DNA from: an uncultured Woeseiaceae bacterium
Lineage (GTDB): Bacteria; Pseudomonadota; Gammaproteobacteria; Steroidobacterales; Woeseiaceae
Direction of reading: 5' to 3'
Assembly: GCA_905480215.1 (NCBI GenBank)
Contig: CAJQPL010000077.1
Location: 1 to 50,835, forward strand
DNA length: 50,835 nt
The position numbers and the translations under genes are program-made. This document shows, one piece after another, positions 1 through 50,835 of the stretch. Position 1 is the stretch's first letter. Each line of letters begins with the position of its first letter. The notes below the pieces were generated by a model, which was not told the origin of the DNA, did no database searches, and was given only the letters and a program-made list of their open reading frames with translations.

Positions 1-46
1 CTGAAAGCATGTTGCAAAAAAACCACACCTGTTCTATAGCTGAAAA

Positions 47-304
47 ATGCACCCCCCTCCTACAGCTCCAGACCCGCCCCGCTTCGTGCTCGATGCGCAG
101 GGAACGCTAGAAAGCTCATTACTCTCTGGCGAGATCAGCTACTCCACCCCCGTCAGTTTTGAGGGTTTGGGCCTCGGTTACCCGGATAGTGGTGAATGGC
201 TGATCGATGGCGAGGATTCGAATGTGCGTATTGAAATCGATAGTAATGATGACGGCTGCAGTGATGAGACGATCAACACTGCTTGGGCGGAGCTAACTAG
301 CTAA
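47..304 (+). CDS. Short ORF, possible C-terminal remnant of an exported protein
   Basis: The 85-residue product is acidic and has no signal peptide or membrane segment. Its last third (SDGEWLIDGEDS-like stretch, then IEIDSNDDGCSDETI and a terminal TAWAELTS) resembles the end of large secreted or lipoprotein sequences that finish in a calcium-binding-like D-x-D-x-D repeat. An in-frame TGA at 41-43 lies just before the ATG, so within this window the frame is closed upstream. I see no convincing ribosome binding site. It may be the tail of a longer gene broken by a stop or frameshift just outside the window, or a non-coding frame. I do not recognise a function. Confidence 0.35.
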   Translation: MHPPPTAPDPPRFVLDAQGTLESSLLSGEISYSTPVSFEGLGLGYPDSGEWLIDGEDSNVRIEIDSNDDGCSDETINTAWAELTS

Positions 305-308
305 GACG

Positions 309-336
309 TTGTTATTGTGGGGTTTTGCCGTATTAT
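309..336 (+). promoter_or_regulatory. Putative sigma-70-type promoter for the ParA gene
   Basis: TTGTTA at 309-314 and TATTAT at 331-336 are separated by 16 bases, in the 80-base gap ahead of the ParA start at 385. The match is by eye and unsupported by other evidence. Confidence 0.3.
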
Positions 337-384
337 GAGTACAGCTGCAACAATGTTGGATCTATTCCGAGCGAGATTTGAACG

Positions 385-1155
385 ATGCTAATGGCGCCAC
401 AAGAGAGCAATCTGAATAAGGTCGTCATCCTCAATCCCAAAGGGGGCTGCGGAAAGTCGACCGTCGCGACCAATCTTGCCGCGTACTATGCAAAACGCGG
501 CACAGTTGCCGCCATCATGGACTACGATCTGCAAGGATCGAGCATGGCCTGGCTGGAGCGTCGCGGAGCCGAGCGTCCGCCTATACACGGCATCGCTGCC
601 TATAAGAAATCCATGCAAGCGACGCGCAGCTGGCAACTCAGAGTTCCGAGTGAAACTGAAACTCTGCTGATCGATTCGCCTGCCAGCATCGATCATGATG
701 ATTTGCGCGAATTGACTAGAGACTCCACCAGCATCCTGGTTCCAGTGTTGCCCTCACCTATCGATATCCACGCCGCCTCGCGTTGCATTGCAGACCTGTT
801 GCTGGTTGCAAAAGTAGACAGGCGCGATCGCAAGCTTGCTGTAATAGCGAACAGAACCCGAAAAAATACCAAGAGTCTTAACAAGCTGATGCGCTTTCTG
901 GATTCATTGGGGATACCCATTATTGCGGTGCTCCGCGATACACAAAATTTCGTGCGCGCGGCGGAGCTAGGCATTGGCGTTTGTGAGATGCCGCCATCGC
1001 GAGTCAAAGCTGACGTCGAACAAATCGAGAAAATTGCCAATTGGTTGGATGCCTGGCCAGAACGTCGGCTAGAGTCGACCGCGGCGACGGCGATTAACAA
1101 GCGACCCTCACTTGCACAATCTATTCTACGCCGCGTTCAATCTGGCTCCTCTTGA
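385..1155 (+). CDS. Orphan ParA/MinD-family ATPase
   Basis: A 256-residue P-loop ATPase of the ParA type. The deviant Walker A motif KGGCGKST is near residue 18, with the signature lysine of the family. The Walker A' region reads MDYDLQGSS where plasmid and chromosomal ParA usually have DxDPQGS. A Walker B-like LLIDSPAS follows near residue 93. ParA proteins use ATP-driven dimerisation and non-specific DNA binding to position plasmids, chromosomes or protein cargo. No parB-like gene or parS-like site accompanies it here, so this is an orphan whose cargo may be a protein complex. The start could also be the ATG two codons downstream (391). Its 3' end overlaps the convergent dehydratase gene by 19 bases. 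Confidence 0.85.
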   Translation: MLMAPQESNLNKVVILNPKGGCGKSTVATNLAAYYAKRGTVAAIMDYDLQGSSMAWLERRGAERPPIHGIAAYKKSMQATRSWQLRVPSETETLLIDSPASIDHDDLRELTRDSTSILVPVLPSPIDIHAASRCIADLLLVAKVDRRDRKLAVIANRTRKNTKSLNKLMRFLDSLGIPIIAVLRDTQNFVRAAELGIGVCEMPPSRVKADVEQIEKIANWLDAWPERRLESTAATAINKRPSLAQSILRRVQSGSS

Positions 1156-2111
1156 ATCTCGGCGAATAGGTCAACGTCAATATTGCCACCGCTGAGCACT
1201 ATCGCTGTGGTCTTGCCGACCACATCCAGTTTGCCTGATAGCAAAGCTGCCAAAGCGACTGCCCCACCCGGTTCGACAACGAGCTTCAGACTCCTAAACG
1301 CGAATCGCATCGCCGAGCGAACTTCAGCGTCGCTCACCACCAATACCTCACGCACCAGTTTCTGAAGAATCGGAAACGTCAGCTCGCCGGGCATGGGCGA
1401 TTGCAATGCGTCGCAAATCGAGCGCGCCGAATCATCGATACGCAGGCGCTTGCCCGCAGCGAACGAACGCGCGGTGTTGTTGAAATCCACAGGCTCGACG
1501 GCAATGACATCGGCGCCTGGTAAGCGAGATTTCAAAGCTATAGCGCATCCAGATGACAGACCACCGCCGCCGCAGGGGATCAAAATCAATTCCGGCGCTA
1601 ATCCCATTTGCAATGCGTCGTCAGCAATCTCAAGGCCAATACTGCCTTGCCCGGCAATTATTTGATCATGATCGTAGGATGGTACCAACGCCGCTCCCCG
1701 CTGCGCAGCAATCTCTCGGGCAATTGCCTCACGATCACCGTTGTAGCGATCATAGGTAATGACTTCGCCACCCAGCCGTCGCGTATTATTGAGCTTGGCC
1801 TTAGGCGCGTCTTGCGGCATAACAATTGTCGTGCGGATACCCAACATCGCACCGGCGGCGGCCACACCCTGCGCATGATTGCCTGATGACCAGGCGACAA
1901 CACCATTGCTCGCCTGCTCCGTCGTTAGTTGGCTAAGTCGATTGTAGGCACCTCGGATTTTGAATGAGCCTGTAACCTGCAGGCATTCAGGCTTGATCAG
2001 GACCGTGCCTCCCAACGCCTCATTCAACTCAACATTCTGTATTAGCGGCGTCCGCAAACTTACGCCCTGAAGTCGCGCGGCCGCGGCCTCAATATCACCG
2101 ACGCCAATCAC
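1137..2111 (-). CDS. PLP-dependent threonine/serine dehydratase (short, no ACT domain)
   Basis: A 324-residue fold-type II PLP enzyme. The PLP-lysine motif SFKIRGA is near residue 48, the phosphate-binding glycine loop GGGGLSSG near 183, and the C-terminal SGGNIDVDLF matches the family. It would deaminate threonine or serine to the 2-oxo acid and ammonia in the cytoplasm. Related hydroxyaspartate dehydratases and serine racemases share these motifs, so substrate is uncertain. It lacks the C-terminal regulatory domain of biosynthetic IlvA, which fits a catabolic TdcB-like role. The start is GTG, directly abutting the stop codon of the upstream pterin dehydratase gene with no gap, suggesting translational coupling. 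Confidence 0.85.
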   Translation of the reverse strand: MIGVGDIEAAAARLQGVSLRTPLIQNVELNEALGGTVLIKPECLQVTGSFKIRGAYNRLSQLTTEQASNGVVAWSSGNHAQGVAAAGAMLGIRTTIVMPQDAPKAKLNNTRRLGGEVITYDRYNGDREAIAREIAAQRGAALVPSYDHDQIIAGQGSIGLEIADDALQMGLAPELILIPCGGGGLSSGCAIALKSRLPGADVIAVEPVDFNNTARSFAAGKRLRIDDSARSICDALQSPMPGELTFPILQKLVREVLVVSDAEVRSAMRFAFRSLKLVVEPGGAVALAALLSGKLDVVGKTTAIVLSGGNIDVDLFAEIQEEPD

Positions 2112-2456
2112 CTAGATGGCGGTCGGAATACGATCAATTTTTGCTGCGCATATGAAATCATTGTCAGACAGACCGTCAATGGCATGCGTTGTGTAGCTAA
2201 CGCGACATGAACCGTAACTGATCGTCAAGATGGGATGATGACCTTCAGCGATAGCGATCCAGGCGACCGCATTAGCAAAGCCCAGAGTGCGGCTATACGC
2301 GGCAAACTCGAAAGCTCGTGATATCTCGAGTCCGTCCTCGCTTAGATGCCAGTCTTCGTGCAGCGCCTTCATCAGGGCGAGGCTCTGCTCGCTCGTCAGT
2401 GGCTCCACACCACCTTCGCATGGCTTGCAGCGGCGTAGAGCAAGATCTTCAGACAT
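2112..2456 (-). CDS. phhB: 4a-hydroxytetrahydrobiopterin dehydratase (PCD/DCoH family)
   Basis: A 114-residue protein of usual family length. The motif E-G-H-H-P followed by a spaced Y, V and T-T-H, then G-L-S-x-x-D-F (residues about 70-100), is the active-site signature of pterin-4a-carbinolamine dehydratases. The enzyme dehydrates 4a-hydroxytetrahydrobiopterin, normally to recycle the cofactor of phenylalanine hydroxylase. No phhA lies in this window. Members without a hydroxylase partner have been linked to molybdopterin metabolism, which would be an alternative here. It is the first gene of a two-gene unit with the downstream dehydratase. Confidence 0.9.
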   Translation of the reverse strand: MSEDLALRRCKPCEGGVEPLTSEQSLALMKALHEDWHLSEDGLEISRAFEFAAYSRTLGFANAVAWIAIAEGHHPILTISYGSCRVSYTTHAIDGLSDNDFICAAKIDRIPTAI

Positions 2457-2514
2457 TGTCCATCCCGTTTTCGGTCCAAACTCAACAGTAGCAATCGCCC
2501 TTGCTCACCGCCAC

Positions 2515-2544
2515 AAAAAAAGGCCGACCCATTACAGGCCGGCC
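2515..2544 (-). terminator. Rho-independent terminator downstream of the OmpA-like gene
   Basis: On the minus strand a GC-rich stem GGCCGGC / GTCGGCC (7 pairs, one G-U) with a 9-base loop is followed directly by seven T residues. It lies about 50 bases past the stop of the OmpA-like gene and would end the long kinase/VWA transcript before phhB. Confidence 0.8.
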
Positions 2545-2595
2545 AGGCGGAGACTCGAGATGAGTCGTGGGGAAAGCGAGTCTTTTTAGCCAATC

Positions 2596-3303
2596 TTAGT
2601 TCGGGAGTGCAGCGACCGATTGCGTATCGGAGATGAACAACTTGACGCTAACTCGACGTTCCAGCGCATAACTATCAACGTCTTGATTTTGCGCAATAGC
2701 TTCGCCATGTGCGGAACTGCTGATACGTGTTGGCTGGACGCCTGCACCGATAAACAGATTGCGCACGAATTCAACACGCCTCTCAGATAGAGATTGGTTG
2801 TAAACCGCAGCACCGCGTTCGTCGGCAAAGCCGTCCAGCTGTATCTGTACGTCGGGCATCTTCGCTAGAGTGGCAGCCATTTGCGCTAAGCGATCACCAG
2901 TGGTGTCCGTTAGTGCGAACTCATCAGTACGAAACAGCAAGTCCATATCAATACCAGCCTGCATGAGGTTAATAAGTTCCGGACGCGCAGTATTCTGTAA
3001 GCGCTCGATCTGCATCGAGAGCTCATCATTACCACTCTGCAGCGCAGCAACGCTTTGTTGCGAAGTTTGTAGCGAGTCATCGAGCGCCGCAATTCGCAGC
3101 GATTTCTTGTGCGCAGACTCACCGAGCTTCGCGCCTACAATTGCACCGACAAAAAAGCCCACCGGGCCTCCCGCAAGAGCGCCAACGACGGCACCGCTGC
3201 CAACACCAATATTCTCTTCCCTGGATGCATCCGCGGATGCCGTTTGTGCAAACAGTGCCAGAATTGCAACACTGGTAATAGCGATTGAGATTGTGTAACG
3301 CAT
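2596..3303 (-). CDS. OmpA-family protein with glycine-zipper segment
   Basis: A 235-residue exported protein. Residues 1-25 form a signal peptide ending in QTASADA. Residues about 35-68 are a glycine-zipper segment (GSGAVVGALAGG, then GAIVGAKLGE) of the kind that inserts in or packs against membranes, followed by a short coiled coil. Residues about 115-225 are an OmpA C-terminal domain. The Asp of FADERG and the Arg of LSERRVEFV are in the places expected for binding diaminopimelate in peptidoglycan. There is a good ribosome binding site (GGAGGATAGG) before the ATG. The sequence resembles the OmpA-like protein of the proteobacterial dedicated sortase cluster (PdsO), but no sortase is present. 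It is the last gene of the long minus-strand cluster, 132 bases after the VWA gene, so it could also have its own promoter. Confidence 0.85.
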   Translation of the reverse strand: MRYTISIAITSVAILALFAQTASADASREENIGVGSGAVVGALAGGPVGFFVGAIVGAKLGESAHKKSLRIAALDDSLQTSQQSVAALQSGNDELSMQIERLQNTARPELINLMQAGIDMDLLFRTDEFALTDTTGDRLAQMAATLAKMPDVQIQLDGFADERGAAVYNQSLSERRVEFVRNLFIGAGVQPTRISSSAHGEAIAQNQDVDSYALERRVSVKLFISDTQSVAALPN

Positions 3304-3435
3304 ATTCCTATCCTCCGATAATCATGGCCGTGAGTGGCCGGTTTCAGAGTCCATTACACAGTGGAATAGCGGTGGCGAGAGGCCGCAAAGGTGGAAAGTT
3401 AACGATCAATTATGACGAAAAATGGCAGCCAAACC

Positions 3436-4428
3436 TTAACGCGTGCTGAGGGCCACGAAGGTTCCGCCATTGGTCGCGCATACAGCGCGCATGAAGGTCG
3501 CGAAACTGGCAGCGGTTTGCGGCACGTTGGCGGAACCGAAGCGGCCCGGGAACCCGACACCGTGTATACGAATCAGTCGTTCGCCGTCGGCGTCTTTTGT
3601 ATTCAAGCGACTAATTGTCGCCATTGCCTGGTCGATTGAGCGGCTACCCTGGTAGTCGTCGCCGAAGACATAGATACTGATTTTCTTGTCCGGGGCACGA
3701 AAATCCCGGATCGCCGCTTCAATGCCATTGACCGGGTTACTGTCACTGGTTGCATTCCACGATCGCATTCGCGTCACTATCGCCTGTCGTCGTCCCGGCG
3801 AATCTGGCATCCAGCGCGCTGTGTACTCTCTAAACATGTACACGCCATCATCGTTCATGACCTGTATGCCCTTCACCTTGGGGTAAGCCTCAAGCGTCTC
3901 ACGCAACATCTTTTGCGCCAGCGTCCAACTGGAATCCAGCATGCTGCCAGAGGTATCGATAACAAAGATGATGTACTCGCTGTCGACCGGGATACCGGCA
4001 ACGGCGTCTTGATCGGGTCTGCGATAATAGGGTTGCAGACGTTTTTGTTCTTCCGACAATAGCTGCCTTGCAGCACGCAACTCGCCGACATCGATAGTCT
4101 CGTCTTCGTCCTCCTTGCTAGCATTGTACTGGCCGCGGACTTTGCTCAGGTCACCTTCAAGTTCGCCTAACTCGATTTTAGACGCAGTCGCCTCAACCTT
4201 CACTTCCTTAAGCGTGCGATCCAGGACGGTCGTGGTACCGCGAATTTCAAACAGCTCTTGCTGCAGCAAGGCAATCAACTTCATTAAATCCTGTTCGGCT
4301 TCTTCGACCACCACCGGCTCGTAGATCTTGCTTAGCACCAGGAGCAAGATAATCGCGCCGAAGCCGCAGCAAATGCAGTCCAGAAAGGACAGACTGAATG
4401 CTTGGATATCTCTGCGTCGCCTCGCCAT
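3436..4428 (-). CDS. Membrane-anchored VWA protein 1 with ExbD-like N-terminus
   Basis: A 330-residue protein. A basic start (MARRRR) and the motif SFLDCICCGFGA (residues 14-25) lead into one membrane segment (about 18-35), then a coiled coil (about 42-130) and a VWA domain (about 150-325). The VWA domain carries an intact MIDAS start, DTSGSM, at residues 158-163, and FGDDYQG further on. The F-L-D just before or inside the membrane segment resembles the proton-carrying Asp context of ExbD/TolR (PFID). Topology by the positive-inside rule puts the VWA domain in the periplasm. It begins 11 bases after the neighbouring VWA gene, which has the same architecture. VWA domains bind protein ligands through a divalent metal. 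The stator role is inference from the ExbB/MotA-like gene in the same cluster. Confidence 0.85.
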   Translation of the reverse strand: MARRRRDIQAFSLSFLDCICCGFGAIILLLVLSKIYEPVVVEEAEQDLMKLIALLQQELFEIRGTTTVLDRTLKEVKVEATASKIELGELEGDLSKVRGQYNASKEDEDETIDVGELRAARQLLSEEQKRLQPYYRRPDQDAVAGIPVDSEYIIFVIDTSGSMLDSSWTLAQKMLRETLEAYPKVKGIQVMNDDGVYMFREYTARWMPDSPGRRQAIVTRMRSWNATSDSNPVNGIEAAIRDFRAPDKKISIYVFGDDYQGSRSIDQAMATISRLNTKDADGERLIRIHGVGFPGRFGSANVPQTAASFATFMRAVCATNGGTFVALSTR

Positions 4429-4439
4429 CTCTTCAGCCC

Positions 4440-5537
4440 CTATGGCCAGTCGCGACTAACAGTCATAAAGGAACCCCGCGTTCTTAGCGCCAATGCCCAG
4501 AACGAAACTGAGGCCTGCGAATCACCATTCATCGGATACAGCATGATATTGATGGGAATTCCAGAAGGAATGAGGTCAACGGCGCTAGAGAACAGATTCA
4601 ATCGCTCACCACCACCAATTACCGATTTCGATGAGGTCGGCGCATCCATGGTTGGCATGGAATCCACCAGAATAATGACATTGTCAGGGCGCGGATTCAT
4701 GTCTCTAATGACCTGAAACGCAGCGTGCATATTGGTGCCGTTTTTCGGCACCGTGCGTCGCAGCGTTTGCCTTGCCTCATCAAGCTGATTACCGTCACCC
4801 GCGGTTAGCCACAATCCCTCAGTGCCCTTGATGACCGGCTCAGCCGTATTGTTGAACATGTAAATTTGATACTGGCTGTCGGCTTTGAACTGCGTGGTTA
4901 ACCAATCGACACTCGCCACCACCTGACGCCATTTCCTAGCCAACAACTGCTCTGACTCAGGCAGGGTTTTAAATTCAATGACGTTAATGATCGTTTCACT
5001 CAACATGCTTGCCGATCGATCCACCAGAATCAGTGTTCGATCACCGCCCAGTTTCAGACCCGTCAAATACTGGCGGTCGCCGTCGCCCTTGAATGAACGA
5101 ATTTGCTCACCAAGCGCATCCTGCTCTCTCTTGGCCGCCATCAATCGACGTACCTCCTCTTCAAGCGACTTGATGTCTGAGCGCAATTTCTCGACAGCCT
5201 CAATTTTTGCCAATGTATCTTTGTCGTATTTCGCGAGCTCGGCTTGCAGCTCAGCGATTAAGGCTTTGATAATTGAAATCTGGTCTTTCGCTTCTTCCTC
5301 TTCCGTTTTCAGTTTTTGAATAGACGTCCGAGCCAGCGCCAAATTCTTACGCCCTTCCAGGACCTCGACTTCCAGCTTGTTCGTTTCCGCCTGCAAAGCC
5401 ATCGACTGGTCGGTCGTCAAGTCACTCTGCGAATTAATGATCATGAAGAACAGAATGACCGCGCCGAAACCGCAGCACATGCAGTCGAGGAACGACATGC
5501 TAAAAACATCTCCCGAACGCCGGCGCCTACGAGCCAT
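4440..5537 (-). CDS. Membrane-anchored VWA protein 2 with ExbD-like N-terminus and long coiled coil
   Basis: A 365-residue paralogue of the next gene. It shares the start MARRRRR and the motif SFLDCMCCGFGA (residues 15-26), with an Asp at 18, then a membrane segment to about 35. A long charged coiled coil spans about 45-145. The VWA domain follows (about 160-360) with the MIDAS-type motif DRSAS at 173-177, so the Asp and both Ser ligands are kept although the Gly of DxSGS is replaced by Ala. The first 11 bases overlap the end of the Hsp70-like/FHA gene, which indicates coupled translation. The coiled coil is about as long as the periplasmic linker in stator proteins. Two similar VWA proteins made side by side suggests a heterodimer, since ExbD- and MotB-type subunits work as dimers. 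Confidence 0.85.
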   Translation of the reverse strand: MARRRRRSGDVFSMSFLDCMCCGFGAVILFFMIINSQSDLTTDQSMALQAETNKLEVEVLEGRKNLALARTSIQKLKTEEEEAKDQISIIKALIAELQAELAKYDKDTLAKIEAVEKLRSDIKSLEEEVRRLMAAKREQDALGEQIRSFKGDGDRQYLTGLKLGGDRTLILVDRSASMLSETIINVIEFKTLPESEQLLARKWRQVVASVDWLTTQFKADSQYQIYMFNNTAEPVIKGTEGLWLTAGDGNQLDEARQTLRRTVPKNGTNMHAAFQVIRDMNPRPDNVIILVDSMPTMDAPTSSKSVIGGGERLNLFSSAVDLIPSGIPINIMLYPMNGDSQASVSFWALALRTRGSFMTVSRDWP

Positions 5538-6891
5538 CGGCGTCTTCCACAGAGATCATGCGTAATTCAAAACCTGGTGTTCCTATACGAATCAGGTCGC
5601 CAATTTGCAGGACAGCAGAAGCATCGATTCGATGCCCGTTAAGAAAAGTTCCGTAGCGGCTTTGATCGCTAATCACATACTGGCCATTTTCAGCACTAAG
5701 CACACAATGCCGTCGCGATACGCCCGGCATCTCTTGCTGCAAATCAAGGCAACGCTCGCCTTCTGCCGCCTGTGTTCCAAGCACCAGTGGTTTGCCGCTT
5801 AGCTGAAAGGCCTTGTGCCCGAATAATAGATGCGTTGGCTGCCCACCATTGCCGCCTGCGTCAGCAGCCTCAACAGCAACAGGAGATTGATCCCATGGCA
5901 TGTGACGCGTCAACGTCACACCACCCTTGGCGTCGCCTGGTTTGCAGCGCTTAATGAGCCCGCGCGCCGTCGCGCCGGGTTCCAGCAAGAATACCTCGCC
6001 ACCTACTCGCGTTTTGAGAGTATCCGCTAGGCCCGGCATACGCGCCGCCCGATCAGATAGCTGAATAGCTGGCGTTTCCTCAGCCCGGTACAAGGCACGA
6101 AGACTACTGACGATACTTTGGTAAACAGGTGCCGCGGCAGCGACTAGCTGCAGAGAATCGATCTCTGCCTGATGGCTGACGCCGCGAAACTCGAGCTGCA
6201 ATGGAACGAGCGAAGAACTCGATGCTTGCGCCAACCATTCTGGCATGCTGACTTTCAATGCTTGCTCGGTTTCCGCAGTATGCAGAGGATCGAAGCGCGA
6301 CTGCTGCACGAACACCTCTGCAACAACCTTCAACCAAGTCTCATGTAGCCGCACCAGTCCACAGTCGTCAATAATCTCAGTGCGTTCAACCTGGCTCTGA
6401 CCTTCCTGCATGAGTCGCGTCAGCATGCTGCAATGCAATCCAAGGTCAATGTGAACCGGCACGGCATGTTGATACTGGCGACGTGTCGCAGACACAGCTG
6501 CATCACTCATCGCCACGATTTCAATGCCAAGCTCGGCGGCAATTCCCAGCAGCAGCGCAAGATTCTCATTGCTCATATACGCTGGCACTGCAATAGCCAA
6601 TTGATCGCCCGGTGCCGCCACTTTCTTCCAGATGTGCTCAAGCTGGCTACTCACCAGATCGGCGCTACTCATGTGTTGAAAGCGTTGGTCCGTGAGTGAA
6701 TTGCTACTAAGGGATGACCAGTATCGGTTTTGTATTCTACGCGGCTTCAGGCTAGCGTTCCTAAAGGCCTCTACCCCGGTGACAATGTGATCATCTTCCA
6801 AAAGGGCAAACCCAGGTTCCGAATACAGGATTTTTTCGTCATTGACGACAACAATCCCAGCATCGTTTAGATGTGCGGCCAACAATCCCAT
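5527..6891 (-). CDS. Hsp70-like (ASKHA) domain fused to a C-terminal FHA domain
   Basis: A 454-residue cytoplasmic protein in two parts. Residues 1-320 follow the order of an Hsp70 nucleotide-binding domain: a TGVEAF segment near 38, AIAVPAYMSNEN at 99-110 (compare VPAYFND of DnaK), an EIVAMSDAAVSA segment near 124, IDLGLHCS at 148-155 in the phosphate-2 position, and EPGATARGLI near 304. The N-terminal phosphate-1 glycine/threonine motif (DLGTT in DnaK) is replaced by LNDAGI, and the GGGT of phosphate-2 is lost, so ATP hydrolysis is doubtful. There is no Hsp70 substrate-binding domain. Residues about 357-448 are an FHA domain with SRRHC at 392-396 and GTFLNG at 414-419, which should bind phosphothreonine. 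The kinases encoded upstream are the natural source of that mark. Confidence 0.8.
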   Translation of the reverse strand: MGLLAAHLNDAGIVVVNDEKILYSEPGFALLEDDHIVTGVEAFRNASLKPRRIQNRYWSSLSSNSLTDQRFQHMSSADLVSSQLEHIWKKVAAPGDQLAIAVPAYMSNENLALLLGIAAELGIEIVAMSDAAVSATRRQYQHAVPVHIDLGLHCSMLTRLMQEGQSQVERTEIIDDCGLVRLHETWLKVVAEVFVQQSRFDPLHTAETEQALKVSMPEWLAQASSSSLVPLQLEFRGVSHQAEIDSLQLVAAAAPVYQSIVSSLRALYRAEETPAIQLSDRAARMPGLADTLKTRVGGEVFLLEPGATARGLIKRCKPGDAKGGVTLTRHMPWDQSPVAVEAADAGGNGGQPTHLLFGHKAFQLSGKPLVLGTQAAEGERCLDLQQEMPGVSRRHCVLSAENGQYVISDQSRYGTFLNGHRIDASAVLQIGDLIRIGTPGFELRMISVEDADGS

Positions 6892-6904
6892 GGTCGACTA
6901 AGTC

Positions 6905-7705
6905 CTAATCTGTCTTAAGGTGACGTATAACTTTTTCGTCACAATAGTTTTCAGTATCGAATACCAGACGTTCCTGCGTTAGTTGCAACTGGTGCACCAG
7001 AAACATCAGGAAGATACTAATAAGCAAAGCGATGTAAGTAGAGTTAAAGGCGACACCAAGGCTTTGAGTTACACCCGCAATATCACCCTGCACTGCCTTA
7101 TCCGCTTGCGCCAGCGCTTCACCAATACCGCGTACCGTACCGATAAAGCCGATCGACGGAATAGCCCAGGATATATATCGAATCATCGCCAGTTCCGATT
7201 CGAGACGTTCCGCTTCAGATTCGCAAATCGTATGCGTGCTGCTGGAGACGTCCTGGATGTTTCGTGTCGAACTGAAGCGCCGCAATGCGTTCAATAGTGC
7301 TCTCGGCAATAGCATGTTCTGCCGGTCTTCAGGCAGTGCCTGAACCTGACGCGCGAACTCCCGCGTATCTTCTGGCAGAATTCGCATCCCTTCAGCGACC
7401 GGAACTAGATCGACCTCCAACAAACGGCGTTCACTGTTAATTTGTACGGCTTTGTAACCCATGATCGCCAGCGCCCAGAACATCAGGATAAAACAGGATT
7501 CCTGCTCAAGATCCTTGACCAAAACCCACGGACTACGCACGCGAACGAAATCCGGGTCTTCCTGAGCCTGCATGTTCTGCTGTTCGATAATTTCAGCTGC
7601 AGTCGGCCTGACTACTGAAACGTAGAACGCATGCACGACGATGATCGCAATGATCAATGCAAATAGCTGAAAAACAAACTCAACCGGGATGTCCTTTTTC
7701 TTCAT
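6905..7705 (-). CDS. MotA/TolQ/ExbB-family proton channel protein
   Basis: A 266-residue inner-membrane protein with four predicted membrane segments (about 9-30, 68-87, 176-198 and 217-240). Residues 182-197 (IPSIGFIGTVRGIGEA) match the conserved third-helix motif of ExbB/TolQ (G-x-x-G-T-V-x-G-I), and VTQSLGVAFNSTYIAL (212-227) matches the pore-lining helix with its Thr/Ser residues. Family members form pentamers round a dimer of a single-span Asp-bearing partner and turn proton or sodium flow into rotation. No canonical ExbD, TolR, MotB or ZorB gene is nearby. The two VWA proteins downstream have the right membrane topology and Asp to be the partner. It starts with ATG 26 bases after the small acidic exported protein gene. 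Confidence 0.88.
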   Translation of the reverse strand: MKKKDIPVEFVFQLFALIIAIIVVHAFYVSVVRPTAAEIIEQQNMQAQEDPDFVRVRSPWVLVKDLEQESCFILMFWALAIMGYKAVQINSERRLLEVDLVPVAEGMRILPEDTREFARQVQALPEDRQNMLLPRALLNALRRFSSTRNIQDVSSSTHTICESEAERLESELAMIRYISWAIPSIGFIGTVRGIGEALAQADKAVQGDIAGVTQSLGVAFNSTYIALLISIFLMFLVHQLQLTQERLVFDTENYCDEKVIRHLKTD

Positions 7706-7731
7706 AGTTACAGACTCTCTTGCGATGCGAC

Positions 7732-7974
7732 CTAAATATCGACTGGAAACGGCACGGACTGATGGTACGAGATCTTGTCAGTCGGCTTAAAAGCTTCCTC
7801 ATCATCTTCGGTATAATCTTTGGTTTTATTCAACTCGAAATCATCAGTCTCATAATCCTCTGCTTCATCGACTGCCTCTGGAGCCGGCTCTGCCGCATCC
7901 TCATCAGTCGCATCATCCTGCGCCCAAACGACAGTCGCAATTGCAAACAAAACGATCAACATGTATCGATGCAT
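7732..7974 (-). CDS. Small acidic exported protein, family unknown
   Basis: An 80-residue protein. Residues 1-19 form a signal peptide (hydrophobic LIVLFAIATVVW, likely cut after WAQ). The mature part is dominated by Asp and Glu (for example DDATDEDAAEPAPE and DYTEDDEEAF) and ends in SVPFPVDI. A strong ribosome binding site (AGGAGGTGAGG) precedes the ATG, which with the signal peptide makes it a real gene. It sits between the FGE-like protein and the ExbB-like channel. The charge suggests binding of cations or of a basic partner in the periplasm. I do not recognise a family. Confidence 0.7.
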   Translation of the reverse strand: MHRYMLIVLFAIATVVWAQDDATDEDAAEPAPEAVDEAEDYETDDFELNKTKDYTEDDEEAFKPTDKISYHQSVPFPVDI

Positions 7975-8050
7975 AACCTCACCTCCTGCCAGTCTGAATG
8001 ACCGTATTAATAATTTGAAACCATAACGCCTGCAAATCTCTCAGACAATT

Positions 8051-10477
8051 TTAGTCGGCGTTCCGAGCTATCCGAAATCCAACATCTACTCGCGGCTCTA
8101 CCCCGTAATCCCGATAACTCATACGTAATTGTGTAATGCCGGCGTGCCGCCAACTCGAACCGCGTATCACATGGCTGTTGCCACGTCGCGGGCCGACCGG
8201 ATCAACCTCTGGCTCCGTCATGCCGGGTGTCGGCACCGTGTACCAATCGTTAACCCACTCTGCGACATTACCACCTCCATCATAGATACCGAGGGAACTC
8301 GCCGCGAATTTTCCAACCGGCGCCGTCGATGCAGCGCCATCATCGAACTTCGGAATGATTGATGGCACCAGATTCCGTGCTGACAAATCAGCGTAGTTGC
8401 CACTTTCCTTTGGTGGTGGCCACGCTTTACCCCATGGGAACTTGCGTGGCGCGGGGCGTTCTTCGAAGCGAATCGCCCACGCCCATTCGGCTTCCGTCGG
8501 CAGACGATAGCCGTCCGTAAATGGATATACCGCAACCCACTTGCCAAATTCCTGTTTGTAGACCGGTGTGCGCCCTTCTCTCTTGCTGAGCCAATTGCAA
8601 TACTGCACCGCATCCGACCAGCTCACATTAGCTACCGGGTTATCGTCCGCCGCCAGCGATATATGGACGTCAGCGCCGGGGTCATGATTTTTTCTAAACT
8701 CAGAAAACTGCTTATTCGTCACTTCATGCGTCGCAATCAGATATGGCGATGCGATTGTTACCGGCCGAATAACTTCATTGGCACGCCGTCCGCTCTCAGC
8801 TCGGGAAGCCCCCATCGAAAACGTACCGCCTTCGATTCGCCGCATCACCTGTCCGGCTGCCGTTTCCGCGGTTTTCGCCACTGCGTCTCTTTCAATCGCC
8901 TCCAACGACCGCAGATTGGCAGAAACAGTTTGCGGATAACCAGGTCGTGGCGTCACTGTCCGCGACCAGTCGAGAAAGCCCTGACGCTTCACTTCAATCC
9001 GGTGCGGCGCTGAACTTAAACGTAAAGTCGTCTTGCCAGTGCCACGGGCACGCCCGTCAACATATACCGTAGCATCCGCAGGACTGACCATTAACGTTAC
9101 CGTACCAACTCGTGCTGACATATCGACGGTCATTGTCTCGCTGGCCGCCGACTCAAGACGCATGCTGCGACTGGCGACGCCATATCCCGCCTTAGACATA
9201 CCAATCTGATAGTCAACGTCAGGCGTTAAAGACAGTGTTATCGGTGATTGCCCACGATAGCGACCGTTCACAGTGACGTTGGCGCCACGCGGAATGGTAT
9301 TCACCCGCAATCTAGCGTCTGCCGCTTGTAGCCGAATCAATGGCAGCGTCTGTCCAACGTTCGGTTCGGCAACAATGTTGCCATCCCACGCACTAAATCC
9401 ATCCTTAACAACCGTAAGCTCGTGCGAACCCTCAATCAATTGAACGGTTACCGGTGTTACACCCACTTCGTCATCGCCCGAAAACACTGATGCACCGGAC
9501 GGCTCTGAACGGACCTCAACGTCAGCCCAGCGCGGAGTGAGTTGCACATGCACGGTCTCGACCCTGTCGAGACCGGTGACGTTTATGAAATCATTGAATG
9601 GAAGGAAGCGCTCCGACTCAACCCGCACAGAATGCTCACCTGGCTCCAGCTCTACAGGCCCATAAGGTGCCTTACCTACCAGCGAATCGTCGACCGTCAC
9701 AACAGCATCCACCGCGGGCTCGGTGATCAAAATCAGTTGACCAGGTTTTTTGCGCATCCTGAGGCGCACTGTCATCGACGGCTCATCGCCGACGACAAAG
9801 GTCTGGCCAATGTCGTAATAACCCTGTTTCTCGATGTTTACTGTGTAGTTGCCAGTGCGAAGCAATACGCGATCGCCAATTGGCAATCGAAACCAACCGC
9901 CGTCAATATTGAAATTATCAGGTTCACCCGGATCTATTTCGAATTCGACAGACTTCGAAGTAAACAAGAGAAATGACATCAGCAACAATGCGGATAGCCC
10001 AGCGCCGACAAACATTTTCAGCGGGCTGCGCTTGCTCTCATCACGTGCCAGACCCGTTTCAACCGCGCGACGAAATGCCGTCGGCGCAATAGATTCTTCG
10101 TCCGGGCTTACATTCTCCTCCGGCGCTACGGGTGGTTGCGTAACATAGGCGCTATCTTCGAGCCTGACATCCAGCACAACACGGCTGTCGCTGACCACAA
10201 CCCTGATTTTGCTGCCAAAAAACTGCAGCACATCACCATTCTCAAGACGGCGACTGGTATCCAACGGCGCGTCATTGATGTGCAAGGAGGCATTGCGCCC
10301 AACGGGCTGCACAAACGGCATGCCATCCAATAAGTCCAGCAACGCAATCGGCTCACCACCCGGACCTGGCAGGCGTAACTGACAATCGCTACCGGTGCCA
10401 ACTCGCAGCGGTAGCTGTGCCGAACTGAAGCTCTGCTCGCCCTGTACGTCCCTGATAACTAGATTGTCGAAACTCAA
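8051..10477 (-). CDS. FHA-like / transmembrane / four PEGA repeats / FGE-SUMF1-like protein
   Basis: An 808-residue single-span protein. Residues 1-105 are an FHA-like domain, with VGTGSDCQLRL at the usual GR-S position but a weak S-x-x-H. A membrane segment lies at about 153-173. Four PEGA-type beta repeats follow (about 245-315, 318-385, 388-455, 457-525), then a formylglycine-generating-enzyme/SUMF1-like domain (about 545-806) with GGTFSMG, EVTNKQF, GYRLPTEAEW, GNVAEWVNDW, RGSSW and GFRIA. The only Cys in that domain is at 627, and the two catalytic cysteines of true FGE are missing, so it is probably a binding domain rather than a sulfatase activator. The start is TTG, chosen because GAGGA lies 7 bases upstream and no earlier start exists. 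It overlaps the kinase stop codon by four bases. Confidence 0.85.
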   Translation of the reverse strand: MSFDNLVIRDVQGEQSFSSAQLPLRVGTGSDCQLRLPGPGGEPIALLDLLDGMPFVQPVGRNASLHINDAPLDTSRRLENGDVLQFFGSKIRVVVSDSRVVLDVRLEDSAYVTQPPVAPEENVSPDEESIAPTAFRRAVETGLARDESKRSPLKMFVGAGLSALLLMSFLLFTSKSVEFEIDPGEPDNFNIDGGWFRLPIGDRVLLRTGNYTVNIEKQGYYDIGQTFVVGDEPSMTVRLRMRKKPGQLILITEPAVDAVVTVDDSLVGKAPYGPVELEPGEHSVRVESERFLPFNDFINVTGLDRVETVHVQLTPRWADVEVRSEPSGASVFSGDDEVGVTPVTVQLIEGSHELTVVKDGFSAWDGNIVAEPNVGQTLPLIRLQAADARLRVNTIPRGANVTVNGRYRGQSPITLSLTPDVDYQIGMSKAGYGVASRSMRLESAASETMTVDMSARVGTVTLMVSPADATVYVDGRARGTGKTTLRLSSAPHRIEVKRQGFLDWSRTVTPRPGYPQTVSANLRSLEAIERDAVAKTAETAAGQVMRRIEGGTFSMGASRAESGRRANEVIRPVTIASPYLIATHEVTNKQFSEFRKNHDPGADVHISLAADDNPVANVSWSDAVQYCNWLSKREGRTPVYKQEFGKWVAVYPFTDGYRLPTEAEWAWAIRFEERPAPRKFPWGKAWPPPKESGNYADLSARNLVPSIIPKFDDGAASTAPVGKFAASSLGIYDGGGNVAEWVNDWYTVPTPGMTEPEVDPVGPRRGNSHVIRGSSWRHAGITQLRMSYRDYGVEPRVDVGFRIARNAD

Positions 10478-12921
10478 ATCTGTTCCTCACACTGGACGAT
10501 CACCGGCGCGCTCTCAATCTCAGGCGCCACTCGAAACTCCAGACGTACATCCCGGAATCCAGCGCGTGAGCCGACGGCGACATAAGTCCCTGGGCGCAGA
10601 TCGAGCTCTTTGCGCATAAAGTTGCCTAATCTGCCAACCTTGTAAATCGACACTTCGGTGACATTGTCCGATAACAGGCTCACTTTTAGCGGGGTCGCGG
10701 CTCGTTTCAAGAGGCGCAATAATTCGTCGCGTTGCATCCCGAGTCTCGGGCCAATTTCCGGGCGTGTTGCGATATCAACCACCAGCGACGTTGCCCGTTG
10801 CATTTGCGACGGCGCACTGAGTTTATCAGGCTCCTCGATCAACTTATCGAGTCGTGCATGCAGAGCACTCATTTCTCGTGCCTGCTGCAGTCCGTCTCTT
10901 GCGAACATCAATGTGTTGTCGACTTTTAAAATTTCCTCATAAGTCCTTATGACGGCATCCCAATGCTCATCCTGCTCGAGCGCCTGAGCTTCCAGCTCGA
11001 GCGTCGAGATATCGCTCAGACGCAACCCCTGGTCGACTTGCAGAAGCCCATCAACAGGCTCCGATGAACCAGGCATGAGTTTCTGCGCAACCCGAAAAGC
11101 AGCGCGCGCAGCAAGATAGTCGCCCATCGCAATCGCATCAAACCCTTCCGACATTCGTGTATCAAATTGCATTTTGGTGCGCGTCTTTTGCACTCGCAAT
11201 ATACCGTCCAGAGCAGGCTGCCAAACAGGATCCAATACTACGGCTTGCTCGAAACTCTTTTGTGCGGCATCCAGATCGAGGTCTTCCTCGTATTCAATTC
11301 CCTGCTCGACCAGCCGCAGCACCGCTTCGAGATTCTTGGCACGCTCATAGCCTGCCTGCGCACCCGCATGACTGGGAGTCACTGCAACGGCTAACTCGTA
11401 CCAGCGAAGTGCCTCGAGTCGCTCCCCGGCTGCAAAAGCCTCTTGTGCCTTTGCGTACGCATTGTCGAAGGTGGGTTCGATGCGCGCATAGAGGGGGTCA
11501 AGCACTGTCAGCGCGGCCAGGTAAAGCTCTTCTGCGTAGGCGAAGTCCTTCTTCAAATACGCCGCATCCCCATCCTTGTAGAAATCTCGAGCGGCTCGGT
11601 ACTCCCTTGGCGCCCAGCGCTCTGCGCCTCGCAGGTCCAATACTTCAAATGCTGACAACAGTTCGCCAAGTGTTGACTCAGCCATGAAACGCGCGCGCCC
11701 GTCTTTATCGAGGCCACTATAATCAGCGTCATTTTCCGAAAAAGTAACATTCTCATCATCGGCCAGTTTGCGCGAAGGCAAACCAATATCGCCTTTAACT
11801 CGCCGCCGTACGTCAGGATCCACATAGACACTTGGGCGATCCATGTCGTCGTCACGTAACACTTGCGGCGCCAAGGGCTCATCAATAATACGCGTTTCCA
11901 ATACCTTATTATTCACCGGCCGATCACTGACGCTGTTCGGCAGAACAAAAATCACCGCAACTAATATTGCAACTAACGCCAGCAGCGATAGCAATACCTT
12001 GTTGCGACCGAAGCCAGAATGCGACTCGACCATGCCCGCGGCAGTATCTTTCTCAAGCGGCTGATGTCGGACCGACTCAACCGACTCGATAAGTTCTGTT
12101 TGCGGTAAAGAACGGGCCACACCGCGGATAGATGCCACTTGCGGCGTAAAACCAGACGCCGTAAGTCTTTCACCGATTTCGACTGCGCTGGGTCGTAGTG
12201 CGGCATCCTTAGCCAGCATTTCTCCGACCAGCGCCACAATTTCAGACGGCAATTCCGAGCCGTCAGCAGTTCGTAATGGCGGCGGCGCGCTATGGCGGAT
12301 CTGCTCTCCGATTGCATCTGCAGACCACGGTGCTTGTCCCGACAACAATTCGTAAGTCAGACTGCCAAGCGCAAAAATATCGTCACTGCTGGCCGCCGGT
12401 AAGCCGTCCAGGGATTGCGGGCTTTGAGCGATCAGGGAGCCACCGCCATGCAATTGGCCACTAGCTGCTACAACGCCGAAATCACTCAAATACGGCGCAC
12501 CATTTGCGTCGAGCAAGATGTTCGACGCCTTAATGTCTCTATGCACAAGACCTTTGCTATGCAGGTAGGCAAGCGCCTGGGATATAAGACCGATCGGCCC
12601 AAGCACCTCCTCAGCAGACAAACCCGTCAGAACCCGGGCATCGGGCCCGTCTATAAATTGCTGGCTGAAGAAAGCCGCATCCGACTCACTGTGGAATTCA
12701 AATGCGCGTACGACATGGGCGTGCATCAATCGAATACTCGCCTGCCATTCGGCACGCAAGCGCTTTGTACTCTCGGTATCGCCAGCCGTGATCTTCAATG
12801 CGACTGAAGCTTTGGTTAGGCGGTCTTTGGCCAGCCAGATATGAGCGAGACTATCGCCGCCCAGTCGGCGTACAAGCGTGTAGCGGTCGGCTAGCTGAGT
12901 ACCTTTTTCGAGTTCGAGCAT
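10474..12921 (-). CDS. Transmembrane Ser/Thr protein kinase with TPR-like and PEGA-like C-terminal region
   Basis: An 815-residue Hanks-type kinase from the ATG at 12921. The kinase domain covers about 14-255, with the ATP lysine in VALKI (43), HRDIKASN (Asp 129), SDFG (Asp 147) and FALGSLTYELLSG. The glycine loop is atypical (LGGDSLAHIW). A membrane segment lies at about 309-328 (LLSLLALVAILVAVIFVL). The remaining 480 residues are probably outside the cytoplasm and look like TPR or helical repeats, ending in a PEGA-like beta segment (SLLSDNVTEVSIYKVGRLG). A GTG at 12969 would add 16 residues and overlap the upstream gene, with GAGG only 3 bases away. I prefer the ATG because it matches the usual kinase start. 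It is the likely writer for the FHA readers encoded downstream. Confidence 0.88.
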   Translation of the reverse strand: MLELEKGTQLADRYTLVRRLGGDSLAHIWLAKDRLTKASVALKITAGDTESTKRLRAEWQASIRLMHAHVVRAFEFHSESDAAFFSQQFIDGPDARVLTGLSAEEVLGPIGLISQALAYLHSKGLVHRDIKASNILLDANGAPYLSDFGVVAASGQLHGGGSLIAQSPQSLDGLPAASSDDIFALGSLTYELLSGQAPWSADAIGEQIRHSAPPPLRTADGSELPSEIVALVGEMLAKDAALRPSAVEIGERLTASGFTPQVASIRGVARSLPQTELIESVESVRHQPLEKDTAAGMVESHSGFGRNKVLLSLLALVAILVAVIFVLPNSVSDRPVNNKVLETRIIDEPLAPQVLRDDDMDRPSVYVDPDVRRRVKGDIGLPSRKLADDENVTFSENDADYSGLDKDGRARFMAESTLGELLSAFEVLDLRGAERWAPREYRAARDFYKDGDAAYLKKDFAYAEELYLAALTVLDPLYARIEPTFDNAYAKAQEAFAAGERLEALRWYELAVAVTPSHAGAQAGYERAKNLEAVLRLVEQGIEYEEDLDLDAAQKSFEQAVVLDPVWQPALDGILRVQKTRTKMQFDTRMSEGFDAIAMGDYLAARAAFRVAQKLMPGSSEPVDGLLQVDQGLRLSDISTLELEAQALEQDEHWDAVIRTYEEILKVDNTLMFARDGLQQAREMSALHARLDKLIEEPDKLSAPSQMQRATSLVVDIATRPEIGPRLGMQRDELLRLLKRAATPLKVSLLSDNVTEVSIYKVGRLGNFMRKELDLRPGTYVAVGSRAGFRDVRLEFRVAPEIESAPVIVQCEEQI

Positions 12922-12934
12922 CCGTCGTGACTGC

Positions 12935-14170
12935 TTATCCAGTCGGTTCCGGTATGCGCGCCGGAACACCTACCTCAATGTTCTGTGTAAAACCGGTTTC
13001 AGCTTCGTGAATTTCGCGGAGTAGTTTGCGCCAATTTTCATATTGAACTTCGGCGGTACCGGATAATCGGCGTTCCTGACCTTCGACATTCACGACCATT
13101 GGTGCGGCCTCATTGCCAAATGACTCCGACAATTCTTTGATTGCATCAAGGTGCAAGCCCGCTGCCCGATTTCTCTGGAACGCTGCCCACAGCGTGTTGA
13201 AGCCGCGCGTTACGCCCTGATACTGAAGTGCACGATTGATGTTGCGCGTATTTCGGCTGCCCGAACTACTGGTATCGATTTGCATTGAACCTGCAATTAC
13301 GATGACTCCGACCAATGCCTGCATTTGCGAGGATCGCTTTTCCTGGCGGAACTTGATCGACTCGGCCCGCGATGTCTTGCGCCAATTACGATATGGAATC
13401 GCAATGCCGTAGTAGAAGTTGGCATAGTGCTCATTAAGCGTATCGACTACCAGCCGATCGCGTTCACGAATCTGCCGCATACGCGCAACTGACGGATCAT
13501 TCTCAGCGGGCAAGCGAAGCACATTGACGATACCGTCCTCGTCACTGCCCAGATATCCGTTATAGGCAGTAGGCGACATGTCGGCGAAAAATTGCAGCTC
13601 AGATATCTGCCGCAATTGATGCAACTGCCGCGCCTCCATTTCTGCCGCGTGTTGCTGCAAATCATTAGCGAAGTCGTTGAATACCTTCTGATAAGGGTCT
13701 CGACGGCGATCACGTCTTTTTGAGTAAGAGGTAAGGCCTGTTTGTGCCTCGTACTTGCGCGAAAACCAATGTCGGCCAGCGGCGTCCGCTACTGAGAACT
13801 GAAGTTCGACGTATTCGCCATCCGATTTGACGATTTCGCCACTGACAATAATGTCCGTAAAAGCACTGGTTGAGGGAATAACCCGCACAGCGCCCCAGTG
13901 GCCCGCGTTTTGCAATGTCGTTTTCAGGTGATACGGAATATACATCGCCTCGGCGCGACGAATTTCATCGTAAATTCCTGTCTCCTGAGGATCATTATCT
14001 TCCGGTATCCCGGTTTGGAATTCGATTACACCGACATCGAGCAAACTCGCCTCATCGATAGACGATGTCGCGACCACCAATTCTGTTTCTTCCGCGACGA
14101 CCAGTTCCTGCATCGCACATCCGGCACCAAGAATTGTAAATGCTAAAGCTGTTATGACGATTCTTATCAT
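12935..14170 (-). CDS. Lipoprotein of unknown function
   Basis: A 411-residue protein. Residues 1-18 form a lipoprotein signal peptide with lipobox LGAGC, so it is probably tethered to a membrane and periplasmic. The mature protein opens with a region (about 45-140) that looks like a beta-rich lipoprotein domain (DVGVIEFQTGIPE, then VRVIPSTS and DIIVSGEIVKSDGEYVELQ), resembling the pattern of proteins that sense or bind at the envelope. A long basic helical part follows, with RDRRRDPYQKVFNDFAN near 175. A hydrophobic stretch (ALVGVIVIAGSM, about 288-300) may be a buried strand rather than a membrane span. I do not recognise a named family. Its place between the glycine-rich lipoprotein and the kinase, with a 14-base gap on one side, ties it to the same operon. 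Confidence 0.75.
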   Translation of the reverse strand: MIRIVITALAFTILGAGCAMQELVVAEETELVVATSSIDEASLLDVGVIEFQTGIPEDNDPQETGIYDEIRRAEAMYIPYHLKTTLQNAGHWGAVRVIPSTSAFTDIIVSGEIVKSDGEYVELQFSVADAAGRHWFSRKYEAQTGLTSYSKRRDRRRDPYQKVFNDFANDLQQHAAEMEARQLHQLRQISELQFFADMSPTAYNGYLGSDEDGIVNVLRLPAENDPSVARMRQIRERDRLVVDTLNEHYANFYYGIAIPYRNWRKTSRAESIKFRQEKRSSQMQALVGVIVIAGSMQIDTSSSGSRNTRNINRALQYQGVTRGFNTLWAAFQRNRAAGLHLDAIKELSESFGNEAAPMVVNVEGQERRLSGTAEVQYENWRKLLREIHEAETGFTQNIEVGVPARIPEPTG

Positions 14171-14184
14171 TGCTGTTGCCAGTC

Positions 14185-15156
14185 CTATTTAAGCCCTTTG
14201 TACTTTCGGTACTCCTCCCAATAGCGTTCTCGCCGCTCCGGGTCGTCTTCTGCCAGCGCCGCTTCTCGAATCTGACGCGCCACTACATCGTCAAAAGCGC
14301 CTACCTCAATATCCTCTGGGGTGCGTGCCTGTTTTTGCTCTTCAGTCATGCCATCGAGCGGTCCGGCCTGTTGCTGTTCGCCGCTGACGCCGCCGCCAGC
14401 ACCTGAGCCATAGCCGCCACCGCCGCCGGATGCACCTGCCGCTTGCTCGCCGAGGCCGATCGAGCCACCGCCGCCACCAGTGCCATCGCCAAAGCCTTCG
14501 GTATCTCGGCCGACCGAGGAGACCTGCCGCTGCTCTTCACCGATGGCTTCATCAAAATCGCCGACTGACTTGTCGAGTTCTTCACCGAGCTGTTCTGCAC
14601 GATCGGGATCACCTGGGAATTGACCGATACCCTCATCGCAGCCGGCGCCGCCGCCAATGCCGCCGCCCGCTATACCGCCATCCTGACATTCCGTACCACC
14701 TTCACCGCCGGCACCTGCGCCGCCAGCTCCTGGCATACCCATACCGGGCATTTGAATACCGCCAGTTGGCATTGTGCCTCCCGATGCGCCACCCATACCG
14801 CCGCCGGAAGCTCCGCCACCCGACGCTCCACCGCCTGAAGCTCCGCCGCCTGAAGCTCCGCCGCCCGACGATCCACCACCGGAAGCTCCGCCAGCGGAAG
14901 AACCGCCGCCCGATGAACCACCGCCAGACGAACCACCACCTGAGGAGCCCCCGGATTCGCCACCGGAAGAACCACCGCCGGAGGAGCCACCGCTGGGCAT
15001 CGGCAGGCTAGCGCCACCGCCGCCCGATGAACCACCGCCAGAGTTATAGGTCGGAGCCGTCGAGCCGCATCCAGCCAAAACGAGAATTGAAGTAGCAACC
15101 ACTGCGCTCGATAGAGAAATAGCAGCAGGTTTTTTAGCGGTAATTAAAGATCTCAT
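14185..15156 (-). CDS. Glycine/serine-rich repetitive lipoprotein
   Basis: A 323-residue lipoprotein from the ATG at 15156, which has GAGG 8 bases upstream. An in-frame TTG at 15237 would add 27 residues ahead of a signal peptide and is unlikely. The lipobox LAGC places the lipidated Cys at about residue 30. Residues about 38-140 are a low-complexity tract of GGGSS and GGGAS units, with further Gly-rich stretches to about 270. The C-terminal 60 residues are charged and more ordinary (GPLDGMTEEQKQARTPED, then a Glu/Arg-rich helix to the end). The Gly/Ser tract is likely a flexible spacer between a membrane anchor and the C-terminal helix. No enzymatic domain is visible. Repeat number in such tracts often varies between strains. 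Confidence 0.75.
   Translation of the reverse strand: MRSLITAKKPAAISLSSAVVATSILVLAGCGSTAPTYNSGGGSSGGGGASLPMPSGGSSGGGSSGGESGGSSGGGSSGGGSSGGGSSAGGASGGGSSGGGASGGGASGGGASGGGASGGGMGGASGGTMPTGGIQMPGMGMPGAGGAGAGGEGGTECQDGGIAGGGIGGGAGCDEGIGQFPGDPDRAEQLGEELDKSVGDFDEAIGEEQRQVSSVGRDTEGFGDGTGGGGGSIGLGEQAAGASGGGGGYGSGAGGGVSGEQQQAGPLDGMTEEQKQARTPEDIEVGAFDDVVARQIREAALAEDDPERRERYWEEYRKYKGLK
14781..14993 (-). repeat. In-gene tandem repeats encoding GGGSS/GGGAS
   Basis: Imperfect 15-base units run in tandem, written on the plus strand as variants of CCGCCTGAAGCTCCG and CCACCGGAAGAACCG. They encode the Gly/Ser spacer of the lipoprotein. The opposite strand reads as a proline/glutamate-rich open frame, which is a by-product of the repeat. 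Confidence 0.85.
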
Positions 15157-15346
15157 CGTCTCGGCCTCGTTTGTTTCTAATTGCTTTGGCATTAAAACAG
15201 CCGTGGAGTTCCGCAACCACAGCATCAATACTGCCAATTAGTAATAGTACTCTCCTGAACTCCTTGCATCATCCATTGATTTAGCTATTGTTAAACGAAA
15301 AAATACATTAACTAATAACCGTAAATTATTGATATAAATAACTTTT

Positions 15347-16168
15347 CTACTTGGTCGGATTGCGATACAAAATAAATGACAAATCGTCGGGCTTGCTCGG
15401 CTGCCCATCTCGCACATCTCGCATTCGTTGCTCGGCCAGATCGACCAGGGCATCAGCCGCCGCCGACAATGGGCCTTTACGGACAATTTCAACAATCTCA
15501 TGCACATGAACGTTGTCCATCAGACCGTCGCTCGCGACCAAAACGGTATCCCAAAGGTCAAGTTCGACCGCCGCTCCAACGTCGATTCTCATATCAGTAG
15601 TGCCGATGAAATTTGACACCAAGTGTCTTTCCGCGTGATGCAAAGCCTCACGTTCGTCCAGAAATCCTGCTTCGACTGCAAAACCGGTTGGCGAATGCGC
15701 GGTGGTCTGCAATTTCACCAAGCCACGTTGTCCTGTCACTATCGCCTCTGAATCACCGATTTGATACGAGCGTGCCTGGCGTCCTTCCAGCGTAATGACG
15801 GTCATCGTCGTCGCCGAACCGTTGGCGAGTGCCAGCACGGCGTCATTGGCAGCCTCTATCCCATTGAGAATTGCGGTACGGAGCAGCGTTGTTTTGTCGA
15901 TCGCCGCACTCAGCGACTCTGCCAATGTATTAATAGCGGTAAGGGACGCGCGTTTGCCGGCCGGCAAACCGCCTGCGCCGTCGGCGACAACCAGTACCGC
16001 TGCCGCTGGTCCATACCGCAGTAACGCCACGCTGTCTTCGTTTCCGCTTGCCTTGCCGGGATCACAATTCGTGTAAGCGATCGCCGCGCCACCAGCGACG
16101 AACGTGGAAACACAATGGGGCTCAAAAGCACCATCGAGCAACAGCGTTTCGTAAATCGGCTCAGACAT
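15347..16168 (-). CDS. PP2C-family Ser/Thr protein phosphatase
   Basis: A 273-residue cytoplasmic metal-dependent phosphatase. Family motifs in order are GNEDS (42-46), VVADGAGGLPAG (60-71, metal-binding Asp 63), ATTMTVITLEG followed by IGDSEAIV, VLVASDGLMDNV with its metal-binding Asp, and DDLSFIL near the C-terminus. All expected Asp ligands are present. PP2C enzymes remove phosphate from Ser/Thr and usually oppose the Hanks kinase encoded next to them. It follows the zinc-ribbon kinase gene by 11 bases, a classic kinase-phosphatase pair. A 190-base A/T-rich gap separates it from the Gly-rich lipoprotein gene, so an internal promoter may lie there. Confidence 0.9.
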   Translation of the reverse strand: MSEPIYETLLLDGAFEPHCVSTFVAGGAAIAYTNCDPGKASGNEDSVALLRYGPAAAVLVVADGAGGLPAGKRASLTAINTLAESLSAAIDKTTLLRTAILNGIEAANDAVLALANGSATTMTVITLEGRQARSYQIGDSEAIVTGQRGLVKLQTTAHSPTGFAVEAGFLDEREALHHAERHLVSNFIGTTDMRIDVGAAVELDLWDTVLVASDGLMDNVHVHEIVEIVRKGPLSAAADALVDLAEQRMRDVRDGQPSKPDDLSFILYRNPTK

Positions 16169-16179
16169 TTTGTTGTTAG

Positions 16180-17466
16180 CTACTCACGTCGGACGGGCTC
16201 GCGACACCAGGCACAGTAATTCCAAAACTCGCCCGCGATACCCCAATCGCAGGATTTACATTTCTTGCGGCTGCTCTTCAAATTCCAACTCCGCCGCACT
16301 TTCTTGCGACACCAGGGGCAGTAGCGCATGAAGGGCATCAGGTCCCCGCCGCAGCGGCTGTTCTCGCACCGTGCTGTATAACGCTTGTCCGGATAGGTGC
16401 GACTGCTTTCTGTAACGAAGCCCGGACCATAACACCACGAGCAATAGTCCCAGTCATTCTTGACACCGCGCTCGCAACGCGGACAACTCGATGCCATGCG
16501 CGATTCCGAGCCGCGCGACGGATTGTCGAACCCGCACCATGGACAGCATTGCATGCTCTCACTGACCGGACCCTCGCAACGGCGGCAAGCATGACGAGTT
16601 TCCAGCTGTTGCTTGAATTGCCGCTGGAATTCACGCCATTGCATCTGCCGCCACGATGTTCCACGACGAGTTCCATTAGCCGCTTTAGCCCTCTTTTGTT
16701 TGCGGGCCGTACTTTGCGCCCGGGCAAAGGCAGCCTGCATCTGCACAGCATCGCGATAGCGCAACTTCGGATCGAGTTGAATCGCTTTTTTCAGCACTTC
16801 GATAACTTCTGGCCGAACTCGCTTCGCAAGCCTGTCGTGACCGGCCAGAGGCCACTCAAATGGCCACTCCGGCAAGCGTCCCGCTAATAGTCGATAAATG
16901 ACGAGTCCCAATGAGAAAACATCCGACTGAAATTTGGGCCTGCCCATTGCCTGCTCGGGTGCAATGTAATCGATGGACCCGGATCCGGATGCCTTTAGCG
17001 TCCGTAAGTTGAATTTGGCAAATCCAAAGTCAGCCAACTTTAATTGGTTATCCGGAAACAGGATGTAGTTCTCTGGCTTGATGTCGCAGTGGATGATCTT
17101 GTGCTCATGTGCATATGCGATTGATGCCAGCGCCTGGCCTGCGAGATCAAGTGCCCGCACGGTTGAAATGCGACGCTCGATACGATCACCCAATGACTCG
17201 ATTCCCAACTCCATCGCAATCACAAATTTGTCGTCGATGTAACTCGCATTAAGGACCGACAAAATATTGGGATGGCGTAGTTTGGTCGCTACCTGCACTT
17301 CATGCAGAAATTCTTCATGGCCAGTGAGGTGGTCCGATTTCGGAATCTTTAACGCGACCTTGATCTTCTGGATTGTGTCTTGTGCTCGATAAACATCCGC
17401 CAGTGGTCCAGATGCAATTCGACCCAGGATTCTATACTTACCGATTTTCTGCCGTGCTTTTAGCAA
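16180..17466 (-). CDS. Soluble Ser/Thr protein kinase with four C-terminal zinc ribbons
   Basis: A 428-residue protein with no membrane segment. The kinase domain covers about 10-245, with ATP lysine in VALKI (40), HCDIKPEN at 126-133 (Asp 128), ADFGFA (Asp 146) and GSIDYIAPEQA. The usual HRD Arg is Cys, making it a non-RD kinase that may not need activation-loop phosphorylation. Residues about 294-428 hold four CxxC...CxxC ribbons (CRRC/CPWC, CPRC/CSWC, CENSRC/CPWC, CKSC/CAWC), each likely to bind one zinc. The start is TTG. It is in the same frame as glpK, six bases after the glpK TAA with no stop between, and no other start precedes the kinase fold. Translation probably restarts after glpK. 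Kinases with zinc ribbons beside PP2C genes also occur in TerY-P modules. Confidence 0.85.
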   Translation of the reverse strand: MLKARQKIGKYRILGRIASGPLADVYRAQDTIQKIKVALKIPKSDHLTGHEEFLHEVQVATKLRHPNILSVLNASYIDDKFVIAMELGIESLGDRIERRISTVRALDLAGQALASIAYAHEHKIIHCDIKPENYILFPDNQLKLADFGFAKFNLRTLKASGSGSIDYIAPEQAMGRPKFQSDVFSLGLVIYRLLAGRLPEWPFEWPLAGHDRLAKRVRPEVIEVLKKAIQLDPKLRYRDAVQMQAAFARAQSTARKQKRAKAANGTRRGTSWRQMQWREFQRQFKQQLETRHACRRCEGPVSESMQCCPWCGFDNPSRGSESRMASSCPRCERGVKNDWDYCSWCYGPGFVTESSRTYPDKRYTARCENSRCGGDLMPFMRYCPWCRKKVRRSWNLKSSRKKCKSCDWGIAGEFWNYCAWCREPVRRE

Positions 17467-17472
17467 TTTCGA

Positions 17473-18957
17473 TTACTCATGCGTTCTAATGCGATCAATC
17501 GCCGCTTGCCAACCTTGAAGTAGATAAGTTCGTTGATCCGCAGACATCTTTGGATCGAAGCGTTTTTGCAACCGCCAGTCATTCGATATTTGCTGGCGAT
17601 CCTGCATGACGCCAGCTTGATAGGCCGCAAGGTACGCAGCTCCAAGTACTGTCGTCTCAATGTTCTCTGGCCGCTCAACTACAATATCAAGGATATCCGC
17701 AAGGAACTGCAGGAACCAATCATTCGCCACCATGCCGCCGTCAACGCGAATAACGCTCGGCGCTATGCCGTCTTCGGCCATGGCATCAACCAGGTCGCGA
17801 GTTTGATAGGCGATGGATTGTAAGGTCGCAGTCACCACTTGCTCACGACCGCTGCCGCGGGTGAGCCCGAGAATCGCGCCGCGCGCCTCGGGATCCCAAT
17901 AGGGTGCTCCAAGTCCGGCGAACGCCGGCACAACGACTACCTCATCGACAATTCCGGTGCGCACCGCAATAGCTTCGGATTCTTCCGCCGTCTGAATGAT
18001 ACCAAGCCCGTCGCGCAGCCATTGCATCGCCGAACCGGCCACAAAAACACTGCCTTCTAATCCATAAGTCGTTTCACCATTGAGGCGCATGGCGACCGTC
18101 GTTAGCAATTGATTGTTTGAGCTCAAGGCTTCGGCGCCGGTATTTGCTATGGCAAAACAACCTGTTCCGTAAGTGCTCTTGGTCATGCCAACATCCAGAC
18201 CGGCCTGCCCAAACAGAGCTGCCTGTTGGTCGCCTGCCATGCCCATGACAGGTACTTCGCCAGCAAGACACTCGTCGGTCGCCATGCCGAAATCGGCAGC
18301 GCAGTCTTTGACCACAGGTAACAGTGCTGCCGGTATGCCGAAAATATTGAGCAGCTCTTCGTCCCATTCTTGTGTATGAATATTGAAGAGCATGGTCCGC
18401 GATGCGTTGCTTGCATCCGTCGCATGCTGCAAGCCGCCGCTCAGTCGCCACAAAAGAAAACAATCGATTGTGCCAAATGCGAGTTTGCCCGCCTCGGCCC
18501 GCTGCCTAACGCCCGCGACATTGTCTAAAATCCACGCAATCTTGGTCGCTGAAAAATAGGGATCAAGGCGGAGGCCTGTCTTCGTAGCAATCTGCGCTTC
18601 CAAACCGTCTTCTTTTAGTTCGCGACAACGCTCTGCTGTGCGGCGGTCCTGCCACACGATAGCGTTGTAAACACTCTCACCGGTTTCGCGATCCCAAATC
18701 AATGTCGTTTCGCGCTGATTCGTGATGCCGATTGCCGTGACGTCAGATGCCCGTACTTGAACCTTTGCCATTGCCTCTGATATCACGGCTCGAACGGACG
18801 ACCAGATTACGTCCGGGTCATGTTCCACCCAGCCCGCCTGCGGATAGATCTGTGGAAATTCCTGCTGTGCACTCGCAACGACCGCAACGTCGTGATCATA
18901 GATAACCGCACGACTACTGCTGGTGCCCTGATCAATGGCTAGTAGATATTGGCTCAC
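17473..18957 (-). CDS. glpK: Glycerol kinase
   Basis: A 494-residue FGGY-family kinase of standard length. N-terminal DQGTSSSRAVIYD (9-21), then TNQRETTLIWDRETG, AIVWQDRRT, the glycerol-binding area with TDASNASRTMLFN, and C-terminal GLGAPYWDPEARG with VDGGMVAND are all characteristic. It phosphorylates glycerol with ATP to glycerol 3-phosphate in the cytoplasm. No glpF or glpD accompanies it. Its first base overlaps the stop codon of the thioesterase gene, and the zinc-ribbon kinase begins six bases after its own stop. The tight packing suggests co-transcription with the signalling operon, though this may only reflect genome compactness. Confidence 0.95.
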   Translation of the reverse strand: MSQYLLAIDQGTSSSRAVIYDHDVAVVASAQQEFPQIYPQAGWVEHDPDVIWSSVRAVISEAMAKVQVRASDVTAIGITNQRETTLIWDRETGESVYNAIVWQDRRTAERCRELKEDGLEAQIATKTGLRLDPYFSATKIAWILDNVAGVRQRAEAGKLAFGTIDCFLLWRLSGGLQHATDASNASRTMLFNIHTQEWDEELLNIFGIPAALLPVVKDCAADFGMATDECLAGEVPVMGMAGDQQAALFGQAGLDVGMTKSTYGTGCFAIANTGAEALSSNNQLLTTVAMRLNGETTYGLEGSVFVAGSAMQWLRDGLGIIQTAEESEAIAVRTGIVDEVVVVPAFAGLGAPYWDPEARGAILGLTRGSGREQVVTATLQSIAYQTRDLVDAMAEDGIAPSVIRVDGGMVANDWFLQFLADILDIVVERPENIETTVLGAAYLAAYQAGVMQDRQQISNDWRLQKRFDPKMSADQRTYLLQGWQAAIDRIRTHE

Positions 18958-19484
18958 TAAGGTTTTACTACGCTATAAATGGGGTTAGCGAGTGACATTT
19001 GCTTGCCAGCTTCGGCAGGCCAGTCGCCGTCATCCTGTCCGCCCGCGAACGTCGCGATTTCATCACGAATATCATCAGGCCATGGCGCAACCCGCCTGAT
19101 CGACAAGTCGACGTGCAAATTAAGCCACTCTGCGGTTGCCGCAAGATAATGCTTCTCCGCGTGATACATGCGCATGAATTGATGAATTCTTTTGTCATCG
19201 TAGGCGAGTACTTGAGTCGTAATTATATAAGGTTCGTCGACGGATAATTCACGCTGCCAGGTGATGTGGCTCTCCACGGCAAAAGTAGAACTCTCGCTGA
19301 CGTTAATATAATTCTCAGTAATGCCGAACTTTTCCCAAAGCGAATCAACTGCGAGATCAAACGCCAACATGTAATACGCAACATTCATGTGATTGTTAAC
19401 GTCTATCCATTCCGGGAGAACCGAGCCCCGTATAACTTCGACACCTAGCAAATTATTCTCTGACACAATTTTACTCTCTGACAA
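18957..19484 (-). CDS. Hot-dog-fold acyl-CoA thioesterase
   Basis: A 175-residue single hot-dog domain. The active-site segment EWIDVNNHMNVAYYM (about 25-39) matches the 4HBT family pattern D-x-N-x-H-M-N. ITWQRELSVDEPYII and the later HQFMRMYHAEKHYLAATAE fit the central strands. Such enzymes hydrolyse acyl-CoA thioesters, and relatives are annotated as carnitinyl-CoA thioesterases or general long-chain thioesterases. The substrate here is not clear. The listed start is TTG. A GTG at 19466, with AGAGAG about 8 bases upstream, may be the true start and would drop six residues. It overlaps glpK by one base and is divergent from the redoxin gene. Confidence 0.8.
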   Translation of the reverse strand: MSESKIVSENNLLGVEVIRGSVLPEWIDVNNHMNVAYYMLAFDLAVDSLWEKFGITENYINVSESSTFAVESHITWQRELSVDEPYIITTQVLAYDDKRIHQFMRMYHAEKHYLAATAEWLNLHVDLSIRRVAPWPDDIRDEIATFAGGQDDGDWPAEAGKQMSLANPIYSVVKP

Positions 19485-19592
19485 AAAGGAACTCTATATT
19501 TCTGTTTCGACGCGACGGTGAAAATCGTCAACATCAGTATCCACAATACAGCTCTTGTGTCCATGGCCAATCAAGCGCGATACTGCCTTCTC

Positions 19593-20180
19593 ATGAACAA
19601 TCTTACCCTCATTGTAATCGTCATTATCCTGCTGGCGCTGGCGGTAGCTTACTGGTGGTTTCGGCACGCAGGCCGATCGGTACCGGACCTTATTCAACGT
19701 GGTCGCCCGCTGCCCGACTTTGCTGCTGTAGACGAAAACGGCGGTCCGGTACGTTCGACAGAACTACATGGAACCGCTGTGGTGATGCTGTTCGTGCGCG
19801 GCAATTGGTGCCCGTTTTGTAGCTCACAAGTCCGAGACCTCAGCCGTCACTACAAAGACATCGTTGATTTGGGAGCACGGCTAATTCTGGTTACACCGAA
19901 ACCGCTGCAGACGACGCGGCGCGTAGCTGAGTTTTTCAAGGTGGAATTCGATTTCTGGCTTGATGCTGACCTTACTGCAACGCGAGTTCTGGGCTTGCTG
20001 CACTCGTCCGCAGTGCCTGAAGATCATCATGTGGAATACGGCGAGGACACTGTCTGGCCAACAGCTCTGGTTATAGATCCTAATGGTGTAATCCGCTTTA
20101 TCGAGTTATCAAAAATTATCGCGGATCGCCCGAACCCAAGGAAACTGCTGCAAGAACTAAGAAAGGCGCTAGCTCACTAG
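19593..20180 (+). CDS. Membrane-anchored peroxiredoxin-like redoxin
   Basis: A 195-residue protein from the ATG at 19593, chosen because it begins a clean N-terminal membrane anchor (LTLIVIVIILLALAVAYWWF, cut here at 20 residues). In-frame GTG (19518) and ATG (19563) starts exist but have no clear ribosome binding site. The thioredoxin-fold domain holds RGNWCPFCSSQVRDL, with the CxxC in the position of the AhpC/TSA or thioredoxin active site. Downstream are FWLDADLTATRVLGLL and TVWPTALVIDPNGVIRF (cis-Pro region). It probably reduces peroxides or disulfides at the periplasmic face. It ends four bases inside the convergent DUF2461 gene. Confidence 0.8.
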   Translation: MNNLTLIVIVIILLALAVAYWWFRHAGRSVPDLIQRGRPLPDFAAVDENGGPVRSTELHGTAVVMLFVRGNWCPFCSSQVRDLSRHYKDIVDLGARLILVTPKPLQTTRRVAEFFKVEFDFWLDADLTATRVLGLLHSSAVPEDHHVEYGEDTVWPTALVIDPNGVIRFIELSKIIADRPNPRKLLQELRKALAH

Positions 20181-20872
20181 AGCTTCACGCCAACCGCCGA
20201 ACACAAGAACTGCATAAACGGCGTCGCTTGTTTGAAGGATGTTTCAACGCTGCGTTGAAACTGCGGCTTAAGGCAATCTTCGACCGCCATATTGCGCACT
20301 GCCATGAAACTCTTGCGCTTGATGTCCTCGATCATCGGATGCTCTTTGTCGAAGCCACGTGGCGGACGCTTCAGGCACTCGCCGCCCAATTTGAAGTTTC
20401 GCTTAAATCCCTGCGCACCAATCGCCCGGGTCCATTCACCCGGTCTCGAGGCTATTCGATCGCGTATTTGACGCAATGGATCAGAATCCGGTCTCCACAT
20501 ACCAACGCCGACGAAAACCTCATGCGTGCTGATATGCACGTAGTAGCCAGGCGAATGTACATCTCTGGCACGTTCATGGCGAAATTGAATACCAATATTC
20601 GTCTTGTAGGGCAGCTTGTTTTTGGAGAAACGCGTGTCGCGATACACACGCATTAGCGAGCCTCCAATACGCGTCGGCACCGCCGTGAAATGTGGCGCAA
20701 AATCCATTAAAGGATCCTGCATGGACTGAATGAAGTGCAAGGCGACATCCAGTACGTCTTCATCGTAGCGATTCTTGTTTGCTTTGAACCATTCCCGATT
20801 GTTGTTTGCTTCGAGTTCGCGAAGAAATTTTATCGTTCGTTCTTCGAATCGTCTGCAGCTTTGCTGCGCCAT
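20177..20872 (-). CDS. DUF2461 (TIGR02453) family protein
   Basis: A 231-residue protein matching the TIGR02453/DUF2461 pattern: FLRELEANNNREWFKANK near the N-terminus, a central GGSLMRVYRDTRFSKNK-PYK segment, and GYYVHIST with GVGMWRPDSD after it. The family is widespread and its biochemical role is unknown. It overlaps the stop of the upstream gene by one base (TAATG arrangement), so the two are likely translated together. No signal peptide or membrane segment is present. Confidence 0.88.
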   Translation of the reverse strand: MAQQSCRRFEERTIKFLRELEANNNREWFKANKNRYDEDVLDVALHFIQSMQDPLMDFAPHFTAVPTRIGGSLMRVYRDTRFSKNKLPYKTNIGIQFRHERARDVHSPGYYVHISTHEVFVGVGMWRPDSDPLRQIRDRIASRPGEWTRAIGAQGFKRNFKLGGECLKRPPRGFDKEHPMIEDIKRKSFMAVRNMAVEDCLKPQFQRSVETSFKQATPFMQFLCSAVGVKL

Positions 20873-21255
20873 TAGCAGGTTTTTGAATCTTTATCTGGGT
20901 GAGCAAACATATCCGCTTCATCCTCGCCGTCGCGCGGCGCCAGGCATGCAAAATCCTTCTCCACCAGAATTTTCAGCTTATCGCCGTCATCGAGCACTTG
21001 TTCACCTTCGATTGACACTTGCTCTGTCGTTGCCCACGCCAAAACCACCGTTTCGGGCAGGCGCACGCTGATTTCATTTTCCGAGTAAAAAGCGGCCGCG
21101 GTTACGCTGGCCGGACTGCTCTCAACCGAGTAAGAGAATTTCCTGGGTCCGGGAAAAACGGTGCTTGCCCTTACCACGCCATTGTCACGCATAAGGTCGA
21201 CTTCGCCTCGGGTAAGGCGCAGGCGAATTGAATTGTCTTTGATACGAATTTTCAC
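20872..21255 (-). CDS. Conserved hypothetical protein (DUF7009-like)
   Basis: A 127-residue soluble protein with a GTG start. The opening MKIRIKDNSIRLRLTRGEVDLM matches, from memory, a small family listed as DUF7009 (quoted here only as a pattern: K-I-R-I-K-x-N-S-I-R-x-R-L-T). Beta-rich body (SVRLPETVVLAWATTEQVSIEG), acidic Cys-containing tail (CLAPRDGEDEADMFAHPD). The function is unknown. Its stop overlaps the DUF2461 start, so both are probably one operon. Confidence 0.7.
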   Translation of the reverse strand: MKIRIKDNSIRLRLTRGEVDLMRDNGVVRASTVFPGPRKFSYSVESSPASVTAAAFYSENEISVRLPETVVLAWATTEQVSIEGEQVLDDGDKLKILVEKDFACLAPRDGEDEADMFAHPDKDSKTC

Positions 21256-21408
21256 GGCAGTACGTTCTTCTGGTCTGGCGTTAGATTAGAACAGAAATCT
21301 AGCCGATCAGTAAGTGTCGCGCGCACGTGGCCACGCGACCGGCAATCGCGCCAGGCCGGTGAGTAGATCGCGGCAGATGCAATACTGGGTTAAATTTACC
21401 CGGCGAAG

Positions 21409-21621
21409 CTACTCTGCGATGACGTTTTCTGCCTGCGGACCTTTCTGTCCCTGACCTACTTCCATTGAAACTTTTTGTCCTTCTTTCAATGATTTGAATC
21501 CTTCCATCTGAATCGCAGTGTGGTGGACAAAGACATCTGCGCCACCTTCACGTTCAATGAATCCAAACCCCTTATCATCGTTGAACCATTTAACGGTTCC
21601 TTCAACTCTTTCGCCTGACAT
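21409..21621 (-). CDS. Cold-shock-domain protein (CspA family)
   Basis: A 70-residue OB-fold protein of standard length. The RNA-binding motifs RNP1 (KGFGFIE, with preceding KWFNDD) and RNP2 (VFVHHTAI) are intact, and the end [10 protein letters not shown] is typical. It binds single-stranded nucleic acid and acts as an RNA chaperone in the cytoplasm. GAGGG lies 6-9 bases before the ATG. The upstream leader (21622-21712) contains a small stem CCGTG-TTAG-CACGG on the coding strand, which may matter for mRNA structure as in other csp leaders. The gene is monocistronic as far as can be seen. Confidence 0.95.
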
Positions 21622-21712
21622 AACACCCTCTTTCTAAAATTACCGTGCTAACACGGCCCCAAAAAACCTAATCCGAACCCGGTGTAGCTCGAGGACTCGA
21701 AAACTTGTATGG

Positions 21713-22867
21713 CTAAACCCCTATTCGGCGCCTGACAAAACTCGAGTTTAGCTCCTTGACTGCGCCGCAGCCGAGCAACGCCATTGACCGCTCGAGCTCA
21801 TCTTGTAACAAGCTCAAGCCGCGCTCAACTCCAGCCTGACCGCCAGCCGCCAGCGGATACAGATATCCACGACCAATGCTGCAGGCATTCGCGCCCAGTG
21901 CGAGCGCCTTGATAATATGTGTTCCGCGACGCACGCCACCGTCACAGATAATCTCCAATTGATCGTGCAGAGCGTCCGCAACGTCGGCGATGCAATCAAC
22001 TGCTGCCGGCGTACTCTCCAATTGGCGGCCACCGTGGTTGGACAGCATGACGGCCGTCGCCCCTGCGTTAGCAGCGTTGCGGCAGTCAGCAACCGTCTGC
22101 ACACCCTTTATGACCAGCGGTCCGTCCCACAGCGAGCGCAGCCATTCCACATCCTTCCAGGTCAACGAGCGATCGATTTGGCTGTTGAAATACTCCAGCA
22201 GGCTCATATCCTCTTTCTGAGATGGCCGCGCGTTACTCGCAAGATTGACCATCTCCAGCTCTTTTTTGACCAACGCCCGATATAGCCAGCCGGGATGATT
22301 TAGCCAGCTGGCAACACTTCTCAGCCGCAATCGGCCCGACGAAAACCCGTACACCGCGTCGCGCTCGCGATTGCCAGCGACGGGTGTATCGACCGTTAGA
22401 CAGAGCGCCTTGTATCCTGCCGACTTGCAGCGAGCAACAAACTCGGCCGTCGCACCCCGATCCTTAAACACGTAAAGCTGAAAAAGTTTCGGGCCATTGC
22501 CAATACTGGCGACATCCTCGATCGTCGTCGTACCCAGAGTCGACAAGCTATAAATCATGCGGAATTTTTCGGCTGCCCTGACGACGGCTGGCTCACCTTC
22601 GGCATGAAATAACTTTGATGCGCCTGTCGGCGAAATCATGACAGGCCAATCAACAGGTTCACCAAATAAAGTCGAATTGAGTTTCACAGCGCTGACACCG
22701 GATAACTGCGCTGGCAGTAATTCATAGTCATCGAACGCGGCGCTATTGCGGCCCAACGTCCATTCGTCATCCGCACCGCCATCCATGTAGTTAAATACTG
22801 GCGATGGTAATTTTCGCCGGGCGATACGGCGAAAGTCCATGACATTATTACAGTCACTAATTTTCAC
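21713..22867 (-). CDS. FMN-dependent alpha-hydroxy-acid dehydrogenase (LldD-like)
   Basis: A 384-residue enzyme of the L-lactate dehydrogenase/glycolate oxidase/mandelate dehydrogenase family. N-terminal RRKLPSPVFNYMDGGADDE, the substrate/FMN segments MISPTGASKL and STLGTTTIEDVAS, catalytic His in SNHGGRQLES, and the FMN phosphate loop DGGVRRGTHIIKALALGANA are all in order. It oxidises an L-2-hydroxy acid to the 2-oxo acid, passing electrons to the quinone pool or oxygen. Lactate is the commonest substrate but the sequence does not settle it. The start is GTG, and an ATG nine codons later is possible. It is divergent from the heme A synthase gene. Confidence 0.88.
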   Translation of the reverse strand: MKISDCNNVMDFRRIARRKLPSPVFNYMDGGADDEWTLGRNSAAFDDYELLPAQLSGVSAVKLNSTLFGEPVDWPVMISPTGASKLFHAEGEPAVVRAAEKFRMIYSLSTLGTTTIEDVASIGNGPKLFQLYVFKDRGATAEFVARCKSAGYKALCLTVDTPVAGNRERDAVYGFSSGRLRLRSVASWLNHPGWLYRALVKKELEMVNLASNARPSQKEDMSLLEYFNSQIDRSLTWKDVEWLRSLWDGPLVIKGVQTVADCRNAANAGATAVMLSNHGGRQLESTPAAVDCIADVADALHDQLEIICDGGVRRGTHIIKALALGANACSIGRGYLYPLAAGGQAGVERGLSLLQDELERSMALLGCGAVKELNSSFVRRRIGV

Positions 22868-22949
22868 GCTAAGAGATTATCATGCATTGACACGCAGCGG
22901 ATTGAGCCTGCTACGATTGCTCCCTTGCTCGCCCGATGGATAAGGATTT

Positions 22950-23981
22950 ATGGATGACAATGACGCTCTAGCCGCGCGAAATCGATCGGTGGCGAGATGG
23001 CTGCTCATTTGTTGCGGACTGGTATTCATCATGGTGGTGCTGGGTGGTGTCACGCGCTTGACCGGATCAGGTCTATCGATGGCCGATTGGCGCCCATTGC
23101 TGGGCTGGTTACCCCCGCTCTCCGAAACTCAATGGCAACGTGTTTTCGAGCTGTATCAGCAATCCCCCGAATTCCTGAAAGTGAATTCGCATATGGATGT
23201 TGCAGCATTCAAGAACATTTTCTGGCTGGAGTATCTGCATCGCTTGCTCGGCAGAATCATAGGCATCGTTTTCTTGCTGCCTGCAATCTATTTTTTCGCT
23301 CGAGGCTTTATCAAACGGACCGAATGGCCGAAGTACCTGCTGATGTTTGTTCTCGGTGGCCTACAGGGCGTTCTTGGCTGGTACATGGTAAAGAGTGGAC
23401 TGGTTGATGTGCCGCACGTCAGTCAATACCGCCTGACAGCGCATCTTGTCGCAGCCTTCGCAATTTATGCCTACATGTTTTGGGTCGCGATGAGCCTGAT
23501 TTTTCCTGCCAGTGGGGAAAGGCGTCACGCGTGGTTTGGCAAGGCCCTCGGGTTAACCACGCTGATATCCGTAACGATTGTCTCTGGCGGGTTTGTCGCC
23601 GGACTTAAAGCCGGCAAGAGTTACAACACCTTTCCAATGATGGGCGATGACTGGGTACCGCCCGGAATCATGGCGCTCGAGCCGTATTGGCGAAACTTTT
23701 TCGACAATGCGACCACGGTTCAATTCGATCATAGAGTATTGGCGATCGTCACATTGATCACCGTTGTCACGTTTTGGTACAAGTCGCGCGGTGCGGATCT
23801 ATCGGCTCGAAGCCGGCGCGCTACAAATGCTCTACTGCACACTGCGCTATTACAGGTCGTACTCGGCATTACTACTCTGTTACTTGCGGTACCCGTCTTT
23901 CTTGGTGCGCTGCATCAAGCCGTTGCTATGCTTTTGTTTACAGTGTCGCTATTCGTGCTGCACAGCTTACGTCGCACTTAA
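22950..23981 (+). CDS. ctaA: Heme A synthase (CtaA/COX15 family)
   Basis: A 343-residue polytopic inner-membrane protein with about eight membrane segments. Conserved histidines are in WLEYLHRLLGR, YRLTAHL, VQFDHRVLA and GALHQAVA, in the spacing expected for the two heme-binding sites. TRLTGSGLSMADW near the N-terminus is a family hallmark. It oxidises the C8 methyl of heme O to make heme A for aa3-type cytochrome oxidase. The ctaB and oxidase subunit genes are not in this window. An AAGGA ribosome binding site precedes the ATG by six bases. It converges on ilvE with a six-base gap. Confidence 0.93.
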   Translation: MDDNDALAARNRSVARWLLICCGLVFIMVVLGGVTRLTGSGLSMADWRPLLGWLPPLSETQWQRVFELYQQSPEFLKVNSHMDVAAFKNIFWLEYLHRLLGRIIGIVFLLPAIYFFARGFIKRTEWPKYLLMFVLGGLQGVLGWYMVKSGLVDVPHVSQYRLTAHLVAAFAIYAYMFWVAMSLIFPASGERRHAWFGKALGLTTLISVTIVSGGFVAGLKAGKSYNTFPMMGDDWVPPGIMALEPYWRNFFDNATTVQFDHRVLAIVTLITVVTFWYKSRGADLSARSRRATNALLHTALLQVVLGITTLLLAVPVFLGALHQAVAMLLFTVSLFVLHSLRRT

Positions 23982-23987
23982 GTCAAT

Positions 23988-24980
23988 TTAGCCGACTTCG
24001 CTCAACCAGCTGTAACGGTCTTCTGCCAAGCCGTATTGAATATCCTGCAGGGCCTTGCGAAGTCTCACCGTATTCGGCCCTTCGGCGCCATCGCGTACCT
24101 TTATCTCTTCGCCGTGGTACACCAGTGTTCCAACTGGCGACAGGCAAGCAGCTGTTCCTGACAAAGCCGCTTCATGCGTCTTGACCAACGCTAACAATTC
24201 GTCGACATTAAAATTTCTTTCATTAATCGAATAACCCAGATCGGCAGCCAGCTTGAGAATGGAGTCACGCGTCATGCCATGAAGAAACGTGCTGTCTAGT
24301 GGCTTGGTAATGATCTCGTTATCGCTGATGAGCAAGAAGTTGGCAGCGCCGGTTTCCTGTACATCGCCATTCGGGCAAAACAATACCTGATCAACACCGT
24401 ATTGCTGTTTCGCGTCCAGCGTCGGGCCAAGCGCCGCTGCATAATTGCCACCGGTTTTGGTGCTGCCCAACTGTTCTGTTGAGCGTGCACGCTGGTCATC
24501 GACCAGCAGCTTCAAGGCCGCTGAGCCGCCTGAGAAATAGTCCCCGACAGGTGACGCCAAAACGAACAATGTCGCCTCGTGCGACGGCGCGGCCGCAGCG
24601 CCTATATTCTCCAGCGTACCAATGAGCGTTGGGCGCAAGTACAAAGAACTGGGTGGCGATGGAATGTCATCGACCTGAGCAGCAACAAGGTCTACGACCA
24701 TAGACGCCAACAAATCGGCATCCGGGATCGGCAAGCGCAATGACGCCGCACTTTTTTGCATGCGCGCGACATGGTCATGCAAGCGGTAAATACGTGCTTT
24801 TCCGTCTTCCCAACGATAGGCTTTAAAACCTTCAAAGCAGCTACTCGCGTAATGAAACACATGCGATGCCGGGTGCATCGCCAGTGGTTTCAACGGCTCT
24901 ATAGACGCTGCGGACCAAGCTCCATCCGCGAAACGGGCTATTGCAATCTGTTGACAAAACTCTGTGCCGAACTGGGCCAT
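23988..24980 (-). CDS. ilvE: Branched-chain amino acid aminotransferase
   Basis: A 330-residue fold-type IV PLP enzyme. Diagnostic segments are YASSCFEGFKAYRW (about 46-59), LYLRPTLIGT, the PLP lysine in STKTGGNYAA (about 172), QVLFCPNGDVQETGAANFL and TFLHGMTRDSIL. It transfers the amino group between branched-chain 2-oxo acids and glutamate, the last step of Leu, Ile and Val synthesis. The EGFKAY form and length are of the eukaryote-like class II type found in many bacteria. It is a single-gene unit, with about 90 bases upstream before the XRE regulator gene. Confidence 0.9.
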   Translation of the reverse strand: MAQFGTEFCQQIAIARFADGAWSAASIEPLKPLAMHPASHVFHYASSCFEGFKAYRWEDGKARIYRLHDHVARMQKSAASLRLPIPDADLLASMVVDLVAAQVDDIPSPPSSLYLRPTLIGTLENIGAAAAPSHEATLFVLASPVGDYFSGGSAALKLLVDDQRARSTEQLGSTKTGGNYAAALGPTLDAKQQYGVDQVLFCPNGDVQETGAANFLLISDNEIITKPLDSTFLHGMTRDSILKLAADLGYSINERNFNVDELLALVKTHEAALSGTAACLSPVGTLVYHGEEIKVRDGAEGPNTVRLRKALQDIQYGLAEDRYSWLSEVG

Positions 24981-25073
24981 AGGGCTAACTCTGCTAGCAG
25001 TCCTGAAAGGGCGCTACTTTGCCATTAAATGGCGCTCTGTGGCCAGAGGCAATGACATTAAATTTTCTCGACT

Positions 25074-25622
25074 CTAGAATGTCGGGGGCGTACAGGCCGA
25101 AATCAATTCGCAAGGCTCACTGCCTGAATTGCGAAACTGGTGTGGTTGATTACTCTTGAAATAGTAGGCATCGCCGCGCTGCAGTATTTCGGACTGCTCG
25201 CCAACGCTAACTTCGAGTCTGCCGCTGAGTATGATTCCGCATTCTTCACCGTCATGCGTCATCGCGTGTTTGCCTGTTCCAGAACCCGGCTGATAACGCT
25301 CATGTATCAGCTGTATTGAACGACTGGCGAGATTCGCACCAACCTGACGGTATGAAACGCCACCGTCGGCGATCTCGGTTAGCTCCTCAGCGCGAAAAAA
25401 AACCCGGTCACGAACTTCAAACTCGTCGCCAAAAAACTTTCCCAGGCCAATCGGAATGCCATCGAGAACGCGCTTGAGCATGCTCACGGTTGGATTGAGC
25501 TTGCCCGCCTCGATTTGCGAGATGGTGGCATTCGCGACGCCGGACTGGCGCGCCAACTGCCTTTGCGAGATTTTAAGCGCTGTACGAATACCCTTTAAAC
25601 GCCTGCCAATTTCATTGTCCAC
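25074..25622 (-). CDS. XRE-family regulator with cupin domain (PuuR-like)
   Basis: A 182-residue repressor-type protein from the GTG at 25622. This start is chosen because IGRRLKGIR then begins the helix-turn-helix domain as in relatives of about 182 residues. An upstream ATG at 25703 would add 27 residues through an A/T-rich operator area. The HTH spans about 8-62 (ISQRQLARQSGVANATISQIE), and a cupin covers about 95-178 (HAMTHDGEECGIILSGRLEV, FKSNQPHQFRN). Regulators of this form control polyamine and amino-acid catabolism and sense a small ligand in the cupin. It is divergent from the beta-alanine aminotransferase gene, the likely target. Confidence 0.85.
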   Translation of the reverse strand: MDNEIGRRLKGIRTALKISQRQLARQSGVANATISQIEAGKLNPTVSMLKRVLDGIPIGLGKFFGDEFEVRDRVFFRAEELTEIADGGVSYRQVGANLASRSIQLIHERYQPGSGTGKHAMTHDGEECGIILSGRLEVSVGEQSEILQRGDAYYFKSNQPHQFRNSGSEPCELISACTPPTF

Positions 25623-25640
25623 AATAAATTTCCCGAAAAC

Positions 25641-25656
25641 GTTTATCTTACTAAAC
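25641..25656. promoter_or_regulatory. Candidate operator: inverted repeat GTTTA-N6-TAAAC
   Basis: A 5-base inverted repeat with a 6-base centre lies just upstream of the regulator's GTG start, on its own promoter side. The flanks add a near match (ACGTTTA / TAAACAT). Its position suits autoregulation by the XRE-cupin protein. No binding data are available. Confidence 0.35.
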
Positions 25657-25711
25657 ATTTTCAAGCATGTATCCAATAAAATCAATAACTTAACTTTATC
25701 CAACTAACTGA

Positions 25712-25741
25712 TTGTTTAACAACACTATGCGGGCGTAGAAT
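25712..25741 (+). promoter_or_regulatory. Putative promoter of the beta-alanine genes with overlapping palindrome
   Basis: TTGTTT (25712-25717) and TAGAAT (25736-25741) have an 18-base spacer and would give a start near 25748, 30 bases before the ATG. The -35 box is part of an odd-length palindrome TTGTTTAACAA (25712-25722). Repressor binding there would block RNA polymerase. Confidence 0.4.
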
Positions 25742-25777
25742 CCCTTCTCAACAACGACCCTGTCCGGAGCAAACCAC

Positions 25778-27100
25778 ATGAGCACAAACAGCAGCGATCT
25801 CGAAGCCTATTGGCTGCCGTACACCGCAAATCGTGATTTTAAAGCCAAGCCGCGCATCATTCGCGCTGCTTCTGGGCATCACTACACGGCCGAGGACGGC
25901 AGCCGCTTATACGATATGTTTTCAGGCCTGTGGACGTCAGGCGTCGGCCATTGCCACCCGAAGATTGTGGCTGCAGTACAAAAACAGGTCGCAGAGCTCG
26001 ACTACTGCATGGGCTTTCAGGTCACCAACGATAAGGCTTTCGAATTGGCCAATCGCGCAACAGCGATGGCACCTGATGGCATCAATCACTGCTTTTTCAC
26101 TAATTCCGGATCGGAGTCTGTCGATACAGCACTAAAAATTGCGCTCGGCTATCACCGAGCACGCGGCGAAGGTAATCGCACTCGATTGATCGGACGTGAA
26201 AAGGGCTACCACGGTGTCAATTTTGGCGGCATGTCGGTCGGTGGCATCGTGCCCAATCGCAAGATCTTCAGTGCCAATCTGATCCCGGGCGTTGACCACA
26301 TTCGGCATACCCACGATCTAGAACGTAATGCGTTCAATCGCGGACAACCGGAATACGGGGCTGAGTTGGCAGAAGATCTGCAACGCCTTTGCGCATTACA
26401 CGATGGCAGCAACATAGCGGCTGTTATCGTTGAACCGGTCGCCGGATCATGCGGCATTTTGCCACCGCCGATTGGCTACTTGAAGCGACTACGCGAAATA
26501 TGCGATGAGCATGGCATTCTACTGATCTTTGACGAAGTGATCACCGCATTCGGTCGCGTTGGAGAGGCCTTCGGCGCGGAACGCTTTGGTGTGACACCCG
26601 ACATCATCACGACCGCAAAAGGCCTGACGAACGGCGTTATTCCAATGGGTGCGGTCTTCGTGCGCGACTCAATCTATGACGCATTTATGCAAGGGCCTGA
26701 GCACATGGTGGAATTGTTCCATGGCTATACTTACTCAGGCCATCCGGTCGCGGCAGCCGCGGGTCTGGCAACTATGGATATTTACGCAGAGGAAGGTATT
26801 TTTGAACAAGCGCGTGGTCTTGAGCAACACTTCGAAGATTTGCTGCATTCCTTTGCCGACCACAAACATGTCATCGATATTCGTAATTTCGGTTTGATGG
26901 GAGCGATCGAGCTTTCCGCACGAGACGGCGCAGCCGGCGCACGCGGTGTCGAAGTTCACAAAAAGTGTTTCTGGGATGAAAATCTCGTCATAAGAAACAG
27001 CATGGATATTATTCAATTTTCCCCTTTCCTGAATTCCGACCCTGATGAGATGCAAGCATCATTTGAAGGTGTGCGCCGAGTCCTCGATTCGGTCGAATAG
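25778..27100 (+). CDS. Beta-alanine/omega-amino acid:pyruvate aminotransferase
   Basis: A 440-residue class III PLP aminotransferase. It follows Pseudomonas BauA closely: AYWLPYTANRDFKAKPR at the start, LYDMFSGLWTSGVGHCHP, FFTNSGSESVDTALK (phosphate site), KGYHGVNFGGMSVGGI, LLIFDEVITAFGRVGEA, the PLP lysine in TTAKGLTNGVIPMGAV, and HGYTYSGHPVA. It moves the amino group of beta-alanine to pyruvate, giving malonate semialdehyde and alanine. GGAG lies eight bases before the ATG. The next gene encodes the enzyme that consumes the semialdehyde, and the divergent regulator supports a substrate-induced operon. Other omega-amino acids could also be accepted. Confidence 0.9.
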   Translation: MSTNSSDLEAYWLPYTANRDFKAKPRIIRAASGHHYTAEDGSRLYDMFSGLWTSGVGHCHPKIVAAVQKQVAELDYCMGFQVTNDKAFELANRATAMAPDGINHCFFTNSGSESVDTALKIALGYHRARGEGNRTRLIGREKGYHGVNFGGMSVGGIVPNRKIFSANLIPGVDHIRHTHDLERNAFNRGQPEYGAELAEDLQRLCALHDGSNIAAVIVEPVAGSCGILPPPIGYLKRLREICDEHGILLIFDEVITAFGRVGEAFGAERFGVTPDIITTAKGLTNGVIPMGAVFVRDSIYDAFMQGPEHMVELFHGYTYSGHPVAAAAGLATMDIYAEEGIFEQARGLEQHFEDLLHSFADHKHVIDIRNFGLMGAIELSARDGAAGARGVEVHKKCFWDENLVIRNSMDIIQFSPFLNSDPDEMQASFEGVRRVLDSVE

Positions 27101-27143
27101 GTACAATCGTAAAACTCAGTCCAATAACCCGGTCGAATAAGTT

Positions 27144-27153
27144 GTTTGCAAAC
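27144..27153. promoter_or_regulatory. Palindrome GTTTGCAAAC ahead of the semialdehyde dehydrogenase gene
   Basis: A perfect 10-base palindrome in the 73-base gap between the aminotransferase and dehydrogenase genes. It resembles the GTTT/AAAC elements at 25641 and 25712 and could be a further binding site of the same regulator. It is short enough to be chance. Confidence 0.25.
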
Positions 27154-27173
27154 AGTAAATCTGGAGATTTTGC

Positions 27174-28703
27174 ATGAATGCCACACCAGCTAAAAATATC
27201 GATACCGCCGAGGTACTCGGTCATTTCATCAACAATGCGGAGGTCGCCGACAACGGCCGCCTGCTCCCGATTACCAATCCGGCGACCGGTGAAGTAACTC
27301 GCCAGGTCGCAATGGCCTCCAGGGAGACCGTCGAAAGTGCGATTACTGCTGCACATGCGGCTTTCCCAGCATGGCGCAACACGCCGCCCGCGAAGCGCGC
27401 ACGCATCATGTTCCGCTATAAGCAATTGCTCGAAGAGCACGCCGATGAGATTGCTGCTGCATTGACCAATGAGCACGGCAAGGTGCTCGATGACGCCATG
27501 GGCGAATTTGGTCGTGGCGTCGAAGTGGTGGACTACGCTTGCGGTATTGCCGAGATGTTAAAGGGCGAATACTCACGCAACGTTGGCCCAGACATTGACA
27601 GCTGGTCGGAATTCCAGCCACTCGGTGTCGTCGCCGGCATTACTCCGTTTAACTTCCCAGCGATGGTTCCGATGTGGATGTACCCAATGGCCATTGCCTG
27701 CGGCAATACGTTCATTTTGAAGCCGTCTGAGAAAGACCCGTCCGCGCCGATGATTGCCGGGCGCCTTCTAAAAGAAGCGGGTTTGCCTGCTGGCGTCTTC
27801 AATATCGTCAACGGTGACAAAGAAGCTGTCAACACACTGTTAGAAGACAAGCGAGTGCAGGCGGTGAGCTTTGTCGGCTCGACCCCTATCGCTGAACACA
27901 TTTACAACACCGGTACCAAGAATGGCAAGCGAGTCCAAGCACTCGGCGGCGCGAAGAATCATGCGGTCGTGATGCCGGATGCCGATATTGATAATGCAGT
28001 CAGCGCGTTGATGGGGGCCGCTTTCGGTTCTTGTGGCGAACGCTGCATGGCTATTTCAGTTGCTGTTTGCGTTGGCGATGAAGTTGCCGATGCAGTCGTC
28101 AGCAAGATGCAGGCCGAAATCCTCGACCTCAAGGTCGGAAATGGCAACGACGTGTCGAATCACATGGGTCCGCTAATCACCAAAGTTCATCACGACAAAG
28201 TGCGCGGCTATGTTGAACTCGGTATCGAAGAAGGCGCTGATCTAGTCGCTGACGGCCGTGACTTGGTCGTTGACGGTCATGAGCAGGGCTTTTTCCTCGG
28301 CCCATGTCTGTTCGATAACGTCACCAGCGAGATGCGAATTTACCAAGAGGAAATCTTCGGCCCTGTGCTGTGCGTTGTGCGCGCCGAGTCAGAAGAACAG
28401 GCGATGCAACTGATCAACGATCATGAGTATGGCAATGGCACCTGCATATTTACTCGCGATGGTGAAGCTGCCCGTTATTTTGCAGACAATATTCAAGTGG
28501 GAATGGTCGGCATTAACGTGCCACTGCCAGTCCCTGTCGCGTATCACAGCTTTGGTGGTTGGAAACGTTCTCTGTTTGGCGATCTTTTCGCTTACGGACC
28601 GGACAGCGTGCGCTTTTATACGCGTCGCAAGACCATCACTCAGCGCTGGCCATCAGGTGGCGTGCGAGAGAAAGCGCAATTCTCATTCCCGGGCCGCCAA
28701 TAA
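27174..28703 (+). CDS. mmsA: CoA-acylating malonate/methylmalonate-semialdehyde dehydrogenase
   Basis: A 509-residue aldehyde dehydrogenase. The catalytic Cys is in the MMSDH-specific context FGSCGERCMAIS, with PFNFPAMVPMWMYPMAIACGN for NAD binding and GGAKNHAVVMPDAD as in the family. SFGGWKRSLFGD near the C-terminus is also typical. The enzyme converts malonate semialdehyde to acetyl-CoA, or methylmalonate semialdehyde to propionyl-CoA, with CO2 release and NADH. Next to a beta-alanine aminotransferase it probably has the BauC role. GGAGA lies before the ATG. A longer than usual C-terminal tail (EKAQFSFPGRQ) is normal for this group. Confidence 0.92.
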   Translation: MNATPAKNIDTAEVLGHFINNAEVADNGRLLPITNPATGEVTRQVAMASRETVESAITAAHAAFPAWRNTPPAKRARIMFRYKQLLEEHADEIAAALTNEHGKVLDDAMGEFGRGVEVVDYACGIAEMLKGEYSRNVGPDIDSWSEFQPLGVVAGITPFNFPAMVPMWMYPMAIACGNTFILKPSEKDPSAPMIAGRLLKEAGLPAGVFNIVNGDKEAVNTLLEDKRVQAVSFVGSTPIAEHIYNTGTKNGKRVQALGGAKNHAVVMPDADIDNAVSALMGAAFGSCGERCMAISVAVCVGDEVADAVVSKMQAEILDLKVGNGNDVSNHMGPLITKVHHDKVRGYVELGIEEGADLVADGRDLVVDGHEQGFFLGPCLFDNVTSEMRIYQEEIFGPVLCVVRAESEEQAMQLINDHEYGNGTCIFTRDGEAARYFADNIQVGMVGINVPLPVPVAYHSFGGWKRSLFGDLFAYGPDSVRFYTRRKTITQRWPSGGVREKAQFSFPGRQ

Positions 28704-28765
28704 CAAATTAATCGAAAATATAATCGCTGTCCCGACAGTTGGCGCACTCACCGGAGAGCACTAAA

Positions 28766-30184
28766 TTGGACCATCAGAAGACCGCGTACTTCGTGAACAA
28801 AATGTGGGATGACGAGATCATTCCGCAGATCGCTGAGTACATCAAAATCCCCAACAAGTCGCCGCACTTCGATCACGATTGGGAACAGCATGGGCATATG
28901 GACCGCGCTGTGCAGATGCTTGAGGCATGGTGCAAAACGCAACCCTTAGAGGGAATGACTGTTGAAATCGTGCGGCTTGAAGGTCGCACCCCGGTGTTGT
29001 TTATGGATATACCGGGCGACTCCGAAGAGGTCGTGCTGCTGTACGGTCACTACGACAAGCAGCCGGAATTCTCCGGCTGGGACGACGATCTCGATCCCTG
29101 GACACCGACAATCAAAAACGGAAAGCTTTACGGTCGTGGCGGTGCAGATGACGGCTACTCAACTTTCGGTTCGTTAACGGCGATTCGTGCCTTGCAAGAG
29201 CAAGGGATATCACACGCGCATTGCATCGTGCTAATAGAGGGCTGCGAGGAAAGTGGCAGTTTCGATTTACCGCACTATATCGACCTGCTTGAAGACCGCA
29301 TTGGATCACCCGACCTGGTTGTTTGCCTTGATGCGGAATGTGGCAATTACGATCAACTCTGGTGCACCACTTCGCTGCGAGGAAACCTGACCGGAACATT
29401 GCGCGTCGATGTATTGACCGAAGGCGTTCACTCCGGAACTGCCAGCGGTGTTGTTCCGTCGAGTTTTCGTACGGCGCGACAATTGATTAGTCGTCTTGAA
29501 GACGAAGCATCAGGGCAGATACTCATTGACGGCCTGCACGCCGAGATACCCGCACAGCGCATTGAACAAGCGGAACTCGCCGCGGAAACACTTAAGGAAC
29601 TGGTGTATGAGAAATTTCCGTGGGCAGTGGACAACCCTCAACCCGCCGAATCGAATTCCGAGTTATTGTTGAATAACACCTGGCGCCCGATGCTCGCGAT
29701 TACCGGCGCAGAAGGAATGCCAGCAATGATGGACGCCGGCAATGTGTTGCTTCCTTATACAACGCTGAAATTGTCTTTCCGCCTGCCACCGACCTGCGAT
29801 GCCGATGACGCGGCAGCCGCTGTGCAAGCTGCACTGGAAGCGGACCCACCTCCACTCGCTGAGGTTTCATGGGCGCTGGAGTCCACAATGGCCGGTTGGA
29901 ATGCTCCCGCGGTAGCCAGTTGGTTGGAAGCATCAATGCAAAAGGCATCAGAAGCTTTCTTCGGCCAGCCTTCGATGTTCATGGGTACCGGTGGCACTAT
30001 TCCGTTCATGGGAATGCTCGGCGAACGCTTCCCGGAGGCGCAGTTCCTGATAACCGGCTTGCTCGGCCCGAAATCGAATGCGCACGGTCCTAATGAATTC
30101 CTACATATTGAAACAGGCAAACGCCTGACCAGCTGCGTCGCGCAGGTGCTCGAAGATCACTATTTACGAGCGACTGTAAGTTAG
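28766..30184 (+). CDS. M20-family dipeptidase/metallopeptidase
   Basis: A 472-residue zinc peptidase. Metal ligands and catalytic residues appear in LLYGHYDKQPEF (His), GRGGADDGYS (Asp), IEGCEESGS (Glu-Glu), CLDAECGNYD and LGPKSNAHGPNEFLHI (His), with the dimerisation segment GVHSGTASGVVPSSFR. This is the CNDP-like group that cleaves dipeptides or similar amides in the cytoplasm. The start is TTG at 28766, decided by GGAGAG eight bases upstream. A TTG at 28739 lacks such a site. It follows mmsA by about 60 bases and may be in the same operon. It converges on the glycosyltransferase gene with a 21-base overlap. Confidence 0.88.
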   Translation: MDHQKTAYFVNKMWDDEIIPQIAEYIKIPNKSPHFDHDWEQHGHMDRAVQMLEAWCKTQPLEGMTVEIVRLEGRTPVLFMDIPGDSEEVVLLYGHYDKQPEFSGWDDDLDPWTPTIKNGKLYGRGGADDGYSTFGSLTAIRALQEQGISHAHCIVLIEGCEESGSFDLPHYIDLLEDRIGSPDLVVCLDAECGNYDQLWCTTSLRGNLTGTLRVDVLTEGVHSGTASGVVPSSFRTARQLISRLEDEASGQILIDGLHAEIPAQRIEQAELAAETLKELVYEKFPWAVDNPQPAESNSELLLNNTWRPMLAITGAEGMPAMMDAGNVLLPYTTLKLSFRLPPTCDADDAAAAVQAALEADPPPLAEVSWALESTMAGWNAPAVASWLEASMQKASEAFFGQPSMFMGTGGTIPFMGMLGERFPEAQFLITGLLGPKSNAHGPNEFLHIETGKRLTSCVAQVLEDHYLRATVS

Positions 30185-31012
30185 AGACGTAATCTGCTCG
30201 GAGATAAGACCGATCAGGAAAATAATTACCGAGGCGCTGAACAACAACATGCTCATGTTGGTGAATCGGGCAGTCGTTATATAGGTGTAAGCGTAGTAGC
30301 ACAAACCAGTGGTGAAAAATAGCGCGCTCACTGGCAGAAAGATTTTTAGCGGTGAATACAATGTCGCGATCTTAAAAATAATGACCAGAAAACGCACGCC
30401 GTCTCGCAGTGGTTTGATATGACTCTTACCAACTCGTTTCGCTGCGGAAATAGGTTCAAATGTGACCGAGTAACCGCTTCGCAAGAACGCCATTGTTATT
30501 GTTGTTGGATAGGAGAATCCGTTCGGCAACAAGTACAGAAATTGTTTAAATTTCTCCGCGCGCACTACGCGAAACCCTGAGGTCAGATCGAGAATTTTAT
30601 GACCGCTAATAATCGACGCAATGCCATTGTACAGACCATTAGCGAAAAGCCGCCCAACATTGGCATGAGACCCCGTGTCTCGTGCGCCTATGGCCATCTC
30701 ATAGCCTTCCTTGAGACGCTGCAATAGCGGCGTGAATTCGGCAGCCGTATGCTGCCCGTCGCCGTCCATGAATGCGAGAATATCGCCAGTAGCCGCGCGC
30801 GCTCCGGACTTTACCGCAGCGCCATTCCCCAAACTCTCAGGATGACTAACAACGGTTGCGCCAGCCGTCGTCGCGGCCGCCGCCGTGTCGTCCGTGGACC
30901 CATCGTCAACCACGATGACTTGTGCGTCAGGGTATTGTTCTCGTGCAGTAGTCACGACCGACGCAATTGCGCCGCTCTCATTCTTCGCCGGGATAATAAT
31001 AGATAGAGACAT
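30164..31012 (-). CDS. Family 2 glycosyltransferase (polyprenyl-phosphate glycosyltransferase, DPM1-like)
   Basis: A 282-residue protein from the ATG at 31012. GT2 motifs are SIIIPAKNESG at the N-terminus, VVDDGSTDDTAAA (nucleotide-sugar binding), FMDGDGQHTAAE (metal-binding DxD) and LTSGFRVVR. The last 90 residues hold two membrane segments (about 220-245 and 250-270). The layout fits enzymes that charge a lipid carrier with mannose or glucose at the cytoplasmic face of the inner membrane. It is downstream of oadB on the same strand with a 36-base gap, an odd partner for a sodium pump. Confidence 0.87.
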   Translation of the reverse strand: MSLSIIIPAKNESGAIASVVTTAREQYPDAQVIVVDDGSTDDTAAAATTAGATVVSHPESLGNGAAVKSGARAATGDILAFMDGDGQHTAAEFTPLLQRLKEGYEMAIGARDTGSHANVGRLFANGLYNGIASIISGHKILDLTSGFRVVRAEKFKQFLYLLPNGFSYPTTITMAFLRSGYSVTFEPISAAKRVGKSHIKPLRDGVRFLVIIFKIATLYSPLKIFLPVSALFFTTGLCYYAYTYITTARFTNMSMLLFSASVIIFLIGLISEQITSLTYSRS

Positions 31013-31048
31013 TGCCAATTTTCCGTATTCCGTTCCTGGGCTATGTTC

Positions 31049-32179
31049 TTATGACGCGAACATGATCATGATCCCCGCCGCCACTGCCGAACCGATGACA
31101 CCGGCGACATTAGGTCCCATTGCATGCATTAGCAAGATATTCTGCGGATTGGCCTCCATACCCACTTTATTGGCAACGCGTGCCGCCATAGGTACAGCCG
31201 ACACTCCCGCAGCGCCAATCAATGGGTTGATCGGCGTCTTCGTTATCTTGTTCAGGAGCTTGCCCATCAGGAGACCACACGCGGTACCTATCGCAAACGC
31301 GACCATGCCGAGCAGCAGGATGCTCAGAGTACTCCAGTCGAGGAACTGTTCAGCGCTCAGCTTTGAACCGACAGCCAGTCCGAGAAAAATCGTGACGATA
31401 TTAATTAGAGAGTTTTGTGTTGTATCGGAAAGTCGATCAACCACACCGCACTCACGCATCAAATTGCCAAAGCACAACATGCCCAGTAACGGCGCCGCCG
31501 AGGGCAGCAGCAGAGCTACCAGCAACAACAACAAGAGAGGAAATACCACTCGCTCGACCTTTGATACCTCACGAAGCTGCACCATCTCGATCTTACGCTC
31601 GGCCTCTGTCGTCAATAGCCTCATGATCGGCGGTTGAATCAGGGGCACAAGCGCCATGTAGGAATACGCCGCAACCGCAATGGCACCAAGGAGGTGCGGT
31701 GCTAATTGACCCGCCACGTAAATTGCCGTCGGCCCGTCGGCGCCTCCGATAATCCCAATTGCCGCGGCCTCACGCAGCGAGAAATCCATAATGCCGAGCT
31801 CGGTGAGCCCGAGTGCTCCGAGAAGCGTTGCAAATATTCCGAACTGTGCCGCCGCACCTAAAAATAAGGTCTTTGGATTTGCCAATAACGGACCAAAGTC
31901 AGTCATTGCGCCAACGCCCATGAAAATGATTAATGGAAACGCGCCGGTTTCGATCCCTGTCACGTACGCCAGATGCAACAAGCCGTTGCCGGTCGCAATT
32001 TCAACGCCCGGAATATTACTGAGAAGCCCGCCAAACCCAATCGTCACCAATAACAACGGTTCGAATTTTTTGACGATGCCCAGATAGAGCAGCAACAAGC
32101 AAATAGCGATCATCGCAATCTGCCCTGACGAGATCTGATAGATACCAGACTCGATCCAGATTTGTCGGATCAGATCCAT
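31049..32179 (-). CDS. oadB: Sodium-pumping oxaloacetate decarboxylase beta subunit
   Basis: A 376-residue polytopic inner-membrane protein with about nine to eleven membrane segments. [14 protein letters not shown] contains the conserved Asp that carries sodium and proton, and [14 protein letters not shown] is the second conserved region. The subunit decarboxylates carboxybiotin and couples this to sodium export. It stands last in the order G-A-B, with an 18-base gap to oadA. GcdB and MmdB share the same motifs, so the substrate is fixed by the alpha subunit. Confidence 0.93.
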
Positions 32180-32197
32180 TGCTTACCCACGCATCTC

Positions 32198-33973
32198 TTA
32201 TTCAATAACAACCAGCGCATCGCCAACGCCCACGGCATCGCCCGTGTTTACGAAAACTTTAGTGATCGTACCCGCCTTGGGCGCACTGATTGTCGTCTCC
32301 ATCTTCATCGCTTCAACTACCAACAGCGGCTGGTTTTCTTCAACGATGCTGCCAACTGCGACATGAACTTTGAAAATATTCCCCGCCAACACTGCCTTAA
32401 CCGTTTCGCCAGAACCCGTCGCAGCAGGCGCCGCGGCCGTTACCGGCGCGGCAACAATATTGCTCAGCTGACCACTTTCTGCGACTTCAACGGTGAAAGT
32501 CTTTCCATCAACGCGAACCGAATAGACGCCGGAGCCACCTGACGATGCTGCAGGCTGCGACACAGTCGCCTCGACTTCGCCAGTCGGGACTGCTTCGAAT
32601 GCATCGGGGTTATTGCGATTCTCAAGAAACTTGAGGCCGATCTGTGGAAATAGCGCGTAGGTCAGAACATCATCAACAACATCATCGGCTAGTTGAATAT
32701 TCTGCTCGACCGCGATTTTCTTCAATTCGGCCGTTTGCGACTCGAGCTCCGGCTCCAGCAAATCTGCCGGACGACAGGTAATTGCTTCTGCACCGTCGAG
32801 CACCTGTGTCTGCAACGCTTGGTTGACCGGCAGCGGCGTCGCGCCATATTCACCCTTTAGAATGCCGGCGGTCTCCTTGGTAATCGTCCCGTATCGATTA
32901 CCCGATAGAACATTGATAACCGCCTGCGTACCGACGATCTGCGATGTTGGCGTCACCAGCGGCAACATTCCAAGGTCTTCGCGGACACTGGGAATTTCAG
33001 CCAGGACTTCATCAACTTTTTCGCCGGCATTTTGTTCGCGTAGTTGGTTCTCAAGGTTTGTCAGCATGCCGCCCGGAACTTGCGCCACCAAAATTCGCGA
33101 ATCGACGCCACGAAGCGAGCCCTCGAATTTCGCATATTTTTTCCGTACCTCGCGAAAGTATGCAGCGATCTCTTCGATAAGAGTCATGTCGAGACCAGTG
33201 TCGCGATCAGTTCCTTCAAGTATCGCGACTACTGTCTCCGTTGGAGAATGCCCATAAGTCATGCTCATCGACGACACAGCTGTATCGATATTGTCGATGC
33301 CCGCTTCCACCGCTTTGATATACGTGGCAGTCGACAGACCTGTTGTTGCATGACATTGCATGTGAATGGGAATGTCTACAGATTCCTTGAGGCGCGTGAT
33401 TAGCTCGTAAGCAACATACGGGCGCAGTAACCCGGCCATGTCCTTGATGCAAATTGAGTGCGCACCCATATCTTCAATGCGCTTCCCCATGTCGACCCAC
33501 AGGTCGACGGTATGCACCTCGCTGACCGTGTAAGACATCGTGCCTTGCGCATGCTTGTCCACCGCCAGCGTGGCCTTAATCGCGGTCTCAAGATTTCTAA
33601 GATCATTTAGCGCATCAAATATCCGAAAGACGTCAACACCGTTTACCGCACAACGTTCCACAAACTTTTCGACCAGATCGTCAGCGTAGTGGCGATAACC
33701 TAAGATATTCTGACCGCGAAACAACATTTGCTGCGGTGTATTCGGCATCGCCGCTTTTAGTAAGCGGATGCGCTCCCAGGGGTCTTCACCCAGATAGCGA
33801 ATGCAGGCGTCGAAGGTTGCCCCACCCCACGATTCCATAGACCAATAGCCAACAGCGTCAAGCTTTTCAGCAATTGGCAACATATCGTCGATACGCATGC
33901 GTGTTGCGAGTAGGCTCTGATGAGCATCGCGCAACACTAACTCGGTTATTCCAAGCGGATTCTTTTCAGTCAT
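32198..33973 (-). CDS. oadA: Oxaloacetate decarboxylase alpha subunit with biotin carrier domain
   Basis: A 591-residue protein. Residues about 1-300 are the carboxyltransferase TIM barrel ([41 protein letters not shown]-type [13 protein letters not shown]). A PYC/OadA conserved region follows (about 310-460), then an Ala/Pro linker and a biotinyl domain whose acceptor lysine is in EAMKMET near residue 557. It transfers the carboxyl group of oxaloacetate to biotin, giving pyruvate. The barrel's metal-binding residues are intact. Pyruvate carboxylase subunit B is a close relative, but the adjacent oadG and oadB settle the assignment. Confidence 0.94.
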
Positions 33974-33987
33974 GATTCTCTAAGCTG

Positions 33988-34194
33988 TTATTTTTTTCGG
34001 TGAACTGCAATCGCAGCCGTGATAGCCGCGACTTCTTCCGGACTGACGTCGTCATCGCTGCCTGACGCAGCGAACTTCACAACAATACTCGACATCAACG
34101 ACATGGCCATAACCAGTATCGTAAGAAACGAAAACACCGTTCCCATTCCGACGAGCATCAGCGTGACGCCCTGATTTAGCAGACCTATCTCCAA
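33988..34194 (-). CDS. oadG: Oxaloacetate decarboxylase gamma subunit
   Basis: A 68-residue protein with one N-terminal membrane segment (LMLVGMGTVFSFLTILVMAM) followed by a short charged tail (DDDVSPEEVAAITAAIAVHRKK). This is the usual shape of OadG, which helps assemble the alpha and beta subunits and binds zinc. Canonical OadG has a C-terminal histidine cluster; here only one His remains near the end. It is the first gene of the oadGAB unit, 14 bases before oadA. Confidence 0.88.
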   Translation of the reverse strand: MEIGLLNQGVTLMLVGMGTVFSFLTILVMAMSLMSSIVVKFAASGSDDDVSPEEVAAITAAIAVHRKK

Positions 34195-34328
34195 AACAAG
34201 CTCAATTACAAATTCGAGGAACGAAGATTATAGCTGATTCAATTCACTCAATCACATTGGTCATTCTATTAGTCCAATGCAGGTTATTGACTTGTGCGTC
34301 GGAAACACAATTTTGGCATCATTCGGAG

Positions 34329-35099
34329 ATGAAACTATTTCGCCAAATCATCGCATTCAGCTCATTACTCGTCTTATCCGCATCTTGCGCGACGCAGCCA
34401 CGCACTGAAATGGTCCAGGCCGAGGCCGCTACTGAGTGCGTGGTTTTATTACATGGCCTCAATCGCAGCTGGCGTGCTATGCGGCCAATGGCTGAGTCGC
34501 TGCAGTCAGCGGGATTTACCACAGCTAACGTCGATTACCCGTCGCAATCCGGCTCGATTGAAGAAATAGCGCCGAGCGCCGTGGGCTTGGGGCTCGATAG
34601 TTGCCGTGCGGCAGGGGCGACGAAGATTCATTTTGTCACCCATTCACTGGGTGGAATTCTTCTGCGTTACCAGAATGAGTACATGCCGATCCCGGACCTT
34701 GGTCGCGTCGTCATGCTTGGACCACCGAATCAAGGCAGCGAGATAATAGACAAGACTAAAGATTGGCCAGGGTTCGAAATATTCTCGGGTACAGCAGGAT
34801 CACAGCTGGGAACCGACCCTGAGAGCCTGCCATCAAAACTAGGTCCGGTCGATTTCGAACTGGGTGTTATTGCAGGAACGAAAACGATAAATATCTTTAC
34901 CTCTTCCATGTTACCGAACCCGGACGATGGCAAAGTCTCGGTCGCCAGCACGCAGGTGCTGGGAATGGATGATTTTCTGCTTGTCGACGATTCCCACCGT
35001 TACATCACACGCAGCGACATCGTGTTTAGAAACACTGAGAATTTTCTGCTTAAGGGTGAGTTTCTGAAGGACGACAAGACGTCGTCAGACAGCGATTAA
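34329..35099 (+). CDS. Lipoprotein alpha/beta hydrolase (lipase-like)
   Basis: A 256-residue protein from the ATG at 34329, which has CGGAG directly upstream and opens a lipoprotein signal peptide with lipobox LSASC. An upstream in-frame start at 34257 would only add residues before that signal. Hydrolase motifs are VVLLHGLNRS (oxyanion region), VTHSLGG (nucleophile Ser) and VDDSHRYI (likely catalytic His). The pattern is that of triacylglycerol lipase-like and PGAP1-like esterases. It would act in the periplasm, anchored to a membrane. It abuts the convergent DUF4124 gene with no spare bases. Confidence 0.8.
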   Translation: MKLFRQIIAFSSLLVLSASCATQPRTEMVQAEAATECVVLLHGLNRSWRAMRPMAESLQSAGFTTANVDYPSQSGSIEEIAPSAVGLGLDSCRAAGATKIHFVTHSLGGILLRYQNEYMPIPDLGRVVMLGPPNQGSEIIDKTKDWPGFEIFSGTAGSQLGTDPESLPSKLGPVDFELGVIAGTKTINIFTSSMLPNPDDGKVSVASTQVLGMDDFLLVDDSHRYITRSDIVFRNTENFLLKGEFLKDDKTSSDSD

Positions 35100-35576
35100 C
35101 TACTCGCAGAGCTCATCCTTTTTGGATTTTGTATCGGCGATCTCAGCCGCTGCGGCCGCCTTCGACAAATACTCTTTTTCGCCGTCGTCATTGGTTTTAT
35201 ACAGGCGTGGCGCATTGACGTAGGAGTCGTAGATTTCCGTTGCGCGCTTGCAGTAATAGGCCTCAGCCATTTCGCGTTCCAAACGTTGGTCGTCAGTTTC
35301 GCCCGGAAAATCGTCTTTTCCCAGCGGCGCGCCGGTTGGATTGAGTTCCTGAAGTGACCCGGCGCTATGCCAAACCAGTTGAACCGCCACGGCGTCTTTG
35401 TGGTCCGGAGTATCGCTGTAGTACAACTTGTCATCGTCACCGACCCACGTGAAAATGGCTTTATTGGTATCGACAAAGTGTGTGTTGCCCTTTGCATCGA
35501 ACCACTTCCACACATCAGCCGACGCCGACGTGCTGAAAAAGACAAACAACAATAATAGGACTTTCAAGTACGACAT
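35100..35576 (-). CDS. DUF4124-domain exported protein
   Basis: A 158-residue protein with an N-terminal signal peptide (LKVLLLLFVFFSTSASA). Directly after it, DVWKWFDAKGNTHFVDT and LYYSDTPDH match the DUF4124 pattern (W-x-D-x-x-G-x-x-x-Y-S-D). The rest is a charged helical region with an Ala-rich stretch (LSKAAAAAEIADTK) and C-terminal Cys. DUF4124 proteins are common in Gammaproteobacteria, are periplasmic and have no proven role. A 180-base A/T-rich gap follows upstream toward the M1 peptidase gene; nothing else is visible there. Confidence 0.82.
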   Translation of the reverse strand: MSYLKVLLLLFVFFSTSASADVWKWFDAKGNTHFVDTNKAIFTWVGDDDKLYYSDTPDHKDAVAVQLVWHSAGSLQELNPTGAPLGKDDFPGETDDQRLEREMAEAYYCKRATEIYDSYVNAPRLYKTNDDGEKEYLSKAAAAAEIADTKSKKDELCE

Positions 35577-35756
35577 TAGACCTCCCGCAGGTGGCCAGTA
35601 TGGTCAATTGATCCCAACAATCCTTTGACTGGCGTCACAAAAACGTGACAGTGAAAATCCTCTAATACAAATGAATAAACCTTTATAACTAACTGATATT
35701 AAATCAATTTATCTAGCTATTTTACCGAAGAGCCCGACAATTTCCTGACTATCCCC

Positions 35757-37655
35757 TCATACCTCGCCGTTAGCATCGGCTTCCGCGCGAGCAAATACTC
35801 GCTCGATGGCTGTAATGGTGATCGGGTGATAAGCGTGCCGAGCACGCTCGAACATTGCTTCTCCGAGCTCTAGATCATGACCATTGCTCGCCAGAGCCTC
35901 GTAAACGATCGCGACCAATCGAGTTCGACCAAATCGGTTGAGGTGTAGCTCCAGTGCTTCATAAGCGGGTTCAAATCGGCGCGTCGCAACCTGAATAAAC
36001 CAGGTACGTCCAATTTCAGCGTTGCTTGTAGCACTCAGGCCCAGGTGCGCATCAAGTGCGACGAGCTGATCACGCGTTAAGTCAGCAGGCAGGCTATTAA
36101 TAAAGTGTCGCATTGCTTGCGGACTCCAGTTAGCCGTCGGAATGTCCTGTAATTCGATCTCACCACTTGCCCACGACTGAGCGTGCGCCGTGGCTTCACT
36201 TAGAGTCTTTGAGAACGGAATTGGCGCATCGGTCGGGAGTCCGGGTTGATAAAGCCAGCCTTCAGCGTCGTCTCGACTAACTACATCAGGTATCACGCTA
36301 AGCAGTTCATCGTCCAGGTAATCGAGAAATACTTCGCTGGTAATCGTCTTAAACGCGAACTCGTCAAAATACGCCAGTAGAAACTGGTCCATTCGATCAC
36401 GGCCGAACTCGATTTCGAGGTGCTCCAGGAAGAGCCGGCCCTTGTGATAGTGAATAGTGCCCTGAACGTCGTCCGCATCTCCCGAATCGAGGCGTGGTGC
36501 AAGGCTTTGTCGTTCGACTGGCACCGACTCAAAATTAAGCAGCAACTCTTCGTAGTCCAGTACCTTCGCTTCGTCGGCCCGGTCCACGTCATAAATTATT
36601 TCCATGAGTCGCGACTCGAGATAACTCGTCATGCCCTCGTTCAACCAGCCGTCGCGCCAGGTTGCGTTCGTAACCAGATTGCCCGACCAGGAATGAGCGA
36701 GCTCATGCGCAACGACTGACACGAGGCTGCGGTCACCTGCCAGCAAGCTAGGTGTCAAGAATGAGAGACGTGGATTCTCCATCCCTCCGTACGGAAAACT
36801 CGGCGGCAGCACGAGCAGGTCGTAGCGGCCCCATTGGTAAGGGCCAAAGTTCGCTACGGCCACATCCATCATCTCCTGCACTTGCCCGAATTCGTAGACA
36901 GACGCATCCAGCAACTCCGGCTCGGTGTAAACACCTGTTACCTCACCTATGGGTGCGAAATACAGATTTCCGACAGCCAATGCGATCAGATATGAAGGAA
37001 TGGGCTGCGGCATCTCAAAATGAAACTCGCCGCGTCTTGGGGTCAACGGATCGTTGTTTGCGCTCATGACCGCCAGCAACTCGACTGGCGTACTTATGCT
37101 CGCCTCGTAGGTCACGCGAATCGATGGAGTATCTTGCAACGGTATCCAGCTTCTCGCATGTATCGCTTGTGACTGCGAGAACACCATCGGCTGTTTGCCA
37201 CCAGCGGTCAGTTCCGCAGGCAGCCACATTAATGCGGATGCATCGGGACTGGTTTCGTAGGCAATTCGAATGACGAGTTCTGTTTCAGTGTCTATGTCGT
37301 CGGGTGCCGCTATATGCAGCGGCGTTCCCATCCCTGCATCAGTATCGCCGAAGTCGAATGTCGCTGCCTGCAGCGAGCCGTCCTCTGCAACCACGGCAAC
37401 GCTCTTGATATCGAGATCGCGAGTATCAAGCGTTATCGTCTCGGCCGAATCATCAATGACTTTCAAATAAAGCACAGCACTGCCGCGTAACTTCTCCGCT
37501 GCGAAGTCAACCTCCAGATCCAACGCGATATGCCGCGTTATGAACTGATTCGTATTCGCAAACGTAAAATAGTCATGCGCAGGGTCGTAGGCATCACCTC
37601 CACCACACGAACCCAGAAGAATTGTAAAGGCTATAAGTGAAAGCTTTCGTAACAT
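35757..37655 (-). CDS. M1-family aminopeptidase lipoprotein (leukotriene A4 hydrolase-like)
   Basis: A 632-residue protein. Residues 1-17 are a lipoprotein signal (lipobox LGSC). An N-terminal beta domain is followed by the catalytic domain with the exopeptidase motif GGMENP, the zinc site HELAHSW and the third zinc ligand in WLNEGMTSYLE (HExxH-18-E). The segment from GGMEN through the zinc site is close to that of leukotriene A4 hydrolases, and the C-terminal helical domain (about 500-630) fits that subgroup too. It would trim N-terminal residues from peptides in the periplasm. It is divergent from apbE, with 55 bases between. Confidence 0.9.
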   Translation of the reverse strand: MLRKLSLIAFTILLGSCGGGDAYDPAHDYFTFANTNQFITRHIALDLEVDFAAEKLRGSAVLYLKVIDDSAETITLDTRDLDIKSVAVVAEDGSLQAATFDFGDTDAGMGTPLHIAAPDDIDTETELVIRIAYETSPDASALMWLPAELTAGGKQPMVFSQSQAIHARSWIPLQDTPSIRVTYEASISTPVELLAVMSANNDPLTPRRGEFHFEMPQPIPSYLIALAVGNLYFAPIGEVTGVYTEPELLDASVYEFGQVQEMMDVAVANFGPYQWGRYDLLVLPPSFPYGGMENPRLSFLTPSLLAGDRSLVSVVAHELAHSWSGNLVTNATWRDGWLNEGMTSYLESRLMEIIYDVDRADEAKVLDYEELLLNFESVPVERQSLAPRLDSGDADDVQGTIHYHKGRLFLEHLEIEFGRDRMDQFLLAYFDEFAFKTITSEVFLDYLDDELLSVIPDVVSRDDAEGWLYQPGLPTDAPIPFSKTLSEATAHAQSWASGEIELQDIPTANWSPQAMRHFINSLPADLTRDQLVALDAHLGLSATSNAEIGRTWFIQVATRRFEPAYEALELHLNRFGRTRLVAIVYEALASNGHDLELGEAMFERARHAYHPITITAIERVFARAEADANGEV

Positions 37656-37710
37656 TGAGATACTCCGCGCCGTTGTGCGACTATTGCTGACCTAATTCAG
37701 CGAGCAAACT

Positions 37711-38781
37711 ATGCGTGGTCAGGACGCTAATCGTCAACCGAATATGCGGCTCACCGCCGCCCTGCTAGTCACCGTAGCCGTCATACTAAGTGCTTGTGCC
37801 GACAGGGACCGTCTAACTGAGCTTACGTTGCGGGGTGACACCATGGGTACCCGCTATAGCGTGCTCCTGGTCGATCCGCTCGACGAGCTGCAACTGGACA
37901 CATTGCGCGCAGAAATCCAACAGCGGCTGAATGAAATCGATGCACTTGCATCAACCTACGGAACGACGTCCGAACTAAGTCGATTCAATCGCAATGCTTC
38001 GACACAGCCTATCAGCGTCTCCGCCGAACTCTGTGCGATGATCTCGAGCGCTTTGGCAATTAGCCAGGATACCGGCGGCGCGTTTGATATCACTGTGGGA
38101 TCCTTGGTCAATCTTTGGGGTTTTGGCCCTGATCTTCGCACAAATGAACCACCGTCCAGCGACGAACTGCAACGCGCGCATGCCAGCACCGGGTTTCGGA
38201 AAATTGAGGCTAATTGCGATCTCGGAACGGTCCGCAAATCGAATTCAAACATCAAAGTCGACTTATCCGGCTGGGCAAAAGGTTACGCTGCCGACCAACT
38301 TGCTCAATTGCTGGGTGACGCCGGCCAGGATAATTTCCTGGTGGAGATTGGCGGCGAAATCCGGGCGCAAGGAGTCAATGCTGAAAGTATGCCCTTCGCC
38401 ATTGCTTTGGAAAGCCCGAAGACTGAGTCACGAACCATCCCTGTCATCATCAATCTCAGCAACGCTGGAGTCGCGACGTCGGGGAGTTATAGAAATTTCT
38501 TCAATCACGACGGCTTAAGCTACTCGCACGCCATTGACCCCCGAACAGGGCAAGCGGTGACTCACCCATTATTGGCCGTCACCGTTGTGCACCCCTCAAC
38601 CGCGTACGCTGATGCGATTGCGACGGCGTTGCTGATTCTGGGCAGCAACGATGGGCTGGCGCTCGCGAACCAGCTGGATATTGCAGCGTACTTCGCGATT
38701 TCCAACTCGGGCGGTACTGATTACATCGCATCTGACGCCTTTCTTGCGGGTAAATATCTATCGCAATCAGATCGCCGTTGA
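37711..38781 (+). CDS. apbE: FAD:protein FMN transferase (ApbE)
   Basis: A 356-residue lipoprotein with lipobox LSAC. If the internal ATG at 37744 is the start, the protein is 345 residues and the signal peptide is more compact. Neither start has a strong ribosome binding site. Family motifs are RGDTMGTRYSV, GGAFDITVGSLVNLWGFGP, VDLSGWAKGYAAD, VEIGGEIRAQG and YSHAIDPRTGQAV. ApbE attaches FMN to a Thr/Ser of periplasmic or membrane proteins such as the RNF or NQR subunits. No such target is encoded here, so it must serve genes elsewhere. Confidence 0.92.
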   Translation: MRGQDANRQPNMRLTAALLVTVAVILSACADRDRLTELTLRGDTMGTRYSVLLVDPLDELQLDTLRAEIQQRLNEIDALASTYGTTSELSRFNRNASTQPISVSAELCAMISSALAISQDTGGAFDITVGSLVNLWGFGPDLRTNEPPSSDELQRAHASTGFRKIEANCDLGTVRKSNSNIKVDLSGWAKGYAADQLAQLLGDAGQDNFLVEIGGEIRAQGVNAESMPFAIALESPKTESRTIPVIINLSNAGVATSGSYRNFFNHDGLSYSHAIDPRTGQAVTHPLLAVTVVHPSTAYADAIATALLILGSNDGLALANQLDIAAYFAISNSGGTDYIASDAFLAGKYLSQSDRR

Positions 38782-38846
38782 TCATGTAACCGCATCCCGC
38801 TGGTCTGCTATCATCGCCCGACAATTCAGCCATTCGGGAGTACATA

Positions 38847-39122
38847 ATGAGTCAGGCAAAATCCGGCGATAGCGTCAAAATTCACTATACAGGGACGCTT
38901 GACGATGGCTCCCAATTTGACAGTTCTTCGGGACGAGAACCGCTGCAATTTACACTCGGCAGTGGACAGGTCATTGCAGGGTTTGATGCTGGCGTCGACG
39001 GTATGACGGTCGGCGAAAGCAAGAGCGTTCGTATTCCTCCGGAGGACGCCTACGGCTTCGGCAGTCACCCGCTTGCGGGCCAGGCATTGACGTTTGAAAT
39101 AGAACTTGTCGAAATTGTTTGA
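38847..39122 (+). CDS. FKBP-type peptidyl-prolyl isomerase
   Basis: A 91-residue single FKBP domain without signal peptide. KSGDSVKIHYTGTLDDGSQFDSS and GQVIAGFDAGVDGMTVGESKSVRIPPEDAYG match the family. The loop after AYG is shorter than in FKBP12 (GFGSHPLAGQALTFEIELVEI), and the IPP element is partly lost. It speeds proline cis-trans change and acts as a chaperone in the cytoplasm. GGGAG precedes the ATG by about 8 bases. The SlyD-type insert domain and histidine tail are absent. Confidence 0.9.
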   Translation: MSQAKSGDSVKIHYTGTLDDGSQFDSSSGREPLQFTLGSGQVIAGFDAGVDGMTVGESKSVRIPPEDAYGFGSHPLAGQALTFEIELVEIV

Positions 39123-39149
39123 TCGATATCGTTTGCTGGAAACCCTATT

Positions 39150-40055
39150 GTGAAACCCGTTCTAGTCATTGGCAGCTCAAATACCGACATGGTTATAACT
39201 GTCGGTGACTTGCCGCGGTCCGGTGAAACCGTTTTAGGCAACGAGTTTAAGATCTTTGCGGGTGGCAAAGGAGCCAACCAGGCAGTGGCGGCGCGGCGCG
39301 CTGGTGCGGATGTACATATGATTGCTGCTGTTGGTAACGATGACTTCGGCAAGAAAGCTGTTACAGCACTGATAGAAGAAGGCATCGATGTCGGCAACGT
39401 GCAGACAGTGGATGCTGTTGCATCCGGGGTCGCCATGATTTTCGTCAGTGACGCTGGCGAGAACTGCATTGGTGTCGCGCCGGGTGCAAACAGTAAATTA
39501 TCGGCGGACATGCTGCGCCACAATGAGGCAGAATTCGCCTCTGCGGGTGTTGTCCTGGTACAACTTGAAACGCCAATGGAGACGATCGTTGCCGCAGCAG
39601 CCTTAGCTGCGGCGCACGACGTAAAGTTCATTCTCAATCCTGCGCCGGCCGCGGAAATACCAGAAAAGGTTTACGCGGGTCTCTTTTGCATTACGCCAAA
39701 TCAATCCGAAGCCGAACTACTGACTGGCGTCACCGTCGTCGATAAGGCAAGTGCGTCGCAAGCCGCTCATCTACTACTGCAGCGTGGCATAAATAATGTG
39801 GTCATTACCATGGGCAGCCAGGGCGCATTGCTGTGCAACGCCGATGGCGACTTCTTCGAAGAGGCTGGAACTGTCGCCGTGGTGGATACCACGGGCGCCG
39901 GCGATACTTTCAATGGTTTTTTTGCCGCGATGGTTGCCAGTGGCAAGTCGCTTCAGGATGCGTTAGCAATCGCTGTGTCGGCGGCGAGCCAGTCTGTACA
40001 AGTGGCGGGTGCGATCCCGAGCATTCCTTATCTCAATGCAGGCGAGTTACCGTAA
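39150..40055 (+). CDS. rbsK: Ribokinase (PfkB family)
   Basis: A 301-residue sugar kinase with a GTG start. N-terminal VIGSSNTDMV and FAGGKGANQAVAARRAGA (sugar binding), and C-terminal DTTGAGDTFNGFFAA with the catalytic Asp and anion hole, are standard for RbsK. It phosphorylates ribose, or a nucleoside-derived pentose, with ATP. No ribose transporter or rbsD is nearby. Other PfkB members share the frame, but NPAPAAEIPEKVYAG and the GGKGANQA form favour ribokinase. It starts 27 bases after the FKBP gene. Confidence 0.88.
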   Translation: MKPVLVIGSSNTDMVITVGDLPRSGETVLGNEFKIFAGGKGANQAVAARRAGADVHMIAAVGNDDFGKKAVTALIEEGIDVGNVQTVDAVASGVAMIFVSDAGENCIGVAPGANSKLSADMLRHNEAEFASAGVVLVQLETPMETIVAAAALAAAHDVKFILNPAPAAEIPEKVYAGLFCITPNQSEAELLTGVTVVDKASASQAAHLLLQRGINNVVITMGSQGALLCNADGDFFEEAGTVAVVDTTGAGDTFNGFFAAMVASGKSLQDALAIAVSAASQSVQVAGAIPSIPYLNAGELP

Positions 40056-40124
40056 TGAGGGATATTGTTGAGACACTAAATAACGATCGTCGATGCGGGA
40101 TGAATAAGTAGCTCAGCATTTGTA

Positions 40125-41900
40125 CTAAAACGCATCCTCAGGGAGCGCCATCAGTGCATCACTTCCCGCAGTCGCTGCAGCATGCAATGCTCTGCTGCGC
40201 GGCAATATGTGCTGCGCGTAAAATCGAGTCGTAGCAATTTTTGCCGTCGCAAAATCCGCATCGATTGAGGCAGCACCATCAACTATCTGCAGCGCTGCTC
40301 GTGCCATTTGCCAACCTCCAAGCACGGTTCCGGCGAGCATTAACAGACTGACCGATGCAGACCCCGCGGCATACGGGTCAGACGCTCCATGTTTTACCAA
40401 CCATGACGTTGCGGACTGCAATTGTTCAGCGCCCTCACTCAGTGCGCCGCGTATTTCTGCCAAACGCTCATCTGCCGCCAGCGCTTCATCAAGCGATCGC
40501 AACTCGCCGATGATGTCTGTCATTGCCTTGCCTTCATCGGCAAGCACTTTGCGTCCGGCAAAATCTGTGGCCTGTATGCCGGTCGTGCCTTCATAAATTG
40601 TGAGAATTCTTGCGTCACGCATATGCTGAGCAGCACCGGTTTCTTCAACAAACCCCATGCCGCCATGTACCTGAACACCCAGCGATGTTATTTCTTGCGC
40701 GGTCTCTGTGGCCCATGCTTTCAACACGGGCGTGAGCAACGCGGCGCGCTGTTTGGCCTCTTCTCGCGCTTCTTCATCATCGGCGTGGTGGGAAAGATCC
40801 ACTATTCCTGCGGTGTAGAACGCGAGGCCCCGCATTGCTTCGACCTGAGATTTCATCACCAGCAACATTCTGCGTACATCTGGGTGGTGAATAATAGTTA
40901 CGCTACCTTTAATGCCCGGCGCTCTGCCTTGCTTACGATCTTTCGCGTACGAACTTGCTAGTTGATACGCACGCTCACTGATCGCGACGCCCTGCACTCC
41001 AACGCTAATTCGAGCGTGATTCATCATCGTGAACATGCAGGCAAGACCATTATTTTCTTCGCCAACCAGATAGCCAACTGCACCTTGGTCTTCACCAAAC
41101 GACATCACGCAGGTTGGACTCGCATGAATCCCCAGCTTGTGTTCGATGCTGGCCACTGAAACCTCGTTACGCTCTCCGGCATCACCATTTTCGTCAAGCA
41201 GAAATTTCGGCACAACAAACAGAGACAGCCCGCGAACCCCGTGCGGCGCATCCGGCAATCTCGCGAGCACCAGGTGAACAATGTTCTCGCTGAACTCCTG
41301 ATCGCCCCAGGTAATGAATATCTTCGAACCGGAAATCCGGTAATGATCGCCCTCGGGATGCGCTTTGGTCGCAACCACTGATAAGTCGGAGCCAGCTTGT
41401 GACTCAGTCAGGTTCATCGATCCCGTCCAGACGCCGCTGCTCATCTTCGGGATATAGGCGTTGCGTATTGCCTCAGAACCGTGCGCTTGCAGGGCGCTGA
41501 TTGCTCCTCCTGTCAGCATCGGCGCAAGCGAAAACGACATGCAGGCAGCCTGCATCGCCTCCATGGCCGCCGCATTGACAATTCCAGGCATGCCCATGCC
41601 GTCGTAGTCTGAAGACACCTCAATGCTTTGCCATCCATTATCAACGTACTGTTGATAAGCATCCGCGAAACCCGGCGCAGCAACGACACCGCCAGCGACG
41701 ACTTCACACCCCGATTGATCACCCGGAATATTGATTGGGCTCAGAACATCTGCGGCGAATTTGCCCGCCTCTTCAACGACTTGATCAACCGTGTCCAAGT
41801 CGAAATCAGCAAAAGCATCAAGCGCGAGAATACGGTCGATACCGGACAGATGGTGAATAGCGAAAAGCGTGTCTTTGGTCGGGTGTCGGTACTGGGTCAT
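40125..41900 (-). CDS. Long acyl-CoA dehydrogenase (DmdC-type)
   Basis: A 591-residue flavoprotein, longer than classical acyl-CoA dehydrogenases by a C-terminal domain. FAD/substrate segments include TGSMNLTESQAGSDLS, FITWGDQEF and YEGTTGIQATD; the catalytic Glu is in YEGTTGIQ. This size and the C-terminal extension (about 470-590) match the 3-methylmercaptopropionyl-CoA dehydrogenase group (DmdC, FadE5-like), though many members act on ordinary fatty acyl-CoA. It introduces a 2,3 double bond. It stands alone, with 99 bases to the GST gene. Confidence 0.9.
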   Translation of the reverse strand: MTQYRHPTKDTLFAIHHLSGIDRILALDAFADFDLDTVDQVVEEAGKFAADVLSPINIPGDQSGCEVVAGGVVAAPGFADAYQQYVDNGWQSIEVSSDYDGMGMPGIVNAAAMEAMQAACMSFSLAPMLTGGAISALQAHGSEAIRNAYIPKMSSGVWTGSMNLTESQAGSDLSVVATKAHPEGDHYRISGSKIFITWGDQEFSENIVHLVLARLPDAPHGVRGLSLFVVPKFLLDENGDAGERNEVSVASIEHKLGIHASPTCVMSFGEDQGAVGYLVGEENNGLACMFTMMNHARISVGVQGVAISERAYQLASSYAKDRKQGRAPGIKGSVTIIHHPDVRRMLLVMKSQVEAMRGLAFYTAGIVDLSHHADDEEAREEAKQRAALLTPVLKAWATETAQEITSLGVQVHGGMGFVEETGAAQHMRDARILTIYEGTTGIQATDFAGRKVLADEGKAMTDIIGELRSLDEALAADERLAEIRGALSEGAEQLQSATSWLVKHGASDPYAAGSASVSLLMLAGTVLGGWQMARAALQIVDGAASIDADFATAKIATTRFYAQHILPRSRALHAAATAGSDALMALPEDAF

Positions 41901-41999
41901 GACTTATGTCTTAGCTACGGAAAACATGAGTCGAAATTGTAATGCGATCGGAACTCTGAGTCGTACCGATAATAGGGTAGATGTGTAGCCGTCGCGGAG

Positions 42000-42623
42000 T
42001 TAGTCCGGGAATCTGGCGCGAGCGCTTGCGACGCTGTCGCGCGATTCAATACGATTCAACCATGCCTCAACATTCGGGACGTCCGTTAAAGACCACTCGA
42101 TCGCTCGGCATTGTTCGACGTAAGCAAAAGCAAACAGATCTGCAATAGATAGCACATCATTTGCCAGGTATTCAGAATCGGCCAAATGAGCATTCAATAC
42201 TTTTAGTTGTTGGCCGACAAATTTGCTGCCCTCAGCAACCAGCGCAGCATCTGGTTCGCCAAGATTGAAATGTTTTTTTATGACTGTTTCATAAAAGATC
42301 GTCGTTAACCATCGTCCCAGCTGGCAGCTAAAGAAGTCCATCCATTGATCAACTCTCGCTCGCTGCATCTTGTCCACCGGGTAGACAGAAGGTTCTGTGA
42401 GATTACCGATGTAGCGGCATATCGCGCCCGACTCAAACAGAAACTCGCCATCATGCTCAAGTAGCGGCACCTTGCGCATCAGCGACTTCTGCGCAAACTC
42501 ATCTGATCTCTGTTCGCCCTTTGCAAGATCAACATACTCGAACTCAAAATCGAGTCCGGACTCTTCCAGAACATACAAAGCCTTTAGGGTGTTTTGGGTG
42601 TTGAAGCCGTAGAGTCGAATCAC
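42000..42623 (-). CDS. Glutathione S-transferase family protein
   Basis: A 207-residue protein. The N-terminal thioredoxin-like domain (about 1-80) has VPLLEHDG and the glutathione-binding ESGAICRYI. The all-helical C-terminal domain follows, with the N-capping motif region LSIADLFAFAYVEQ. The N-terminal active-site residue is likely the Tyr or Asn-Thr of GFNTQNTLKA. It would conjugate glutathione to electrophiles or act as a peroxidase. The class cannot be fixed by eye. A 136-base gap with nothing recognisable separates it from the quinone oxidoreductase gene. Confidence 0.88.
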   Translation of the reverse strand: MIRLYGFNTQNTLKALYVLEESGLDFEFEYVDLAKGEQRSDEFAQKSLMRKVPLLEHDGEFLFESGAICRYIGNLTEPSVYPVDKMQRARVDQWMDFFSCQLGRWLTTIFYETVIKKHFNLGEPDAALVAEGSKFVGQQLKVLNAHLADSEYLANDVLSIADLFAFAYVEQCRAIEWSLTDVPNVEAWLNRIESRDSVASARARFPD

Positions 42624-42759
42624 AACGAAAGTTTCCTGTTCGAGCTTGAGAGTTTAGCCAAGGCTAGAACAAGTACTCGTGTGAAGCAATTGAATTATCA
42701 ACGAAGTTTTTCCGAACGCCCCCAATGTCTTGAATCTGGTGAAGACACTGCGGTAGTCA

Positions 42760-43737
42760 CTATCTAATTCGCAAAATCACCTTGCCGCGGGCACGACGTT
42801 CAGTGATCGCTGAAAATGCCTGCGTAAAATCATCCAATGAGTACGACTCGGTAACTTTCGGTGACAACGTGCCATTTTTCACCAGCTCCGCCAATTCCTG
42901 CATATTCTGAATTTGCAGTTTGGGGTTCTTCGCGGCCCACGTCCCCCACCATACTCCTACAATGCTCGCCTCTTTCAACAACGCAATATTGAGCGCAAAC
43001 TTTGGAATATCACCGCAGGCAAATCCAATTACCAGGTAGCGCCCATGCCAAGCCGTAGCCCGAAACGCCTGCTCGGCCAACTCACCGCCAACTGGGTCAT
43101 AGACGACATCCGCACCATTGCCAGCAGTCATTTCCTTGACAGTTTCCTTGAGCGGCTGCGTTGAATAATTGATGCACTCATCCGCGCCGGCCGCGCGTGC
43201 GAACTCGAGTTTTTCATCGCTGCTTGCAGCCGCAATTACGCGCGCACCCATGGACTTGGCCAGTTCGACTGCCGTGATGCCGACCCCGCCAGCAGCGCCG
43301 AGGACCAGCACCGTCTCGCCCGCCTGCAAATTAGCGCTTTGGCGAAGCGCGTGATAGCTCGTGCCATAGGTAACTGTGAATCCCGCACCTTGCTCGAAAT
43401 TCAGCCCCTCTGGCAAATGCATAGTCGTGTTCTGATCTGCAATGCATTTTTCCGCAAATGCACCACCTTTCGAATTGAGGATGACTTTGTCACCCACCGA
43501 AAAGCGGCTGACGCCATCACCAATCGCTGCAACAACACCCGCTGCTTCGTTGCCAGGTACGAATGGTGGCGGAGTTTTCACCTGATACTTGCCCGCAATT
43601 GCCAACACATCGGGAAAGTTGATACCCGCAGCCGCAACATCGACCAGAACCTGGTTGCTGGCTGCTACAGGATCATCCAGTTCTTCAATGAGCATGGACT
43701 CCGGTGGTCCATATTCTTTACAAACCAGCGCGCGCAT
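42760..43737 (-). CDS. NADPH:quinone oxidoreductase-family protein (zinc-free MDR)
   Basis: A 325-residue medium-chain dehydrogenase/reductase. It lacks the zinc ligands of alcohol dehydrogenases. The Rossmann glycine motif is VLGAAGGVGITAVELAK, preceded by TVTYGTSYHAL, and the middle has ADVVYDPVGGELAEQAF. It reduces quinones or enoyl-type double bonds with NADPH. Its ATG abuts the thiolase stop codon with no gap. In this operon it may act as an enoyl-CoA or enone reductase supporting beta-oxidation of an unsaturated or oxygenated substrate, which is inference. Confidence 0.88.
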   Translation of the reverse strand: MRALVCKEYGPPESMLIEELDDPVAASNQVLVDVAAAGINFPDVLAIAGKYQVKTPPPFVPGNEAAGVVAAIGDGVSRFSVGDKVILNSKGGAFAEKCIADQNTTMHLPEGLNFEQGAGFTVTYGTSYHALRQSANLQAGETVLVLGAAGGVGITAVELAKSMGARVIAAASSDEKLEFARAAGADECINYSTQPLKETVKEMTAGNGADVVYDPVGGELAEQAFRATAWHGRYLVIGFACGDIPKFALNIALLKEASIVGVWWGTWAAKNPKLQIQNMQELAELVKNGTLSPKVTESYSLDDFTQAFSAITERRARGKVILRIR

Positions 43738-44919
43738 TTACGCAACCTCAAACAACGAGGCTGCACCTTGCCCACCACCGACACACATTGTACAAACAAC
43801 GTACTTCGCGCCGCGTCGCTTACCTTCGATCAGCGCGTGACCAACCAAACGAGCACCCGACATACCGTACGGATGGCCTATTGATATAGCGCCTCCATCG
43901 ACGTTCAGCTTGTCATTCGGAATCCCCAACTTGTCGCGGCAATAAAGTGCCTGCACAGCAAACGCCTCATTCAATTCCCAAAGACCGATGTCGTCCATGG
44001 TCAAGCCATTGCGCTGCAATAATCTGGGAATGGCATAGATCGGACCAATACCCATTTCGTCGGGCTCGCAACCGGCAACCGCTGTACCACGGTAAATGCC
44101 GAGCGGCGAGAGGCCGCGTTTTTCAGCCAGACTCGCTTCCATCAAAACAGATGCAGAAGCACCATCAGAAAGCTGACTCGCATTGCCGGCTGTGATCATG
44201 CCACCTTCGCGAACCGGCTTTAGACCCGTCAGACCTTCAAGATTGGTCGAAGGACGATTGCCCTCATCTTTCTCCAGGACGACGTCTTCGAAACTGATTT
44301 CCTTCGTTTCCCGATCCATGACGCCCTTGTTTGAGGGCAACGCTACGATCTCGTCGTCAAACCTACCTGCTTCCTGGCCGGCCGCTGTACGTTGTTGGCT
44401 TTGCAGCGCATATTCGTCCATAGCGTCGCGGGAGATACCATAGCGCTCAGCAACCACCTCGGCGGTATCGATCATCGGCATGTAAACGTGCTCATGCATT
44501 GCCAGCAAACGAGGGTCTTGAAGCCGATACTGATTCATGTGCTCGTTTTGCACCAAGCTGATGGAATCCAATCCACCACCCACCATCACGTCGACGCCAT
44601 CGTTGACAATCGTTTTCGCCGCATGCGCGATTGCCATCATTCCAGAGGAACACTGACGATCAACCGTCATGCCGGCAGTGGTTACCGGGAGTCCCGCCGC
44701 CAATGCGATTAGACGAGCTATGTTGCCGCCCTGAGTGCCTTGCGTCAGCACGCAACCCATGATGACGTCTTCAACTTCCGCAGGATCAATTCCCGCACGC
44801 TCAACTGCATGTTTGACCGCGTGGCCACCAAGCGTCGGCGAATCTGTATTGTTGAATGCGCCACGATAGGCCTTGCCAATTGGCGTACGTGCCGTTGATA
44901 CGATTACTGCTTCTCTCAT
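43738..44919 (-). CDS. Acetyl-CoA C-acyltransferase (thiolase)
   Basis: A 393-residue thiolase of normal length. The nucleophile Cys is in [16 protein letters not shown] (near 88), the His in [16 protein letters not shown] and [16 protein letters not shown], and the second catalytic Cys in [12 protein letters not shown]. It cleaves 3-oxoacyl-CoA with CoA to give acetyl-CoA, the last step of each beta-oxidation cycle. It sits between an SDR (22-base gap) and the quinone oxidoreductase (no gap). The degradative direction is inferred from the acyl-CoA dehydrogenases in the same unit. Confidence 0.93.
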
Positions 44920-44941
44920 TGCTAACTCTCTTCTTATAAAA

Positions 44942-45850
44942 TCAATTTAGGTCCAGGCCGAGTTTATCCGCTGCCTGAGTTGCAAATTTGTTGGGCTGTT
45001 CGAAACCGGCTTTGAGTTCGCGCATCCCGTCTTCACTATCTATCCTCGCCCACGCGGCCGCAACCCCCTCGGGCGTAACATCATCCGGTGCCAGGCTAAG
45101 GCCTTCAGTTTCAAATCCCTTGAATACGGCGAAACTGCCGCCGCCGGCGCTCAATACTTTGCGACTTGGGGCATCCGGCGCAGACAGGAATACTACCCCA
45201 GGACTGACTGACGCGGGATCCATTAGTTTGAAAACGGCTTCCGGAAACAATCCTTCGGTCATCGCTGTGCCTGCCGTCGGTGCGAGGCAGTTGACACGTA
45301 TGTCGTATTTAGCGCCTTCCAGATGCAGTGTGTTCATAAATCCGACCATCGCCATTTTGGCAGCGCCATAATTGGACTGACCAAAATTACCGTACAAACC
45401 GGAGCTCGAACTGGTCAATATAATACGGCCATACTTTTGCTCGCGCATGATCTCCCAAACCGCTTTGCTGCAATTCGCCGAGCCCATTAGGTGTACATCG
45501 ATGACAAGGCGAAAATCGTCCATCGACATCTTCTGAAAAGTCTTGTCACGCAATATGCCGGCATTGTTGACGAGGATATCGACGCGGCCCCACTTTTCCA
45601 TGGCCGCTGCAACCATGTCTTCAACCTGTTCAAAATTAGCGACGTTCGCGCCATTCGCCATCGCCACGCCACCGGCGGCCTCAATTTCCGCTACTACCGC
45701 AGCGGCATTTTCCGAGTGGCCACTGGCATCACCCAGGTCGTTGACCACAAGCATCGCACCACGTTCTGCCAACGCTATCGCATGACAGCGTCCCAAGCCC
45801 TGACCTGCGCCTGTCACTATCGCGACCTGACCATCCAATCTAATACTCAT
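44942..45850 (-). CDS. SDR-family 3-hydroxyacyl-CoA dehydrogenase (MFE-2-like)
   Basis: A 302-residue short-chain dehydrogenase. The NAD-binding TGAGQGLGR, the NNAGILRD motif, and the catalytic Ser/Tyr/Lys in [22 protein letters not shown] are intact. The [15 protein letters not shown] segment and the C-terminal tail of about 60 residues are typical of the dehydrogenase part of peroxisomal-type multifunctional enzyme 2. It would oxidise a 3-hydroxyacyl-CoA. No hydratase gene is in the operon, so that step must be encoded elsewhere. Related proteins work in steroid side-chain degradation. Confidence 0.88.
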
Positions 45851-45879
45851 GATTATCCTTAATTATTGTCTTATCTTAA

Positions 45880-46992
45880 TTAGTAGCCGCTGAGCTTCGC
45901 GTATCGATCCAAGTGAAAATACCGATCTCCGTACAGCGCTTCAACTATCTGGCAACGTTTTAGGAAGAAACCTATTTCACACTCATCGGTCATCCCCATG
46001 CCACCGTGCATTTGTATGCCTTCTGTTGCGGCGAGATGCGCTGTTTCGGCCAGCTTGGCCTTCGCCATACTGGCAATCGCAGCGATGTCCTCGGTTCCGG
46101 CATCGAGTTCACGTAATGCATGCAGCACAACCGACTTACATAGCTCGATTTCGGTGTAGAGATTGGCAGCCCGATGCGCAAGACCCTGGAATACACCAAT
46201 CGCAACACCAAACTGTTTGCGATCTTTGAGATAGGTCATCGTGCGTTCCAACACTTCCTGGGCTATTCCCAGCAATTCCGCGGCTTGTCCTATTCGTGCA
46301 ACATCGAGCATGAACTCAAGGCCGTCGGGCATTGCCAGTTCTGCCGCCGCGGACACTTCGACGTCCGCAAAGAGCACGGTCGCTGCTTTATGGGTGTCGA
46401 GATGCGAAACCGTGTCCACCTTAACGCCGGTAGCATTTGCCGACACCAGAAAGAGTCCGGTACTTTCATCAGACTTGCGGGCAGCCACGATAAACGTATT
46501 CGCAAAACCACCGTCGACTACCGCAACCTTGCTACCGTTCAGGGAATAATTGCCAGCAGCCTCTACCGCGACAGTATTGCAGCTCGTCGGATCGTGCTGC
46601 GTGCCTTCATCAACTGCGAGCGCCAGTAAATGCTCACCGCTCGCCAAGGCAGGCAAGTATGTCGCTTTTTGGTCATCACTACCGTGGCGTGTGATAAGCG
46701 CTGCAGCCACCATTGAACTCGACAACAGCGGAGTTGGCGTTAGCGTTCGACCACTCTCCTCGAGTAGCAAGCCGATTCCGGCAAACCCATAACCTAAACC
46801 GCCATGTTCTTCCGCAACGACAATAGCGGCCCATCCCATATCGACAATTTCAGCCCAGAGCTCGCTTGAATAACCAACGCTATTGCCAGCGTCACGCAAT
46901 GATCGCAGGTGTTCGACCGGCGCTCTCGCTGTCAGAAAGTCGCGAGCGGCATCACGCAGCATGACCTGTTCTTCATTCAGTACTAAAGCCAT
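45880..46992 (-). CDS. Acyl-CoA dehydrogenase, probable non-catalytic partner subunit
   Basis: A 370-residue acyl-CoA dehydrogenase-fold protein. The N- and middle domains are recognisable (VVAEEHGGLGYGFAGIGLLLEE, LLGIAQEVLERTMTYLKDRKQFGVAIGVFQ, GIQMHGGMGMTDE). The C-terminus reads VEALYGDRYFHLDRYA where catalytic members have an EGT-x-x-I-Q motif, so the usual base is missing. That pattern is known from subunits of heteromeric acyl-CoA dehydrogenases such as the ChsE- and FadE-type pairs. It lies nine bases after the second dehydrogenase gene, which keeps the motif. Confidence 0.88.
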   Translation of the reverse strand: MALVLNEEQVMLRDAARDFLTARAPVEHLRSLRDAGNSVGYSSELWAEIVDMGWAAIVVAEEHGGLGYGFAGIGLLLEESGRTLTPTPLLSSSMVAAALITRHGSDDQKATYLPALASGEHLLALAVDEGTQHDPTSCNTVAVEAAGNYSLNGSKVAVVDGGFANTFIVAARKSDESTGLFLVSANATGVKVDTVSHLDTHKAATVLFADVEVSAAAELAMPDGLEFMLDVARIGQAAELLGIAQEVLERTMTYLKDRKQFGVAIGVFQGLAHRAANLYTEIELCKSVVLHALRELDAGTEDIAAIASMAKAKLAETAHLAATEGIQMHGGMGMTDECEIGFFLKRCQIVEALYGDRYFHLDRYAKLSGY

Positions 46993-47001
46993 TGTGTCGC
47001 C

Positions 47002-48183
47002 CTACCCCGGCAAGCCAAGAATTCTCTTGGCAATAATGTTGAGTTGAATTTCTGAGGTTCCGCCTTCGATTGAGTTGCCTTTAGTGCGCAACCATGATTT
47101 CGGCAACAGTCCGTCAGCATTTTCGCCACCATCCCAGTCAAGCGCATCGAGGCCGCCGATAGCCATCAACAATTCGTAGCGACGCATATTCAATTCCGTA
47201 CCGAAATACTTAAACATCGAAGACTGTGCACCGAGACTTGCACCTGCTTTCACTTCGTCGCGCGCTCGCTGAATCGTTAGATCAAGTGCGATCTCATCGA
47301 TCTCAAGTTTTGCGATATCCGATCGCAGCATTGTGTTTTTCAACACGCCGTTGTTCAACCCCATCTTCCGCACAGCAATCTCTGAGATTGAAGCCGAACC
47401 CGCCTCAGAGACCCCAGATTCGCCAATCATCTCGCGCTCGTGAGTCAACAGGTACTTGGCAACCGTCCAACCTTTGTTTACTTCTCCAACGACCTGGTCT
47501 TTCTCGACACGAACATCGTCGAAAAACGTTTCAGTGAACGGGGACGCGCCGCTAATCAACAATATTGGCTTGGTAGAAACACCCGGGGTCGCCATATCAA
47601 ACAACACGAAGCTGATGCCTTCGTGCTTACGCGCCTCTGAGTCGGTGCGCACCAGGCAAAACATCCAGTCACCCTTGTCTCCGTAGGATGTCCAGATTTT
47701 GGAACCATTGACCTTGTAATGATCGCCATGGTCATCCGCTCGAGTCTGCAAGCTCGCAAGATCAGAGCCCGCATTAGGTTCGCTATAGCCCTGCGCCCAA
47801 CGAATTTCGCCGCGAACAATTGGAGGTATGTGCTGTTGTCGTAGCGCCTCAGTTCCGAACTTGAGCAGTGCAGGTCCGAGCATCGATATGCCGAAACTCA
47901 TTAATGCCGGGCGCGCATGAATTCGTGATAGTTCGTCTGCAAGAACTTTGGCGTGCTCGCGATCAAGACCGCCGCCACCATATTCAGCTGGCCAGGTTGG
48001 CACTGTCCAGCCACGACTGGCCATACGCTGTAACCACAAGCGCTGCTCATCACTCGTAAACTTTGCGTTACGGCCACCCCAACATATGTCGTCGTCGCTT
48101 TCGTAGGGTGTACGCATCGATTTTGGACAATTTTCTTCTAACCAATCTCGTGTTTCGAGACGAAAGGATTCCAGATCGGACAT
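47002..48183 (-). CDS. Acyl-CoA dehydrogenase, catalytic subunit
   Basis: A 393-residue enzyme. FAD and substrate motifs are RWAQGYSEPNAGSDLASLQT, VNGSKIWTSYGDKGDW and the C-terminal SIEGGTSEIQLNIIAKRILG, which holds the catalytic Glu. It removes two hydrogens from acyl-CoA and passes electrons to ETF. Being first in an operon with a paralogue that has lost the Glu, it is likely the active half of an alpha2-beta2 enzyme. Such enzymes suit bulky or cyclic acyl-CoA substrates. The N-terminal part (ENCPKSMRTPYESDDDICWGG) is typical of this subgroup. Confidence 0.9.
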   Translation of the reverse strand: MSDLESFRLETRDWLEENCPKSMRTPYESDDDICWGGRNAKFTSDEQRLWLQRMASRGWTVPTWPAEYGGGGLDREHAKVLADELSRIHARPALMSFGISMLGPALLKFGTEALRQQHIPPIVRGEIRWAQGYSEPNAGSDLASLQTRADDHGDHYKVNGSKIWTSYGDKGDWMFCLVRTDSEARKHEGISFVLFDMATPGVSTKPILLISGASPFTETFFDDVRVEKDQVVGEVNKGWTVAKYLLTHEREMIGESGVSEAGSASISEIAVRKMGLNNGVLKNTMLRSDIAKLEIDEIALDLTIQRARDEVKAGASLGAQSSMFKYFGTELNMRRYELLMAIGGLDALDWDGGENADGLLPKSWLRTKGNSIEGGTSEIQLNIIAKRILGLPG

Positions 48184-48299
48184 AGTGATTTTTACCTTAG
48201 GTTTTGCGGTAGATCAAAACGCTCAATTCGATTGTGGCGTTAATTGTAAGCCTTGCATGGCCTTAATGTCTGTCTCGCACGCGACAGACGGGGCGGCAC

Positions 48300-48331
48300 A
48301 AAAAAAGCCGCACTGACAGAGTCAGTGCGGC
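48300..48331 (-). terminator. Rho-independent terminator of the TonB-dependent receptor gene
   Basis: On the minus strand a perfect 11-base-pair stem GCCGCACTGAC / GTCAGTGCGGC with a 3-base loop is followed by seven T residues, 18 bases past the receptor stop codon. It separates the receptor from the beta-oxidation operon. Confidence 0.92.
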
Positions 48332-48349
48332 GTTCGTCTTGATAGCTTG

Positions 48350-50835
48350 CTACTGGAAGTTTTTACGGAACGTAATACCCCAGGTCGCGGGATCATGTGG
48401 ATAGGCGTTTAGCTTGCCGTCCTGAACCGGAACATCGAATACGGTTTCGTAGAACTCTTCGTCAGTAATATTCTTACCCCATAATGACAGCTCTGCATCG
48501 ATATTCTCGAAGATCAGGCCAACACGTGCGTTGAAACGATTAAAGTCATCGCGAAGTTTCAGCGGATCATTGTTGCCATCAGTGATGGTATCGGAAATAC
48601 GCGTGCCTTCTGCACTTATGAACAAGCGCATAGAACTGCCAACCTGGAATTCCTGCCGAGCGCCCAGGTATATACTGTGCTCAGGGTTCGATGACACACG
48701 GCCGCCAGAGCGATCACAACCGGCCTGCCCTGGAGTTTCTCCTACATCAGGAATTCCGGTTTGCCAAGGCGTCGCGACCCAGCAAGGCCCGCTTGGGAAG
48801 TCCTCAAGGTCTGCTTTGTTATAGACATAGCTAAAATTAACGTTCAGGTTATCGGTCGGCAACCAGAGCATCTCAAGTTCAAGACCTTGAGTATCCGCAT
48901 TACCCGCGTTTGCCAGGAAGAAAGCTGCACCGACAAATGCGTTTGTTTGCAGATCTTCAACTTGCGTATCGTGAATAGCTACATTTAGCCGAATATTCTG
49001 ATTCGGAAACTCGGCTTTCATACCAATTTCTATAGCTTCAGAAGTTTCCGGCCCAAAAAATTGGTCAAACGCAGGATCAATTCGATCAGTATTGGTGCCG
49101 CCAGCCTTATAGCCCGTGCCCCAGGACGCATAAAACATGACATCGTCGCTGGCAAACCATGACAACTTAACGGTACCGGTAACTTGGTCATCTTCAAGAA
49201 CTTCCGTGCCACCTGCCTGCGGTGCGAGCGACGCCAATGTGTACAGTCCCCAACCCGGAACGTAGGTCGGACCGAATGCGCCTAATATAATGCCGGCATC
49301 GCCTGGATCAGCCGGGTTTAGGAGCCCAAGCTGCAACGCCCCCAAAGTTTGCAGGATCGCGTTGAAATCAGGTGGCGGCCCAAGTGGGTTATTCGTGTAG
49401 TTATAGATCATTTCCTTCGATTCGTCGGTATAGCGCAAGCCGGCGGTTAATGTCAGAACATCACTAAGCTCAAAATCGAACTGGCCGAACACAGCAACAC
49501 TTTCATGCTGTTGCTGCATATCGTCGGTGGCAAAAGCGCCATCCGGAAAACTTGCAGCGGTCGGCGGATAAGCACCACCCGTCGCTACACTGAATCCGTC
49601 AATTGCCGCCCTAAGCCCACCCAACAAAGGATCGAGGCCGAAAAAAGCGTCTGTGTCAGGGCGCAGAGTTAAGGTCGACAGATTATTCAGATCCTGCTCA
49701 AAATAGTACACACCGACCGTATAGTTACCCCCTTTACCGAACGTGCCATCGAGACGAAACTCCTGAGCAAACGAACTCTGATCTGACAGGTTTTGGTCTA
49801 ACAACAAATCACCCGCACCGAAGTCCGCGTCAATGAGGTCCGTACTATCGAAATTTCTTAGCGACGAAATTGACGTCAGCGTTGAATTCTCAAAATCGTA
49901 GTTAATCTCAAGCGAAAGGCCTGAATCTTCATTTGTCGATCTTGGCAATGCGTTTATCGCCATGATTCGCTCACCATATTGAGCGCTGGTAATGACTGGT
50001 AGCCCAAGGCCACCAAAAGCCGGTGGTGCAGCGATGAATGCGTCGGTACCCGACCTGGTGCCAGCTATATCTGAGAAGTTGTTGAGTCGCGGAAGTGCAG
50101 CGCAACAAATCTCGTCGATCTCGGAATAGTCGGCGATAATGCGAACTTCCAGTTTATCGCTCGGTGTCAACAGAAGTTGTGCACGAGCGCCGAAGCGATC
50201 TCGATCATTGATTACATCATTGCCCGCCGTGAGTTCCGAAACGGTGCCATCACGCGAGCCGGAAAATAAGCTCAAGCGGAGTGCTGCTTTATCTTCAGAC
50301 AGAGAAAAGTTACTTGCCGCTTTTAGGTTGAGCAAACCGTAGTCGCCCGCCGTTACTTCAAAATTAGCGTTTCTATCATGACTCGGCTTTACTGTGCGGA
50401 CAACCAGAGCGCCTGAAGGCGTATTCTTACCAAATAATGTGCCTTGAGGGCCGCGCAAAATTTCAACGGATTCGATATCGGCGAGGTCATTTATGACCGA
50501 GCTTTGCCGCGATCGGTAGACACCATCGACATAGATACCAACTGATGATTCCAGGCCAAAGTTCTGAGAGCTCGTGCCGATACCGCGAATACCGAAACTT
50601 GCGGTGGTCGAATTTTGGCTCTGATTGGAACGCAAGGTCGGCGCGATGGCTGCGAGATCTCGCAGATCCGTAATACCAGAATTCTGCAGCATGTCGCCCG
50701 TGTAAGCGGTCACCGCAACCGGAACATCCTGAAGATTCTGCTCGCGCTTTTGCGCTGTAACAACGATTTCTTCAAGCATCGAATCTTGCTGCGCGAAGAC
50801 ATTCGAGGCTGAAACCAGCATGCTGGCGCCTGCCA
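48350..50835 (-). CDS. TonB-dependent outer-membrane receptor (5' end outside window)
   Basis: At least 823 residues. The frame stays open to the window edge, and the visible start (A-G-A-S-M-L-V-S-A-S-N-V-F-A-Q) reads as the end of a signal peptide, so the true start lies beyond 50835. A TonB box (EEIVVTAQKREQ) is followed by the plug domain (DVPVAVTAYTGD, RGPQGTLFGKNTPSGALV) and the beta-barrel, ending in the terminal Phe-Gln pair of WGITFRKNFQ that approximates the usual C-terminal aromatic signature. It imports a large or scarce ligand across the outer membrane using TonB energy. The type is that seen for sterols, carbohydrates and other non-siderophore ligands, and the neighbouring beta-oxidation operon suggests a hydrophobic substrate. 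Confidence 0.92.
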   Translation of the reverse strand, partial: AGASMLVSASNVFAQQDSMLEEIVVTAQKREQNLQDVPVAVTAYTGDMLQNSGITDLRDLAAIAPTLRSNQSQNSTTASFGIRGIGTSSQNFGLESSVGIYVDGVYRSRQSSVINDLADIESVEILRGPQGTLFGKNTPSGALVVRTVKPSHDRNANFEVTAGDYGLLNLKAASNFSLSEDKAALRLSLFSGSRDGTVSELTAGNDVINDRDRFGARAQLLLTPSDKLEVRIIADYSEIDEICCAALPRLNNFSDIAGTRSGTDAFIAAPPAFGGLGLPVITSAQYGERIMAINALPRSTNEDSGLSLEINYDFENSTLTSISSLRNFDSTDLIDADFGAGDLLLDQNLSDQSSFAQEFRLDGTFGKGGNYTVGVYYFEQDLNNLSTLTLRPDTDAFFGLDPLLGGLRAAIDGFSVATGGAYPPTAASFPDGAFATDDMQQQHESVAVFGQFDFELSDVLTLTAGLRYTDESKEMIYNYTNNPLGPPPDFNAILQTLGALQLGLLNPADPGDAGIILGAFGPTYVPGWGLYTLASLAPQAGGTEVLEDDQVTGTVKLSWFASDDVMFYASWGTGYKAGGTNTDRIDPAFDQFFGPETSEAIEIGMKAEFPNQNIRLNVAIHDTQVEDLQTNAFVGAAFFLANAGNADTQGLELEMLWLPTDNLNVNFSYVYNKADLEDFPSGPCWVATPWQTGIPDVGETPGQAGCDRSGGRVSSNPEHSIYLGARQEFQVGSSMRLFISAEGTRISDTITDGNNDPLKLRDDFNRFNARVGLIFENIDAELSLWGKNITDEEFYETVFDVPVQDGKLNAYPHDPATWGITFRKNFQ

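Follow-up and report, generated by a model that had tools for sequence, protein, structure and literature searches.

Which protein works with a TolQ/ExbB-type channel when the usual partner gene is missing from its operon? This question is raised by a minus-strand run of tightly packed genes in an uncultured Woeseiaceae bacterium, on a 50,835-nucleotide stretch of DNA (hereafter the window) that is the entire contig C77 of a 2.17 Mb draft genome, ~65% complete. The run consists of G, L, K, F, a gene for a small acidic protein, C, H, VWA-A and VWA-B, with overlaps of a few bases between several adjacent genes. We propose, with a probability of roughly 70%, that these genes code for a trans-envelope motor powered by the proton motive force, in which a pentamer of C would enclose an axle made of one VWA-A and one VWA-B, and the VWA heads would act on lipoproteins of the cluster. 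The motor reading draws on sequence conservation, the predicted folds of C and VWA-B, gene linkage and the absence of the usual partner gene.

VWA-B (3436-4428, minus strand) and VWA-A (4440-5537, minus strand) each comprise an anchor, a long helix and a VWA head, as judged from sequence and alignment together with a structural model for VWA-B, whose head carries DxSxS and is predicted to be periplasmic, and with Pfam for VWA-A. A preceding sequence-only reading of the window had pointed out that both proteins begin with MARRRR and share an SFLDC-x-CCGFGA segment leading into a single membrane span. All of this was borne out: both open reading frames (ORFs) open with MARRRR, the shared segment reads SFLDCMCCGFGA in VWA-A and SFLDCICCGFGA in VWA-B, and in each protein the anchor is the sole segment above the hydrophobicity threshold. 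The Arg-rich start ahead of the anchor would place the N-terminus in the cytosol. Profile comparison matched the two proteins along most of their length (E = 5e-29), and by this measure they are old paralogs.

The VWA domains assigned to both proteins were upheld by motif and, for VWA-B, by fold, but not by the formal Pfam criterion, with VWA-A at 26.9 bits against a cut-off of 27 and VWA-B at 20.4. VWA_2 matched 23/23 A-type members at E ≤ 0.01 and only 28 of 71 B-type members, and the DxSxS metal-site motif was invariant in the 23 VWA-A and 71 VWA-B sequences aligned. The AlphaFold2 model of VWA-B (mean pLDDT 83, mostly >90 in the VWA part) showed a VWA fold, with 62 PDB matches at E ≤ 0.001. 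The match at rank 1 is a capsid entry, its chain not named there; those below it are mostly proteins with VWA-type domains (inter-alpha-inhibitor, BatB, integrin I domains and CLCA1). The earlier description of the heads as adhesion domains was not supported in that wording, in that the predicted topology places them in the periplasm, where a periplasmic or outer-membrane partner would be likelier than a surface ligand.

The proposal that the anchors carry protons hinges on a single residue, D18 of VWA-A (codon 5484-5486, minus strand) and D17 of VWA-B (codon 4378-4380, minus strand), both putative proton carriers whose conservation had been set in advance as a test. No variation of the Asp was seen in any homolog anchor read. 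In an order set, gathered with full-length VWA-A plus adjacency and without motif selection, it was present in 50/50 distinct VWA-A and 49/49 distinct VWA-B sequences; because this set was assembled independently of the motif, the anchor pattern exceeds chance. A second, named set held 80 loci out of 572 relatives, in which F[LI]D was found in 73 of 74 VWA-A, an unbiased sample, and in 79 of 80 VWA-B, a biased one because one of the two VWA-B-derived patterns used to gather these loci contained FLD. The two exceptions, SLLD and SVLD, still have the Asp. What we regard as the best independent check of the residue came from f55, a clade in another class of the phylum that was retrieved with the full VWA-B profile (13/398 genomes). 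Here FLD was read in 12/12 readable VWA-A and 12/12 readable VWA-B anchors, while the Cys four residues beyond the Asp had become Ser in 8/12 VWA-A and 8/12 VWA-B, and the VWA-B motif had decayed to SSAFAA in the 8 Ser-bearing anchors. Retention of FLD despite these changed surroundings suggests that the fixed feature is the Asp, not CCGFGA.

Alignment of the anchors with an ExbD profile put Asp on Asp. The overall profile similarity to the five ExbDs of the same genome was not significant (7% probability for VWA-A and 0.6% for VWA-B), VWA-A with a score of 26.6 standing above three unrelated controls (16.1 to 16.9) and VWA-B with 18.1 hardly above them. Neither PF02472 nor PF13677 appeared among the Pfam families listed for VWA-A and VWA-B (for B-type members, the best 25 of 43).

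We next consider the channel itself. C (6905-7705, minus strand), which the sequence-only reading had placed in the channel family, is a MotA_ExbB member at 53.1 bits against a cut-off of 22.9, and Pfam, model and alignment all point to a channel of the TolQ/ExbB type. Its predicted model (pLDDT 91) was nearest to TolQ/ExbB, with a target TM-score of up to 0.68 and a Z of 14.4 to 8odt_A, and its helices would be compatible with four membrane spans, one more at the N-terminal side than in TolQ/ExbB. In a profile alignment with Escherichia coli TolQ (E = 0.001; residue numbers counted by hand), Thr190 fell on T145 and Thr223 on T178, the residues that in TolQ form a polar ring with hydrogen bonds to D23 of TolR (PMC12583513). 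Both threonines were unchanged in 87/87 alignment rows (the window included and some genomes represented twice) and in 7/7 f55 loci. C accordingly has both the channel fold and the two pore threonines of the 5:2 rotary motors MotAB, ExbBD and TolQR.

The reported lack of ExbD, TolR, MotB or ZorB in the operon was confirmed on contig C77, which contains no match to PF02472 or to MotB_plug (PF13677), and by a PADLOC scan of seven operon proteins, which returned no ZorB. To place this in context, all MotA_ExbB matches (69) and all ExbD or MotB_plug matches were collected from 11 genomes and distances were taken between match starts; the G190 channel was excluded because its contig ends just past VWA-A. 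An ExbD or MotB lay within 2.5 kb of 58 of the 69 MotA/ExbB-type channels. The 11 channels lacking such a neighbor were 10 copies of C and one channel of G088. For C the count within 2.5 kb was 0/10, the nearest ExbD or MotB being at least 31 kb off or absent from the contig, and VWA-A was found within 3 kb of C in 10/10 copies, with VWA-B beside VWA-A in 9 of them (the exception being G060). The orphan status of C beside VWA-A is the cleanest support for VWA-A and VWA-B as the axle. ExbD-type ORFs occurred near the cluster in 0/20 order loci and 1/80 named loci; the contrary-looking case, L069, has two of them nearby on the opposite strand.

Two other channels deserve mention in their own right. 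The G088 orphan (L144, G088:C1:970000-984000, ORF 6120-7323, minus strand) has an apparent TonB-like C-terminal fusion, judged by eye, and on contig C40 of G000 (L061, L062) a conventional channel is accompanied by two different ExbD proteins, in one of which Asn replaces the Asp.

Could the anchors instead flank the channel ring on its outside, as those of TonB and TolA do, with an ExbD encoded elsewhere as the true axle? A separate vWA family is predicted to behave in this way (PMC12204202), and ExbD genes do exist elsewhere in the genome. However, the edge-bound anchors described in that work carry a His-containing SHLS motif (PMC12204202), and none of the distinct anchors compared across the order and named sets (50 from VWA-A and 51 from VWA-B) contained His, Lys, Arg or a second acidic residue. 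Moreover, in the genome that the window comes from (65% complete) each of the five ExbD matches adjoins a channel other than C, and an invariant acid within the span would be hard to explain at a lipid-facing edge. We therefore consider a peripheral position of the anchors very improbable and return to VWA-A and VWA-B as the axle.

Whether the two proteins would share one axle can be approached through their co-occurrence. Both are present in 85 of the 86 loci with C. In genus g20 they lie on separate contigs in seven drafts, and in G060, a g20 genome where they share a contig, one VWA-A and two VWA-B are far apart, VWA-A standing with C and H at one site of the split cluster and the VWA-B copies at two others (L050, L213, L214); the VWA-B loci read in G060 and G068 contain no other cluster gene. 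Only VWA-B was recovered in that search from G075, G051, G019 and G177, with VWA-A fragments at contig ends for G019 and G177. Because 85/86 C loci carry both proteins and g20 keeps both even though they are apart, an asymmetric heterodimer of the kind suggested by the sequence-only reading is plausible. That the pair is mostly kept when the operon breaks fits a mixed A-B axle and would equally fit two motors sharing one channel, that is, C5-A2 and C5-B2 homodimers. In favor of the latter, VWA-A and VWA-B each carry the Asp, G060 has two VWA-B to one VWA-A with the VWA-B copies away from C, H and A, and in Myxococcus gliding AglRQ and AglRS could each, in theory, form a channel (PMC9389320). 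Against this stands the near-constant company of A and B, which fits an obligate pair without proving one. Homodimeric motors thus seem to us possible, if rather unlikely, and the mixed axle is the reading that we carry forward.

The cluster, summarized as G-L-K-F-C-(H)-A-B, occurs in several phyla. Of its remaining members, L (12935-14170, minus strand) is a predicted lipoprotein that belongs to no Pfam family and for which we found no convincing solved structural relative; its Cys18 is present in at least 90% of 41 aligned sequences. F (8051-10477, minus strand) spans the membrane once and contains four PEGA stretches plus an FGE-sulfatase-type domain, and the small acidic protein (7732-7974, minus strand), which has a signal-like start, was detected in 13/20 order loci and 43/80 named loci. 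Among loci extending at least 9.3 kb upstream, the full set of L, K, F, C, H, A and B was recovered from 15 of the 18 order representatives and from 41 of the 42 in the named set. These counts are not independent, as several loci come from related genomes and in some cases from the same genome twice; the same loci also supplied the HMMs of G, L, K and F. Desulfobacterales, Myxococcales, Kiritimatiellia, Phycisphaerales, Acidobacteria and Vicinamibacteria are represented among these long named loci. Gene order and strand differ in a few loci (L090, L098, L127), and genes were missed in the long loci L050 (L, K, B), L051 (L, K), L052 (H) and L099 (L). The f55 loci (L205-L210) keep G, L, K, F, C, A and B as far as the contig reaches, with H undetected. 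Distribution across the phylum is patchy (16/398 genomes, including the window's own); within one gammaproteobacterial order, VWA homologs were found in 155 of 196 genomes, these positives being matches to a VWA-A query, a few of them weak and possibly due to the paralog VWA-B alone.

Two other identities were considered for the locus. PADLOC gave only generic kinase and coiled-coil matches and weak ZorA matches, which do not make a defence system, and a mobile defence island is unlikely given that neither a search of the plasmid collection with VWA-B nor one of the phage collection with C gave a match. An OmpA-family protein encoded at window positions 2596-3303 (minus strand) adjoins the VWA genes and comes near the PdsO model, below its cut-off; a relative of this PdsO-like gene was seen in 5/20 order loci and 27/80 named loci. 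A sortase system is not claimed, because the matches to TIGR03788, a sortase-target model, and to PdsO fall below their own cut-offs (15 against 551.65 bits for TIGR03788 on VWA-B, far short, and 130.8 against 152.2 for the PdsO-like gene).

What, then, might such a motor act upon? The first gene of the run, G (14185-15237, minus strand; its start is probably an inner ATG), had been overlooked by the sequence-only reading. It encodes a Gly/Ser-rich lipoprotein with the lipobox LAGC and a conserved C-terminal motif (14191-14319), and it lies directly upstream of L in 72/72 loci that have L and at least 300 bp upstream (some genomes counted twice). A lipobox is recognizable in many members of the family, which often have a stretch rich in Gly, Ser and Ala and vary greatly in length, from 197 to 650 codons stop-to-stop in the 45 cases complete within their locus. 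They share a C-terminal motif of ~40 residues, rich in Asp and Glu, in which A21, E24, W34 and Y37 were invariant in 31 aligned sequences and for which no convincing solved structural relative was found. In the 196-genome order survey, where common descent of the genomes would inflate any p-value, the motif was present in 146 of 155 VWA-positive genomes versus 0/41 VWA-negative ones; the nine positives lacking it were G036, G069, G075, G136, G173, G177, G181, G186 and G192. G, a lipoprotein that combines a flexible tether with a fixed end and accompanies the motor across genomes, would be a natural candidate for the load.

Metal-site VWA domains usually bind an acidic residue of their ligand. 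One could accordingly imagine that the metal sites of the VWA heads grip the acidic C-terminal motif of G, and that the proton-driven A-B axle winds or pulls this flexible tether, whose other end is held in the outer membrane, with kinases and a phosphatase controlling the process in some lineages. Such a load system would be unlike Pal, TonB-dependent receptors or peptidoglycan; we put the idea forward tentatively and hold it to be doubtful in this specific form.

The genes that would exert such control are less constant. K (10474-12969, minus strand) combines a Ser/Thr kinase domain with one membrane span and a TPR part, and H (5527-6891, minus strand) has an FHA domain at its C-terminus, its N-terminal part being free of Pfam matches. 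A Pkinase match was obtained for 39 of 42 full-length K relatives; 25 of 70 K homologs, mostly ORFs of 350-600 codons and some split or cut by contig ends, failed the full-length filter, and the canonical HRD motif was found in 29/45 K. FHA was found in 25 of 33 H proteins. By eye, the N-terminal part of H looks actin/Hsp70-like, an assignment that has no Pfam support and is not claimed. Two accessory genes lie upstream of the run in the window, one for a PP2C phosphatase (15347-16168, minus strand) and one for a further Ser/Thr kinase, which has zinc ribbons (16180-17466, minus strand); the two recurred within ~8 kb in 3/3 additional loci from the window's family and in 0/13 others. Because so many K homologs fail the full-length filter and HRD is present in only 29/45, kinase control is not general, and regulation by phosphorylation seems to be an add-on confined to some lineages.

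This variability bears on a further explanation, namely that the cluster is mainly a signaling device akin to the TagQR-PpkA-Fha pathway of type VI secretion systems (T6SS), with the channel as a gated sensor and not a motor. TagR, in that pathway, has an FGE fold. The kinases, phosphatase, FHA domain, FGE-type domain and lipoproteins of the cluster do recall TagQ, TagR, PpkA, PppA and Fha, TagQ being an outer-membrane lipoprotein and TagR periplasmic (PMC11881912, PMC6657622). Yet it is the kinase and FHA parts that vary, H being undetectable in f55 and many K lacking a full kinase, whereas C, VWA-A and VWA-B keep the proton-pathway residues. The likeness to the T6SS threonine phosphorylation pathway, in which kinase, PP2C, FHA, FGE-type domain and lipoprotein likewise come together, is in our view an analogy only; here these parts are linked to a channel and a VWA pair. 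A primarily signaling role appears improbable compared with that of a motor.

The arrangement of channel and paired VWA proteins is not new, having already been proposed as a prediction: Williams-Jones et al. (2025) predicted two vWA families, the second of which, TPH-vWA plus TolQ, mostly consists of heterologous vWA pairs beside a tolQ-like gene, with neither tolR nor exbD, and in AF3 models shows a pore helix that carries an Asp, along with a Thr ring (PMC12204202). By its description, this family resembles the present one in the paired vWA proteins, the pore helix with Asp, the TolQ-like channel with a Thr ring and the absence of TolR, ExbD and MotB (PMC12204202). Its seed comes from Idiomarina, a name borne by none of the 80 records in our named set. 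The family differs in the surrounding genes, as the main text of that paper does not contain "kinase", "sulfatase" or "phosph", has FhaC as its single match to "FHA", and in its section 8 names no lipoprotein gene for the family; the authors state that deletion phenotypes have not been reported for their first family, and they describe none for the second (PMC12204202). A later review citing the work contains neither "von Willebrand" nor "vWA" (PMC12905483). In the literature searched we found no experiment on the motor family, and a full-text search, outside which many subscription papers and preprints fall and in which the G motif is not searchable as text, found no description of the conserved gene set including G. 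The motor reading is thus well supported and already proposed, and the addition made here is the gene set, G above all.

Comparison with better-known systems helps to place the cluster. With Tol-Pal it shares the channel fold, the pore threonines, the anchor Asp and the presence of lipoproteins, but VWA heads here replace the TolR domain, there are two different axle proteins and an extra N-terminal channel helix, and TolA and TolB were not seen in the cluster. AglRQS of Myxococcus gliding likewise has one MotA-type protein and two different axle proteins, each with an Asp (PMC9389320), although AglQ and AglS are MotB homologs, whereas VWA-A and VWA-B match neither PF02472 nor PF13677. Zorya ZorAB also couples a MotA-type channel to an axle protein; in the PADLOC scan of the seven operon proteins, by contrast, C had weak ZorA similarity and ZorB was missing.

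In the mechanism that we propose, C would form a TolQ-like pentamer, and the anchors of one VWA-A and one VWA-B, for which a 1:1 pairing is assumed, would provide a two-helix axle in place of TolR, ExbD or MotB. Each anchor Asp would be protonated at the ring formed by Thr190 and Thr223 of C, causing the axle to turn, and the long helices of VWA-A and VWA-B would pass this motion to the two metal-site heads in the periplasm. The heads may then engage lipoproteins that the cluster itself encodes, G being the likeliest load in view of its long flexible linker and conserved C-terminus, with L, F and K probably providing a scaffold in the periplasm and outer membrane. The kinases, the FHA protein and the phosphatase probably switch the motor in the window's group. 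In this scheme, the stoichiometry, the position in the pore, the proton flux, the rotation, the load and the control are what we infer.

Proton-driven 5:2 motors lie behind swimming and gliding, secretion, the uptake of nutrients and the maintenance of the outer membrane. The cluster would add a further motor of this kind, widespread in one gammaproteobacterial order and present in several other phyla. With an invariant Asp, a Thr pair and the lipoprotein G now recognized, the published motor idea is open to direct test and has a possible load.
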